Positions 1 through 64,000 of a stretch of DNA of 64,000 nt are shown piece by piece. Location: contig JAHLKI010000024.1 in the NCBI GenBank assembly GCA_025602905.1, positions 124,001-188,000 of the forward strand, in the 5' to 3' direction. Position 1 is the stretch's first letter. The number at the start of each line of letters is the position of its first letter. The stretch is from Phlyctochytrium arcticum. Lineage: Eukaryota > Chytridiomycota > Chytridiomycetes > Chytridiales > Chytridiaceae. The position numbers and the translations under genes were made by a program. A model generated the notes under the pieces. It did not search any database, had not been told where the DNA came from, and was given only the letters and a program-made list of their open reading frames with translations.

Positions 1-155
1 ATGTCAGGATGCTAACGGTCAAAGATGCCTTCAACGCGATCGTAGAGGCCTCCTCCTTGAACGAATTGAAACTCTCGAGCGCCGACGCGTGGGCGAGACG
101 CATCAGTTGTTGTTTGCAAGATTGTGATTTCTCAGACGAGAAAGAGGGCGTCTGA
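1..155 (+). CDS. 3' terminal exon of an unrecognised gene (partial)
   Basis: A reading frame enters from the left edge and stops with TGA at 153-155. It begins after a plausible intron acceptor (..TCAG at about 4-7) and encodes about 50 residues, with a helical-looking stretch (KDAFNAIVEASSLNELKL) and a Cys-rich acidic end (CCLQDC..). Codon composition looks coding and no competing frame stays open. The family cannot be named from so short a C-terminus; the rest of the gene lies outside the window. Confidence 0.45.
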   Translation, partial: VRMLTVKDAFNAIVEASSLNELKLSSADAWARRISCCLQDCDFSDEKEGV

Positions 156-2021
156 ACAAGGACGAGTAACCAAGACTTTCCCACCATCATTTTTGGACCG
201 CGCTCGGAAGTAAACTTTTGTTTTATCATTTCTTTCAACCCTTGTTTTTTTGTTATTTGTTATATGTGTCTCCTCTGTTGGTGCGCTGGGCCGGATGCGA
301 TTCTTCTGACGACTCTTGGGTTTCTGAATCGGCGGGTCTTGGCGACGCTCTTGATTGGTGGGAAGGTGTCATCTCTCAGGATTCGGCTTCGCATCAAGCT
401 TATGCCACTCGTGGACCTGAGCCTTTGACTATTCAAGCAGCCCGAACCCTCCCCCTCCGCTTCTATGAAGTGTTCATGTACCTCCGAACTACATGTGTCG
501 TAGCCGACTTATATTGCCGTGATAACAACGGAAATCAGCAGCGAAGGTTGGAGACTAGAACAAAGAAGTACACACGGATTGTTAGATTGTCTGAGCCGAG
601 AGACACTTTATGTTCCGGCTAATGGTCAATTTGACTCTTCTGGTTACACACCTAGACAATACCCTTTAGGTTGCTTTGTTTTTGGATACGAAACTGGAAC
701 GGGTGACCGTGCGAATTTATCCTAGCCAAGCTAGCAGTTAGAGAGACAAAGGAACTGAAGCCCGGTGTTGCCTTATGGGAAAGCATGTTTGCCTACCTCG
801 AAAAACCCCATGAGTTTGGACTTTTTTGAGAACTTGTCTCGAAAGCGCGAAACGTTACGCGTAGTGCCCAAGATCCAACCGTTTCTACGAATTTGCCAAT
901 GCATAACAAGTTCAAGGGTGAACGCGATACGTTCATACCCAATGAAGCGAGGCAGCGGGGTTTTGTCAAACAAGTTCCGGGACAAGTTTTGGCGCAGACG
1001 TCGAATTTTTGGCCATTTTGACTATCCCGACCTGTCTCCGTGGCGAGAGAGGAACCGTCCCTTTTAATGGTAAGTATATATGCCACCGATCATTGGTAAA
1101 AAAAAGTGTGTATTCTAATGCTATACGAAACAGCGTCGCATTAAAAGCTTCGAAAACGCAGCAGATAATCGGAAAATGGCAACTTTTTGGGGGGTCCGAG
1201 TGAACAAGGATTACGTGTCTGCCCCCAGCCCGTCTACGACAGCCGCCTCGGATAATGCGGCAACAGTGGTTGCGAATCTATGCAAGGCAACACCTCCTCC
1301 CCACACCGTCACGACATTATATCAAAGCCAAATTCCCACCATCCGCAATCATCAACCCCGCGCAGACGCGCATCATTCGTCTTTTGTGCAGGCAGCTGAC
1401 GGATACACATGGTGACCTTGAGCGGCAATGACGAGTTTGGCCGATCACTGTTCTGGAAGGACGAGTTTGTAGAATCATTGAAATGGATTTCAAGATCAAC
1501 ACGACGAACGACGAACGACGACGACGACGACGACAAGTTTGTTGGGGTCATGCAATTCCAAATCATACCTGGTCTCGTCGCCCCCAAAATGCATCAAATG
1601 TCGTTTTATATAGTTATAGCTTTTCAAGAATTTTTTTTGGCAAGAAAAGTATTTGATCTAATAAGCTCAAATCCAGGAATGAACACTTTTTTCATAAAGC
1701 GTTTTTTACGCGTGAGAATCAAAAGCCGTATTTGGGTAACTTATGCTTGGGGATACAAACCACTATTTAGACTGCCCACTGCGAATATTGTCCCATTGCA
1801 TGTACTAGAATTTGACCAAATGATGTGCAGTACGGTAGTATTGGGAAAGAAGAGCCTTCATGACCGGGGTCTATTCCGATATGGTTGGTGGTGTGTATGT
1901 CTATGAGGTAGGTATTTTGGTTGTTGCGGCGCTGCTAGCTGGCTAATAACTTGCCGTTACGACTGATAGCCACAGAAGCGTCAAATATTGACATTATATA
2001 CACTTAGTATAGTAATCATTT
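156..2021. other. mostly non-coding stretch with one doubtful small gene
   Basis: About 1.9 kb between the left partial gene and the 3' end of folliculin. The only gene-like signal is on the + strand: a good intron (GTAAGTATATATG at 1070 to ACAG near 1133, with a CTAAT-type branch site) followed by an ATG at 1176 opening a 79-codon frame. It starts MATFWGVRV, which recalls the FWG start of nucleoplasmin-like domains, but the rest of the frame does not continue the similarity. An ACG/GAC-rich run (Asp repeats) lies near 1500-1530. The other short open frames look like noise. Confidence 0.3.
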
Positions 2022-4867
2022 TTACTCCCTGAGAATCGACCGGCGGTTATCCACCCCAATCCCCTTTATCCAAAACCTGAGCACACTCAAATCCCCTTCA
2101 GACACATTCAAACTCTTCATCAACACGTTCATGCGTCCCTGATCTGTCGCATGCCCGCTCTTGACAAATTTATAAAATATCTTGGCTTTGCTAAAAAAAT
2201 CAATTTTTGCAAAAATGTGAGTAAGAGTAAGAGGAGGAGGCTTAAAGATGGGAACTTTTACTTGAGCCAATTCTCTTTTAGTAATGTCCAGTGCACCCGG
2301 AGCATGGGTTCTGATAAGTGATGCTTCATGATCCGTTGGAGGTCTTTGATCAGAGTGCAATTTGATGCTGCTGCTTGGTGACTTGAATCTTCCTCATCGT
2401 CGGTTCGATTATGGAATGTGATGCTCATTTCATTACAGGTTCCTTTTTGATTTGTTTTCAGTTCTGCATATTGCGAGAGAGAGTTTTAGACTTTTTGTTT
2501 TTGCGGGAAAAAAAAGAGAGACACATACCCAACACAATATCAGGACTCGCATCACCCAGCGCCACTCGAGCCGACACTCCCAGCAAATTACATTCAAACG
2601 GCTGCACGTATTCTTCCCCCCACTCACTCGCCTGACAGCAATAACTCGGTAAAAACTGCTTCAAGTAAAATACCAAGCCCGACACGAGACCCCGGTCAAA
2701 CCCGACAATGACCACTTGATCGCCCGTGATGAGTTGGTACAGTAATTTGAGGAGGGCGCGATGACCTAATCCCGACTCTAAATGCGCCAGTTTCCAGTCG
2801 TCGTCAGTCTTCTCTGGTGGTGTAGTAGTCCCACCAGGTTGTTCAACAACACGTAAATCAGAGTTGAATGTTGCAGACTATTACTTTGTGATTTTAGTTT
2901 TTCTAATCGAGTTTTGCAACAAATGAACTGTATAACGGACCATATTCCGACCCTCGGCATGGGTCTCTCGGACTCTGACCACATACGCCTTCAAAGTCCA
3001 CGCAAACGTTGAATGCAATCCCATCGCCAGATTCTGCATTAGTGTGGTTAGCCTCAATTCCTAGGACCACCCCCACACATCCCTCATCCATCCAATCAAA
3101 CCAACCGAGTCACTGAATACAACGCAATACTCCTCCTCATAAATGACTTTTGCTAGACCCCGAACCGCGCTCCCGCTCGCCAATTTTCCCTCGCCCTCGC
3201 TTGCGCTCTGGCTTCGGGAAAGTTGTCTCTCTCGCGCGGGCCCTCCTCGCCCTAAAGGGCTCGGGGTCGTCATAAATGACGTTTGCTAGACCCCGAACCG
3301 CGCTCCCGCTCGCCAATTTTCCCTCGCCCTCGCTTGCGCTCTGGCTTCGGGAAAGTTGTCTCTCTCGCGCGGGCCCTCCTCGCCCTAAAGGGCTCGGGGT
3401 CGTCATAAATGACTTTTGCTAGACCCCGAACCGCGCTCCCGCTCGCCAATTTTCCCTCGCCCTCGCTTGCGCTCTGGCTTCGGGAAAGTTGTCTCTCTCG
3501 CGCGGGCCCTCCTCGCCCTAAAGGGCTCGGGGTCGTCATAAATGACTTTTGCTAGACCCCGAACCGCGCTCCCGCTCGCCAATTTTCCCTCGCCCTCGCT
3601 TGCGCTCTGGCTTCGGGAAAATTGTCTCTCTCGCGCGGGCCCTCCTCGCCCTAAAGGGCTCGGGGTCGTCATAAATGACGTTTGCTAGACCCCGAACCGC
3701 GCTCCCGCTCGCCAATTTTCCCTCGCCCTCGCTTGCGCTCTGGCTTCGGGAAAATTGTCTCTCTCGCGCGGGCCCTCCTCGCCCTAAAGGGCTCGTCGGG
3801 ATTCCTCCCCCGTCGCTTCGCTCGGGGTCGTCATAAATGACTTTGCTAGACCCCGAAATGCCTCGCTTCGCTCGGCGTCTCCCTCGCTTCGCTCGCATTT
3901 GATTTTGCTTCGCAAAATCGTTAGCGCCCATCCATTTTTCCTCCGGAAAAATGTCTGGGCCAGCCCTCGCTACGCTCGGGGCCCTCCTCGCCCTACGGGC
4001 TCGTCGGGATCGCTCGGGGGCGTCATAAAACTCACCGACGTATCCGTCAAAACCGGCAAAGACCTCAACGCCTGATTTCCGCGTCTCCGCAAAAAATGTT
4101 CGGGCGATGACGGGGCAAACGACGATTGTTGACGATAGAGCATGGGATCCGTCGAATCGAAATGAACGCGTTCGTTTCCAAACAGTTTCTCGGCTTTTTG
4201 GTATAATTCTCCTGCCACTGCTCTAAATTTACTGTTTTCAAAAAGCTGTCATTATCACATATAAATGCGAGGAACGTTTAAACAAAAAAAACAAAACCTG
4301 ATGAGAAACGGCCAACTCGCGACCAAAAAACTCTTGTCATCGCCCATAAACAACAGACTGTACCAGCGTTGGAAACCCCTAGCCTGGGAATCCCGGATTT
4401 TGAAGAGGTAGGATAGGACACATCCGTTTGTATCGTCTCCAAAGAGAATGGGGCCTTCCCTTCCCGGACAGAATTCGCAGCTGAGGGATTGGACACAGGC
4501 TTGGCGGAGGAGAGAGTAGGTGGAGGGCTGGAAGGGGTATCGTCCTAGATTTTTATTTTAGCGTTGAGCGTTGAAGTATAAAGTATTGATGCTTGATGTT
4601 ACCGGAAATGAACGTAGGCCCATCATCATCCCCCCATTGTGTGATAAACTGTGTGTCCACGGATCCAAGCGTACACCCCGAACACGCCGCCTTACTACTA
4701 CTCCTATGCTGCTGCTGCTGCAGGGTATCGGGTCTCTCCTTATCGTCTGGGGCCTTGTCGTTGTCGTTGTCGTTGTCCAGGGTATAAACGGGCTGAGTAC
4801 AGAATACGAGTGCGGGCCCGTGAATCTCGCAAAAGACTGCGAGAGCTATACACGAGTCTACCGACAT
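2022..4867 (-). CDS. FLCN: folliculin (FLCN/Lst7 family)
   Basis: Folliculin is the GTPase-activating subunit that acts with FNIP/Lst4 on Rag GTPases at the lysosome or vacuole in nutrient signalling to TORC1. The exon pieces read in order match the family: N-terminal FCEIHGPALVFCTQP (4.8 kb), CEFCPGREGPILFGDD then ARGFQRWYSLL and FLVASWPFL (4.5-4.3 kb), a helical stretch ending LTDTS (4.2-4.04 kb), NLAMGLHSTFAWTLKA (3.03 kb), a DENN-like part with GDQVVIVGF and FECNLLGVS (2.8-2.5 kb), LLKENWLK, and the C-terminal AKIFYKFV..SVLRFWIKGIG before TGA at 2022. About seven exons; the junction near 2.9-2.8 kb was not resolved. The LTDTS/NLAM junction spans a 1002-bp intron (3034-4035) filled by a palindromic repeat element, far longer than the usual introns here. 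Shares its promoter region with the phosphatidylserine synthase gene. Confidence 0.93.
3034..4035 (-). repeat. giant FLCN intron filled with palindrome-mosaic element
   Basis: Intron of 1002 bp with donor GTGAGT (minus strand, from 4035) and acceptor ..TAATGCAG (ending 3034); phase 0 on both sides. It is built of short self-complementary modules: ATTTTTCC-GGA-GGAAAAAT, a GATTTTGC..GCAAAATC stem (3901-3919), CGAGCGAAGCGAGG strings, GCCC-TTTA-GGGC, and CAATTTTCCC..GGGAAAATTG. Its 3' part (3082-3137) is a non-palindromic tail that recurs almost unchanged in the last intron of the neighbouring synthase gene. The whole element reads in the sense direction of FLCN. Confidence 0.9.
3138..3831. repeat. 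133-bp tandem array (4 full units plus one 162-bp unit)
   Basis: Units begin at CATAAATGAC at 3138, 3271, 3404, 3537 and 3670: an exact 133-bp period. The fifth unit (3670-3831) has a 29-bp insertion. Units differ at only one or two sites (GACTTTT/GACGTTT and AAAGTTG/AAAATTG), so the expansion looks recent. Each unit holds a long stem, CAATTTTCCC with GGGAAAATTG, and a GCCC-TTTA-GGGC hairpin. The array lies wholly inside the FLCN intron. Confidence 0.95.
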
Positions 4868-5483
4868 GTTTGTTTATGGGAGGGTCATGATGATGTGCTT
4901 TGGTGATTTTGTCGGTCGATCGATGAGGAACGAACGACGGGGAGGGTTGGGTGGTTGGGTGCTATAGGAGCCCCGACGTTGCGCCAAGTTCGTATATATA
5001 GGCCACTGTCCAAGTGAGTAGTTCCTCGCAAGGAAACGTTTGTGCGAAACTCGGATCGGAATTCACCGGGAGTCCAACAAGGGCCAGACCCGGGCTCACC
5101 CGACACTCTCATGTTTGAGCGAGCATTGATTGATATATTGAGCCTTGAGCCTTGAATCTGGCTCTTCATTCTTGGGTTATAACATCTCTGAGTCTCTGAG
5201 TCCCCATGAGCCCCAAAAGTCTCGGCCAGGAAAGACCCGGGTTCTACAGCTGTAGTCTCGGAGCAAGTCGGGAAGCCAAGGATGGTGCGCGTCATCACTT
5301 TCCCCATGCTGCCTGCCTCTCGTTGCTCGGTGCTCGGTGCTCTTTCGTTCTCCGTTAGCTCTGCCCCCTGCCCTGCCCTGCCCTGCTAGGTAAATCCCAA
5401 GATATATTCTATCCCGGACCGTAGGCTCCCGTAGACACTCAAACTCTCATATACACTCTAAACGAACGATAACCACACACAAG
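4868..5483. promoter_or_regulatory. shared promoter region between FLCN and phosphatidylserine synthase
   Basis: 616 bp between two divergently transcribed start codons (FLCN ATG at 4867 on minus; synthase ATG at 5484 on plus). It holds a short CCTGC tandem repeat near 5364-5387. No specific factor site could be assigned with confidence. A 140-codon open frame on the minus strand here has no family features and is taken as chance. Confidence 0.55.
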
Positions 5484-7382
5484 ATGGCCGGCGCAACAAA
5501 ACGCTCGACCGTCGCAGCCGCCAAACAGGCAGTCTCAGACGCCGTATCAGACGCCAAAGAGACTCTCCACGACATCAACAAGGACAAACCCCGCCATTTC
5601 TCCATGATGCGTCAATTCGTTCTCGCCGATTTTGTCACGCTTTGTAATTCGGCGTAGGACTTTCTTTCTTTCCCGCTACGACTGTTCATTGCGTGAAACT
5701 AACAAGATTAACTCAAAGATCCGGCTCAACATCCATCTTTGCTTCTTTGAAATACGTCACGACTGGAAACCCATGGTTTCTCTATGCCGCCGTCTTGCTT
5801 CTTCCCGCTGCTCTCGCTTTTGATGCCATGGATGGGTACTATACTTTTCTCTTTTTTTTTTTGTTCATGTCACATTTTTACTGATTGTTGATTAGACGCG
5901 TCGCCAGATGGGCTCAATCTGCTTCGCCCATGGGCAGAGAATTGGATTCTCTGGCTGATATCATCTCATTTGGTGTGGCTCCTGCTGTCTTGGGGTGAGT
6001 ACGCGTGAGAGTAGAGTGTTTGAGCCCGAGCGAAGCGAGGGCTGGCCCAGACATTTTTCCGGAGGAAAAATGGATGGGCGCTAACGATTTTGCAAAGCAA
6101 AATCAAATGCGAGCGAAGCGAGGGAGACGCCGAGCGAAGCGAGGCATTTCTTGGCCCAAAGGAAAAATGGATGGGCGCGGACGATTTTGCAAAGCAAAAT
6201 CAAGTGCGAGCGAAGCGAGGGAGACCAATTTTTTGCGAAGCAAAATCACATGCGAGCGAAGCGAGCTCAAAGAGATACTGACCAAGCTCCGCAAGGAGCG
6301 AGGAACAAAGATATTTTGCGGAGCAAAATCAATACGCGTTTCACACATAGGTGCAACAATACGACGACCCCGAGCGTAAGCGAGGGGGAGGAGCTAGAGT
6401 TTCTATGTATTCTGCAATTATGGTTTGGAGTGGATGATGGGATGGAGTGGATGGGATGAAGTATATGGAACTGAACTGACTCTATATGAATATATAGGTT
6501 TGCGATTGGCCTGCAAGGTCTATTTGATGTCGCCATCCTACTCTACTTTGTCAATTGCGGTGTCTCCCGTTTGGCCCGGTACAATGTGACGGCCGAAGGG
6601 AATGCGGTGAATGGCAAAGTCCACTTTTTCGAGGGGACTCCCATCCCAACCACCGTCGGCATTGCCCTGGGGATTCTGTACTTTATTCACAATGGACAGT
6701 TTGGGGATTTGATGCTTCCGGGTGGTAAATACATTTTCTTTGGCTGGACTTTTCATGTGAGTATCGCGGAGTGAGGGCTGGCCCAGACATTTTTCCGGAG
6801 GAAAAATGGATGGGCGCTAACGATTTTGCGAAGCAAAATCAAATGCGAGCGAAGCGAGGGAGACGCCGAGCGAAGCGAGGCATTTCGGGGTCTAGCAAAA
6901 GTCATTTATGACGACCCCGAGCCCTTTAGGGCGAGGAGGGCCCGTGCGAGCGAGACAATTTTCCCGAAGCCAGAGCGCAAGCGAGGGCGAGGGAAAATTG
7001 GCGAGCGGGAGCGCGGTTCGGGGTCTAGCAAAAGTCATTTATGAGGAGGAGCATTGCGTTGTATTCACTGACTCGGTTGGTTTGATTGGATGGATGAGGG
7101 CTGCGTTGTATTCACAGACTCGGTTGGTTTGATTGGATGGATGAGGATGGACAGAAGGATGATGGGGCGAGGAGCATGTGTTTTCTATAAAGACTCGAAT
7201 GGTTTTGAGGGATGGACAGAAGGATGATGGGGCGAGGAGCATTTGAATAGAGTGTGATGGGTTGAATGCACACAAGAGACTAACCACCCTTACTTGTTCA
7301 TGTTATACAGCCATTCGTTCTGGTCTACGCCATTAGCGGTACACTCCAAATCAGCAAGACGATTCGGATCCCCAAACCTTAG
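5484..7382 (+). CDS. CHO1: CDP-diacylglycerol-serine O-phosphatidyltransferase (phosphatidylserine synthase)
   Basis: Membrane enzyme that makes phosphatidylserine from CDP-diacylglycerol and serine, in the ER. Exons 5484-5653, 5719-5835, 5896-5994, 6498-6756 and 7311-7382 sum to 717 nt, giving 238 residues, close to the fungal Cho1 size. The CDP-alcohol phosphotransferase signature D-x2-DG-x2-AR-x8-G-x3-D-x3-D is complete at about residues 92-117 ([19 protein letters not shown]), split by intron 2. Hydrophobic segments such as [16 protein letters not shown] and the partly hydrophobic stretch [16 protein letters not shown] fit several membrane passes. Introns 1 and 2 are about 60 bp, but introns 3 (5995-6497, 503 bp) and 4 (6757-7310, 554 bp) are swollen by the palindromic element also found in FLCN. 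The last exon encodes only 23 residues plus stop. Confidence 0.95.
6025..6390 (+). repeat. palindrome-mosaic element in synthase intron 3
   Basis: Lies about 30 bp after the GTGAGT donor at 5995 and in the sense direction of the gene. It has the same modules as the FLCN intron: ATTTTTCC-GGA-GGAAAAAT near 6052, GATTTTGC-AAA-GCAAAATC (6086-6104), GCGAGCGAAGCGAGG strings, then further degraded copies (TTTTTTGC-GAA-GCAAAATC near 6230, ATTTTGC-GGA-GCAAAAT near 6312). It lacks the 133-bp unit and the common 3' tail, so it looks older or truncated. Confidence 0.85.
6771..7099 (+). repeat. palindrome-mosaic element in synthase intron 4, full-length type
   Basis: Starts about 14 bp after the GTGAGT donor at 6757. 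It runs through the GGA-loop hairpin (6789-6807), the GATTTTGC-GAA-GCAAAATC hairpin (6822-6840), one copy of the 133-bp unit (about 6909-7041), and the same 3' tail as in FLCN (7041-7099; TTGCGTTGTATTCA, then GACTCGGTTGGTTTGATTGG). Module order equals that of the FLCN intron read in FLCN's own sense direction. Confidence 0.92.
7100..7245 (+). repeat. decaying tandem copies of the element tail
   Basis: After the element tail, a second copy of its last ~46 bp follows at 7100-7145 (TGCGTTGTATTCACAGACTC..). Then comes a further 65-bp period repeat: GATGGACAGAAGGATGATGG with its continuation at 7146-7177 and again at 7211-7242. FLCN's intron has only one tail copy, so this is local expansion after insertion. 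Confidence 0.85.
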
Positions 7383-9791
7383 AGAGAGAGTTTGTATATC
7401 AACATTCAATGCATATATATCCCCCGTGCTGTTTTCGAAAATACAGTTTTTGTAACGATTCAAGTTTATGTTTTTTTTAGACACTTTGGCATACATTTTT
7501 TCAAAAGAGTATCCCTGCTTTCCAACTTTTTTGCTGAATTTCTTACCAGTAACGCCTGCTTCCTGTCTTTCCACCGAGTCCCTTCCCATATTTTTCCTGA
7601 CCTTCTGTCCCAATCTGTGTACAAATTAGTACGCCCTGTTTGTTCAGTTTTAATAAAACCGGCTAGGGTTCTGTCATGCTATCCTCCGGAGATTCCTCCG
7701 CTATAATTCTTTTTGACCTCACTTTTTTACCCACCCACCCCTTCACTTCTCTTCCTTGTGTGTCCCGTCCTGTCCTGTTCTTTCCGATTTAATGTCTACC
7801 ATGATGCCTCCTTTCCAGCCTGTTTTATGCCCTGAAACGGTATTTCTTGGGATTGTCATTCTTTCGACCGTTCCTTTGTTACCCTCACACTTCCCGATCT
7901 CCTGTCATGACTGCTTTTTACTTTCCCCAGTCCGTCAAACTACCTTTTCCCCCACTTCTCTTTGGCTATTTCCTGTCTACGCCCGCTTTGTTCATAATCC
8001 CATTCGCTAATTGTGCCAAGACCTTTAAGCTCTTTCTGTTCTGGGCACTCCTAGCTACAAGTTTCTTTTTGTTTCTTTCTGTCTGGGAGATCTGACTTTT
8101 CGGCAGCTAAACCTTGCTTTAACATATTCGCAGTCCTATTCATCTGCTCGATCTGTCTGGCAGATTAAACAATCCACAGACTTCTCCATTCTCGGGCTGT
8201 TGCTTATTCTTCTCTTCCCACACTTTCTGTCCTGTCCTGTCCTTTGTGCTTATCCGTACTCGGGATGAGTAGTACAATTTGTATTGTCTTGCTTCCTTCT
8301 GCTCCTTTGTTTCCTATTTGGGCTGTCCTGTGACTCTAGCTAATCGGTCGGATGTTGCTGTCCTTGAATTGCACTATCTCGCAGATTATACTACGTTCTT
8401 TTTGCCTGAGTAGCCTGGCCAACATTACCTGCTATTTTTTCTCTTTGAACCCCGCCGTTCCATTCGTTGTCTGTCTAGAAATCTATCATATTCATCTCTT
8501 CCTCCAGGCTTCTACCCATTTGCTGACCGCCAATTACTTCATTCCCCCCTGTTTCCTGGATGCTGTCCGTAGACGGTTGCTACTTCTGTAGCCAACGGTG
8601 GAGCCATGCTTTCTTTCCAATTTTGCCCGTTTTATACATCTGCTCCGTCTGTCTGGCAGATTGAACCTCTGCGTATATTTTGTTTCCACCCGTTCTATGC
8701 TGTCCTTTGTTCTTATCCCCAAAAAAACGAGGCTGTTTTCTTATATGGGCTTTCCCATCTTTCTGCATGATCTGTCCATAGACTTGATTCTATACGTCAG
8801 CTCCGTCTGTCTGGCAGATTCGTGAGACTTCGGTCGCGTCTTCCCACACTTCCTGTGCTGTCCTTAGGCTTATTCCTTGACTGTACTCAGGTTGACAGCA
8901 GTTTCATTTCGTATGTAGACTCAGCCTTCTGATCTTTTCATCCCTATTGAGGCTCTTTTACTCTTCATCCTTTTACGATACTTTTTAGTATTTCTTCTCA
9001 CTGCCTCTGTTGGCGCGATTCCACTCCCCTAATATCGTCTACCCTGAACCTTTGTTGGAATGATCTCTCTGATTCGCTCTTTCTTAAGACGATTTCCTTT
9101 TTTAGTTGCTTTCTGTACGCGTCCAATGTACAGTACTCCTTTGGGCCTCGCGCGGCTGACTCCTCTAACGTTGTCTACCAAGAACTTTTGTTGGATTGAC
9201 CTCTCTGTTTCCTTAGCTCTTTTACTTTTACTACCTCTTTTGACTGTACAGGCCAACATTCTGGTGAATGAGACCCAAGCACTGCTAGCACTGTTACTTT
9301 TTCTGACTCTTTTTCTTTTGCTAGCTCTTTTAGCTGTTTGCGCGGAAGCGCACCGTCTACTTGTATACATTCATTCAGAGGGAAAAAAAACTGAGTTTAC
9401 GCATACATGACTGAAGGATGCATATTAGAGCTGTTGCATCCAGCATACGGGTATATCTCATGTACTCAAGTTTGAGAAGACATCCGGGTATATACTGTCG
9501 CTACATCAGAGAGAACAAAAGTCATCTATATTCCTGTCTTGACGCAAGTTCTGCACCCATTTCTCTCGGCGGTGGCGGCGGCCGATGTTTCTTCTTCCTT
9601 TTTCTTTTTGGTCACGGCGTCAATCTATCCATATAGGTGATCTTCAACAACTGACAGATGGTGAGAGAATCGTTCGTCGCGCCAAAAGAACTGGCATCAC
9701 GTGGATCCAAAGACAGCGAAGCAGCGCGAAACCGAAACGAAATACGGAAATTGTTTGGCATGTTAGATCCCGCAAACTAAAAACTCCGAGA
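7383..9791. other. 2.4-kb pyrimidine-rich stretch with degenerate repeats, no gene recognised
   Basis: The + strand is strongly T/C-rich from about 7460 to 9640. Long open frames occur on both strands, but none shows a domain, good codon use or splice pattern. It holds decayed repeats: a ~30-bp unit with core TCTGTCTGGCAGATT at 8141-8170, 8638-8667 and 8796-8827; CTTCCCACAC followed by CTGTCCTT near 8213 and 8842; and a ~135-bp period pair (GTCTACC..GAAC.TTTGTTGGA) near 9038 and 9172. It may be a dead mobile element or an untranslated transcription unit; the sequence does not decide. Confidence 0.6.
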
Positions 9792-11267
9792 ATGCCACCA
9801 AAATACAACCGCAAGAATGCCTCCGACGAGGCCATCATGTTCTCTGACAGCGACGACGACCATTCTCCACCCAAAAAACCCGCCGTCTCCCTTCTCGGCA
9901 AACGAAAACGTCTTTTATCCTTAGCCAAACACAAAACCACTACTGAGACAACGGCAACAACAGTGTTGGACGAATCGGTGTTTGATCTGGGTGGAGGACG
10001 GAGTGTGACTGAGATTCGGACGAGTGAAGTTCATATTGCTGGTAATGGAAAAACGGGGATTGTTGAAATGGAGGGCTAATGCAACAAAGTAGAATGTCAA
10101 CCACCACCACTTGTAGATTTACCACCTATCCTGGATCCGATATTTGAAGAAAAGACTTGCGACCCTTCATCCAATCGCGTCATATACGATCTAGAGTAAG
10201 ACCCCTCATCATCTCCTCTAAAGGATTTCATACTCATGCGTGTGTGTTTTATAGTAGTGACGACGACGACGACGATAAAATCGTAGAAGAGAAACCGCCA
10301 CGACGGGAAGAGACACGGTCACCGTCCCTCACACCTCCACCCGCTCTTCCCGAGGAAAAACAACGGGCCCTGCGAGAGGCACGAGAGCAATATGATATAC
10401 TGAAGAAGACACTCAACACCACTTTTTTCCCGGAAGAGTTTCGGGCGTCACCTACGGATTCTCAGTTTGATACCCCGCCTATTGAAGCATTATCATCATC
10501 AGCTTCGGCGTCGGCATCGCCTGCACCCACGATAACAGCCCCAAAACCGGTCGAAATCGTGACACTTAAAATCCAGTTTGTCCCGTACCCGGACCGTGAA
10601 CATTCTCGTAAATCCATGTCGGTGAAACTCAAATCGGTAAGTTCCCCCCCCCCCCCCCCCCCCCCCCCCCCAAATCTATACTTTAAAGAGAGAGACGCTA
10701 AATTATGGAATAGACGCACCCATTCGAGAAATTCATTCATGTCGTATGTCAAAAATGGGGCGTGACGAACCCGCGCGATATGATTTTCGTTCACAATAAT
10801 GTCCCCCTTTTTCCACGGGGCACGCCGGGTGCACTCCGAATGTCGAGTACCAGCAAACAATACATTGGTACGTCGTCCCTTCCCTCATCCAACCCTTTCT
10901 ATTCTAACGTGGAACATTGCCAGATGCATACCAACGCCCCGAATACGAAACCTTACAAGCCGACCAGGCCCGAGCCCTCGAAGCCGCCGCGGCCGCCGAA
11001 GAGAATCCCCCCAGTCCCTCCCCCGAACCCACCACCGACAATGTCGAATTCCTCCTCCTGAAATTACAAGATAAAACGGGCATTCAGAAATTCCGGGTCC
11101 GCAAAAACGCGACCGTGTCTGCCTTGATTTCGGCCTATAGGACAAAAACGACATCTACGGATAAGACACTATCGGTTTGTTTGGATGGTGAGACGCTGGG
11201 AGAGGAGATGACGCTTGAAGAGGCGGAATTGGAGTCGGGGGATATGCTTGAAGTACATTGTAAATGA
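9792..11267 (+). CDS. RAD60/ESC2/NIP45-type protein with tandem SUMO-like domains
   Basis: Proteins of this family carry two C-terminal SUMO-like domains and act in SUMO-dependent genome maintenance in the nucleus. Exons 9792-10041, 10090-10195, 10255-10636, 10714-10867 and 10924-11267 sum to 1236 nt (411 residues). The N-terminal half is basic then acidic (FSDSDDD; DSDDDDDD near residue 120). The first SUMO-like domain follows VTLKIQFVPYP and continues THPFEKFIHVVCQKWGV to FVHNNVPLFPRGTP. The second is LLLKLQDKTGIQKFRVRKNA to the end (VCLDGETLGEEMTLEEAELE..GDMLEVHC), the best match to the Rad60 SLD. Intron 3 contains an uninterrupted run of 28 C. Which of the three named orthologue groups it belongs to was not decided. 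Confidence 0.85.
10644..10671 (+). repeat. (C)28 homopolymer in an intron
   Basis: Twenty-eight consecutive C residues lie 7 bp after the GTAAGTT donor of intron 3 (10637-10713) of the SUMO-like-domain gene. The complementary strand is a G28 run able to form a G-quadruplex, and the transcribed RNA carries the C run. Confidence 0.95.
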
Positions 11268-11555
11268 TTTTTTATTTGTGTGTGTTTTTTTTACACACGT
11301 AGTTTTTGAATTTATTGGTTTTTGGGGGTAGAGGATTAGAAGGGGATTTTGAGGTGGAAAAGAAGGGGGAACTGAGGGGAACTGCCTATTCGCAGTGGCA
11401 GTTCGTAGGGCAGTTCGCTGTTCTCGAAGACGCGCAACGCGTGCGTCTAATAAATCCCAAAATATGATATGAACCTGCCAGCCGGGATCAGCAAATCCAT
11501 CAACTTTGCGCTGGACCTTGAAATCCAATCATACCAACTGCATCTCCCAACAACT

Positions 11556-14500
11556 ATGGCCACAATAGATATTCCGATTGGACAGAGCGGGGAGGTCCTG
11601 GAAGTCAGCCGGCGGGACCTGAAAGAAAATGAGGACTTTGTATTTACCATCATGAGCGACGAGGCCGTTCCTCTAAGTGTTTATGTTGATATTGCCGTGG
11701 GTTACCCAATTTGCAAAAATTTTGATTGTGTGTGTGTATCTGGGGCGCTGATGATGATTTTTGTTAGTTGGAGTATTTTAAACAAGGACTTAAATCCCAA
11801 TTCGAGGAAGTGGTCAAGTTGGGGCTTCGACGGGCGGCTCGGGGTAACGTTTTGCCTTCCCTTTTCCGTATTGTGATTCCACACATCTGATGCGTGTGTG
11901 CGTGTGCGTATAGAGGAAATCCCCACTGAGAAACGCCATTACGTTCTCCTCCTCAATCTTTTGGCATCCTATTACGTCGAAGTCGCCAAAAGCCGGCCTC
12001 CATCATCACCATCGGGGGATACTGCATCATCGAAAGAACAGTATATCCTGAAAGCCACCGAATTGTTGAATGAGGCTCTGGCGTTGGGAAATCAGGATGT
12101 GTATACCATTGTTGCTTCGGGTACAGTTTCAGTTTGGGGAGCGACACGACGAAACACGAGTGCTTATGAGGGTTTTGTGATGCACAGGGAATATCCGTCT
12201 GGCACGGAAAGAGTATGAAGCGGCCACCAACTCGTTTTCGGGGGCGTTGGCCCGGGACGCCAATTGTGTTCCTGCATTACTTGGACAGGTAAAAAAAAAA
12301 AAAAAAAACACTGCCCATTCCATATGACCAATTGGCGAGTTTTCTAACGAATGGGATTTAGGCCGCCGTCCTATGCCAAAAGAAACTTTATACAAAAGGA
12401 TTGGAGTTATACCAGAAAGTCCTGAGTCTTAAACCGGATATTGTACCGGATGTACGCGTTCCCATCGGAATCTGTTATTTGAATGTGGGGGCGTTTGGGC
12501 AAGCGCGCCGGGCATTTGAACGGGCGTTATCATTGGTAAGTGTAGACACAAACTGTTTCTACGTTTCTGAGTACTTACCAAACTTGCGCCCACCCCGTAG
12601 AATCCAAACAACGCCGATGCCCTAATCCTACTCTCAATCATGGACTGGAACGAATGTCGCGGCTCGACCACGACCACATCCGATGATAAAGCCCATTTAC
12701 CGGATTCATCCAATGGCCGGTTAATAGAAGCTTTCAACATTGAGAAACAACATCCGCTGGTCCTTGCTCAATTCGCACAACGAAAGTTGATTCGGAAAGA
12801 ATACGATGAGGTATTATAAATCTCTTGAACTTTTGGATGTGGGGATCTGAATGGGGAATTTAGTGTATCAAGTTTGCGGATATGGCTGCACACGCTACAG
12901 ATTCTAGAGCGATTCGGGCGGAAATGGTGGCGTGTAAAGCCAAAGCCTATCATGCGCGGGTAACGCCTTATTCATTTCTATATATGGCGGTTTCTCCTCA
13001 TATAACTGATGATGAATAATTCAATAGGGGAGATATAGGGAGGCACTGAAATTGTATGAAGAGTCGATTGAACTTGATCCGCAGACTTCTGTCATGTATG
13101 GGTTGGCGCTGATGCAGATTGAAGCAGGTAAGTGGGATTGGAGGGACTATGTTTTTTTTTACGGGTGGAATTCTGAATGAGGGTATTTATAGGACAATTG
13201 GAGAATGCGTGTGATATGCTCGAAAAACTGTTGCAGAAAGATCCATTGCGGTTAGAAGTCATTTTGGTACGTCTTTACAAGATTTCACCCATTTAGCGGC
13301 GGTTTTTTTTTGCTGATTCCGAGGTATATTAGCGTTTGATTTCGTTATATGCTCTAGTCCCCTCCCGCCGAAATAACATGGGCGATCTGTTGGACCGGCT
13401 CAAAAAAGCCAGTAGTCCTGCAGCACATGATCTGAATGCCAACCATCTCGGATTTTTGGATTTGATTGATGATGCGCATGTACTGGTTGATATTGCCCAT
13501 GGACTTGAAGCGTCAAATCCGAAACGGGCTTTGAACGGTAAGATACAATGTTGGAAATTCTAAAGTGGAGGGTTTAGCTCACGTTGTTGTTTCAGTGTAC
13601 CATAAATGCTTGGAGCAGCTGGAGACCAAAAATGCCGAAATCCCATTGGAGCTTTACAACAATATCGCGGCTCTGTATCATATCTTGGGCGAGGAGCTTG
13701 AAGGTTCAACGACCAAACAACCCGTGTCGGGCAACCCCAAAATCAGTGAAGCAGTCACGAATGGCACAACCATAGAAATTATGTCGCGGGACCAACTCTT
13801 TGAGCAAGCAGAGATATTCTATAAAAAGGCGATTGAGGGCAGTCAGGGGTCGATATCGGATACGACTATTCAGTATAACCTGGCTCGGCTTATGGAGGCC
13901 AGGGGGCAGGTTGAGGATGCGAAATTGGCCTATGAGAAGTTACTGGATGTGGCCCCTGCATACACGGATTGTAAGTTTGTTGTTTTTTGTGATTTTCGGA
14001 ATTTGGGATTAAAGGATTGGTCGGTGTAGCCCGATTACGACTAGGCGTTCTTTTATGTGACCAAGGACGATACAACGACGCGATTGACGCATTACGGTTG
14101 GTGGCTGACAGCGACCCCAAAGATATCCGGTCCCGGTTATTAATTGGAAACGCGTATCTCCTCGCCGGAAACAAACTGGAAGCAAAACGGAGCTACGACG
14201 CCATCCTCAAGAATATCGATAACCAGAATTTATATGCGCTCTGTGCCCTGGGTGACCTGCAAGTCAACCTGGCGCGATCGGCGGCCCGGCGTGACCCAAA
14301 AGAACGCGATGAACTCCTGGTTCGGTCCCATCGACTATACGACGCGGCACTCAAGAAGGACCAAAAAAATATTTATGCGGTTATGGGGATGGGACTCTTG
14401 TTTATCGAAAAGGGACTGGTCAATGAAGCCTATAATGTGTTTACCCAGATTGAACAGGCGACGGGTAGTCTCCCCTGTGTATCCATGAACTTGGCCCATA

Positions 14501-15710
14501 GTTTTCTGACCCTGGATGAAAAGGACGCGCGAGTCGCTATCCCGTTGTACGAAAAGGCGATTCGGAAAGGATATGCGCAGGACCCTTATGCGCTCCAAGC
14601 CCTTGCGCGAGCCTATTATATCTTGGCCCGTGAACGGAAAGATGATGCGTCGATGCAGACGTCATTGCGGATCGTTGAGAAAGCCGCCCGGTTGAATCCG
14701 CAGGATGCATCGATATTCTTCAACTTGGCGCTGGTCAAACAACACATGGCGGTCGTGTTGAACGATCAGCCGATTGAGCGACGAGATTTGGGAGCGATGC
14801 ATCGAGCCATGGATGGAATTGATGCTGCCGAAAAGTAAGTCCCCCCGCCCGCGCGCAATATTGACCCGTCTCTTTGCTTAATACTCATGTTTTCCAGGAT
14901 ATTTACGGCTTTATCCGCCCGAACACCCGACAGCCGACCCAACTATAATATCACGCACGCGACCCATCGCAAAACGTATTGTAAGGATGTACGCAAACTA
15001 TCCGAGAAGAAGATTCACGAGACGTCGACTTTGGAGCGGCAGCGTGAGGAACGGAAAGAGCGGATTCGCGAAGAGCAGCGCGCAAGAGAAGAAGAGAAGC
15101 AGCGCAAGGAGGTATAAAAAACACAAGATGACGTTTACTCGGCCTTTTTTGCTAATGAATTTTGCACAGGCTGAAGAGAAGGAACGGAAACGAAAACATG
15201 AGGAAGAGCTTGCGGCCCGTCGTGCAGAGATCCAAGCCCGACTTCAAGAAGATATGGCCCGGGTCCGCCAGATGGAAGCAAATGAAAAGGAAGATGAGAA
15301 CCGAAAGCGAAAAGGGCGGAAGCGAGAAGCTGCGGCTGCGCTATCTGAAGAAGAAGGAGACGATAATGAAGAGAAACGGTACGGAAGATTTTGTTTTGCG
15401 TTGAATTTTTGTTCTTTGGGTTCTAAAATGTCGTAATTTACGTAGACGACGCCCAAAGAAAAAATCGAGTTCGAGAAAAGACAGGGATGCTGAACATCCT
15501 GATACCGAACCCAAAAGCGATGATTTGTTTGGTAGTGACGATGACGGGTCATCCAATTCCAAGAAACCGCGGCGGATCCGGAAACGCGGCCTGGGGCTCA
15601 AATCCGACTTGTCTAACGAGTTTGTGGCCAGTGATTCGGATGATGGGACGTCCGGGCTGTTTGCTGAGGAGAGTCGCACGGAACCTGCTTTAGGCGATTT
15701 GTCGGATTAG
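11556..15710 (+). CDS. CTR9: CTR9, TPR subunit of the Paf1 elongation complex
   Basis: Scaffold subunit of the Paf1 complex, which travels with RNA polymerase II and promotes co-transcriptional histone modification. Fifteen exons (11556-11696, 11768-11843, 11914-12120, 12188-12288, 12362-12535, 12601-12810, 12864-12959, 13028-13127, 13193-13266, 13333-13537, 13596-13970, 14030-14834, 14898-15111, 15170-15378, 15446-15710) sum to 3252 nt, 1083 residues, the usual family size. The start IDIPIGQSGEVLEV and then LEYFKQGLKSQFEE match the conserved N-terminus. Many TPR repeats follow (IQYNLARLMEARG; LRLGVLLCDQGRYNDAIDAL; IYAVMGMGLLFIEKGLVNEA). The C-terminus is a charged coiled coil (REERKERIREEQRAREEEKQ) and an acidic/basic tail ending GDLSD. 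The ATG at 11556 fits the family start; an in-frame upstream extension exists but is not conserved. Confidence 0.95.
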
Positions 15711-15924
15711 GTGCCCGTGGGTGCGTGTACAGAATTTTTTGAAGTGGGATTGTATAAATAATAAAGTCAAAAATCCACAAAGTGTTTTTGAGTGTCCCCA
15801 AGAGGATTTGTTGAGCAATCTTTACAAACAAAAAGTCCAACCAGATTTATAAATTCCAAACATAATGTACAAAGTGTGGGAACGTAATCCCCGAAAAATC
15901 CAACCCCATATATGTATGGCTCAC

Positions 15925-16545
15925 TCATGACAGCAAATACTGATCACTTGGATCTTCCCCTTCAACACTAAATCCCCGGTCATGTAGCACCTTTGCACGA
16001 ACTCTATTTTTCCGTTTCCGTTTTTCTATTTCCTTTTTATGCATCTCCTTCACGTCCTCAGCCGGTCCTTGGCGTAATGAGCTCATCACTGCAGCTTCCT
16101 TTTCTTTGTTCTGCGTTGCGATCAGCTTCAAGATTCAAACCACGCTTTTGGGTTTCTCCTTACGATTTCGCCGAGCAGGACCACATTTTCTCCTCTTATG
16201 AGAAAGATCCCTCGGTATACTTCTGCGTATGTGTCTCCAACATGCGTTCGCTCCACTGTATCTTGTAGGACCAAGTTTGCTGTTGGGCAAAGTCATGAAT
16301 TGACTGCTAAAATGCAATATTCGCGCCTTGAAGTTTACGTACCAAACTGATCATAAGATCGTAACCACCCGACAAGATTCCGTCCGTCACGCAGTATCAC
16401 CAGGAGTTTCTCTTTTTTGTCAAAGAGGAGGCGTCAGCTTGCGGTTTGTTGGTTTTTACCAATATGTTTTTCTCTTCCGGAATGTCAAATACATACTGTC
16501 CACACAATCCACAAGACTTGCGGAGCCTGGCAGAAAGTTGTCCAT
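15925..16545 (-). CDS. LSM1: LSM1, Sm-like subunit of the Lsm1-7 mRNA decay ring
   Basis: Cytoplasmic subunit that, with Pat1 and Lsm2-7, binds oligoadenylated mRNA 3' ends and promotes decapping. Exons 16497-16545, 16343-16411, 16164-16279 and 15925-16125 (read on the minus strand) total 435 nt, 144 residues. The Sm fold is clear: start [18 protein letters not shown], Sm1 motif [20 protein letters not shown] then [11 protein letters not shown], and Sm2 motif [17 protein letters not shown]. The C-terminal helix typical of Lsm1 follows ([20 protein letters not shown]). Three introns of 63-85 nt or shorter; the exon 1 junction falls right after CVD. Convergent with CTR9, with 214 bp between the stop codons. 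Confidence 0.95.
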
Positions 16546-17051
16546 CGTCGTAAGAGATCTTTTGTGCCGGTGGTAATCAAATGGTCGCCCTCTCCCGGCT
16601 TATTTATAGTCGCTCGTTGTCTACGAGTATTTGAAGTGATGTGTCGGAGATCTTGCACCCATGAGCCCTTGGTTATAATTGCGATTTCCGAGCGGCCTCA
16701 AAGTGCTGACAGCTGTCCAGCGTGCGCCTCCACCGCCACAGGGTCACCTGACTTTTCGCGTCCTCGACGCGTTGAGATTTCTGCCGATGCGCGGCTGCCC
16801 AGAAACCGCAACTGCCCATTAACTACAAAACACGGAATTAGTGCTTTAACTGGACTCATCTTTTACAGCATTCAGCACGAAAACGGATTGAGGAAGGCAT
16901 AGGAACATTGATCTCAGATCATCAGACTTTGGAATTGGGAGGCGATTATATCACGACACTTTGGATTGTTTATTCTACGGCCAATTCTCGACGGCCAAGT
17001 CCCAACGCCAGCTCCTTCTTACTACTACTCAACCCACCTTCCGAATACAAT
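16546..17051. promoter_or_regulatory. intergenic region between LSM1 and the Whi5-like gene
   Basis: About 500 bp between two divergent start codons, so it should contain both promoters. No repeat, RNA gene or recognisable motif was seen. Open frames crossing it lack coding features. Confidence 0.4.
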
Positions 17052-17975
17052 ATGGCCAATGCCGACTCTGCCATGGTGGGTTTCATCTTCAACTTGATCT
17101 CATAGAGATAATAGTGAATTGTTTATTTACTCCCTTCTTTATCCTTAGGTCGACGAACCTGTAGTCAATCCAGATGTGCACATCATCAAGGTAAGTTATA
17201 GCATGTTGCTCAACAATCTTGTCTGGTTACTCATTTCGTTTATTAGACTGATATAGCGATCCCTCCCTCACGGCCAAATTCAGCCTCAAATCCTCCATCC
17301 ATAAGCGATACCCCGCATTCATCCACAAATAGCCCACAACCGCAATACACGATTCACGATGAGCAGACAACAGTCAATGCATTTACCGCCACAGTTCTCA
17401 AAAACCGCCAAAAAGCAGCCGAGGAAAAGTTGCGTCGCGTGCGACGGGTTCTGCAGCGAGCAAATGTCTCAAAAGCGGCCAACGTGCTTCGCCAACGACT
17501 CGAGTTTGCTACATTCAAAATCAACCGCGGGTGGGGCGAAAAGCCCTTTTCCGAAGTTCGAGAACTGTTTTCGCATTCGGGCAATTTTACGACAGCAAAC
17601 ACACCCGGCTCATCTACCCCATGCGCTACTCGCGCGTCTACTCCCGAAATCGGCCATACTCTCCCCACACCCCCTTCCTCAGCAGCCTCCACCCGTACCA
17701 AAGACTCTCAGTCACATCTTCATAACCGATACCCGACTCTCAGTCTAGACTCCACTGCCTATGTTTCCAAACTTCGAATCGCTGTATCCAATAAAGCCGA
17801 TCAAGAAGGGTGGTCTGCATACCTCAAGACCAAAGATTCTCTCAACCCCTACTTTCCATCACCAACACCATCCCCCTTGGGTTCCCGTGCAACCTCTCCA
17901 GCACCATATCCAGCTGATGCAGAAGCAGAAGAAGGCGCAATGCTACTGATGATGCTTCAACATAAAAGCCACTGA
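17052..17975 (+). CDS. Whi5/Nrm1-like protein (possible G1/S transcription regulator)
   Basis: Exons 17052-17075, 17149-17190 and 17247-17975 sum to 795 nt (264 residues). Most of the protein is Ser/Thr/Pro-rich and disordered with many SP/TP sites (TPEIGHTLPTPPSSA; SPTPSPLGSRATSP), as in CDK-regulated proteins. The ordered part, about residues 95-125, reads ANVLRQRLEFATFKINRGW followed by FSEVRELF. This resembles the GTB motif by which Whi5, Nrm1 and Srl3 bind SBF/MBF. That assignment rests on a short motif plus composition and is tentative; the coding status itself is well supported by two in-frame splices. Confidence 0.5.
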
Positions 17976-18582
17976 TCCATACTCATCTACAGCTCCCGTA
18001 TCATCAAGTGTCATATGTCAGGCTCTCTATTTAGTTTTGTTTAGGGAGGGAGGGTTTGAGTCTCTGATCACGTTACTGGCCATGGCGACCGCAATCGTTG
18101 TGTCCCCTAGGTTAGGTCTCACATTGTAGTTATCTAACGCGAGCAGCGAAAAGCTCGCATTTTTCGTGCAGCTTGCGTGCATTTCCTGCAAGGCTCCGAA
18201 ACCGCATATTCACTCACTGCACTGCATTTTAAATGTGTATATATATACCATCCTGTTGCGACCGTCAACCCGCAACATGTTGTAAACTATTCGAAAGAAA
18301 TGACAAGAAAGTCAGGTATGATAACTTGGAAGTTATCCACCACTTCGGCATATATGTATTGTATTGTACAGGAATGTATCTTGCGCGTTCCAGATATCAT
18401 AATTGAATCTGATGCAACAAGAACAGGCCGAAGTAAGAGGTAAAAGCTTCTAAAGGGAAAGGACATATATGTACTAGGAAAGGATGCCCTTTATGAGGTG
18501 TGACAGGGTATATCCGAAAAGGAAAATCAAATCCACAAAGAAAAAGGGTCGGGTAGTGCGCAAAAATATGAAAATCTACAAG
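17976..18582. other. intergenic, convergent 3' ends
   Basis: About 600 bp between the stop codons of the Whi5-like gene and the DDHD phospholipase gene. A+T-rich, with no recognisable gene, repeat or RNA. Confidence 0.4.
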
Positions 18583-21500
18583 TTAGTTGGAAGATGTGGT
18601 GAATATCGGGAATCGTTCCATCATGGCCGTAATCAACTGTATGCCGGTAATGACTACGCCTGCTGCCATTGTTACCAACAGGTGGAGGAGCGTATTCAGG
18701 TCCAAGGTATAAAACCCATTGCCGGTTTCGGCCCGGATTTGGAGGAACAGTTTCTGAAACGACATGGAAGGACCGTCATCGAGTGGCGGTGCTGAGTCAG
18801 GGGAGGAGGAGGGTGGCTTGGCGGGTGGGAAGGGCGATGGGATAAAGGATCTCCAGTCGATACCATCGCGAGGTGTTTCCTCGGCAGGTTCACTTTCCGT
18901 GGTCGTTGGAGAGCAATCCGAGTCGGTGTTTTCGGTTGGTTTATCGGATTTGGAATGCGATCCAGAATGCGATCCCTTGGATGGCGTTTTCGATCCTGGG
19001 CCAGTCTTCTGATTGCTACTGGAACCATCCGAGGAGGGGCTATCCTTATGAGATGAGTAATCACTTCCGCCGTTGCCTCGTCCGCCTGGTTTATCTGGTC
19101 GGGTCGATGGCGTACTTGCTCCCTCTCTCAGTCGTTCGGCAGCAGTATCACCATAAAGTTCGCGCAATACGAACAATGCGCAATCGGGGTCACTCCAGTA
19201 ATTCATGTGCACCCCAAGTGCTGACAGATAGGGATTCTCCAGCACACCTTCCTGTAGAACATAATCCAAACGACCACGCGGGTTCAATTTTTCCATGGCG
19301 CTTTTCGTGAATTTCGACTCAGGCTTGGAAATATCTTGCAACTCCACAGTCAAGCCTACTTCATGCGTATCGGGCGGTTGATATTCACTTATGTTATTCG
19401 ACTTGGTGTGGCCTTCTGATTCAGTCTCGTCAATATGTTCTTGCGATCCCCCTGCAGGTGCCTTGAAAGCATTCATGGCAGAGACCATCGTCACGACTTT
19501 GCCGACACTTGTAGTTAGCCCGCTCGTGACTACCGCTGTGGTTGATACCAGTCCCATCCTCGCGGCTTCCAGCATGCTTCGTCCCCGATCAGCAATATCA
19601 CTTCCCAAATCTTGAATCCCTACAATCGTACCCTTTAAACCACCCTTGGTGTACGGTATTGGTACAGGCTTTAGTGTCGACAAATTCTTCAAGATCACGG
19701 GCTCAATCCGGTAGGCAACAGGGTCGTGCGGATGAAATATGTTGTAAATGGCATTCACAGCTGGAATCGCTGCAGGCAAACTTCCCGGTGACGCTTGCGA
19801 CTTGGCCGCCTGGATCTTCTCACCCTTTAGAAGTAGGAATAGGCCCACTGGCGACCCTAACACGAATAGACGATCAACCTCAAACGCCAGATGCCCGTAT
19901 CGGACAGCGCTCCGCTCCATTAATCCTTTGATTCGTCGGTCATCCGCGTTTACCGCGCCCGGCAACAGATCAGACAAGTCTACTTCTGGTGTTTTGGGAA
20001 CTGAGCCCACAGGTGTGACTCCACCATCATCCGCCCCCTGGTGGCAGAGAATGTCGAACGCGAGAAGGCTGCCAAGTGAATGGCCCAAAATGGTCACTTT
20101 GCCATTAAACTTTGGATTGCGCTCTTTGAACAATTTATATATCCGATTGAGCTCCTCAGTCACATGTTTGACCATTTCTTGTCGATAGCGAGGAGTCATG
20201 TATAGCAGCACTACCGTAACATGATGAGTCGCTGGGCCACATAACTGCGTCTATACAAACTCACCGTCTAGAATCACGTCCGAAACAAGCTGACGAATAC
20301 TTGGAACTCCGTCCAATGTTATGTCCGCAAGTGTTGTTTCCTCGTTCTCCTCAGACTTTTCCGACTCCTTGGCAGCTGTTTTAGTCATGCCGAACTCTAT
20401 TTTTTGGCGCCACTGTACAGGCAGAACTTGGACTCCTCCGTGGGAGGGAATTGGAGAAGGCTCAGTCTTGCGAGACGCACGCATCTGTGCATTAGCAGCT
20501 GTATAGAGCCTAGATGATTCCTTGATTGTGCGCCGTAGGACATTACAATCATGTACGAAATTGACAGCCTCTACACGCTCCCCCAGCTTCTGGCCGATGC
20601 CGTGTATGACAAGGACGAGGTGATTGATTTGTCGATCACCGGCGTCCGCAGAAGCGGAGCTGTAGTCTTCCGCTTCAACTTTTGTCTGCATTTGCTCCGC
20701 GGTTGCTTCACTGGGTTTCATCTCTGTTATGAGGTCTTCAAGCGACTCGATGTTGCCCAACTTTTGATCAGAGTCCGTCGAGACCTGACCCTTTGAGTCT
20801 GCCTTCTTTTGTGCAACCACATCCTCGGGATTAGACGACGTTTTCCCCTTCTCCTTTTCTTTCTCCTTCGACGCAGCCTTGTTTTTCTTCCGCTGCTTTT
20901 CAACTTCGTTCCAACCTCGCAGCATACGGGTTGCACTAAAGTTCATAACGGCGCGCCCCAGCTTGCTACTTAGGAGATCCGGATATAGCAACGCCGATGT
21001 AGGTCCCTCGAAAGCAACATACTGATTCATGTAGGGTCCAAATAGTGCCCATCGCTGCTCCTGAACGGGGACTCTTTTCGTGTCCATCTTGCCTTCGTTA
21101 ATGCTGTCGTTACTGGAAAGTGACTTGGTTGGTGTACCATATTGATCCACATGCGTCTCCCATGGCTGGAACTTTTTATATCCATCTTCGATTTGACGGG
21201 CCAAATTTTCGTCACATGGTATAAACTGACCACCAAATCCGGCAGAGAACCAAGTCCCCCGCCTCAATTCATATGTGGGACCATGCCAGTAGACAGGATT
21301 GATTTCCATTTTGTCGATGTTGGCTTCGAAAAGGTAATCTTCGTTGACGAGCACGCGGGCGTCAAAATCTGGAGGTATAGACGAGTCCTCTGATCTGTTT
21401 TTGATGCGCTGAAGAGATTGCCATGCCGCTTCTAATCGATCAGAATCATGATGGGTGAAATGTTTCCTATGAACATCATTAGCGAAAGGGGTCTCAAGCG

Positions 21501-21670
21501 TTTGCTACTAACGAAGCCTCTAACCAGGAGGACGGAGACTTGTTGGTATTTGAACTTGATGAGAGCTTGAACGGACTGGTATCTCGCTTTGGCACATCTA
21601 TGGCATGGAACCATCTGGCCTTCAGCTCAGGGGCCGCTTCATACTTGAACCTGTTGTCGGTCGTTGCCAT
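18583..21670 (-). CDS. DDHD-domain phospholipase (intracellular PLA1 / Ddl1-like)
   Basis: Intracellular phospholipase A1 family acting on glycerophospholipids at membranes. Exons 21513-21670, 20265-21466 and 18583-20210 sum to 2988 nt (995 residues). N-terminal WFHAIDVPK and VYWHGPTYELRRGTWF are typical of the fungal family. The lipase part has HLVLVIHGIGQKLGERV and the nucleophile elbow GHSLGS (IYKLF..GKVTILGHSLGSLLAFD). The DDHD region has FVLGSPVGLFLLLKGEK, NIFHPHDPVAYRIEP and, near the end, HMNYWSDPDCALFVLRELYG. The C-terminus is a Ser/Pro-rich linker ending in a hydrophobic segment, TLLHLLVTMAAGVVITGIQL, that could anchor the enzyme in a membrane. Start chosen at MATTDNRFKYEAAP, just upstream of the first conserved block. 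Confidence 0.9.
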
Positions 21671-22434
21671 TCCTGACCTTGACTTGCAAGGGACAACCAA
21701 GGCGAAGGCCGCTCAGGGCAAGTTACTAGTACGGATTCACCGCAAGAATCGCCTTGGGTTGAAGGACTTGTTCTCTGGCTGATGCAGACCCTTTGAACCA
21801 GAGAATTCTTCTTGAAGAAATGCCGCCAGGGCGTCTGCAGGCGTCAATCAATTTCAAAGTGAAGGTTGACGTTGTACACGTCGTCGACTCAGAATCCAGG
21901 GATGCGCGCCAGATCAATTCGCAAAAGACAAGATGACTTTTTCTTGTTCTGAATGCTCTCCACCTGTAGTCCTTTTACGGAAGCATCTAGCCCAACTCAG
22001 ATCGAAGCAGGAGGATTGGATCCTTAGGGAAAGATCTCCCTTCGAAAGGGGCAACCTGGACTGTCAGAACTGAAGGCACACAAGTCAGTCTCTCCAGCCC
22101 ATTAATCAAAGCTGCTGCGTCTTGAGAGCCAGGGTGGTTTGCATTTAGGAGGAGGGAGTGGAGGTCCTGGTATTTGACCGTGCATTGGGACATTGTCGAC
22201 CGTCGACCATATCACGTCGGAGAAAGATCAAGTTGACAAGGTGCGAAGAATAGAGCATTCAGGCTGTGGAACTTTTCGAGAAGCAGAAGGGACCATGACC
22301 ATCTTGATTCCCCAGGCCAAGGCGCAACGAAATCCCGGCAGCTAAAAGTGCCAAAACGGAAATGAATGAACCGATGAGTTATTCTGGACAACACTGTCTA
22401 TTCTCCTGGCTACATTTGCGGTTATATGATCCGA
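21671..22434. other. intergenic with unsupported minus-strand frames
   Basis: About 760 bp between divergent genes. Two adjacent minus-strand open frames (22193 to 21987, starting MSQCTVKYQDL, and 21917 to 21726, containing LKLIDACRRPGG) look mildly protein-like. No convincing GT..AG junction joins them and no family was recognised. Either the remnant of a small gene or chance. Confidence 0.3.
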
Positions 22435-23039
22435 ATGCCGGTACCGCTCTTTCAATCGTCCCAAGTCTTCTTACGGCAAGCAGCATTAGGGCTTTGGAAT
22501 CTGTCTAGTAAGTACACACAACCATGAGATACGTGTCCGAAATCGACTACATAGCCAGTACCGGCCTGCTTGTACAGAGTGTGAGACCAAATCTCAGTAG
22601 CCGTTACAAATTCAAGGATGCAACTGAAGTCATCATCAAAAGTTTGAAGGACGAAGGCGCCATCTCGGCGGCCCAGGCCAAGTCCACAATGTTGATTGAT
22701 GCGATTGCCCCAAAGATCGGGAGGGCATATTCAGCGGCCAAAGGAAACATGATGAAGCGTGTGGACGGCAAATTCTCATGTGCTTCACTTGACAAATTTG
22801 TCGATTCGGTTTTCAATGGGCGTGGGAAGAGAATACAGGATGCGCATCGGCGCAGGGCCGCGCTCATTCGACACTATCGCCCCCTGATGGATAAAGGCCG
22901 AGGCGGAGAGGATCCTAAAGCGCACATCAAAGACGTTAAACCCGGCGGGTACGCCCAGCAATCAAGCTGGCGAAGACGATGGCGAGGACGGCCACACTCT
23001 TTGGAAGTTCTTGACAAGCTCTCTGCAAAAGCTGGATGA
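22435..23039 (+). CDS. small basic protein with a mitochondrial-type N-terminus, unrecognised
   Basis: Exon 1 (22435-22507) ends at a strong GTAAGTAC donor; exon 2 (22555-23039) follows ACATAG. Together 558 nt encode 185 residues in frame. The N-terminus MPVPLFQSSQVFLRQAALGL lacks acidic residues and looks like a mitochondrial presequence. The middle is an alanine-rich helical part (GAISAAQAKSTMLIDAIAPK). The end is strongly basic (SWRRRWRGRPHSLEVLDKL). Not assigned to a family. Starting instead at the ATG at 22524 would lose the presequence and ignore the good splice donor. Confidence 0.55.
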
Positions 23040-23789
23040 GTCGGCGGATTGAGGTCGGAGTGCCTACAACTACCATCATCTTGTGCAAAGGCCGATTTCA
23101 TTCATGATGCCGGCTTGCCCTCCCAACACTACATTTCTCAAGTTGGGATTCCCAGTATTCAAACGTATGCTGGTCAAGACTGGGTTTTTTATTCCACCCA
23201 AACCAGCCCGCCAGCAAGGTTCAGTTTTATTATGATTCCGCACATCCATCCCGGCTATGATAAATATGGGCAACCAATCGGTCCAGCTACGTGGCTGTTC
23301 CTGCTTTTTTATGCACTCATTTTCATTGGCATAAATTCCATCGTGTTTACTCGATTATGCCTAACATATATACCCACTGATATAACATCGTGTACATACG
23401 AACCATGTAATCGTGTGAACTCGACGTGCCCCCAAAATCGTTGCCAACAACGTTGTCCAAATATGGGGGTGCATCTGTGGACTTTGCTAGTAGTTGGTCC
23501 GCTGTTGCACGTCTAAGATGTATTCAAAAGTATTATGGGCGCGTGCTGGAAAAGTTGTTCTCGAGCTTGCACTCCCGAACGTAAACTTACATATATGCCG
23601 TAGCTTAGGAAAGACACGCCACAAGCATCTTGACAACATTGGATGGGTGGACACAAATAAATATGATAATGTACATACAAGTATGAAGCAGAGGGTTGCC
23701 CTGGGGTGAACAAATCATGTGAAGGAGGGCTAGTGATGTGAAGGGAGATATCTCTCTGATACTGCGGCGGTATAGAGGTAGATCGGGGG
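23040..23789. other. intergenic, convergent 3' ends
   Basis: About 750 bp between the small basic-protein gene and the 3' end of the ankyrin/PP1-targeting gene. No coding, RNA or repeat signal that could be defended. Confidence 0.35.
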
Positions 23790-26700
23790 TCATATTGGCT
23801 GCCGCTGCCGCACCGCTTCTAGCGCACGAATTCGCTCTTGAACACTGCCTTTCCGGACAGCCAGTCCGCCTTCTGGTGTTGGGGGAGCGATTGGCTTCCC
23901 TTGCGCGGCGATGTTGCGAGTAACATGAGCGATTGGTGGTCGCGAGATGCGCGACGATGCGGAAATATTGGTGTTAGAACCACTAGTAGCAGGTGAAGAT
24001 CGATTGGAGGGGTTACCACGCGAGCCTGTCGAACTTCCCCCGTAAAAGTAATTCCGGCCACCGGTTGGGGGAGCCGGTGTACGCGCAATTTCTCGTCCCT
24101 GACTAGAGGCTGCCGCTGACGCGACCGCCGAGCTAGTCAACCGAGCACTTCCTTGTCGACGCATACTCTGAGTACCCTGTCTGACGAGATTGGCCATCAT
24201 GTGCGCTGGATTGGCCGTTGTCGAGGGAGGGGTGGGTGACAGGCGATTCAAAGCCGAAGTGATGGACGACGTCGACGAACTTGAAGCTTGACCGGAAGAA
24301 CCCTGACCCGATGAAAACAACGGCCTTAGTTTCACCGGGGAGGTACTCTCGCCGCTTGCATGGCCACCGGGGCTAATCATGCGCCCAACATCTCCCATTC
24401 TCCGCGCGTTGCTGGACAGCTCATCCGTGGAAACCGCAAGCGCTGATGGTGACCGTCCTGCACCATGTGTATAGTCCACGCTGGCACCCCGGCTTCTGCT
24501 TCTTCCAGAAAGGTTATCCGCCGATTCTGTCCCATGATGACTGTCCAGCAAGAAACCCAAGTCGATATGAGTCGATTCAGAACGTGCGACAGAAGGGCGG
24601 CGGCTACGCTGAATGCGAGAGCGGGTTGCATTACTTGTCCCGCAGCCAATGTTGATGCTGCTACCGCTCATACTGGAGTTGTTGCTATGAGTTTCATCTA
24701 CAAAATGACGAGGAATGGATAAGGATGGGGTCGTTTCAGAGATTTCGACGGTTAGGATTGACCCTGGTGGACGCTCAGGCATTGGTATCGAGGTTCCATC
24801 TAAGGATGATGGCTGCAAAGGGGACGGATCTATAATAGGTTTGTTGGAAGCGGTCAGGGAATCGTAATTGGGCGGACCGGAGTTGGAATGTTCCGTGGGA
24901 GTTTTATGGACCGAGTTTGGAGATAATGAGGAGACCAGGCCGGCCGCTACCGCAAGAGTTCTGGTGGGCGAGAGTACGGAACCCGAACGAGTGAGCGACG
25001 TTGGGGGCGCACTTATTGTAGTTGCAGTCGTTTGGATGTTTTCAAGTCTGACTGCCCTTGGGGTAACAGGCGGGGATGTAAATGGTTCGGAGTCTCGTCG
25101 CTGCTGTTTTGATGGGGTTACAGATGCAGTTGTTGTGGTATTCGAATCACTGACTAATGTGCCCGCTGCATCCGGAGGTATTATGTCTTCAGCCGCACCA
25201 TTTCTCGCGACAAACGGTGATACCGATTCCTTGGGTTCCTGCGACTCCGTTATTGCGGAAACCTTGCTCAAAATAGCTTCTGTTGACGGCGACAGGGCTA
25301 CTTCCATGAACGTCTTGCTTCCGCGGGGCGAAATTGGTACCGGCAGCATTGACGCTTTAGCAGCAGGTGCCGCTTCTTCTTTACGACATGGCTCTTCGGT
25401 CGGCAATGTTGACTTTTCTGGCTCTGGTGCATTTTTATCGCTGACGCTCTCCGATATATTAGAATCAACCTCGGGTAAGCCTGTTTGCGGGGTACTGCTT
25501 TTTGTGTTGAGGGCCGATTGTGCTACATTTGATGGCGTTTGTATTTTGAGAGGCATCACTGGAAGACTTTCTTTCGCGGATAAGTCTTTGGAAAGGGGTT
25601 GCTCAGGTGCCGTCGTCATCGTAGTGTTTGCGGGGACGGTCGGTATAGCTGTTATTGATTCGGCCGTGACTTCCGGCGCACTCGATGTGGTCTCGACTAT
25701 TCCTCGCGCAGGCTCTGCTTCCTTCACCCCGATTGATTCTGGTAAAGATTTCCGTAATTTCACCAATTCTGCGCCGCTACTTTGTGCTTTGTGCATTCGC
25801 TGAAGAACTTCCGGGATCGATCGGCCCGCCGTACTCTCCCATGCATCTCCAATGGAACCCTTAACGGGCAACTCCACATCGGTCTTTGTTATTGGTTGCG
25901 CGACACTCAATGCTTGTTTTGGTACTGGTGTCATCTCATCTTCAGAAGAAGCATTCTCCTCTTCCATTGAATCTGTTTCCTCACTACCGTCATATTCGGA
26001 GGGTATTGCTTGAGGCGGATAGCGCATCTTCAGATCCGCAACAATCTTCAGGATGCTATCTGCCTTCTCTTCAAGTGCGATTTGCTCAGGAGTCTCACCA
26101 TCTCCATTCATTGGTACGAGATTAATAGGTCCGTCCGGGGGAGAAAATACCCATTCGTCTCCCTCGGATCCCTTGTCCCCGGTTGGTTGTTTGCCGCCAT
26201 TTTCGCTATGTCCTTGACACCGGCCAAGAAGTCGCACGATTTCGATATGCCCTTCAGCACAAGCACAGTGAAGAGGTGTCCAGCCCTCCGCATCCCGCGT
26301 GTTCACCCAGGAATTCGTTTCTGACAGCAACATCTCGACCACATCGACATGTCCATGAGTACACGCTTGATGAAGTGCAGTCAGTCCTTTCTGGGGGGTT
26401 ACAATCTCATTCACATTCAGGGCAGGCTTCTCTGCGTTCAGCTCTACACCTCTAGCAATAAAACTCCTGATGGTAGCCAGATAATTTGGATCAGCGGCTC
26501 CGGCGTGTTGACATAGATGCAATACGAGCGTTGCGGGATCAAATGAGACTCTTTTCCGCTTGGCTCGACTCCCCGAGTCCAAGTCTGATTTGGACTTGGA
26601 TATACTGGATTTGCGAGGTTTTCGTGACCGCGGACTCATTGGGGCCATGAGGTCGCTGGAGCTAAGGTTGGGAAGGGTTTGACTAATCCGCCGATCTCCG

Positions 26701-27937
26701 GCCATGCCACGGGACGCTTCCAGTAGTTGGTTTCCGGAACGCAGAGAGGCACTACCGATTTGGGGTTTGGAAGCGGAATCAATTTTTGGGCTGTTGGGCG
26801 ATGGTGCTCCTGCAGTCGCAGGACTGCTGCTTGATGGGTCTGTTTCGGAGAGCTCGTCCAGTATTTGCATTCCTTCATCCACTGATAGACATTTTCCATG
26901 CATTCCAGGACGCATTTCCTCTTGTAGCTCCAGAAGAAGAGGCATGCTACTTTGGCGTTCCAATGATATACGTTTTGACGCGCGCCCCAAGCTATCCCCA
27001 GATGATGAGTTAAATAGTCCATCGTCCTGATTTATAGCTCTTCGGAGCGCGGGATCTAGACAGTGCCAGTCAGTATTTTCACTCTGATGTGTATAAGCCT
27101 TCTTGGTGGCTCACCCTCGACAACGTTTCCAAATATCTCTCTTGTCACGTCATCATCCGCACAGTCCACAGGCATGTAGTTACGCTCATTCTTCTTGCGA
27201 CTTGCCGCTCCAAGCTCCAGCAAACGCTTTACCAAGTCACTCATCCCTTGGAATGATGCCAGATGCAGGACGGTGTTACCATTGCCCCACACCCGACCCA
27301 TGAACTCGTATAGAACCTTTCGTGACTCGATTTCCTCCGTTGTGCGTGCAACAAATTCAAGAATATCCAAAGCAATGTCTTCCTCGTTGAGAACGCACGC
27401 GATTTGAATGGCATTCAAATGGGTGAGACTAATTGTGGGATTCATTGGTACACTGGGTAGCAGACGTGACTCGCGCCGCACATACCTCGGCCCCAACAAC
27501 TCTGCCGCATCTGGCAGAACTTCCTCGTCTAACTGGTATATACCGTCCATATTGGGATATGAAGTGGTAAGCAATATCTGCAGGACGTCCGTTGAGGAGG
27601 GATAGTTTGCCAGCAACTCCAATAAGGAATCCCGATCTCCATCATTGATTGCAGTGAATATGATTCGCTTTATTTCCCCTTCCCGTTCCGCAGCTGGTAT
27701 TCCTATGCACTCAAAGACTTTAGTATTCTGTTGCTACATCGTGGCCTATAACCACGCTGATGTCTCACCATGGAAAGATCCTGATCGAACGGATATGGAC
27801 TCGTTGCTTCCATCCCGACTGTGTGTTCCATAGGGTGATCCCATGCGCTCTTGCAGAGGTGAAGAGGGTATCGGTGACAAAGAAGTCGAGGAAGTCGAAA
27901 TATTCAGACTGGGCGCTGATACTGAAAGCAAGCTCAT
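23790..27937 (-). CDS. MYPT-like ankyrin-repeat protein, probable PP1 targeting subunit
   Basis: Exons 27769-27937, 27115-27717 and 23790-27055 sum to 4038 nt (1345 residues). A first ankyrin-type block lies in exon 2 (ECIGIPAAE..; HLASFQGMSDLVKRLLELGA). In exon 3, about residue 427, KRKRVSF sits just before a second ankyrin block (GLTALHQACTHGHVDVVEML; EGWTPLHCACAEGHIEIVRL). An RVxF PP1-docking motif directly N-terminal to ankyrin repeats, followed by GLTALHQAC, is the arrangement of the myosin-phosphatase targeting subunit MYPT1. The remaining ~800 residues are Ser/Thr/Pro-rich and disordered, ending in a short predicted helix (VQERIRALEAVRQRQ). The PP1 role is inferred from motif and layout. 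Confidence 0.75.
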
Positions 27938-28585
27938 GGTTATCGGTTGGAGGCCGAAACCCGCGAGTTAAGCCGGCAAGACAACGTTGATTCAGGATAG
28001 CCACGCGTAAGTTCGGTCTCTCCGCAATAGGTGCCTTTGATCGTTGGTTGGGAAAGAAAATAGCTGCCAAAGTTATCAGATATTGCTCTCCAGCCTCTCC
28101 CATCCAAGAGTATCTCTCACGCGGACGAAGCCCTCCGTCCACCAGCGTGATTGAAATTTAGATTATGCGGACCAAGACTTTCTGGAGATCTTGACTGATT
28201 AGTATTACTTGAAATGATGACGAGGAATTAAGGTATCGACATATAAAGTACTAGCCCCGCTGGTGGGTTTGCCTGGAAAATGCAAAGTCCAAATCCTCTG
28301 CGGAAACGCGTTAGGTAAGCAGCTGAGGCAAGCGCGTCGATCTTTGGACCGGCAATCCCCTACATCCCATCGCACATTTCGCAAAGCAAACTATGAGCTC
28401 GTTGCTCTAGCTGAAGCAAGTGGGAAATAGAAAGGCCCGCTTTGATCATGCATGTATGCACTCCGCGTGGCGAGTGTGTCTTTCAAGGTATAGGTAGTAA
28501 CTGGGGAATCTAAAGGTAACCCAAACGATTCTAATCAGTAGGGTCCGAGACACCTTTGGAAAGTGTCTTCTTGATACAATTAAAT
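27938..28585. promoter_or_regulatory. upstream region of the MYPT-like gene
   Basis: About 650 bp. A 125-codon minus-strand frame that overlaps the first exon in another phase has no family features. No other signal seen. Confidence 0.35.
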
Positions 28586-29215
28586 TTTGCCAGTTTCGCA
28601 ATTGAGACACCCCCTACAAAACTCAAAAACTCTGCCACGCAAACAAAAAGTCTCCAGACAATCAGAACACCCAAAGATTGGAAATTTCATAGAGGATGGC
28701 ATCCAAACGAAAGCAAAAGAAGATCAAACGAAAACAAAGGAAGACCAAGCGAAAGCAGAAGGAGAAAAGCTGTTCTATCTTGCACCCCTCCACCAACACA
28801 GTACGCGCCATATCGAGTCCGGTCACGTCCGGGAATGATCATGCAAAATCGGCCGAGAGAAAACCTTTGATGACTGGTTGGACCGCAGCATAGCCGACTT
28901 CGAGAATGAAGTGACCGCCCTGATCGAAGAGTCGAATACGAAGTTCGCTCATTGGGATATAGTGTTGGATACCACAGAGGTGCGAACCTTACTGAGAGCC
29001 ACAGCCAGGAGAAACAAAAAGAAATGGGCATCGAACTCATCGCTTTGGAAGAAAGCACCACGAGATTGGAGCTTCAAGTTGACGAGCTGATGAGAGGCCC
29101 ACTGGGACGCACGGGACGACGCCTAATAAGTCTGGATGACAACCCTTCGAATATAGACATTCCAGCATGTGTGAGAGCGGAAGAATATATTGAGGAGCGT
29201 TTCTTCTTGTCCTGA
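28586..29215 (+). CDS. possible small coiled-coil protein gene, unrecognised
   Basis: Pieces of coding-like sequence occur in three frames: a Lys/Glu-rich repeat (KAKEDQTKTKEDQAKAEGEK, 28.7 kb), a helical block (FDDWLDRSIADFENEVTALI, 28.88 kb) and a second helical block (EMGIELIALEESTTRLELQV then LISLDDNPSNIDIPA) ending at TGA 29213-29215. A GTACGC donor near 28801 and a CCGAG acceptor near 28857 would join the first two in frame; a weak junction near 28970 is needed for the third. Gene structure is uncertain and no family was recognised. It may be decaying. Confidence 0.35.
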
Positions 29216-29968
29216 AGCAACTGGCACATGTCTGTTATAGAAATGTGTCAGGATGCATTTTAATTGTCGCTCCGTTTTTACGTTCTGAAGTTTCTGGATG
29301 TGGGCAGGGAGAAAATGCTGATTGCTCTTTGTCTCCAGGACCTCAGAGTGCATGTGGTCCTGTGGATAGCATTATATTTGGGACTTTCGAAGAACATCAC
29401 TCCGGAGGCGAAGTGGTGTTCTGGGTACGATGGGGACTTGTGCAGAAAATCTCCCCTCAGGTCCCTCTGCTCCTGAAGAGCTGGAGAATTGGCCCGTTCG
29501 TATTGGTGGAGACGGCAGATGCCCCTCCCACAGGACCCCTTTGAGCGCGAGTCGTCCTGTGGGTGGGGCTAATACTTGGGATTTTCCTCCTTTGTGTAAA
29601 AATGCACACTCTGACTTCTGGTATCCTGAGGATGCGAGGATAGTTGAAATTGTGAAAGAGAAACCTGGATGGCCTTGGTGCTATCGGAGGCGTTAGGCAG
29701 CTACTGTAGCTAATAAGCGGTGGTATGATAGGTTGTGCCCGCCTATTGCGAGCGAAATATGCATCGTTAGCTGGGCAAGACAATTCAGATCTGATCATGT
29801 TTTTTTGCCATGCTTCCAACCTCTTATATTAATTTTAAAAAAAAAATGAAATATTTACAGCTTACCCATATGATCTCCTCCTACAGTAGTGTGTCCGAGA
29901 ATGAATAGCAACGTCAGCGGGCGTACATTTAATACTCACCAAAATAGCTAGTATGACGGAGAAGAAGT
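29216..29968. other. intergenic with a 16-bp inverted repeat
   Basis: About 750 bp. An 88-codon + strand frame (29430-29696, ending GWPWCYRRR) has no recognised family. A hairpin-forming inverted repeat lies at 29521-29536 and 29554-29569 (GTCCTGTGGGTGGGGC and its complement, one mismatch, 17-nt spacer). Confidence 0.4.
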
Positions 29969-31283
29969 TTATTCTTCTTTGTGGTTGACCCAATCCCTGA
30001 CCGAGGGTCTGTCCCGATTCTCTTCGGAGGCTACCCGCTTCAACCTTTGAAGAGATCTGCCAACTTTGGCTTGCTCTTCCGTTTCAGCTTTTAGGTAAAA
30101 AAGAAGATCAAGCACCTCGTGATACTCATGTACGTGATGCCATGATGCAGGCAATCGGGCCGACTTGCACTCCATCGCAAGGAAATGGTTGGCCCCCACC
30201 AGAGTAACGGCGATGAGTGTCATCCGGTCCCCTGGTGAAAGAACAATCAGAGAGGGTAAATGAGTGGGCATCGATTGAGTCTTACCGATGACGTGTAACG
30301 CGAAGGATTTCAATTCTTTGGCATTTTCGGCCGGGGAATCAAGATACTGAGCCAAACGATATTTGGCGCCATCAATTGCCTCGTGGATTATCTTCGTTCC
30401 GTCTTCGGTGGCATGCGCAAAATCTTTTGCGTTACGTGCCCCGGTCCCACCACTTGACTCGACAAAAATAATCTCACTCTCGTCGAATCGTGCATAGCCA
30501 ATCATGTCGACATTAAAAGTTGACGGCCGCGACAACTTGGTGCCGGACGCTTGCCGCTGCAGATCTTTGGTTGATTGTGACTGCTTTTCTATCCATTCGA
30601 AACGCACTGTTCCGAAGGTTTGCTCAAAATGGTTGAGCAACGGGCCAAAGCGCGTCACAAGGTACTTGCGTTCTGCGCATTGTGGCAGGGGATTGAAGCG
30701 AATGGCGCTCCAAAAGTCGAACAGCACTGCTTTAGCAAAATGAACATTTTTGTCATTGCTGTTGGCGGGGTCGGGGAAGAAGATCGCGGCGGTACTCTCC
30801 ACATCTTCGTCGGCAAGATCAATCAATAGCTGACCAACACTGGCTGGTACAAAGTTCTTGCCAATGATGGCGTGCATAGTATCAGTGTTGATGTCAGGCG
30901 TTCTATCTGATAAAGTCGCCTTGGTCACAATTTCCAACTCCGCATTGAGACTGCAATAAAGGAAACTCAGTAATGCAACAAGGTAGGACACAAACAGCGT
31001 TCTGACGGGGTACCTGAATTTGTTGTTCGCAACAACTTGCGACTTGTTCGGCGTGCGAACAACGGAGGTGGGCATCACTTTAACCTTTTTCGCCCTTTTT
31101 GATGGTTTTGGAGTCGAGGGGGCGTTTCCATAGACCTCGTTAATGCCTCGGGTGAGGGCATTCTTGAGAAGGCCTGGCGTGGATAGAAGCTGTAAGCCTT
31201 CGGTCGACAAATCCTCGGTGGCATGGGAAAGCTTTTGTTGGCGAGAGACATTCTGATATGCTACTGTAAAAATCTCCAGCGCC
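29969..31283 (-). CDS. uncharacterised fungal protein with PD-(D/E)xK nuclease-like core
   Basis: Minus-strand gene ending at TAA 29969. Two in-frame introns are visible inside the long frame: GTACCCCGTCAG..TTATTGCAG near 30.95-31.0 kb and GTAAGACTC..TTTCACCAG near 30.23-30.29 kb. The protein has a basic nuclear-type segment (KPSKRAKKVKV), then NVDMIGYARFDESEIIFVES, a GGTGARNAKDFAHATEDGTK block, and a C-terminal part of the form RMTLIAVTLVGANHFLAME..PASWHHVHEYHEVLDLLFYL. This layout recalls an expanded, poorly named family of early-diverging fungi with a restriction-endonuclease-like core (Crinkler-type effector and mobile-element relatives). Catalytic competence is doubtful: the expected E-x-K reads E-S-S. 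The 5' exon upstream of a CTCTAG acceptor near 31284 was not resolved. Confidence 0.5.
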
Positions 31284-31382
31284 TAGAGACGAAACAAAAA
31301 AAGAAAACACCACCAGAGTATCAGAACAGAACCTTCGTTTCGTTTCACACATAAACCAATAGTCTGATACGCCCTGTAGCAG

Positions 31383-31704
31383 TAGCGGCCGTGGATCCCC
31401 CAGCAGCCATCTCAGTTTGACAGTTCTTTCGGCACGCCCGCTTCTTTTGCGGCCTGTGCACTACTGCCCCCCCAAACTGCTAGCCCTGCCCACAAGTGGA
31501 TGCCCCACCTATGTTACAGTTGGCATATCAGACTTGCAAAGCATCGCGGCCATGGATCCCCCAGCAGCCATCTCAGTTTGACAGTTCCATCGGCACGCCG
31601 GGCATCTCTTTCAGCCTGTGCACTACTGAGCCCTCCCAAACTGCTAGCTCCGCCCACAGATGGATCCCCCACCTGTGTTTTGCAAGTTTGGATCAAAACT
31701 ACCG
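31383..31704. repeat. 161-bp tandem duplication
   Basis: Two adjacent copies, starting GCGGCC[G/A]TGGATCCC at about 31386 and 31547, share CCCAGCAGCCATCTCAGTTT, GTGCACTACTG and CCCAAACTGCTAGC in the same order, with scattered differences. The second copy overlaps the 3' end of the minus-strand open frame at 31699-32298. It separates that frame from the nuclease-like gene. Confidence 0.9.
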
Positions 31705-32298
31705 GAGAACAATACTTTCCTCTTTGCCGTAAATAACCTTTTTACAACGATCTGCCACTTGGAGCCAAGAATCTCGTTCTACTATGGTCTCGCGCAAGTT
31801 TTCAACTTGCTCCTCGATCTTGGCCACCCAACGGTCCCACCAGCGGGTTAAAGAAGACTCTGCAAAGCATGTTTGGTGTTGGTACAGATGTTGGAGCCAG
31901 AGATGAGGATCGGCAAACTCTGAACGGCAGGGGTCACCCTCCGAGAAGAATTGCTCGCTGATTGAAGCCCAACTCTCCATTTTTGCGGAGGGATGTTTGC
32001 GCAGATGTGATGCTGACGCGATGGAGAGATGTCTCAGAGATGTCCGAGAACCACGCAGATCAGGGAATAATGGCAGACGCGTTTTTTGGGTGCGCTGTGG
32101 ATTGAATGTGGTTCGATGCGCTGCGCAGCAGTCCACGATTCGAGCCACCAAGCTGGCCACCAAGGACTCACTCCGACTCAGAGAATCGACGGAGCAAACA
32201 TCTCGTGCATAGAATTGCGATCTCCCCCTCCGCACAAAGCTGTCAGACCGGCATCGGGGCCGGATGACGGAGCTGCGGTTGTTCACCCGAAGAGCCAT
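31699..32298 (-). CDS. hypothetical protein, 199 residues
   Basis: Single uninterrupted frame from ATG at 32298 to the stop at 31699. The N-terminal half is basic (RSSVIRPRCRSDSFVRRGRS). The C-terminal half is aromatic and helical (FADPHLWLQHLYQHQ; RWWDRWVAKIEEQVENLRET), which is more protein-like than chance. No family recognised. A later in-frame Met (MESWASISEQF, about 31978) could be the true start. It may be linked to the neighbouring nuclease-like gene, but no splice joining them was found. Confidence 0.35.
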   Translation of the reverse strand: MALRVNNRSSVIRPRCRSDSFVRRGRSQFYARDVCSVDSLSRSESLVASLVARIVDCCAAHRTTFNPQRTQKTRLPLFPDLRGSRTSLRHLSIASASHLRKHPSAKMESWASISEQFFSEGDPCRSEFADPHLWLQHLYQHQTCFAESSLTRWWDRWVAKIEEQVENLRETIVERDSWLQVADRCKKVIYGKEESIVLR

Positions 32299-32627
32299 TG
32301 CCGCTTTGGCCGACAATCAATCGCAACAAACCACCATCAAAAATTGACAGATATCCATCTCCGGATCGTCTTGGTGACCGCCTTCCCTCCAACAGACCTC
32401 AAAGTCTTGGGCATTTCCGGCCCAGCAGCGAGATTGTTGGCGACAGGGTAGTATGCTCTGAACGCGGCGGCACACGAAGCGGATATTGGATCACTGGCCC
32501 AAAGCGTCTGCTCACTTGCGGCCGACAAGACGGCAGCATGGTTGGAAATTTTTCAGTTCGCGTATGGCCAGGATGCTGAAAGTCTCATCTTTGGAGAATA
32601 GTTTCTATCCACACGATCAAAAGATGC
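32299..32627. other. intergenic, no supported feature
   Basis: About 330 bp between the hypothetical frame and the copia fragment. Short frames on both strands show no family. Possibly degenerate retroelement sequence. Confidence 0.3.
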
Positions 32628-32840
32628 AAATCACGGATCGTGGCAAGAGGATTTAGCCAAAGACCGGGAATTGACTTTGACCAAAGGCGTGCACCGGTCG
32701 TGAGGTTCAAATCAATGAGAGTAATGCTTGCAGTGGCGGCATACTTGGATCTAGAAATTCACCAAATGGACGTAGTGACAGCGTTTTTGAACAGTGATCT
32801 GGATACCGACATCTACATGACTATTATCATCGATGGAGTG
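32628..32840 (+). pseudogene. Ty1/copia reverse transcriptase fragment
   Basis: About 65 codons match the start of the copia-type reverse transcriptase domain: VARGFSQRPGIDFD, APVVRFKSMRVMLAVAAYLD, then LEIHQMDVVTAFLNSDLD and IYM. The conserved D-E-T-F before APVV is altered to QRR. The catalytic YVDD part, integrase, RNase H and LTRs are missing, so it is a dead scrap. The frame then drifts into unrelated sequence. Confidence 0.9.
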
Positions 32841-32908
32841 TTGCGATATATGTTCGGCTTAACAACATTTGCCAAACACGCGAGGAATTTGAATGTGGTT
32901 TCGGGGAG

Positions 32909-33217
32909 GTGAAGACCGGCCACGTGGCCGAAAACCTCTTCCTATGTAATGAAGATCTGGTGCGGGTCGTGCGCTTCGCGAAGGAGGCTTTGGACTTGAT
33001 GTACAAACGGCATGTCTTTCTAAAGGCTGTACCTATCTTCCGTTGCGTTGGACCCAGGATGTGGTTGTATATCCTAATCCACTTCAGCGATGGGATTTAT
33101 GTGGCCAGTGATGAAGACGTTGAGATGGAGGAACCAAGTGATGAAGACGTTGAGATGGAGGGACCAAGTGATGAAGACGTTGACATGGAGGAATTAACAA
33201 GTGCATTTACGGCCTGA
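32909..33217 (+). CDS. short open frame with acidic repeat tail, doubtful gene
   Basis: A frame of about 100 codons downstream of the copia scrap, possibly preceded in frame by NICQTREEFECGFGEVKTGH. It ends in three copies of SDEDV[ED]MEE/G-type decapeptides encoded by a 30-bp minisatellite (about 33110-33196). No family recognised. It could be degenerate retroelement sequence or a lineage-specific small gene. Confidence 0.3.
   Translation: MKTGHVAENLFLCNEDLVRVVRFAKEALDLMYKRHVFLKAVPIFRCVGPRMWLYILIHFSDGIYVASDEDVEMEEPSDEDVEMEGPSDEDVDMEELTSAFTA
33110..33196 (+). repeat. 30-bp minisatellite, three copies
   Basis: Unit AGTGATGAAGACGTTGAGAT followed by GGAGGAACCA, repeated three times with a few substitutions, the last copy ending before GAATTAACA. 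It keeps one reading frame (Ser-Asp-Glu-Asp-Val-Glu/Asp-Met-Glu-Glu). Confidence 0.85.
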
Positions 33218-33347
33218 AGCAATCTTCAAGATTGTGGAACTTTTGTAGAAGTTATTTGACCTGACTAGTTCGTGAATCTATTGACAAGAATATAATATGT
33301 CTCTGAACATCATATAGACAAAAGTAGTAGCAGATATTGAAATGTTT

Positions 33348-35686
33348 CTAATAACTACGTCCCCACATGGTGTAGCTCTTGGCATTTTCGCCACAGGCAA
33401 AGCACTTGGTAACTCCCTCCTTGACACCATCCTCTGGCTGCTTGAAAGGGATACAGAGCGTCTTGGCTCCCATGCTAGGCGCCTTCTCGTCTTGCTCCTC
33501 ATCTCCTACAGCCTGGCGCGCGCTGTTCTCCTTAACCTCATCTTCGCAAACCTCACGCTCACACCAGGGCGTCAAGATCAGACACTTTTGGTTGAGGGTG
33601 TCGACAAACTTGTCCCAGGTTTCCAAACGTACCAGCTGCTTGTCGCGAACCGCCTTGGCCTTGGCAAACATGTTGGCTTGGATCTCGGTCAGTAGCTTGG
33701 GCAGGTCGGTGGCGATGGTGTCCACAGACAATTGCTGATTGCTGCCATCGAAGCGGATGACGGCACGGGTAGAGTTCTTGGCAACGTCTTTGGGGCCGAC
33801 CTCAAGGCGAACAGGCACACCCTAAACACGATGCGTTAGAAGAAATGAAGGTAACAACTGAAAAAGAAAACAAACATACCCGAAGTTCCCAGTGGTTGTA
33901 TTTCCATCCAGGGGTGTAGTTGTCTCGCACATCACTCTTGGCGCGCACTCCAGCTTTCTGTAGGATCTGAACCAGCTCCGCGGCCTTCTCATACAACTTG
34001 TTACGCTCCTCATCCGTAGTCTTGGCCGTAATTCCGACAGGGATCACAATGGCCTGGATAGATGCGACCCGGGGAGGGAGTACGAGACCCTTGTCGTCGC
34101 CATGCACCATAACCATCACTCCGATGGTTCGCGTTGTCAATCCCCACGAGTTTTGCCAGACGTGGACGCGCTCCTTGTCTTCATTTTCAATCATGATTTC
34201 AAACATTTTGGAAAAGTTTTGTCCCAAGCAGTGAGATGTTGCACCCTGGATGGCTCGGCCCGTAGTGGGAATGAAACCTTCTACGGTGGTGGTGTACAGA
34301 CCACCAGCAAACTTTTCCTTTTCCGACTTCTTTCCTGGAACGACAGGAACAGCGAGGAGGTCTTCGTACACTTGACGGTACAATTCCAAAATCTCGCGGA
34401 CTTCCTTGTCGGACTCTTCCTTGGTGGCGAAGGCCGTGTGGCCTTCCTGCCAAAGGAATTCACGGGTTCGGAGGAAAGGTTGGGGGTGTTTGAATTCCCA
34501 TCGGACTACGTTACACCATTGGTTAAGGCGCAATGGCAAGTCTCGGTGACTGCGGATCCAAGAAGCGTAGTAAGGGTACATGACAGTTTCTGAGGTTGGG
34601 CGAACAGCGATAGGCTCCGCGAGGTCTGACTGACCACTAAAAAGGCACGATTGTAAATACGTGGGAAAGTTGCGGCTTGTCAGGTTCACTTACGCTCGAG
34701 TAACCCATGCAACTTCAGGAGAGAATCCTTCTACATGGTCCTTCTCACGGTTGAGGCACTTTTCAGAGACAAACATAGGGAAGTAACAGTCTTCAACACC
34801 AGATTTCTCAATCTCATCTCCGAAAAATCGCTGAATACCCTTCCAGATGCTGTACGCCCAAGGACGAATGATGTAGCATCCACTAACATCATAGTAATCC
34901 AACATCTCTGTTCTTGTCAAGACTTGCTGGTACCACGTCGAGAAATCCTCGTCCTTCTTGACGGTGAGACCAATCAAGATCTCCTTGTTGTCACCAGCAC
35001 CAGTTTCGTGTTTCTGTAATCCTTGCTTGAGGCCCTTACCGCCAGATGCGGGCTTGTCCTTCTTGGTAGCTTCCTTCTTGGCAACGACAGGCTTTCCGCC
35101 ACTTGGTGCTGACTCTGCTAATGTCAGAGTCTCAAAGGCAATACCACTACCCTCGGCAAACTTCAAAAAGTCCCCTTGTTTAACTGCAACTGTAGAGTCA
35201 TCGGTAGCTCGGAAACCCAACTGATCAGTTGGAGCCAAGGCGAGTAACGTCGCGTCGATAAGGAACTTGATGGTGCTTTTGTCCTCGACATTCACCAAGT
35301 GGAAAGGAGTAACTGCAAAATACATTCATCAGATTGCTGTCCGACGGGTAGTTATAAACAAAAACTCCCTCACCATCCTTGCGGGAGACTTGAAACAGTT
35401 TTTCGGCAATGTCTTCCCCAACAACCCGACCCTCCTTTGCACCCGCAGCTTTGGCAACCGCATTGGGATTGGCATCCGTCTTTGCCGAAAGGACGGCTAC
35501 GAGGTATACTTCCTTGTCCTTCTCGGCACCTTTCAGGTTCTTTGGCTTGATAACAAATGTTTTTGTTGCGTGGGTGTTGGCATCGCTCAGGGTTTGTATC
35601 CAGGCAGGGAAATCAGCAGGAGCTTCATGCGACTTGACTTCGTGCGTGACGGCCGCCTTCTTGAGCAGCTCTGAGAAGGAAGTCAT
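33348..35686 (-). CDS. prolyl-tRNA synthetase, eukaryotic/cytosolic type
   Basis: Class II synthetase that charges tRNA-Pro in the cytosol. Exons 35374-35686, 34694-35312, 33880-34636 and 33348-33821 sum to 2163 nt (720 residues). An N-terminal YbaK/INS-like domain ([20 protein letters not shown] to about residue 190) and a Lys-rich linker ([20 protein letters not shown]) precede the catalytic core, as in the yeast cytosolic enzyme. Motif 1 lies in [20 protein letters not shown], motif 2 in [20 protein letters not shown], and motif 3 in [20 protein letters not shown]. The anticodon-binding domain follows, and the C-terminal zinc-binding-type end with [14 protein letters not shown] closes the protein. 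Head to head with the mitochondrial tyrosyl-tRNA synthetase gene, 187 bp apart. Confidence 0.96.
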
Positions 35687-35873
35687 GGTGAATGACCTTG
35701 GGAGATCCTTTGTTTGAGAGCTCAAAGCAAAATCACAATTCCATTTGCCTGGCCGCCAGAAAGACACTGCCGGCGTAGTCACGCTCATATCTTGCCATGA
35801 TATCCGCGACGTTGAATTTAGAACATTTGCCAATCCTATTACTGATCCTATTTCGATCCCTATTGGATGGATC
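35687..35873. promoter_or_regulatory. bidirectional promoter of two aminoacyl-tRNA synthetase genes
   Basis: Only 187 bp separate the start codons of the cytosolic prolyl- and mitochondrial tyrosyl-tRNA synthetase genes, so both must be driven from here or from within each other's leader. Specific factor sites could not be assigned. Confidence 0.7.
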
Positions 35874-37777
35874 ATGGTACCGGCAGCGTTTGTATCTTCA
35901 TCCTCAGGGCGATGCCTCGGTGCGAAGTCTGGAAAGCATTGGAGGCCCCGACACTTTCTTCAACTTTGTTTATTTGGAAGCACCAATGCACCCAGACAGG
36001 CAAAGGCCAGAACCCCATACGACACATTGAAGGAGCGAGGCTTGATTTATCAGAGTTCGAGGTTTGCGAATCGCCGCTCACACTGCTGCATATCAGATTC
36101 TAACTGCTTGGTTTCAGTGATCTCCTGCCAACGTTTTTATCCAAACAGAAGGCAACCGTTTATGTGGGGGTAGATCCAACAGCCCAAAGCCTCCACGTAG
36201 GCAATCTGCTGCCGATTGTCAGTCTCCTGCACTTTTACGCTCTTGGACATCGACCGATTGTGCTGGTAAGATACCCCATCTTGTTATTTGGGCGCGAACC
36301 CTAGCTTCGTGTGAACATTTGGATTGTAGGTTGGGGGAGCAACCGGCAGTATTGGCGATCCTAGTGGCAGAAGGTCAGAACGGAATACAATCGAAGAAGA
36401 AAAGGTTCAGCAGAATGTCGCTGCAATCGATCAACAGCTCCGACGCGTGTTTGCCAACGCAAAAGCATATATTGACAAGCGTCAGTTCTCGCCCGTACCG
36501 TCATCAGAGTTGCCAGCCGTCAATCTCTGCAACAACCTTGATTGGTTTCGCCAAATGAACATTCTAGAGTTCTTGAGAGATGTGGGTAAATTCGCGCGTG
36601 TTTCAGTAATGATGTCTCGGGACAGGTAGATCAACACTCGTTTTCTCCAATCAACTTGCAAATGTGATGACCCATGACATGTTCAAAGTGTACGAAATCG
36701 GATCGGAAGTCCTGAAGGCATCAGTTTCACCGAATTTTCCTATCAACTCCTGCAAGGCTACGATTTCTACCACCTCCTCAAACACGAGCAATGCCGGATT
36801 CAAATTGGCGGCAGCGATCAATGGGGCAATATTGTTGCAGGGATGGATCTCATAAAGCGATTGGAAGAAGGGAAATCGATTCCTGATGCCGAGGAGACCA
36901 TGCCGCCAGCGTTTGGATTGACTGTCCCACTCGTGACCAACTCCAAGGGCGAAAAGTTTGGCAAGAGCGCTGGGAACGCAATTTGGTTGGATGAAAACTT
37001 GCTATCACATTTTGACTTTTATCAGGTAAGAAAGTTACGACACCATAAACAACTGGATCCTAACATGATGTGGCTAGTTTTTCCGTCGCACGGATGACGC
37101 CGATGTCGAAAAGTATCTGCGGTTCTTTACGTTTTTGTCCATGGACGAAATTGCTGGGTTGATGAGCGATCATAGGGTATGTCTATCCCATGTCTCATGT
37201 CGCGGCTTCAAAACATGAAAATCTGATCCCCCATGTAGGCCAACCCCTCCAAACATTTGCCACAGCGCGCACTGGCAAGCAATGTGACCGAGCTGGTTCA
37301 TGGAGGTACAGTTCCTGTGGGGGCTTTGCCAAACTGGGTGATGACTGACATGACATATGTGACCATAGAACAAGCTGCTCGCAAATCGCGGATTATGAGC
37401 GAAACGCTCTTTGATAGCGACATCCTTGCTATGAACGCTGGCGAGATCCTTGAAGCTTTTAAAGGGGATCCGCGACTTGTTTCTGTGCCAGCAGAAGAGT
37501 TTGTTGGGCAGAGCATTGTCCACGCTGCCGTAAACGCCAAAGCCGTCAAGTCCCAAAGTGAGTATTCCTTCTCGAAGTCAGTAATGGAGCCTGCAGCTAA
37601 ACCTCAACTTGCATAGCCGCTGCCAAGAAACTGATAGTAGCCGGAGGCATGTATTTGAACAACGTCAAAGTCACTCAGGCAGATCGAGTTTTGAGTCGGG
37701 ATGACCTGTTGGATGGAGTCGTATGCCTTTTACGCACTGGGAAACAAAATCAAACAGTAGTCGAGTTGCGTCAATAG
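35874..37777 (+). CDS. MSY1: mitochondrial tyrosyl-tRNA synthetase
   Basis: Class I synthetase charging mitochondrial tRNA-Tyr. Eight exons (35874-36061, 36118-36265, 36330-36625, 36689-37025, 37078-37176, 37239-37305, 37369-37557, 37617-37777) sum to 1485 nt (494 residues). After a Ser/Arg-rich presequence starting [20 protein letters not shown] come [14 protein letters not shown] and [17 protein letters not shown] (HIGH as HVGN). [13 protein letters not shown] and [17 protein letters not shown] follow, then the KMSKS loop as KFGKS near residue 310. The C-terminal S4-like part ends [15 protein letters not shown]. The organellar assignment rests on bacterial-type features and the presequence. 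Introns are 52-64 nt. Confidence 0.95.
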
Positions 37778-37854
37778 AGAGCGTAGTCATATGTACATTG
37801 TAGTATAGAACAGGGGGGAAATAAATACAAGGTGGGGGGCGGATGATACCCAAG

Positions 37855-39108
37855 TCAAGATATTGTGTCGAAATCCTCTGGGATACCGAATTGCTCGAAC
37901 AGTTGTTGCGATGGGACGTTGAAGGTTTTGGAGCAGTAGGATTGGAGTGCAAAGATGTTGTCTAGAACCGAGTCAGCATATAATAACATTCAATCAAGAG
38001 AGTTCCAAGTACCTGTCCACCGATTGGCCGCATCTTTTGCCACCTTGATGGCTTTCCCTATAATGGCACATGAGTTTCTCGGACACTGGCAATGTTGGCA
38101 TTGAAAGACTTACTTTTTGCCTCAATCAGTGATGGGTCACTATCACGGTATTTCGCTAGAGTTTCTTCCTGCGAGGTTTTTAATTGCTTGGCGGTTTCCC
38201 ATCTTTCGAGCAGCTCGTTCCGGTCGTCCTGCACATTCAGATATTAGTATGATAAAAGAGCTGTAAAACGAGTGTCAAAAAGCGTACAGTTTGCTCTCGA
38301 CCCGCCAGATCCTCTTGGATTTGCGCTTCAATGTCGCGTTTTTTGCTCTAAATGCGGATTTAGCATAAACGAGATGCGATGCCCATCTCATGTTTGGTGG
38401 CCCTACTTTCAGCTTATCCAGTTCCTCTTCAAGATCATCGATCTTGCGTTTACGCTTTATATTGCTGGTTAGTGCTGTTGGTACAATTTAGCCTTTGGAT
38501 CTACGTACTGTCTGGACCGCCGTGCTGGGAAACGACCAGTAATAGTTGCTTTACGAGTGGATATAGGTTAGTTCTGCTGACTACTCTTTGATCAGTCTCC
38601 CAGTTTGCACCTTGTCCCGATCTTTTCGACAGTGACCAGGTTGTCCGACTGGTGGAGTGGGATTTAGATTAAAAAGACCCAAAAAAACGATCATGTTTCA
38701 ACTTACAACTAGAGATTCGAGGACTTCTTTGATTGACTGAGTGACTAAAAGGTGCAACTGATGAGATTTCCTTCTTTTCCCCATAAAGATGCTATTGGCT
38801 CGTACCAATTCCCTTGCTTTTTGATGCAATTTTTTCAATGTCCTGAGAAACATGTCTTAGGAACGTCAGCTGCCTTTGTCCATTATAGCGGCGAGTACCT
38901 TGAGCTGCCAAAAGTCCTTCTAATGAATGGCATCTCTTTGGTCAGGATCGACATCGAGTCAGATAAGGAACTCTCACGCACCGTCTCATAGAAAAAGTCC
39001 GCGAGTCGCGTACGCTTCTCCTCAAAGGAGAGAGCTTTTCTCTTGCTCTAAAGCATATTTCAGAAATACAAAAAATCTGCTGAATGAGAAAAACAAGCTT
39101 CATACCAT
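37855..39108 (-). CDS. MND1: MND1, meiotic recombination factor (Hop2-Mnd1)
   Basis: Partner of Hop2 that stimulates Dmc1/Rad51 strand exchange in meiosis. The C-terminus DNIFALQSYCSKTFNV and FGIPEDFDTIS (stop at 37855) matches the family's last exon. The N-terminus reads MSKRKALSFEEKRTRLADFF, KDFWQLK, DIEKIASKSKGI, TQSIKEVLESL across several tiny exons (39106-39108, 38982-39047, and further pieces to about 38.7 kb), matching the family's winged-helix start. The coiled-coil middle is spread over many small exons between 38.6 and 38.0 kb that were not all delimited. The first coding exon appears to be just the ATG (39106-39108), followed at once by GTATGAAG. Presence suggests the fungus keeps a meiotic program. 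Confidence 0.9.
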
Positions 39109-39828
39109 GTTTTCTTTCCAATCTTTGTATCAATTCGTTCAAGATTTGCGCCGAGGTGTCGATGCTTTTCGCCCGCGTTTGCCTATATGTGGCTGGCCAG
39201 TTACTCTCACGACCAAAACAGCCAAATGATGCGGATGTCATCAAAGTGAAAGCGAGAAACCGCGACGAGACGGTTTCCGCGAGTCCGCGAGTCCGCGACG
39301 ACGAAACAATGACTTTGGGAAGGCATTTATTACTAGCAATGCAACAGAAGTATTTCTCCCCAGCTTCCATATGCTCTGCTGTACCATACAGGCCGCTTGC
39401 CATGAAGCCATGAAGCCCAAATTTAGAGCATGCCGTCTTGGGGGATTGTGAGAGCCAGGAGACGGGAATGCAGTCGTTTTTTCCACAGTTTTTTTTTGTG
39501 ACAGAAGCGAATGAATCAACCGGTTTGTCTGTAACAGCTTTTCCTATAGTCCTGGTAGGATAAAAATGATATGTCCAAGTATGTAAAGGGTGCAAAGGCC
39601 TTTCTGGGCCGAAAGAACGGCGCAGGCGTCACGGGCCAAAGGGCAATCAGAAGGGTAAATGATGACAATCCCCGCCGCAGCGCATATAAAAGCAGCGACC
39701 CACTGGACTCCCCCCGCTATTTCCTCTCCAACTTTTCCACTTTCCCACAACCTACTGTCTACTACTTAGGCTTGCTCAGTTCCCACCACTCTTTGTTTTT
39801 CGCGGAATCTACCCCCCGCGCAATCACA
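39109..39828. promoter_or_regulatory. intergenic region between MND1 and the subtilase gene
   Basis: About 720 bp between divergent start codons. The part just before the subtilase ATG is pyrimidine-rich with CATATAAAAG at about 39688, a good TATA-type box roughly 140 bp upstream of the start. A short GCGAGTCC duplication lies near 39280-39300. No other feature. Confidence 0.5.
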
Positions 39829-41481
39829 ATGCCTCGTCTGCTGCCAACCCTCCTGCTCTCGCTGACAACCGCTGTCAGTGTGTTGGCCGCAGTTCACCAT
39901 GAACAGGTAGTTCTATCGGGTGGAAACAATGTGCAGGCTCCCATTGTTAGTGCCCTCAATGCCCAAGTCATTGACGACCGCTATATTGTCGTCTTGAAAC
40001 CCGGCGCACGCGCTGCCCATCACCAAAACAGGTACAGTCTTAACTGCAGTTTGATGGGTGTGACTGCATGACATCTCACTCCCTTGAATTAGCCTCAACG
40101 CTCTGGGTCATTCCTTGGCCAATTTCGAGACTTTTGATTTTCCCAACTTTGAGGGCTATGTCGGCTCATTCCCTCCAGACACGCTGAATGCCTTGCGCAA
40201 CTTGCCCGATGTATGAATGCCATGACGCTAATTATCTTGGCCATCAATGTACTCATCCAAACCCCATAGGTCGAGTATATTGAGCGCGACCAAGTTGTTA
40301 CCACGAGTCACCCTACAAAACACACCAAAAAGAATGATGAAACCAATGTCCAGCATGGAGCTGAATGGTGTGTGCTGGCTTATGTGTTATTTGAACATGG
40401 TTTGGGGAGCTAACGGACATTCTTTTGACAGGGGCCTTTCACGTATCTCCCACAAGGGCCACTTGACTGACAAGCAGTGAGTGCTTTGCTATACTATAGC
40501 AGTCATCCAACCAAGCTAAATCGTTTCTCTTAAGGTTCGATTCTTATCACTACTATGAGAATGATGGGGAGGGTGTTACAGCCTATGTCGTCGACACGGG
40601 TGTCAACATCCATCACGAGGGTATGTGTGAATCGTGGGGGGACCACTACAGTATCGCTGAATCTAACCATTTGGCACAGAGTTTGAAGGCCGTGCTGTGT
40701 GGGGAGCCACCATCCCCGCCAATGACCAAGATGTGGATGGAAACGGTCACGGTACCCACTGTGCTGGTACCATTGGTGGTAAAACGTATGGTGTCTCAAA
40801 GAAGGTCAAGATTGTTGCAGTCAAGGTGCTCCGAACCAACGGCTCTGGCACCATGTCTGACGTTGTTCGTGGTGTCGAATGGGTCATCAAGGCGCACCGC
40901 AACGAGACTCAGTCTGCGACAGACGGCAAACGCGTCCGAAGCGTTGGCAACATGAGTTTGGGCGGTGGCATGTCGCGAGTTCTCAACCGTGCTGTAGACG
41001 CCGCTTTCGATAGTGGAGTTACGTTTGCTGTAGCTGCCGGTAACGACAACAGGGATGCTTGCGATTACTCTCCTGCATCGGCATCCAAGCCCGTCACTGT
41101 AGGAGCCACCACTCGCTCTGACGCGCGTGCCTGGTTCAGCAACTGGGGCAAGTGTACCGACATTTTCGCCCCAGGACACCAAATCAAGTCTGCCTGGATT
41201 GGATCCAACACTGCCACCAATGTCATCTCTGGAACATCCATGGCCACTCCTCATGGTAAAGTTCTCCACTCCCCTCTCCCAAACCGGTAAATTCTAATCT
41301 CATTTTCACAGTCGTCGGAATCCTTGCCGCATTCCTCTCCCGCGAAAAGTACCAAGACTACTCACCCAAACAACTCAAGCACCTCATCCTAAAGGCCGGC
41401 CTCAAAGACCTGGTCTCTGACATGCCTGATGATACCAAAAACTTGCTGGCGTACACCAAACCCCCACACAAGAAGCACTAG
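39829..41481 (+). CDS. secreted subtilisin-like serine protease (proteinase K type, S8)
   Basis: Extracellular or vacuolar endopeptidase. Exons 39829-40031, 40093-40210, 40270-40367, 40432-40476, 40535-40620, 40680-41255 and 41312-41481 sum to 1296 nt (431 residues). A signal peptide (MPRLLPTLLLSLTTAVSVLA) is followed by an inhibitor-I9 type propeptide (IDDRYIVVLKPGARA; NLPDVEYIERDQVV). The mature domain carries the triad: Asp175 in AYVVDTGVN, His207 in DGNGHGTHCAGT, and Ser370 in GTSMATPHVVG. The oxyanion-region AAGNDNRDACDYSPA is present. Complete, with no break. Such enzymes are often multicopy in saprotrophic and parasitic fungi. Confidence 0.96.
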
Positions 41482-41776
41482 GTTATGCGCTTTGATCTTG
41501 CTCTATCTTTTGTAACTTGGTTTTTATGGGACGTTTCTCCCTTGTATATAATATTTGTTTGAAGAATGGAAAAAATGCTGGTGCCGTATTCCCCCGCGTA
41601 TTCCACATGAAGGCCCGACCTAACCCCTCGTGGATGTCTTCCATACTACTATTGGATGCATGCTTAAAATTAGGAATTGAGGAAAGAGTATGGCTGCACG
41701 TCCTGATGTATATATGCCCTAGTTCCCACACACACACACAGTTCTATCTATCTATGTTCTCCGTAAACAAATCACA

Positions 41777-41998
41777 TCACTCGGATGCATATCCTTGATC
41801 TTCAGATACATTCTCATTTTCATCTCTTTCTTGCATTTCCCTCACTACTTCCTCCCAATCCTCTTCCGACGCAGCCTCGACAGCAATCAAGAGCTGGGCT
41901 CCCTTGTCTAGTTGATTCCAGTCGTCTTCGGCCATGGCCATCATGATCCACATTTGCAGATCTTCTATCGTGTGTTCGCGTTCTGTGCGTCGAGGCAT
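41777..41998 (-). CDS. small acidic protein, copy 1 of a tandem pair
   Basis: Single-exon frame of 73 residues, ATG at 41998. It starts MPRRTEREHTIEDLQMWIMM, contains EEDWEEVVREMQ, and ends EDQGYASE. It is very acidic and helical. A diverged copy lies 540 bp upstream on the same strand (42369-42536), and the conserved reading frame between copies (same start, same EEDWEE motif) supports real coding. No family recognised. Confidence 0.6.
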   Translation of the reverse strand: MPRRTEREHTIEDLQMWIMMAMAEDDWNQLDKGAQLLIAVEAASEEDWEEVVREMQERDENENVSEDQGYASE

Positions 41999-42368
41999 GG
42001 TGGGTGGGTTGGTGGTGCGGGGAAGGTGGGTGGGTAGAGTGATATATGTGGTTGTGAAGAGAGATGATCTGTGGTGATGGTGTCAAGATGCTCAAGGCCA
42101 GATTTTTGGCGAGCTATCCTGGGAAGTGTTCACCTCTCTTTTATGACTGTACCGGTACTGTAGTTGGTAGTTTGCATCAACTATAAGGTCCAACTTATGT
42201 ACGTCGGCACCTCACCTTCTTATATATGTGCAAATCTAATTCCTATGCCCATCCAATACATCAGTCTATGTCTAAAGATTGTCTATAAAATCTCATCCGA
42301 GAAACAAAATCACAACACTCGGATGTATCTCCTTGATCTTCAAGTACATTCTCATGTTCATCCGGTTC
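41999..42368. other. spacer between the tandem small genes
   Basis: About 370 bp, probably the promoter of copy 1 plus the 3' part of copy 2. It includes 42306-42360, which repeats the sequence at 41768-41820 (ACTCGGATG.AT.TCCTTGATC), showing that the duplication extends beyond the frame. No other feature. Confidence 0.6.
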
Positions 42369-42536
42369 TTAGATGTCCTCTTCTATCTCTTCCCAGTCCT
42401 CTTCAGTTGAAGACTTGAAAACGGCCAATAATTTTAGGGCCTCATTTACTTGGTCCAGATCGCCGTCGGCGGAAGCCAACATGACCCACTCTTGGAGATC
42501 CTTCAGCGTTTGTTCGCGTTCTGTGAGTCTGGGCAT
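42369..42536 (-). CDS. small acidic protein, copy 2, shortened by an early stop
   Basis: Frame of 55 residues with ATG at 42536: MPRLTEREQTLKDLQEWVML to STEEDWEEIEEDI, stop at 42369. It matches copy 1 along its whole length. The sequence just past the stop still reads, in the same frame, DEHENVLEDQGDTSE, equivalent to the C-terminus of copy 1 (DENENVSEDQGYASE). The TAA is therefore a later truncation. It may be functional as a shorter form or on the way to being a pseudogene. Confidence 0.6.
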   Translation of the reverse strand: MPRLTEREQTLKDLQEWVMLASADGDLDQVNEALKLLAVFKSSTEEDWEEIEEDI

Positions 42537-42909
42537 GCTGGTAAGGTGGGGAAGGTGGGAATGGTGGGTGTTGTGACTTGTAGAGGGATGTCAGTGTTTG
42601 AGAGATGTGGAGTGAATCAAGATGTCCAACGCGAGTTCTGGATGTGGCATGCCTTGGGTTTGATGTACAAAATCGACCGGAAAAATTTCATTGGTAAATA
42701 CACTTGCTCAAAATATACTAAACACTGTACAAATTCATTCAAGAAGAGAGAGTAAAAAGAAAAAACAAGAAAATGGATTGGTCCGGGAGAGAATGCAATA
42801 ATAAGAGAAGAGAAGAAGGAGGGGGCAAAAAAAAAGTATGTGCAAGGGAATTAAAAAAAGGGTTCAAATATGTCCTTGAAATCATGCTCCGCATCCATGT
42901 GTCGTTTTT
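42537..42909. other. intergenic, A-rich
   Basis: About 370 bp between copy 2 and the 3' end of the GTPase gene, with A-rich runs near 42755-42850. No feature assigned. Confidence 0.35.
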
Positions 42910-45786
42910 TCAAAAGGTGTCGGGTGGAGTACTACTATGACCGTCAACAGCAGCAGCAGGAGGGGGGACAGCCCCGGGCGGAACCCGTAATCCAAACTCT
43001 TCGACGATTTCACGGACCTGCCGTTCATCCAGTTCGGCGAAAATACTGCGAAGAAGCTCGATATTTTTCCGGTTTTGTTGAGGTTCGGTTGCTGTTGTCT
43101 TGGATGGGTGGTCACTGTCGGCGTTGGGTGTGTACGAGGAAGAGGAGGAAGGCGCAAGGATCTGGATGGGCATGGTCGGCATGGCCGGCACAAGAATACT
43201 GGCCCCATCATCACTGGTAATGCTATCACTATCATTATCGTTTTCGGATGCCATGGCACGATGGGACCAGTGATCTTCCTGAAGAATGGGTAGCGTCAGA
43301 GCCGATTGTTGTTGGGGATAGTGGTGGTTGGGAAGCGGCGGGGGCGGGGATGCCGAGGACGCCAAGAGCATTTGCGAGTTCCGGTCAATACATCCGAGGG
43401 ATTTGGAACGGGTGATGGAGTGTGGTGGAGCCGAGTAGGATGGTAAACTCTCGGAATCGAGATCGTCGTCAAAATTGTATGTTTCCAGCTGCTCGAGCAA
43501 CTGTTGTAAATTTTGTTGTGATCTTTGGAGGCGGTTGGGAGTGGTGGAGCCCGAGGACGCGGATGGGGCTGGGGTGGGGAGGGGTGTAGTGGGTCTTGAT
43601 CCGGATGTAGAGTCGTTATTGGCCGTTTGTTGCTGGCGGTACGTGGAGGGAGGGGGGACGGGGGCCGGTGCTGGGACGGGTGCTGGTGCGGGTGAGCGTC
43701 TGCCGGGAGGTTGCGGAAGTTGGGGCTGGGGTTGGGAAGAGTACTGCTGCTGCTGCTGAGAGAATGAATCCGGAAATGGTGGCCACGCTGATTGCTGAGT
43801 TTGATGAAAGTGGTAATCTGGCTGTTCGGGTGTTGGGTGTGCGGGTAAATTAGGTTGTTGCACTGCGTGTTGTTGGTGTTGAGGGATCTGATGAAGATGG
43901 TGATTGCCTTGCTGATGCTGCCGCATGACCATACGATGAACGTCATCCGACGATCGAAATCGCTTGGTAAGGGCATTGCGCGAAAGCCGCGATGGCGGGG
44001 GTTGCAGTATAGGTGTCTGACGTTTTTCCAGTCCCGATTCGACAAGAGTTTCCAAGATGCCGCCCCGAAAGTCAGCTCCAGCCTCGTTCACAAGTGTTGG
44101 CGAGGATGGACCCAAACGCATCGCGAGGCTCTCATACGACATGGCGGGATTATAGCTTGACCCATTGCTGTCCTTGCGTGATAGAGAGTCGGCAAGATAT
44201 ATGCCAGAATCCTGCTGGCTTTTCAGAGATGTGTTGATAGTGCTACCCAGTGAAGGTTGTCTAGTGTATAGCGAATCTGCGCGAAGCGGCAACATGTTGC
44301 TAGCGATATTCTGTGATGATGATGATGGAGAGGAGGGACGTGAACCAGCACTGTCCCGGAACGACTGAGCGTTTGTTGTCATGGACCCTTCCGTCGAGTC
44401 GGCGGCCAGTATGCTAGAAGATGCCAAACCGTCCGCCTTGACGGGGATGGTTCCGGTGACACTGCTTGTCACCAGAGACCGAACAAGCTGCCGCGATTCA
44501 TCAGAATGTGACGTTGTATAACTGCTGCTCGTTTGAAACGCCTTCCATGCGCGAAACACCATATCACGGCGGAATCGAATATTGTCCGGTTTGGGGTGGG
44601 GCAGAGGATTAGGGGAAGTGGGAGAGGTAGGATTAGGTGTTGGGCTTGGGAGTTGCTGGTGTGGATCATACGAATCGCCAAAAGTTTCATGACGTTTACT
44701 GGTTTCTCCGTACTGACGTTCCAGAGAAAGGGGGACGATGCCAAAACCCGAATTTGAACCTCTTGACAGCGTAGAGCTCGCATAGCTCGGCGCACCACCA
44801 GTTGAAACAGCCATGCTCGCCGAAGAACTATGCACAGACGCTGCTCCTGACGCTCCAACCATGCCTCGTACACTCATTTCATGAGCGTGAGCATGGGCGG
44901 CGGCAGCAGCAGCCATTGCCGGGTCACCCTGGCCAAAAGATGAATCCGATGGCCGTCTGAGTGCGCGGTAGGTGGGGCCAAACGCATCTGCACGAACAAC
45001 GAGTCCCGCTTGCACCATTGCTCGGGCCTGCGTTTGGGCGCTTAATATCAACTGTCGGAAGCAATGCGCGACAGATTGAGGGGCCATGATGGTCGTTTCG
45101 GTGAAGGGCAATTTCAACAGGTCAGCGAACGATTGGCCCATATCGCGCGTCACTTGGCGCAATCGTTTATCACCCGAGGCCTTTGAGGAGACATTGTCGA
45201 CCATATTGCCCAGCATCATGATGGGTATATCATTCGGTCGAGCCCACTTTGTTTCTACAATCAGCCGGTAAAAGCCCCACATGGCATCAAACGATTGCCG
45301 GCTTCCAACATCGTAGACGAGCATGAATGCGTCGGCAGCCGCTATTGCCGAAGGCCATAACGAGCCGTAGAATGGGTGTCCGCCAACATCACTCAAAGTC
45401 AGGACAATCCGTTGACCTCGTCGTTGCTGCCAAAGCTCTTCTTGTGTGAATAAAGTCTCGTGCTCGCTATTCGTGCTGGCCGATGAGGCAGAGCTGTCCA
45501 CGGGCGATGTCGGGCCCTGCCCAAAGGGCGCTGGAGGCGGAGGAAGGATGTATTGAAACGTGTCGGAAGCTTCAATGGTCGGATCATAATGTCCTTGCCA
45601 AGGACCGCGTCCAGCGCGTGATTTGGCAGTGGATGATGCGGAAGTGGACGAGCCTGATGTATTCATCCGTTTGGCGGTAAAGCCTTTGGCCAGCGCCGCC
45701 CTCAGACTAGACTTGCCAACATGGGCCGGTCCGATGAGGAGAATGTTGAGATGTGTGATACATTCGTTATCATCGAGCAGAAGCAT
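42910..45786 (-). CDS. Ras-like small GTPase domain with a long disordered tail
   Basis: Reading from ATG at 45786 (MLLLDDNECITHLNILLIG) gives 958 residues in one exon. The G domain occupies about residues 10-270: P-loop GPAHVGKSSL, G3 DVGGH, then DAFMLVYDVGSRQSFDAMWG, and PIMMLGNMVD in the place of NKxD, with long Ser-rich insertions after the P-loop and before G3. The rest (~700 residues) is low-complexity, rich in Ser, Pro and Gln, with poly-Gln and His/Gln stretches. It ends in a short ordered block, FAELDERQVREIVEEFGLRV. An alternative start is a short upstream exon from ATG 45899 (MIPRTAENPIF) spliced over 41 bp into DWNRMLLL. Function unknown; the G4 change (Lys to Met) could weaken guanine specificity. 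Confidence 0.7.
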   Translation of the reverse strand: MLLLDDNECITHLNILLIGPAHVGKSSLRAALAKGFTAKRMNTSGSSTSASSTAKSRAGRGPWQGHYDPTIEASDTFQYILPPPPAPFGQGPTSPVDSSASSASTNSEHETLFTQEELWQQRRGQRIVLTLSDVGGHPFYGSLWPSAIAAADAFMLVYDVGSRQSFDAMWGFYRLIVETKWARPNDIPIMMLGNMVDNVSSKASGDKRLRQVTRDMGQSFADLLKLPFTETTIMAPQSVAHCFRQLILSAQTQARAMVQAGLVVRADAFGPTYRALRRPSDSSFGQGDPAMAAAAAAHAHAHEMSVRGMVGASGAASVHSSSASMAVSTGGAPSYASSTLSRGSNSGFGIVPLSLERQYGETSKRHETFGDSYDPHQQLPSPTPNPTSPTSPNPLPHPKPDNIRFRRDMVFRAWKAFQTSSSYTTSHSDESRQLVRSLVTSSVTGTIPVKADGLASSSILAADSTEGSMTTNAQSFRDSAGSRPSSPSSSSQNIASNMLPLRADSLYTRQPSLGSTINTSLKSQQDSGIYLADSLSRKDSNGSSYNPAMSYESLAMRLGPSSPTLVNEAGADFRGGILETLVESGLEKRQTPILQPPPSRLSRNALTKRFRSSDDVHRMVMRQHQQGNHHLHQIPQHQQHAVQQPNLPAHPTPEQPDYHFHQTQQSAWPPFPDSFSQQQQQYSSQPQPQLPQPPGRRSPAPAPVPAPAPVPPPSTYRQQQTANNDSTSGSRPTTPLPTPAPSASSGSTTPNRLQRSQQNLQQLLEQLETYNFDDDLDSESLPSYSAPPHSITRSKSLGCIDRNSQMLLASSASPPPPLPNHHYPQQQSALTLPILQEDHWSHRAMASENDNDSDSITSDDGASILVPAMPTMPIQILAPSSSSSYTPNADSDHPSKTTATEPQQNRKNIELLRSIFAELDERQVREIVEEFGLRVPPGAVPPPAAAVDGHSSTPPDTF

Positions 45787-46321
45787 CCTGTTCCAGTCCT
45801 TCAAAGAACCGGTTGGCTCAGACAATCTTCTTTTACGTTTGTACAAACGGGGGATGTGCTTGACGTGAAAATTGGATTTTCGGCCGTACGCGGGATCATG
45901 TAGTCTTGTAGTAGTAGTAGTGACGTCTGATCCCGATAATCATTATTAGCTCGTACGTTCTTCCTTGCACCTTTCTTTCCAATGCCAGTTTCCTTTTTTG
46001 TTTTACGGTTAGGCAAAAGTGCTTGACTATATAGATCTATTAGCCATGATGGTCTTTAGATGTGTCAAAACTTGACCAGAACTTACTTTGAGAATCCAAA
46101 TGACCCAAGGATATACCACTCTCTTGGACAATTCTATTCAAACGTTGCCTGTAGTTGTCCCCTATAGAGAATCTATACTCTTTTCTGACGTGATCTCTCT
46201 TTTGCGGTGGGAAAATGCACTTGAGACGCTGTTCCAAAGTCTTCTAAACAAGTGGAAAGTCTGCCGGCAAGGGTCCTTAGCGACGATACTGAACGGAACG
46301 GCTGTTGCTCGACAGTAGTGT
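45787..46321. promoter_or_regulatory. upstream region of the GTPase-like gene
   Basis: About 530 bp. It contains a possible first exon of the GTPase gene (near 45837-45899) and nothing else that could be supported. Confidence 0.35.
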
Positions 46322-46726
46322 TTAATTTTTTTCCAGCGTCCTATAATGGCGGTTGTTTTCCAGGGGGTGAAGTTTGACGGATATATGTATCGTGCCCTGA
46401 CAGTTGCAGCTTCTGCGCGCGGGCGGGGTTTTGTCGTGAATCAACAGCGTGGATATATCTACTCGAGTATAAAACTGTCTCGACTCTCGATCGCAGCGCT
46501 TCGGTCCCAAAGGTAAAAAGTAAATGCCCGTTCCTTGACTGTTCACCAAAAAGTTGCAGGAGGAGCCCTTGGGAGGAGCCGAAAGTGGTTGCTTGGACGT
46601 TGTCTCCGCGGCCCCAAAAACCTTTTGCACCGAAACTACGACGGCGACAGTGGCAATGGCAAAGACGACGACGACGAATAGGAACGACCCAAGAACAAAA
46701 GCAACTCTGCAAATAATCGCCGGCAT
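46322..46726 (-). CDS. possible small single-pass membrane protein
   Basis: A 134-codon frame with ATG at 46726. The N-terminus (CRVAFVLGSFLFVVVVFAIA then TVAVVVSVQKVF) is a strong hydrophobic segment that could be a signal anchor. The remainder is polar with several Cys. No family recognised, no introns seen, and the GTC/GTT repeats in this stretch could produce the hydrophobic run by chance. Confidence 0.3.
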   Translation of the reverse strand: MPAIICRVAFVLGSFLFVVVVFAIATVAVVVSVQKVFGAAETTSKQPLSAPPKGSSCNFLVNSQGTGIYFLPLGPKRCDRESRQFYTRVDISTLLIHDKTPPARRSCNCQGTIHISVKLHPLENNRHYRTLEKN

Positions 46727-47338
46727 ATATTCCGTTCGGATCTTCTTTCCCCTTGCAGAGCTCTCTCCTGGCGCCGCGTCCGCAGCTCCGCCCTTGCAGA
46801 AATGAAAAGGGACCGGGATTTCCCATCATATAAGATACTTGGAAAGCCTGTCCAAGGAAACCCTGACTATCTATATGATTCACTCTTACTTGCGGCGGCC
46901 GAGCCAATGAGAACTCTTCCTCAGATCATTCACGATCCTCGCTTACCAGTATGTAGGCTTTCTGCTCAGTGGCTCCTCTGTTACTGGGAATACACACCCA
47001 GATCGGGGGGACGGATCGCATTGAAACCTCTGATGATGTGCCAGCCCCAAGTCCCTCAGATCTATACCCCTTTACGAAATGATTCATCAAGAAATCGGAC
47101 ACCAGTATATCTCGGATATCATTCAAGTTGTCATCAGGGGGCTCGTTCAGGACGACTGCAGCATGTTTAAGACCAGGAGCACAACGGAGGAGGATCAATC
47201 TGGTCCCCGACTCATCTACAATCGCAAAAAAGTACGTCCTCGAGGTTATTGGCGTATTCCAAGTGTAAAATCACCGACCACAAATGGTATAAAAAGCAAG
47301 GTACTTGGGAACAGCGAAAATTTGTTGGGTGAAGAGAC
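46727..47338. other. intergenic upstream of tRNA-Ile
   Basis: About 600 bp with no recognised gene. GGTATAAAAAGC at about 47287, some 50 bp before the tRNA, is a possible upstream TATA-type element. Confidence 0.35.
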
Positions 47339-47432
47339 GCTCCGGTGGCCTAGTGGTTTTAAGGCGTCGTACTTATAAGGATGAACTCTTTATGCCATGC
47401 GAAATACGCGGGTTCGATCCCCGCCCGGAGCA
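47339..47432 (+). tRNA. trnI(UAU): tRNA-Ile(UAU) with intron, left copy
   Basis: Acceptor stem GCTCCGG pairs with CCGGAGC, followed by a 3' A. D stem GCC/GGC, anticodon stem TCGTA/TGCGA, loop CTTATAA with anticodon TAT, and T arm GCGGG-TTCGATC-CCCGC. About 20 nt (GGATGAACTCTTTATGCCA region) sit between the anticodon loop and the 3' half of the anticodon stem, as in intron-containing tRNA-Ile(UAU). A and B box sequences are intact. A run of T follows from 47435 as a Pol III stop. Confidence 0.95.
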
Positions 47433-47573
47433 GGCTTTTTTTTTGTTTTATTCTACATCCCTGAACCTCCCCCAAGTCGATTGCTGTGGGTCCTGAGGTC
47501 GTGGGGTGTGTTTTGAGGTCTGTGGATATGTTTTTGTCAACGGGAACGCGGTCGAAACAAGCGAAAATATTTC
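47339..47573 (+). repeat. left arm of a ~240-bp inverted repeat starting at tRNA-Ile
   Basis: From the first base of the tRNA to about 47573 the sequence matches the reverse complement of 54474-54713. Outside the tRNA, shared blocks include GTCGATTGCTGT (47476-47487), TTTTGAGGTCTGT, GTTTTTGTCAAC, GGAACGCGGT and AAACAAGCGAAAA with ATATTTC. Upstream of the tRNA the two copies are unrelated. Confidence 0.92.
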
Positions 47574-48639
47574 AAAAAAGTGTGTAGCACAGTCGTAATG
47601 GGGAGGGGAGGAGGATGGATGTGAGCAAGTTCCTTCCTCGGGATATCATACTACAGTAGTTGGCTACGTTGTTAGCTTCACATCGAGGATACCTTGCTAT
47701 CTACGACTAGTACTATCCATTCGCTGGGGGGTTTGAACTGGGCCGGCCACTGGACTGTCATGACTGCGCACTTCATCGCGTACTGCGCTTTCGGTTTTTC
47801 GTAGTGGCTCGCCCAACTTTTACGGCAATTTTGATTTTATTGTTTCTTTAAACCATTTAGCCATTCGTCCTGATGGGCACGGATGATAATTTACTCGAGA
47901 GACTACAGGGCTCATTCTCTGGTATTTGATTCTATTGGATTCACACCCAAGTTGCGCTCAGCGTTTGTCATCGCCTGCATTTCGGCTAGGTCCGCGCAAG
48001 CAGCGTACGACCTGTGAGTATCTAGATCATTTCTTCTCGATTTCATGTTGGGAATACAAGTTTGGCGAAGGAGTGCTTTTGTCCAGACACACGACAGTCC
48101 CATGGCCTATTTCCACTGGGCCAGCGACTGTTGTACTCATTTTAGATACCCTCTGTGCTAAACGCCGGAACACTGCAGCATATTGTCGGGACATTCACTG
48201 ACCTGGGATGTTTATCATCCAGATGAACCTGTTTTTTCTTTCTCGATCGCTGTCTTGGGGGTGGCCTGGGGGTGGTCTTTTGCGCGTATATATTCGAGTG
48301 CTTCATCATCGATTTTTACGACAATAGTGATGTCGGGATGCTAGAGTAAGAAAATGGACTACAAACCCGATGCAATAGATGCGCGGCTCTTGGGTGTTAC
48401 AATATCATGAGCTGCATTAGCGATATCTGCATCAAGTCGTAGAGTCTGTTCGTATGGGTCTCTGGAGCACTGTGCGACTGTGCCACATGTCATGACCAAT
48501 CAGCAATCGTTACTGAGGATGTCACCAACGCTGTGGTTGCTATTTTTAGTCTTTTGACACCTTTGATCTGACACCCCACATCAAGCTTTCCTGTCAAATT
48601 ATAGAATCGAACAAAGAAAAGGTCAAAAAAGAACCGTTC
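47574..48639. other. inside the tRNA-flanked segment, no gene recognised
   Basis: About 1.07 kb between the left arm and the tandem repeats. Several 60-110 codon frames occur without domain features. No RNA gene or repeat was identified. Confidence 0.35.
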
Positions 48640-49240
48640 AGCCCCGATCTTGTTACTTTCTCCTCTGTTCCTTCTCGCGCACGCCGACATTTTTGTTCCT
48701 ACTCGACAGCACCCTTCACACGCAGAATCAACAAACAGGACCGTCCCGCAGACATTATCGGTATGATGATCTTTTATACGTGGGCTTCTATTGAGATCTT
48801 GAGTTTCTGACAGTTTGGGGAGCATCGGGTTCCTACTTGCAACACGCCGAGCTCGGTTTTACTTGCGCACACCGATCTCTCTTCTACTCGACAGCACCCG
48901 CACGCGCAGAATCAACACGTCCCGCAGACATTATCGGTATGATGATCTGGGTGTTTTGATACATGAGCTTCTATTGATATCTTTATTTCTGACAGTTTGG
49001 TGAGCATCGGGTTCCTACTCGCAACACGCCCACGCCGAGCTCGGTTTTACTTGCACACCCTGATCTCTCTCCTACTCGACAGCACCCTCACGCGCAGAAC
49101 CAACAAGCAGGACCGTTCCGCAGACATTATCGGTATGATGATCTTTTGTGTCTTGATACGTAGTGCTTCTATTGATATCCTCTCACAGTTTAGGGAGCAT
49201 CGGGTTCCTACCCGCACCCACGCCGACGCCGACCCATCAC
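48640..49240 (+). repeat. ~180-195-bp tandem repeats before the unknown large gene
   Basis: Three copies, with a partial one in front. GCAGACATTATCGGTATGAT occurs at about 48748, 48923 and 49120, and GCATCGGGTTCCTAC at about 48822, 49003 and 49197 (spacings 181 and 194 bp). Each copy also carries CTACTCGACAGCACCC and CGCAGAA. In each copy the interval from GTATGATGATCT to CTGACAG or CTCACAG has the look of a 55-60-nt intron. Confidence 0.9.
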
Positions 49241-49286
49241 ATCACACTCTTCCTTGATTGTTTGTCCCCTCTCCGACCGTCTAATC

Positions 49287-52200
49287 ATGTTTGGCTCCCA
49301 CTTGTTTCCAGCGCCTGCGAGTTTTCAAGAGCAGTGCACCAAATTGTTTCTGGACGAATGGCACCGTGATCAGCAGTCTACCGAACTGGCCGACGCAGTG
49401 ACCCAAACCAGTTCGCTAGGGGAGATTCAAAAGTTGCTGAATAAACGAGCCGACGCGTTTTACGGACTTGCGCCGTTCAGCGATGCTACGGTATTGGCCC
49501 TCAAGAAGCAGCCCAATGCAGCGGATCTTGTCAAGCTATGTCAAGACTACCTATCTGCGCCCTTTGCTACGCCCAAGTTGCTTGGAACACCATCTTTTCC
49601 GACGATCGATATCGAAGCAGATGCGGATGTCATTGACGTGCAGCTGCCCGACAAGATTTCTTTGAGCTTCTACTGCATGGTTATTGAAATTGACAACAGC
49701 GATGGCGGTTTGGAATGTACTCTGGAAGCATATTCTCGGCTGCGTAAGGATGACCAGATCTGGTTACGGGCTGTGTCCGAGCTGTGCAAGGCACCCGAGG
49801 TGGCCAAACAACGTACCATCAGCTTCTCATACGTTGGCATCACCGTCCGGCATCCAGGACTGCGCGTCATTGAACATATGCAACCGGACGTAGCCACTTC
49901 CAGACACCAAGCGATGTTATTAGCCGCAGCGCAAGACCTAGTTCGAGTGCACACATCGCACATTCTATCCTATGATATTCCCGTCAATCCTGCCACGATA
50001 ACCCAAGACGACAATCCCGTTAAGCACCTGTTTTTCTATTTGCGACACCCAGATCATGCATGTCTTGTTGACTTTGAACGGTTTCTCAGAGTGCTTCTCC
50101 ATATACCCGCACTGAATGTGGCCCCGGGTGGCATTGACCACAGCTATCGTTCAAGCCTTGAGACACAACTGGTATTGGACCAAATAGCGCAAAAACTTGC
50201 GGATTCGCTAAGTGAGGATACTCGGACTCTCCAGGCCTTGGCATCCCACCAATATGCCGGAGCGACGTGAGCGGGTGGGCAATCTGTACCGAGATGCGGC
50301 TACGGACTTGCAGTTAACTCCCCAAGTATGCGAACTTTTAATCACGCAAATGATTAGTGATCTGGTACCCCTTGGGCAAGCAGAGCATGTGATGACGATG
50401 CATATGGGCAAAGATCCTACAAGGGAGGCGCACGAGTGGTTGGTCCCATTCTATGATACTTCCCTCGGCGGACTGGGTCCGCGTACCCACGTGCGAAGTA
50501 TCTTGAACCTGGTCAATGCCATTCAAGCCCTCTTGCCACCTGAAGCGCGCCACCATAAGATGCTGCCGAGTCTCTTCCTCGGGCCCTTTCGCGATTTGTA
50601 CGAAATTGTTTGCAAACTTTTGGACCCTGCTACTGTCCTTGCCTGGTTGCAGACAGTGTTGCTGGAGGTCATGCCGTGGCATATTGACTGCCTGGGCAGT
50701 GATTCTCTAGGTGCCTTTGCATATGGGCTTCTGGAAGTCGACATGACGACGAATTCCGGGCAAGAAGAGCTGGGAGAGAGCCAAGCATCGGTCGGCACCG
50801 TCATCGAACACCCGGAAATCAGCAACTCTAGCAAATACGGTCGGAGCCTTGATTCATCCTGGTCGATTAGAAATTTTCATACTTACATTCGCCGGCCGTT
50901 TATTGGAAGGTAAGAACACCTACGGGGTTCTTTATCCTCCCTCTTTCTCATCATCCTCATTCTTCCACACACAGGTTTGGACCTCAAAAAGACAACGTGG
51001 CACTGATCGTAGCCAGTTACCATCCGGGCGTCTACGCCCATGACCCCCATTGCGCAGCCATCCGGCACGACATCAATAGTCTAGTCATTGCCCAGAATGC
51101 CGTTGCCACGACAATTACAAGCCGGCTCGTGCTCGAAAATGACTCTCTTCCACCCTCTGAACAAAAGAGCCGCTATGATCTCCTTACACACCACATTTTG
51201 CCTCAAGTGCTGCAAGAATCGGTGCAGGTCCAGGAGCGCCTGGACATACTCAAGGGCCGATTCCAACTTCTGATTGGTGCATTGAGAGCCATGCGCTCTC
51301 CCGCCGCCCCACGCAATACTCCCTTTGTTACCCCTTTTACATACATGCAATGCAGAATGGAGGGACGGGCGGCCGTCATTGGCAAACGAACGAGCATCCG
51401 TGTCAAACAGGTGGAAGCACTGGTACGCGAGCGCACGCAGCTAGTGGAACGGGGAATGGGGTTCCTCCTCCAGCGATTGCTTCCAACGCCACCCAGCATG
51501 GTGGATGATCCAGAGGCATGGCAAAAATTTCTGCTGAATTTGCCTGCAGGAACCAATGCGTTCTATGCCGCAAAATCCTTCGGACGGGTTCGACGAGAAA
51601 TGGGGTTCGCGGCAAGATCAGCCCATGAGAAAGGCAAGAGCGTCTTGCAAAGCCGTACGCCGCTACAAAGGATCGTTGATATGATTGGGGATATGAATTG
51701 GCCGGGGAGGGTCACAAAGGCAAGTGCCTTTACCATAGAAAGCTGCCGAACATGCCACAAAACTTTTGTGAGAGGAAAGGACGTTCAGTCACCAGGCATG
51801 GCAGAGCATGAACATGCCGCCGATTTGGTAGCCTCAGGGTATGCCACGTTCCTGCACGATTTTCTGTCCCAGGAAAACGATTACGGTGACGAGCTCGCTG
51901 ATCGGGTGACATGGGCGGGCATTGATGAGCTGCTCCCGGAATGGATGCTCCAGCATATGGATCTGCCAACTTTTGTGAAAAACCGCTGGCGGATGGCCTT
52001 ACTGCGCAGCAGCATCCCCGTATTGACTAACGTGTTTGAGAAGTTGAGGATGGAGGTGGCCGTGGAGAAAGGGGAGGAGGGTAATGAAGAAGAGGAGGAG
52101 GATGAGGACGAGGAGTGGGTTGAGGAGGGAGAGGAGGGGAAGGAGGAGAAGGAAAAGGAAGAGGACCTCCAATTCCGGGCGCGCGAGTATGCAGTCCAAG

Positions 52201-53060
52201 TAGCCTTGGATTTTCTCTTTGGACTGCAAGAATCAGCCGAGAATTACTCGGATGCAGAGTTTGCGTCGGTCAAGGGTTTAAGCGCCAACCAGCGAGCCGG
52301 CATTGCTCTGAGGTCGGAAAATTCACGCACGCGGACCGTAAAGTTTATGCAGCTAGCAGACCGCAGCACCCCTATGAGATGGGCAGCTTGTAATCTTTGT
52401 AGCGCCGAGGCATTTTTACGTCGACCCAATCCCAAGGGCAAGCCCGGCGCACACGCCTGTCCCAGGAAAGACGGCAAAACGAACCAGCTCCAATGGGTAA
52501 CGGACAGCCCAGAGCTTCAAACATTTGCCGACTTTCCCGGCACCTACCAAAAGATGATTTTCCGGGCAGTGCTGTATCATCAGCGAGAGGTCTGCCTCAA
52601 GCTGGCGGCCGTTGGGATCACTGCCGATAACATTTTCCATTGGCAAATCCAGTCTCTGGACGCAAGGAGCAACATCCCGGATTCCATGAAAAATGCGCAG
52701 GCCATCAACATCGAGAGCATCAACTGGGTCAGTCGTACCGTAACGCCACGCAAGCACTTGGCCGATATCAGACAAGGGGTTATTGCACTGCGTCGGCAGT
52801 TGCATGGTCGAAGGCGAACGACCATTGAGAACGCAAGCATCGACTTTCTCGCAGCCCAAGGATATCCCACGTCCATGCGGTCCACTATATTGAAATACAT
52901 TAGGCGCAAGGAACGGGAACAGGAAGCGAGTGAAAACGTCTTTCCGTCGTCTGCTATCGATGTCGAAAATCCCGATGAGCTGGAGCAGGCCTTGGCACAG
53001 GAGCAGCAGGAATTCATTCAACAAGAGCCGCGCGGGGTCAAACGACCGTGGGAATTGTGA
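49287..53060 (+). CDS. unrecognised large protein (~1230 residues) with one frameshift
   Basis: Three pieces make one gene. Part 1 is the frame from ATG 49287 (MFGSHLFPAPASFQEQCTKL) to TGA at 50268-50270. Part 2 is in the next frame, overlapping from 50212 and coding up to about 50909 (RRPFIGR). Part 3 runs from about 50979 (FGPQKDNVALIVASYHPG) to TGA 53058-53060. Parts 2 and 3 join by a clean intron (GTAAGAAC..CACACACAG). Parts 1 and 2 do not join by any GT..AG pair found and need a frame change within 50212-50270. Possible zinc-binding Cys/His sets (CRTCHK; CNLCSAEAF..HACPRK), a Glu-rich stretch near 52.07-52.17 kb, and a basic helical C-terminus (YIRRKEREQEA; ending GVKRPWEL) are visible. 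No family recognised. It lies between inverted tRNA-Ile copies next to Helitron remains, so a mobile origin is possible but unproven. Confidence 0.6.
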
Positions 53061-53289
53061 GGGGGGACGGTATATTTTCTCAGAATGTTTTATAGCCGAG
53101 TTTTCTTATAACGGCCCCATTCGCGTCGTTTAAATTTCTATAGAATGGCATTGGTTGCTCGCTCTGTATATCCCGCAAATGTAAATCTCTCGATGACGAG
53201 GGTGGCCACGTGAAAAATGTAATGGAAAAAGTACAAAAGAGAATCAGGTGAGGAGTAAAAGAAATGTGAAAACTTATGTGGGCTAATGG
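53061..53289. other. spacer between the unknown gene and Helitron remnant
   Basis: About 230 bp. A Helitron 3' end (CTRR preceded by a short hairpin) was looked for on the minus strand and not identified. Confidence 0.35.
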
Positions 53290-54413
53290 TAATAATAGGT
53301 GTGATAATGTCCCTGCATGTTCAAGACTCGAAGGTTTTGCTGACTGGTAACGCGGGAAACACCGACTTATCGTTGACCATGCGCAAAGACAGGAGTTAGT
53401 AAGTGAAGGCCGACATGCATCATGGTCTGGCCTTGACTTTTGTTGATTGTCGCATGGCGTAGGCGATGCGCATAGGAAATTGTCTTCGTTTAAGAATGAA
53501 GGGCATGTCTCCCTCATTGGTTGTCACCAGGATTCGGGGAATGAAGACAATCGAGCCGATATTGGCATTGCCATTTTACCCTAGACACGCTGAACAGTGA
53601 GGCGGGTTCCGTTGCAGAGGTCAGGAAAATGGTTGAAGTTGCGCAGGAGGATGATGGGAACTCCTTTCTTCAGCCTCAGATTGTGGTTTGCCAGACCACT
53701 AATTTTGACCGAATTCGTCTACGGTCAGGATGAGGGTACTTGTTACCTAATTCGCGTCGAGCAACGGTGTTGCAAGTCATCGCTGAGAGCTTGCTTGCTA
53801 ATGCGTGTTCCAATTAATCTAGGGATCTGTCACATCACAGAACAGCCAAGGGATATTAGACATTGTTGACAGTGCGCAGACTTTCAAAGGAAGTTGCACC
53901 GGTAACAATAGTCAACAACATTCGCAAGTAGCATCTTTCTCCAGTTCAGGAGGGCCGGTCCCGCACCACGCGTACATCCGCGTCCTGACTAATGGAGCAA
54001 GTGGTACGCAAGATGTTCGACCAGAGGTTCAACAGCCGGGTGAGCGTTCGTAAAGACCCAAAGTCAAAAAGTCTCTCCAGCTGGCTTCAGAGGCCGAAGC
54101 GTATCTACAGTCGAGATACTGCTTGACTTCGTTGATGGCTTCCTCGGGGTGGTCGGTAGGAACTTGATTGTTGGTGACTTCCTGCCAGAGAACAACTGTG
54201 GTCTTGTCGAGGCCTTTGTATACATACTTGAAGAGGCACGTTACAGCCGCCACATTGCTGACTGTCTCTACGTTGATGTGGGTATCGCACTTGGGTGCCG
54301 AGATAGAGAGCGGTTGTGGGGAACGGCCCACTAAATGCCCGCAACTTGCTCTCGTACCATAGTGCCTTTGGATCACACTTTGCACCATCTACTGCAGCGA
54401 CTAGATCATCCAT
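53290..54413 (-). pseudogene. decayed Helitron Rep/helicase
   Basis: Minus-strand remains of a rolling-circle transposon protein. At 54030-54390 the Helitron-like N-terminal region is visible (INVETVSNVAAVTCLFKYVY, then EVKQYLDCRYASASEASWRD). At 53720-53290 the end of the Pif1-type helicase appears in broken frames (NLRLKKGVPIILLRNFN; LCNGTRLTVQRV; MPFILKRRQFPMRIAYAM; LTPVFAHGQR, stop, VGVSRVTS.QNLRVLNM). The middle of the protein (Rep core, helicase motifs I-IV) is missing and several stops and frame changes are present. Clearly inactive. Its N-terminal side abuts the right tRNA-Ile inverted-repeat arm. Confidence 0.92.
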
Positions 54414-54473
54414 TCAATTAGCCACTTCCCCATTTCCGCGCTCGCCCATCTTGCCAGCCATTCCACCCATTTC

Positions 54474-54713
54474 GAAATATTTTTCGCTTGTTTGAACCGC
54501 GTTCCGGTTGACAAAAACACATCTACAGACCTCAAAAGTCACTCAAAAACATCGGGACCTACAGCAATCGACTCGGAGGGGGTAATAGTATTGGATAAAA
54601 ATAAAAAAAATAAAAAAGAATGCTCCAGGCGGGGCTCGAACCCGCGTATTTCGCATGGCATAAAGAGAACATCCTTATAAGTACGACGCCTTAACCAACT
54701 AGGCCACTGGAGC
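54474..54713 (-). repeat. right arm of the inverted repeat ending at tRNA-Ile
   Basis: Reverse-complement match to 47339-47573. Non-tRNA blocks include ACAGCAATCGAC (54561-54572) and GTTGACAAAAAC. It begins exactly at the tRNA 5' end, and the inner end lies about 60 bp from the Helitron remnant. Confidence 0.92.
54621..54713 (-). tRNA. trnI(UAU): tRNA-Ile(UAU) with intron, right copy
   Basis: On the minus strand: acceptor stem GCTCCAG/CTGGAGC plus A, D arm GCCTAGTTGGTTAAGGC, anticodon stem TCGTA/TGCGA with loop CTTATAA (anticodon TAT), an intron of about 20 nt, and T arm GCGGG-TTCGAGC-CCCGC. Compared with the left copy, the sixth acceptor pair is A-T instead of G-C, a compensated change, so both copies keep a working fold. 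T-rich runs follow as Pol III stop. Confidence 0.95.
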
Positions 54714-54887
54714 CTTTTCGAATTACGGCTCTAAACAACAAACATAAGGCTTGTGGGACTGTTGGATCTCTCTGGGAATCTCAGAGGGAATCTCTCGTTG
54801 CAAACTGGTTTGTAAACTTCCAAGACTTTTTTGTTCCTATAATTATAATACAAGGCAGAGGCTGGGTAAAGGATCGCTGGTGCCCGC

Positions 54888-57800
54888 TCACGACCACGCT
54901 TGTTGCTCTTCTGCCCACGGATCTCCCCCTTGAGATGGCAATGGTATCTTTGACGACGATGGCGTTGACCACGGTTCCGTCGCAACGATTCCCTTGGTCG
55001 TAGTGGGTTCCACCGACCACCCGTTCCCCTCCAAGGCGGCCATATCAGACACCTTATCTACCTTCTCGGCCATGCTCTTTTCACCCGGTTTCGAGATTGG
55101 GTGGTCACCCCAATCTTGAGACTTCCATGCCGACCCGGCCTTATTTGTGCTATCCGTCATACGCAACAGACCGACTACACGAGCATGGCGTTCCGACTCA
55201 TCACTGTTCTCTTCTGCGAGCTCGGCCGCAACCTGCAAATGAATTCAGGACATCAGTCATACATCTCCGTCTCTTGTGGGTGTGAGAAAGTCCCGCACCT
55301 TGCCGTCGTTGTCTTTGATGTCGCTCTTTGCATTCCTTCGAAGAAGTGCCAGAACAGCAGACGCATGTCCACCCTCAGCTGCCAAGTGCAGTGGTGCTGA
55401 TACGATAATGGGTATTATTGTGACTACTAATGGGCGATGGCCAAAAATTTGCAACTTACTCCTTCCTTGTGAATTGGTCACATTGATTTCGGCGTTCCAT
55501 TGCAATAAAAAGTCTGCGATAATGGCATTATCCCTCGTCACGGCATGGTGCAACAGAGATTGACCATTCAGATCCTTCTCATTCACGTTGGCACCGCAAG
55601 CGATGCAACGAAGACACATGAGAATGTCACCGGCCCGCATGGCTCGAACAAGGGCGGATTGAAGGGGTACCCCATGAAGTTCTGGATCTGCCGCGGCTCC
55701 CAAAAGGTATTCCTAGATAACATCTTGAGCTCGGGGGGCCGGTCTACAGAGTCCAATCCCTTTGAATTACCTTATTGGCGTATTTGGCCACACAGTATTT
55801 TTGCTTTGCCGCGCTACATTCAAGTCATAGTAAGCACCCTGGACATACATCACTGACTGAACCAGTACAGCTCTTACCGATCCGAGGAAGGACTTGGCTT
55901 GACACTATCCAGGGTCCCATCTAGTCTGGGTTTCCCTTCATATATCGCGTTGACTTTCTCATTGCCCAATTCCAGTAGAATGTCTCCGCTTTCCTGGTCC
56001 CAACGGTCTAAACCCAATGATTTCATCTAAAATACCTCAAAGTCAGATACGTAAACTACCCTTGGGGCCGACGCGTAATCTTACCTTTGAGACATGCCGG
56101 CCTAGACCGCGATGTATTCCCGAGCAGGTGATGCAAAGGATAATGCCTAGATTACAGCTAACCCACTCTACATCATCCTGTGAGCCGCAGTCAGCGCATC
56201 GATCGTTACCTGAGCGTAATAATTAGGCGAGCGAGTCCACAAAGAAATAAAGCGCATCTGCAACACATACCAGGAACTGCCAAAACTTTCTTCATCAGTT
56301 CGTTGGTGGTCTTGGCGGGAGGACCTTTACTCAACATGGCGGCTTGATCAATCTCTCCAAATGTCGGTTTCTACATTCGAGTATCAGAAATCCCCAATAC
56401 TACCCCTTTGCAGTACCAAGAAGCACTGCAGTTACCGTTTGTGAAACGGTAAATCCTTCATCAGATATCGACCGAGCAATCGCAGCCTGCAAAACATTCA
56501 TCCAGTCTTTGAGCTGATCTTCGCTTTGAGCCTGTAGTGTCATTGCCCTGAAATAACGAGGTCAACAATGTCGTTGCCTAAACTCAATCACAATTCACCA
56601 ACTTGCTCGGAGAAACAAGGTCAAAGCAAAAACGTCGCTCAGGAGCAGGAGTCTCTTTGACTGCGCAAATGCGAAGATCAATGGTGGTTTTGGCCTCATC
56701 CTGGGAGAATACCACGCTTAGCACCCATATAGCATTGAGGAACCAACGGATCCCCTTTACCTTTCCCTCGAGTGAGAAATAGTGTAAATGATTGTTGATG
56801 AGCTCAAAATAACGGCGGTGCCACACAGTTCTCATTTTCGAGCTGCTCTTCTTGTAGAGGTAGCTTCCTTTATATATGGTAGACGCCGTTTTGACTGCTT
56901 TGGGACCACTGGTCGTTGTGGGATCGTACTCTTCGGCTCGAACACTCTGAAGCATAAACTCTGCAGTAGCGTTGGTGTCGATCTGAGAATGATCTTGTCG
57001 CATCTTTTGCAGCATGGCTATTTATTATTGTATCAGCGATCTTAATTGCAAATCTCTGACGTATCCCCAGCTTACCGGTGAGATCCCGCATACAAGGCTC
57101 TATATCCTTTAGTGCGTCATATGCTTGATGAAAAAAGGAGAAATTTGTGTAGATCAACGCAACAATCTGTGGAATAGTGTTAGCAGCAGTTGTCTATGCT
57201 TGTGCTGAATATGGACGTACATTCTCGACCAATTCAAATTTTCGCTTGACGTCTGTATCATTTAGCTTTGTAGCATACTCGACCGTCTTTGCGTGAAAAC
57301 CCTTCCTGGCTTTATGCTGGGTTTAGGTTTTGGGGTAACTTTACGGATATTCGTCCTTGAAAGCATACCTTCAGCTACATCGCGAGAGCTCTACCAAAAA
57401 TGGGTCAGGGTCCAAGAGTTTCAGAATAATTTGAGGGGACTGTATCTACCTCCTCCAAGCCTTTATCAGTGGGTCGCTTGGACATGTATCGAGTTAGCGC
57501 ATTATGATATCCGTCTTGCGCAGATTGGAATTCTTTTCCTGCTTTCTGGGATTCAAGGTGACGAGTCAGTGCGCGCAAACTTTTGGGGTATATGGCTGGT
57601 CGATAGTACCTTTGTTGGATGTATCTCTTTGCTGGCAAATGCTTGAAGGGGATCCACCAAGACATCTACGCGGACATAAACATTGAGCATGGATTTTTAT
57701 TCTTTTGGTTGTAGCTACCGACCTTTATATTGCACAGCAGCAATAAGACGACTTCGTTCAATATCCTGATTACAGAGTGAGTCGCGGAGGTTCATGAGGA

Positions 57801-58260
57801 GTAGCGTCAAACGTACTGACCTTGATGACTTGGGCAATTTTCACCAGCTACGCATATGTTCTTAAATACGGGCACCATGGTACACTATTGGGGGACTCAT
57901 ACCTGAAGACCAACAGCCTAGATATGACAAAAGCATCAGTAGACCGTTCTCAACTGTTACAGCACCGTTTGTTACCTCGTACGCGGGATCATCGTCACTT
58001 TCTCCCAAATGTTCAATCTCCTCAGCCAAGTTCTGATATTTCCCCGAGTAGTCTGCCAAACCCCCAACCTTGAGCAAAGAAAAAAACAGGCAGAGTATAA
58101 AAGCCCTACCTTTGGTCATTTCAGCAATTTTTTCTGCAACATGAACCATTTTCTTGATGGACGAGTCGACATTATTGAGAGCATTTTCACTCGCTTGCAA
58201 GCGGGCATGAAACGCAGGAGAGTCTCCAAAAGCTTCCTCGATCGGGACGGGGCGCACCAT
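54888..58260 (-). CDS. BAR-PH-ArfGAP-ankyrin protein (ACAP-like Arf GTPase-activating protein)
   Basis: Stimulates GTP hydrolysis on Arf at curved membranes in vesicle traffic. Domains in order on the minus strand: BAR start at ATG 58260 ([20 protein letters not shown], with [20 protein letters not shown]), a PH domain near 56.9-56.6 kb ([39 protein letters not shown]), an ArfGAP zinc finger near 56.24-56.09 kb ([20 protein letters not shown] then [18 protein letters not shown], including the catalytic-type Arg), and ankyrin repeats near 55.65-55.30 kb ([39 protein letters not shown]). A polar tail exon runs from 55238 to 54888. Many small introns; the exon boundaries between 57.8 and 55.7 kb were not all fixed. 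Confidence 0.92.
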
Positions 58261-58758
58261 GTTGATAGTCGGTCTTCTGTAACTTGAGTTTTTACGTCTG
58301 GGCGGTGCAGCAGAAAGCTGTCGGAAATTGAAATCCTGGGGTAACGTAATGTGGCTGTGCCTGCACTTTGGAAGTTCATAGCAGAGGTCAAAGTTGAGAA
58401 CACTGCCTTGCAGTGTGTGAACAGAAAAGGAAGCAACTCAGATCGACCAACTTTCCGTCAGGCAATATGGGAATCCGTAGCGAAGCAAAGTAAAACTCCT
58501 GGTCGTCCCGTCTCTTGACGATCCCCGATCGCCTTGTCAAATACAAACTAATGTCAAACCTGACGCATTCCTCCACGATCCAAATTCCTCAGATCAATTT
58601 ATGAGTAGTCAAAGATGGAAAACGGGTTGATTCAATGTGTGCAATACCCGAATTATGAGCATAAAAGTGTCAATTTCATTGGTGCTGCGCAATGACAAAG
58701 CGAGGTCACCAACAAGATTTCAGAGTTCTGACACTTCGCTGGTGGGGGAGCTCCGGTA
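58261..58758. promoter_or_regulatory. divergent promoter region of the ArfGAP and BORCS5-like genes
   Basis: About 500 bp between start codons facing apart. Short frames on both strands have no features. No motif assigned. Confidence 0.4.
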
Positions 58759-60300
58759 ATGCAACACAACGCCGACGAGAAAGGCGAAAACTTGACCCAG
58801 CAAACCTTGGAAAAGCCGCTGCCAGACGCCCCTGAACAACAAGAGCTAGATCTCCCACCACCTAATTTGGTCCAGCCTCGCCGGGAGTCCCATGCGTCGA
58901 AATTCGTACCCATTCCTGGAGCTCAACCTGTGATTCCCGTTGCGCCAACGTCGGCAAGCGCAAGCTGGTCGGAAGGATTCACATCAGCAGCCTCGCAAAG
59001 TGTTCGTGCAAGCGGTCTCTTCTCATTCCCAGCATTCCTGTCCTTTCGAAACGAGGTTGACCCTTTAGATCTCAATACACCCGTTCCGCTACCAAGGGAT
59101 CCTGAGGCTCCCGCCCACCCGTCAAACATCGAATACATTACAATCGAAACGACATCCGCGACACCTTCCGCATCTGCTGCATCTGTCCCTACTTATACCT
59201 CTATTCCCGCCGCATCGAATTCCTCATCAACCGCTGTCCATCAACCGACTCCCGGCCCCGCAGGATCGTTTTTCCCATACGTCACCTCCATCTCCGATGC
59301 TATTACCACTGCCCTTTCCGACCAAATCATTAGCTTTGGACCTACGCGTAACGTAACTTTTGCCGTCCCGTCAACACCAGTAGAGTCAGGAAGTGGGGAT
59401 CCATCTCTGCTTGCAGGTCAAGCAGGAATAAGCGATCCATCACAACCACAGCAACCACAATTCATACCAGCACGATCATCTTCAATGATCCAGGATCAAG
59501 GAGTAGTAGAAGTGGTCAGTCGCCGACAATCCACGGTCGTGGATCCAGATCTGGAGGCACTACGGAGAATTCCCCAGGTCTGTGCCTAGACAGTTGTACT
59601 CGAATCAATCAATACGATTTCTAAATGTCGGCATGTGTGCAGTATAGTTTGAGCCATTGCTATCCTCTTCCATTTCTCAAAGCACCTTTAATTGGGGAGG
59701 ACTGTTCACTTCTGCATCAGGTGGTAAGCCTGACCTTCCAGGTATGGATTTGCTCATGTAGTAAACCGCGCATTTCATTCTTGTTAAAACTGTGAGCTAG
59801 AATCTATAGATCCCACTCCTGCCATTCAGCTTTGGGAATCATGTCGGGCACATATACAGCGATGTGCAGACGTAGTCGCTCGCGATCAAGTACGAGCCTT
59901 AGTATTCCCTTCTACTTACTGCCGAGAAACTGACATACGCGCAGGATGCCCTTGCCAAAAATATCTCCAACATTGATGAATACAGCGCCAAACTGGCAAA
60001 CACGGTCACGAATCGCGTGATTGAAGCAAAAACGCAGTGTGATAAACTGGCAAATGGTAATACGACCCACATGATCTGCAATTTGTCTTTTAGTTATTTA
60101 AACCATTTTTGCCAGTCGCAAACATACGCAAGCAGGCCGAAAAAACGGAAGCCATTTTGGAAGATATTCTGTTGGCGCTCGATAAACTCGGGCCTCTCAT
60201 CCCATCCGAAGATCGCCTTTCGAGTTTGGAAAGTGAGGAGCGGTATCCGGCCTTGTCCAAATACTTTTCGGCAAGGGGCAGAAACGACCCAGTTGGTTAA
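58759..60300 (+). CDS. BORCS5: BORCS5-like (myrlysin) subunit of the BORC complex
   Basis: In animals BORCS5 is part of BORC on the lysosome surface and couples it to Arl8 and kinesin. Exons 58759-59577, 59643-59760, 59810-59889, 59945-60056 and 60116-60300 sum to 1314 nt (437 residues). The first ~260 residues are disordered and Ser/Pro-rich. The family core then starts VVDPDLEALRRIPQ and continues AIQLWESCRAHIQRCADVVA, RDQ, DALAKNISNIDEYSAKLANT, and RKQAEKTEAILEDILLALDK with LGPLIP. This parallels the human order [46 protein letters not shown]. Animal BORCS5 is N-myristoylated; here the start MQHNADEKG lacks Gly2, so membrane attachment must differ or the true start is elsewhere. Confidence 0.8.
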
Positions 60301-60543
60301 AAGTAGGACAATATATTAATTAAAAAAGAGCTGCGTCTCGACAACCCTCCCTTTCACAACTCATAAACGTCCAACACCAACTAGACTAATGTAGCAAAAA
60401 GATCGCAAAATTAAACACTTGAAAAATAGAGTACAAATCCCTTGCTATTGTCATTGCGGTTCCGGGAAAGTGTTTGTTACTCGGGAGTCAAACTACTTTT
60501 TGGCACGCCCAGACGGTAGGTCAGAACTAAAAGATGAGCCACG

Positions 60544-61823
60544 TCATTGACTGTTCTGGCCGTTATACGACCTCGGAGCCCCGCTATGCTGACCATTCTG
60601 AGAGTTGTTATTTCTATGCGGTCCTGGCGGTTGTTGAAGCGGCTGTTGCTGCCAAGTCATGTCCTGCATCATTTGTCCAGAGCTCCCCATGTCATAGGGG
60701 TTCATCATGTAGTCTGGCATCTCCGGTGGTATTATTGGCTGACGGTGATGCGCCTGTGGAGGGCCGTGTATACTATAGTTTGATTGGAGTGATGGATCAT
60801 ACGGGATTTGTCCTGGCGGTTGGTGGGGAATATGGTACATGGGGTGAAATGCGCTGGACTGGGCCGATGAGAAGGGAGGGATCTGGGTTTGGGATTGTAT
60901 TGGCGGAAACTGGTCAACATATGCATTTCGCTGTTGTTGATGTTGCAGCTGATATGGCTCCATTTGCCTCCGCGGATCCCCCATCGTTGGTGACGGGTAA
61001 GGCATCTGATGACCCAACTGCTGCTTCCCTTGATGCGGGGATTGGTAGTGTAAAGGCATAGGCGGAGTTGGCTGCATGAACTGCTGATATGCCCCCATGG
61101 CACGACCCTGCGGCCGTCGCGCATTCTGATTCATATCATACCGAGGCTGAAAGGATTGTGAGCTAGTATTTCGGAAAATAGCGTTTCCAGAGGGGCTTCG
61201 TGGGAAGGCCTTCTGTGCGTCTAAATTTCGCTTGGTAGTTCCAGTATTTTGATTTGTAGGAGTTCCGCCAGTTGAATCGGTCGAGCCAGCGGCCTTTGCG
61301 GAAGCTTCCGCCTCTCCAAAAATTCGAGCGCGCGCAGCGGCATATTCGGCTTCTCTCTCAGCCAGAGATTTCGAGCCACTACCACTGCCGCTACTACCAC
61401 CGGAAGATGATCGAGCTAATGGGATACTATTGAGGCTAGAGCTCCCATTGCGCTTGAGTAATCGAACCTTGTGTGTTTGATCGTCAGCGAAATGAAGAAA
61501 GCGAACCGGTAGCGGCAAGCAAAGTACCTGAGGAACGTATTCCGAACGCCCACTATCTGTTTCGACAACAGTTGGGCCCCGGGGAATTCTGCAAAAGTCA
61601 AAAGTCAGTCACCACAATAGTGTCGCCTTGCGTAGACAATAATATTACTGCTCGGTCGGCTGATTGCTTATGATCGGCGGTTTCGAGACAGGGATCGGTT
61701 CAGCTGATTCCCACTACAAAACAGAGTCAGCTTAAAGTCTGGTGCCCGGTGTCTGATTCGACCTACCTCGTCTTCCGAATTAACCTCGCTGCCACGTTCC
61801 TCTGGATCGTTTGCACTGGCCAT
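60544..61823 (-). CDS. SZRD1: SUZ-domain protein (SZRD1-like)
   Basis: SUZ domains bind RNA in several mRNA-regulating proteins. Exons 61767-61823, 61649-61713, 61528-61588 and 60544-61467 (minus strand) sum to 1107 nt (368 residues). The order matches SZRD1: an acidic start with DEWESAEPIPVSKPP, a VPQVRLLKRNG segment (compare PPQIRILKR), then the SUZ core SLAEREAEYAAARARIFGEA near residue 100. The C-terminal ~250 residues are Gln/Pro/Tyr/Met-rich and prion-like (QQQPLQQPPGPHRNNNSQNG), much longer than the animal protein. No R3H domain was found upstream, which argues against an R3H-SUZ protein. Confidence 0.85.
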
Positions 61824-62917
61824 GAAGAGCGGAATGCATACCTAAGCAATACTTTTGCCGCTTGGTGGTGTGGTCAAGGGCGAAAATATCTGGCTATGCC
61901 GTTCCCGTCAAAAAGCAGAACTTTGCTCGATCAAAGAAATGGCAGGAGTGGTGAGTTTCAACTTTCAACGTTGGCTTCCGACTCGGCGAAACCACCGGAA
62001 ACTCCACGGGCACGTGACCCATTCCATTGATTGACTTTTCCAACAGGGAAAGAGAGAGCCAAAGACACACTCTAAAGAAACGATTTTGTACATAGCTCAA
62101 ACTGACTATTGGATGAAGATTAGAGCATCCATGATTCCTTTTGTCTTGATCTTGCTATCTGTTTTTTTTCCACAACATGGACGTAGGCAGGTCCATCACG
62201 AAATTCCCGATGATGACAATTTAGGCACACTTGGGATTCTTGACAGTCTCTTTGCAATAGCAGCTTCCGTTTCTCCATCTTACATACATACTGGTTTGTA
62301 TATCGAAACGTATGGTGCTCATTGAAATTCACGCCGCGAGCGCAATGAAGGGACATCAGAGAAGAACGGAGCAAATGCGTACTGAAGCGCAAAGCTCAAC
62401 GGCCCTTTGGAAAGAGGATTTTCTGATCAACATGGGGATAACAGATACTGGAAGGAAAGCTCTTTTCTCTTCTGAAAGCTATTGACCATTACACACTATT
62501 GACCATTACACATTGTTTTGCTCTCAAATCGAGCGGAAAATTGGCAGAAGTGCTAATCGCTGAAGATCATGCTGTAAACCGAAATAGCACAAATGACCTC
62601 CAGCCGACACACATCTTCCTTTCATACATCATTGTAGGTTGAAATCTGCCCGAAAGTGTCTTGCCAAACGCATGCCCTTCACAAATCGATGTGTGATATC
62701 CGGTTGCATGTAGACGAAGCAAAGTACGCGCAGGATCAGCATTGCACACCTTTGTTACAGACTATACAGGGCAATGGTGGGTTAAAGAAGTTAAAGGCAC
62801 CTTTGGAAAGGCCATATGCTGAAGTTTCAAGCGGTGAATTGGATCGCCGCGAGCTCAAGATTCCCAGCTTTCTCACCAAAGACTGCGCCATGCGCGACGC
62901 GTTTCGCAAATCTCAAA
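61824..62917. promoter_or_regulatory. 1.1-kb divergent intergenic region
   Basis: Between the SUZ-protein start and the start of the last gene. It holds a perfect 17-bp tandem duplication, CTATTGACCATTACACA, at about 62479-62512. Open frames here have no features. No RNA gene seen. Confidence 0.4.
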
Positions 62918-64000
62918 ATGTCATATACGCCGGGTGGTCGGGGCGGTGGGAGTAAACCAGAGTCGGCACTGCTCAGAGCTCAGGCATTTTTGCGTGGGGA
63001 ACGGCCTGCTTCGAGTTTGCGTAAATCATCTGGCGTTGCAGGCTCTTTGGCAACACCAACGCGCTACATCCCATCTAAAGGGCCCATCCAGCAAACTGAA
63101 GATGTGTCTGATTCCGATAGTGAACTCCAAGGGTTTCTCGAGGGACTTGCTAAGAAGAAAAAAGACGAAGGGAACCCTTCTGCTTCCACTTTGCCTCCAT
63201 CCTCAAACGCCCTATCCAATCCGCCCTTTACATCTTCCTATCTCAAGCGTTCGACCGCATCCACAGTTGCTGTAGCCCCGACAGATGCATCGAGCTCTCC
63301 GCCTCGTCGCACGCCATTGATCAGCCCTGAACCGCGCTTAGCGGGCCCAAAGGTGCTTGCCAAGGTAGAAAGTTTGCAAAATCTGAGGCCGATCGAGCGG
63401 GCAAGGACGACTTCTGCCACGGACCTCGATAGTGATAGTGATGTTGGGAGTGACTTTGAAACATTTCTGCGGAAAGCCGTCAAGGTCAAGCGAGAGGTAC
63501 GACCACCGCTGTCAGAAGTGGTGCAGTTCCCTGCAAAGGTGATGCAGCCGGCGGAACACAACGCGTCCAGCCAAAAATCTCGTGATAGTGGGGCAGACGA
63601 TGCGAGTAAGACATCGTCAACGGACGGGCAGGAGGTTAGCAGTGACGTTGCCGACGACCCAAGTGAGATGGAGGATGCCAGGGAGTCCATTCGACGCGAA
63701 GCTCCGGTCCCACAGGCGCAGTCATTCACGACACCTTCCCTTGCGAATCCTGTACACACTCCACCAATAGCACCCGTACCCATCAACCCACAAAGGCATC
63801 CATCTACATCCCCCGTGCCAGAATCTTTGCCCGTTTCCGAGATCTCTGAAAACATCCTCTCTGAAGCACAATCCCCATCCTCGGAAGCAGCAGAGTCAGA
63901 CTATGGATCGAGTTCATTTGAGGATCTGGATCCGCCAGAATCCCTGGCAATGAACGAGGTCTCCCCACTCAGAACAAGCCTGGGCGACGATACGCTGGGG
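62918..64000 (+). CDS. disordered Ser/Pro-rich protein, 5' part of gene (runs off the window)
   Basis: From ATG at 62918 one frame stays open to the window end (about 361 codons). It starts MSYTPGGRGGGSKPESALLR and AQAFLRGERPAS, then ATPTRYIPSKGPIQQTEDVS, DSDSELQGFLEGLAKKKKDE, and long Ser/Pro/Asp-rich stretches with acidic clusters (DLDSDSDVGSDFETFL). The rhythm of short acidic motifs in a disordered Ser-rich chain resembles animal C19orf44-type proteins, but that is only an impression. The coding assignment is strong because an open frame of this length is unlikely by chance. Confidence 0.65.
   Translation, partial: MSYTPGGRGGGSKPESALLRAQAFLRGERPASSLRKSSGVAGSLATPTRYIPSKGPIQQTEDVSDSDSELQGFLEGLAKKKKDEGNPSASTLPPSSNALSNPPFTSSYLKRSTASTVAVAPTDASSSPPRRTPLISPEPRLAGPKVLAKVESLQNLRPIERARTTSATDLDSDSDVGSDFETFLRKAVKVKREVRPPLSEVVQFPAKVMQPAEHNASSQKSRDSGADDASKTSSTDGQEVSSDVADDPSEMEDARESIRREAPVPQAQSFTTPSLANPVHTPPIAPVPINPQRHPSTSPVPESLPVSEISENILSEAQSPSSEAAESDYGSSSFEDLDPPESLAMNEVSPLRTSLGDDTLG

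Follow-up and report, generated by a model that had tools for sequence, protein, structure and literature searches.

A multi-copy family of hairpin-array introns with introner-like features in the chytrid Phlyctochytrium arcticum

Introduction

The introner-like elements of Capnodiales and the sister stwintrons of Hypoxylaceae, as portrayed in the parts of PMC8469720 and PMC9860276 available to us, are multi-copy introns of unrelated genes, functional on the coding strand only, without target-site duplication and with a strong internal symmetry or secondary structure. For these ascomycete introns reverse-splicing and R-loop models have been put forward (PMC8469720, same parts). Here we describe introns of Phlyctochytrium arcticum (Chytridiomycota in the NCBI taxonomy) that are alike in all these respects but differ from the ascomycete systems in other ways. 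They vary in length (281-1002 nt) and contain a mosaic of many mini-hairpins together with 133-bp units in tandem and a non-palindromic tail that they share, they belong to a chytrid, copies also lie in 3' flanks, and one copy occupies what seems to be an older intron site.

Introners of algae and other protists, such as Micromonas and Aureococcus, likewise form genome-wide families of similar introns that are enriched in genes (PMC9860276, available parts). Many algal and protist introners have terminal inverted repeats or target-site duplications, whereas no target-site duplication was seen in P. arcticum. A third likeness is with the double-hairpin elements of Allomyces mitochondria and the organelle palindromes of Volvox, which the available parts of PMC2670323 and PMC2800124 depict as short, nested hairpins with small loops in non-coding DNA or introns. 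In contrast to these, the arrays of P. arcticum stand in nuclear genes, are sense in every intron examined and are part of spliceosomal introns.

Among fungi, only Pezizomycotina are named with the introner-bearing groups in the available text of PMC9860276, an entry for a chytrid in its supplementary species tables being possible, and the available text of PMC8476143 reports no introners in chytrids. A literature search for P. arcticum together with introns found no paper.

Results

Three long introns in a head-to-head gene pair

We analysed a 64-kb stretch of P. arcticum DNA, hereafter the window, in which a folliculin gene and a CDP-diacylglycerol-serine O-phosphatidyltransferase (PSS) gene form a head-to-head pair (Table 1). 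A sequence-only reading of the window had proposed one long intron in the former and two in the latter. The ends of all three were borne out, by the gene finder together with the NCBI proteins P0121 and P0001 for the first two and by the gene finder with orthologues for the third. The gene finder placed the PSS exons at 5484-5653, 5719-5835, 5896-5994, 6498-6756 and 7311-7382. Some of its other folliculin exons were wrong when compared with P0121, with which the long folliculin intron agrees. The segment 6757-7310 is taken as an intron too because the PSS proteins of Powellomyces and Fimicolochytrium go on as exon 7311-7382. Judged by protein continuity, with NCBI models for two introns and orthologue ends for the third, the three window introns appear to be spliced out. 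The public PSS protein P0001 itself runs past the 6757 donor and ends with FHVSIAE within the element intron (window 6757-6774). Element introns thus mislead annotation, since a public protein stops inside one.

Table 1. Host genes and parts of the element introns in the window.
Feature	Position	Strand	Evidence
Host gene 1, folliculin (FLCN)	2022..4867	-	Pfam Folliculin and Folliculin_C; NCBI protein P0121 (P. arcticum) maps here
Folliculin element intron, 1002 bp, GTGAGT...TGCAG	3034..4035	-	gene finder and P0121 splice here
Donor-side hairpin array, folliculin: GGCCCAGACATTTTTCC-GGAAAAATGGATGGGCGC hairpin, GATTTTGC-GCAAAATC hairpin, GAGCGAAGCGAG modules	3842..4030	-	98-99% complementarity with 6025-6150 and 6766-6899
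Tandem array of five 133-bp hairpin units, ~98-99% alike, folliculin	3134..3798	-	direct repeat family; self-BLAST
Conserved non-palindromic 3' tail (ATTGCGTTGTATTCAGTGACTCGGTTGGTTTGATTGGATGGATGAGG), folliculin	3075..3133	-	inverted repeat pairs; related tails in many other element introns
Likely branch point CTAAC, folliculin element intron	3047..3051	-	sequence; CTAAC enrichment in element introns
Host gene 2, PSS, 5 exons	5484..7382	+	Pfam CDP-OH_P_transf; P0001, P0002, P0005
PSS element intron, 503 bp, GTGAGT...ATATAG	5995..6497	+	spliced in NCBI protein P0001; gene finder; RNA fold z = -5.1
Hairpin array, 503-bp PSS intron	6021..6400	+	direct repeats; printed sequence
PSS element intron, 554 bp, GTGAGT...ATACAG	6757..7310	+	gene finder; orthologue ends P0002, P0005; RNA fold z = -3.6
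Hairpin array with one 133-bp unit, 554-bp PSS intron	6766..7047	+	inverted repeat pairs
Conserved 3' tail of the 554-bp intron, duplicated in tandem (copies 89% alike)	7045..7138	+	direct repeat
Likely branch point CTAAC, 554-bp intron	7280..7284	+	sequence; CTAAC enrichment

Anatomy of the element

Palindromic modules common to the three introns, each in the sense direction of its own host gene, were found where they had been noted, with repeats joining 3075-4030 to 6021-6400 and 6766-7140. They begin about 5-26 bp behind the donor and not 14-100 bp as first proposed. The folliculin intron and the second PSS intron had been credited with the same complete module order and a common tail. The tail is indeed part of their largest common block (3075-3297 and 6884-7106, 96% complementary over 223 nt), but the order of modules is not identical, because the folliculin intron has five near-identical tandem 133-bp units. 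When a library of the modules was BLASTed against the window, no match was found beyond 3075-7140. The window also holds other repeats elsewhere, namely an inverted pair at 47339-47577 and 54470-54713 (83% alike) and tandem arrays at 48674-49232 and 31385-31679.

The 31 element introns called across the genome (see below) have a common plan, which consists of a donor (GTGAGT or similar), the hairpin array, the tail, a purine-rich tract, the CTAAC branch point, and about 20 nt followed by ATAG. The array is made of a GGCCCAGACATTTTTCC-NNN-GGAAAAATGGATGGGCGC hairpin, a GATTTTGC-NNN-GCAAAATC hairpin and then GAGCGAAGCGAG modules, followed in many copies by a GGTGCAACAATACGACGACCCCGAGCGTAGCGAGGGGGAGGAGCATGCGTTTACTTACAGACTCGAATGGTTTGATGGATG-like segment, and the 133-bp unit is a second module set present in a subset of the introns. 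These 31 introns are 281-1002 nt long, and the length, order and copy number of the array vary widely.

Stems were constant while loops varied. Among 37 matches to the first hairpin the loops were GGA in 11, GAA in 8 and AAA in 8, and among 60 matches to the second they were CAAAG in 18, CGGAG in 17 and CGAAG in 13. In five copies the stem GATTTTGC..GCAAAATC carried a paired change to AATTTTGC..GCAAAATT. Versions with a GA-GCCCGAGCGAAGCGAGGGC-GA mini-hairpin in place of the loop accounted for 4 of the 37 first-hairpin and 6 of 14 third-hairpin matches; such loop-replacing mini-hairpins were seen in L015, L026, L049 and L046_4871, by eye in L016, and at 6960-6996 of the window. This suggests that mini-hairpins themselves may move into the loops of other hairpins. 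Conserved stems, variable loops and nesting of hairpins are also the features by which organelle double-hairpin and palindromic elements are recognised.

The constancy of the stems, with variable loops and some paired changes, would equally suit a functional RNA, regulatory or splicing-aiding, that is selected in certain introns and was spread by gene conversion and tandem duplication. The fold z-scores of two of the three window introns (Table 1) and the sense-only orientation described below agree with such a role, but good folding is to be expected of palindromic modules in any role, the host genes have no evident function in common, and the array varies widely as just described. An Rfam search with window positions 2000-8000 gave no match, and we consider a functional RNA improbable.

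Copies in the genome, their location and orientation

We searched the genome of 31.48 Mb in 91 contigs. The segment 6766-7091 gave at least 84 matches at the DNA level. The 18-mer GGAAAAATGGATGGGCGC, allowing up to two mismatches, was found at 104 sites (37 + 67) as compared with 1 + 0 for the reversed control. A motif of the 133-bp unit occurred at 4 + 6 sites and a tail word at 13 + 10, each against 0 for its control, and a third word, GGTGCAACAATACGACGAC, was less specific with three mismatches (20 + 27 against 10 + 3). After merging of sites within 300 bp, 100 of the 104 sites made up at least 81 loci. The tail motif GACTCGAATGGTTTGATGGATG was also met without a listed 18-mer match nearby at C38:171682, C3:1622707, C8:805581, C21:392210, C51:7039-7110, C19:4982 and C3:72296, and these are possibly introns with other bodies.

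Surroundings of 3 kb and 10 kb were taken, a simple home-made gene finder was trained on these same loci, and 42 copies in 32 regions were classified, these copies having been picked from the at least 81 loci by match score and contig order and not by gene context. Out of the 42 copies, 31 lay in called introns, and all 31 were sense to the host gene and none antisense. Two further intronic copies read by hand were also sense. The strong excess of sense copies in introns that the sequence-only reading had named as support was thus observed, and in orientation the result goes beyond what had been noted there. In the 21 larger regions introns account for 8.4% of all bases, or 14.7% if non-coding bases alone are counted, which gives p = 6.6e-25 and p = 1.3e-17, respectively, for the enrichment. 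Of the 31 introns, 25 were called both with the element masked and unmasked, and the other six (L014_198, L014_1213, L023, L024, L041 and C8b_2982) under just one of these settings; L020 and L044 represent one intron of a duplicated gene. A cruder masking, which missed two of the three window introns and was replaced by the rule that gives 31, had called 23 copies intronic, again all sense (23/23).

In one run 27 of the 31 introns fell in 25 predicted host genes. We scanned 19 of these genes against Pfam (leaving out L014, L019, L024, L032, L049 and the duplicate L020), and all 19 had a domain on the called strand, the domains being of assorted kinds. At C17:203-208 kb (L025, L021) adjoining genes of the alpha-amylase family and the alpha/beta hydrolases have three element introns between them. 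The former gene, we assume, resembles maltooligosyltrehalose synthase.

The remaining 11 of the 42 copies were outside called introns, so that confinement to introns holds within the window and not for the genome. In six of them the array is present and follows a stop codon, in the sense direction of the nearest gene, and the family is therefore intron-rich but not intron-confined. L037, L039 and L046_8129 lie 171, 143 and 188 bp past the stop. L046_4871, L032_6272 and C8b_1498 lie 15, 236 and 59 bp past it and, being located between convergent genes, are antisense to the farther neighbour (at 170, 335 and 173 bp); the 68-codon ORF upstream of C8b_1498 was recognised by eye and not called by the gene finder. 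The other five (L035, L036, two in L040, and L042) consist of short hairpins only. Three short, near-symmetric versions of the first hairpin, L036 4915-4984, L040 4890-4947 and L042 4907-4960, are ~25-100 bp from tRNA genes (Pro once, Ser twice).

All copies examined were in nuclear gene regions. With their small loops and nested arrangement the short hairpins are similar to organelle palindromes (PMC2670323, PMC2800124, available parts), and nuclear copies of mitochondrial palindromic repeats could arise by transfer of organelle DNA, as proposed for Volvox. The Volvox repeats, however, are described in those parts as lying in both orientations and with organelle coding DNA, whereas here all 31 introns had the array in a single orientation relative to the gene, and they have the tail and the splice plan in common. 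Such an origin is very improbable.

Splice signals and ends of the element introns

For the comparison of splice signals we used 27 element introns and 168 ordinary introns, the latter including false calls of the gene finder. CTAAC was present in the last 45 nt of 21 element introns as against 24 ordinary ones (p = 6e-11), a GTGAGT donor in 12 as against 18 (p = 7.7e-5) and an ATAG acceptor in 15 as against 35 (p = 5e-4). Over the 25 nt before the branch point the purine share was 0.69 in element introns (26 of the 31) and 0.46 in 72 ordinary introns (p = 2.7e-8). At both ends, taken as the first 30 and the last 45 nt, element introns were nearer to one another than to ordinary introns (p = 3.5e-10 and 5e-7; 31 introns, without L020 and L024, with a different acceptor for C17b_1368, and with L051 and L052 added). 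At the 3' end ordinary introns with CTAAC were at least as alike among themselves as element introns (30.8 versus 27.9). Intron phase and exon borders did not differ significantly between element and ordinary introns.

In introners similarity is expected to reach near both splice boundaries (PMC9860276, available parts). With the duplicated ATPase pair set aside, 19 of 29 introns showed BLAST similarity to others that began no more than 20 nt from the donor. At the other end it reached the acceptor in 2 of 29, stopped 30-60 nt short of it in 16 and earlier still in 11. Extension into exons by more than 8 nt was limited to the duplicated ATPase pair and one weak pair (10 nt). The non-repeat remainder of the 31 introns had a median of 62 nt by a rough, motif-based estimate, as compared with 63 nt for ordinary introns.

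These ends bear on a strong rival to intron creation, in which a mobile hairpin repeat enters existing introns, in the gap between donor and branch point, as well as 3' untranslated regions, and creates no introns. In 27 of 29 introns similarity is lost before it reaches the acceptor, and the remainder of ~62 nt is the length of an ordinary intron, as if a normal intron had been entered just behind its donor. The six array-bearing 3'-flank copies point the same way. Against this, element introns are strongly different from ordinary ones in their splice signals and in the purine tract ahead of the branch point, a difference that might in turn come from long introns being selected for strong sites. 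Similarity that starts close to the donor, and intron ends nearer to one another than to ordinary introns, would also favour a unit that comprises the whole intron. The sense-only orientation would follow here from the mode of insertion or from purging of antisense copies, which are pyrimidine-rich and might provide cryptic acceptors. We regard such insertion as quite possible, if somewhat short of even odds.

The target-site duplications that the sequence-only reading had proposed to look for were not found in element introns. Words shared between the ends of the 31 introns had a mean of 4.84, which is not longer than the 4.72 of swapped introns, and in-register repeat runs at the ends of 27 introns were like those of ordinary introns. 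By eye, no terminal inverted repeats were present at the ends of the 31 printed introns.

Other long introns were considered as decayed members, but most of the 29 non-element introns above 150 nt had poor splice sites by eye and are probably errors of the gene finder. A search for a second, short introner family among the ordinary introns gave no convincing similarity. A longer pattern had 0 exact matches in viral contigs. As a horizontal trace, 12 exact matches of the 18-mer in bacterial genomes were not counted as evidence because about 7 were estimated by chance.

Intron gain or an older site

Genes that lack the intron, orthologues of this kind having been proposed as a check, exist as paralogues in two gene families, and in a third family an ordinary intron stands at the very same site. 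The element intron of the P-type ATPase family comes after residue 101. Here paralogues on C13, C17 and C16 read through the site without an intron and are collinear within two codons, and the paralogue on C7 also has no intron there but 14 extra codons. In an alignment made by eye, the C15 paralogue has an element intron of its own about two codons off, and a separate one stands near the start of the C17 paralogue. In the choline-transporter family two paralogues on C13 have no intron at the element site; they have an ordinary intron nine codons on that is absent from the element gene.

In contrast, the position of the element intron in L031 is taken in a GSK3 paralogue by an ordinary intron of 62 bp, between identical exon borders, and the L031 site therefore looks older than the element. 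The identity of this paralogue is 70-76% in two aligned stretches and 49% in a third. The GSK3-like paralogue L055 (C1:381480-381780) has an in-frame stop and is perhaps a pseudogene. No paralogue covering the element site was found in searches for the neurotransmitter symporter, GH9, the mechanosensitive channel and the alpha/beta hydrolase.

Taken as gene comparisons, the ATPase and choline-transporter families would favour intron gain and argue against insertion into existing introns, although their paralogues are old enough for intron loss, and the GSK3 family appears to show an older site, as such insertion would have it.

Clustering of copies

Based on the at least 81 loci, at least nine pairs of neighbours were less than 3 kb apart, against 0.6 expected. 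Five pairs are on opposite strands, all in the order minus then plus: C1 at 914/916 kb, C24 (in the window), C17 at 205/206 kb, C27 at 93/95 kb and C48 at 36/38 kb. A sixth such pair is at C8 916/917 kb. This order is the one expected of divergent gene pairs if the copies are sense, gene calls being available for C1, C8, C17 and C24 only. Neighbouring copies were sometimes, but not always, each other's closest relatives.

A further reading, which we hold to be unlikely, is a transcription-guided mobile array. Nested hairpins of the organelle type would have entered the nucleus and gained intron signals. They would now be restricted to transcribed DNA, where insertion would be into the coding strand alone, in introns as well as 3' untranslated regions, with a preference for spread between divergently transcribed neighbours. 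The location of three of the six 3'-flank copies between convergent genes slightly lowers the odds of this reading and of the introner-like one.

Discussion

The best reading of the element is an introner-like family of new architecture, built of stacked mini-hairpins. We put at about one half the probability that composite introns of ~280-1000 nt have multiplied as introner-like elements in unrelated nuclear genes of P. arcticum. Introners are known by many similar introns in unrelated genes and by coding-strand orientation. Here 31 similar introns were called, and all of these and the two read by hand were in the coding-strand orientation. The original suggestion of introners holds as far as the intronic, sense-only excess is concerned, and is weakened by the six array-bearing 3'-flank copies, by the lack of target-site duplications and by the mixed evidence on de novo intron creation. 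Such creation by the element is likely, though not proven.

In the introner-like reading, the unit that multiplies would run from near a GTGAGT-type donor through the mini-hairpin mosaic, the non-palindromic tail, the purine tract and CTAAC to ATAG some 20 nt on. New copies may arise by a transcript-strand route, either from excised intron RNA or at an R-loop that exposes the coding strand. The 3'-flank copies fit such a route and give a hint of it, in line with the reverse-splicing and R-loop models for the ascomycete introns, but they are few and half of them are ambiguous. In introns, the sense orientation can be explained by splicing alone. The hairpins may shield the RNA or may serve as the unit of recombination. 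Once in a gene body, a copy would be spliced as an intron.

How new introns originate is an old open question, and this element could help to show it. A family that occurs in an early-diverging zoosporic fungus, in introns as well as in 3' flanks, could separate two hypotheses that are usually confounded, namely that orientation is set by the need for splicing and that it is set by the mechanism of insertion.
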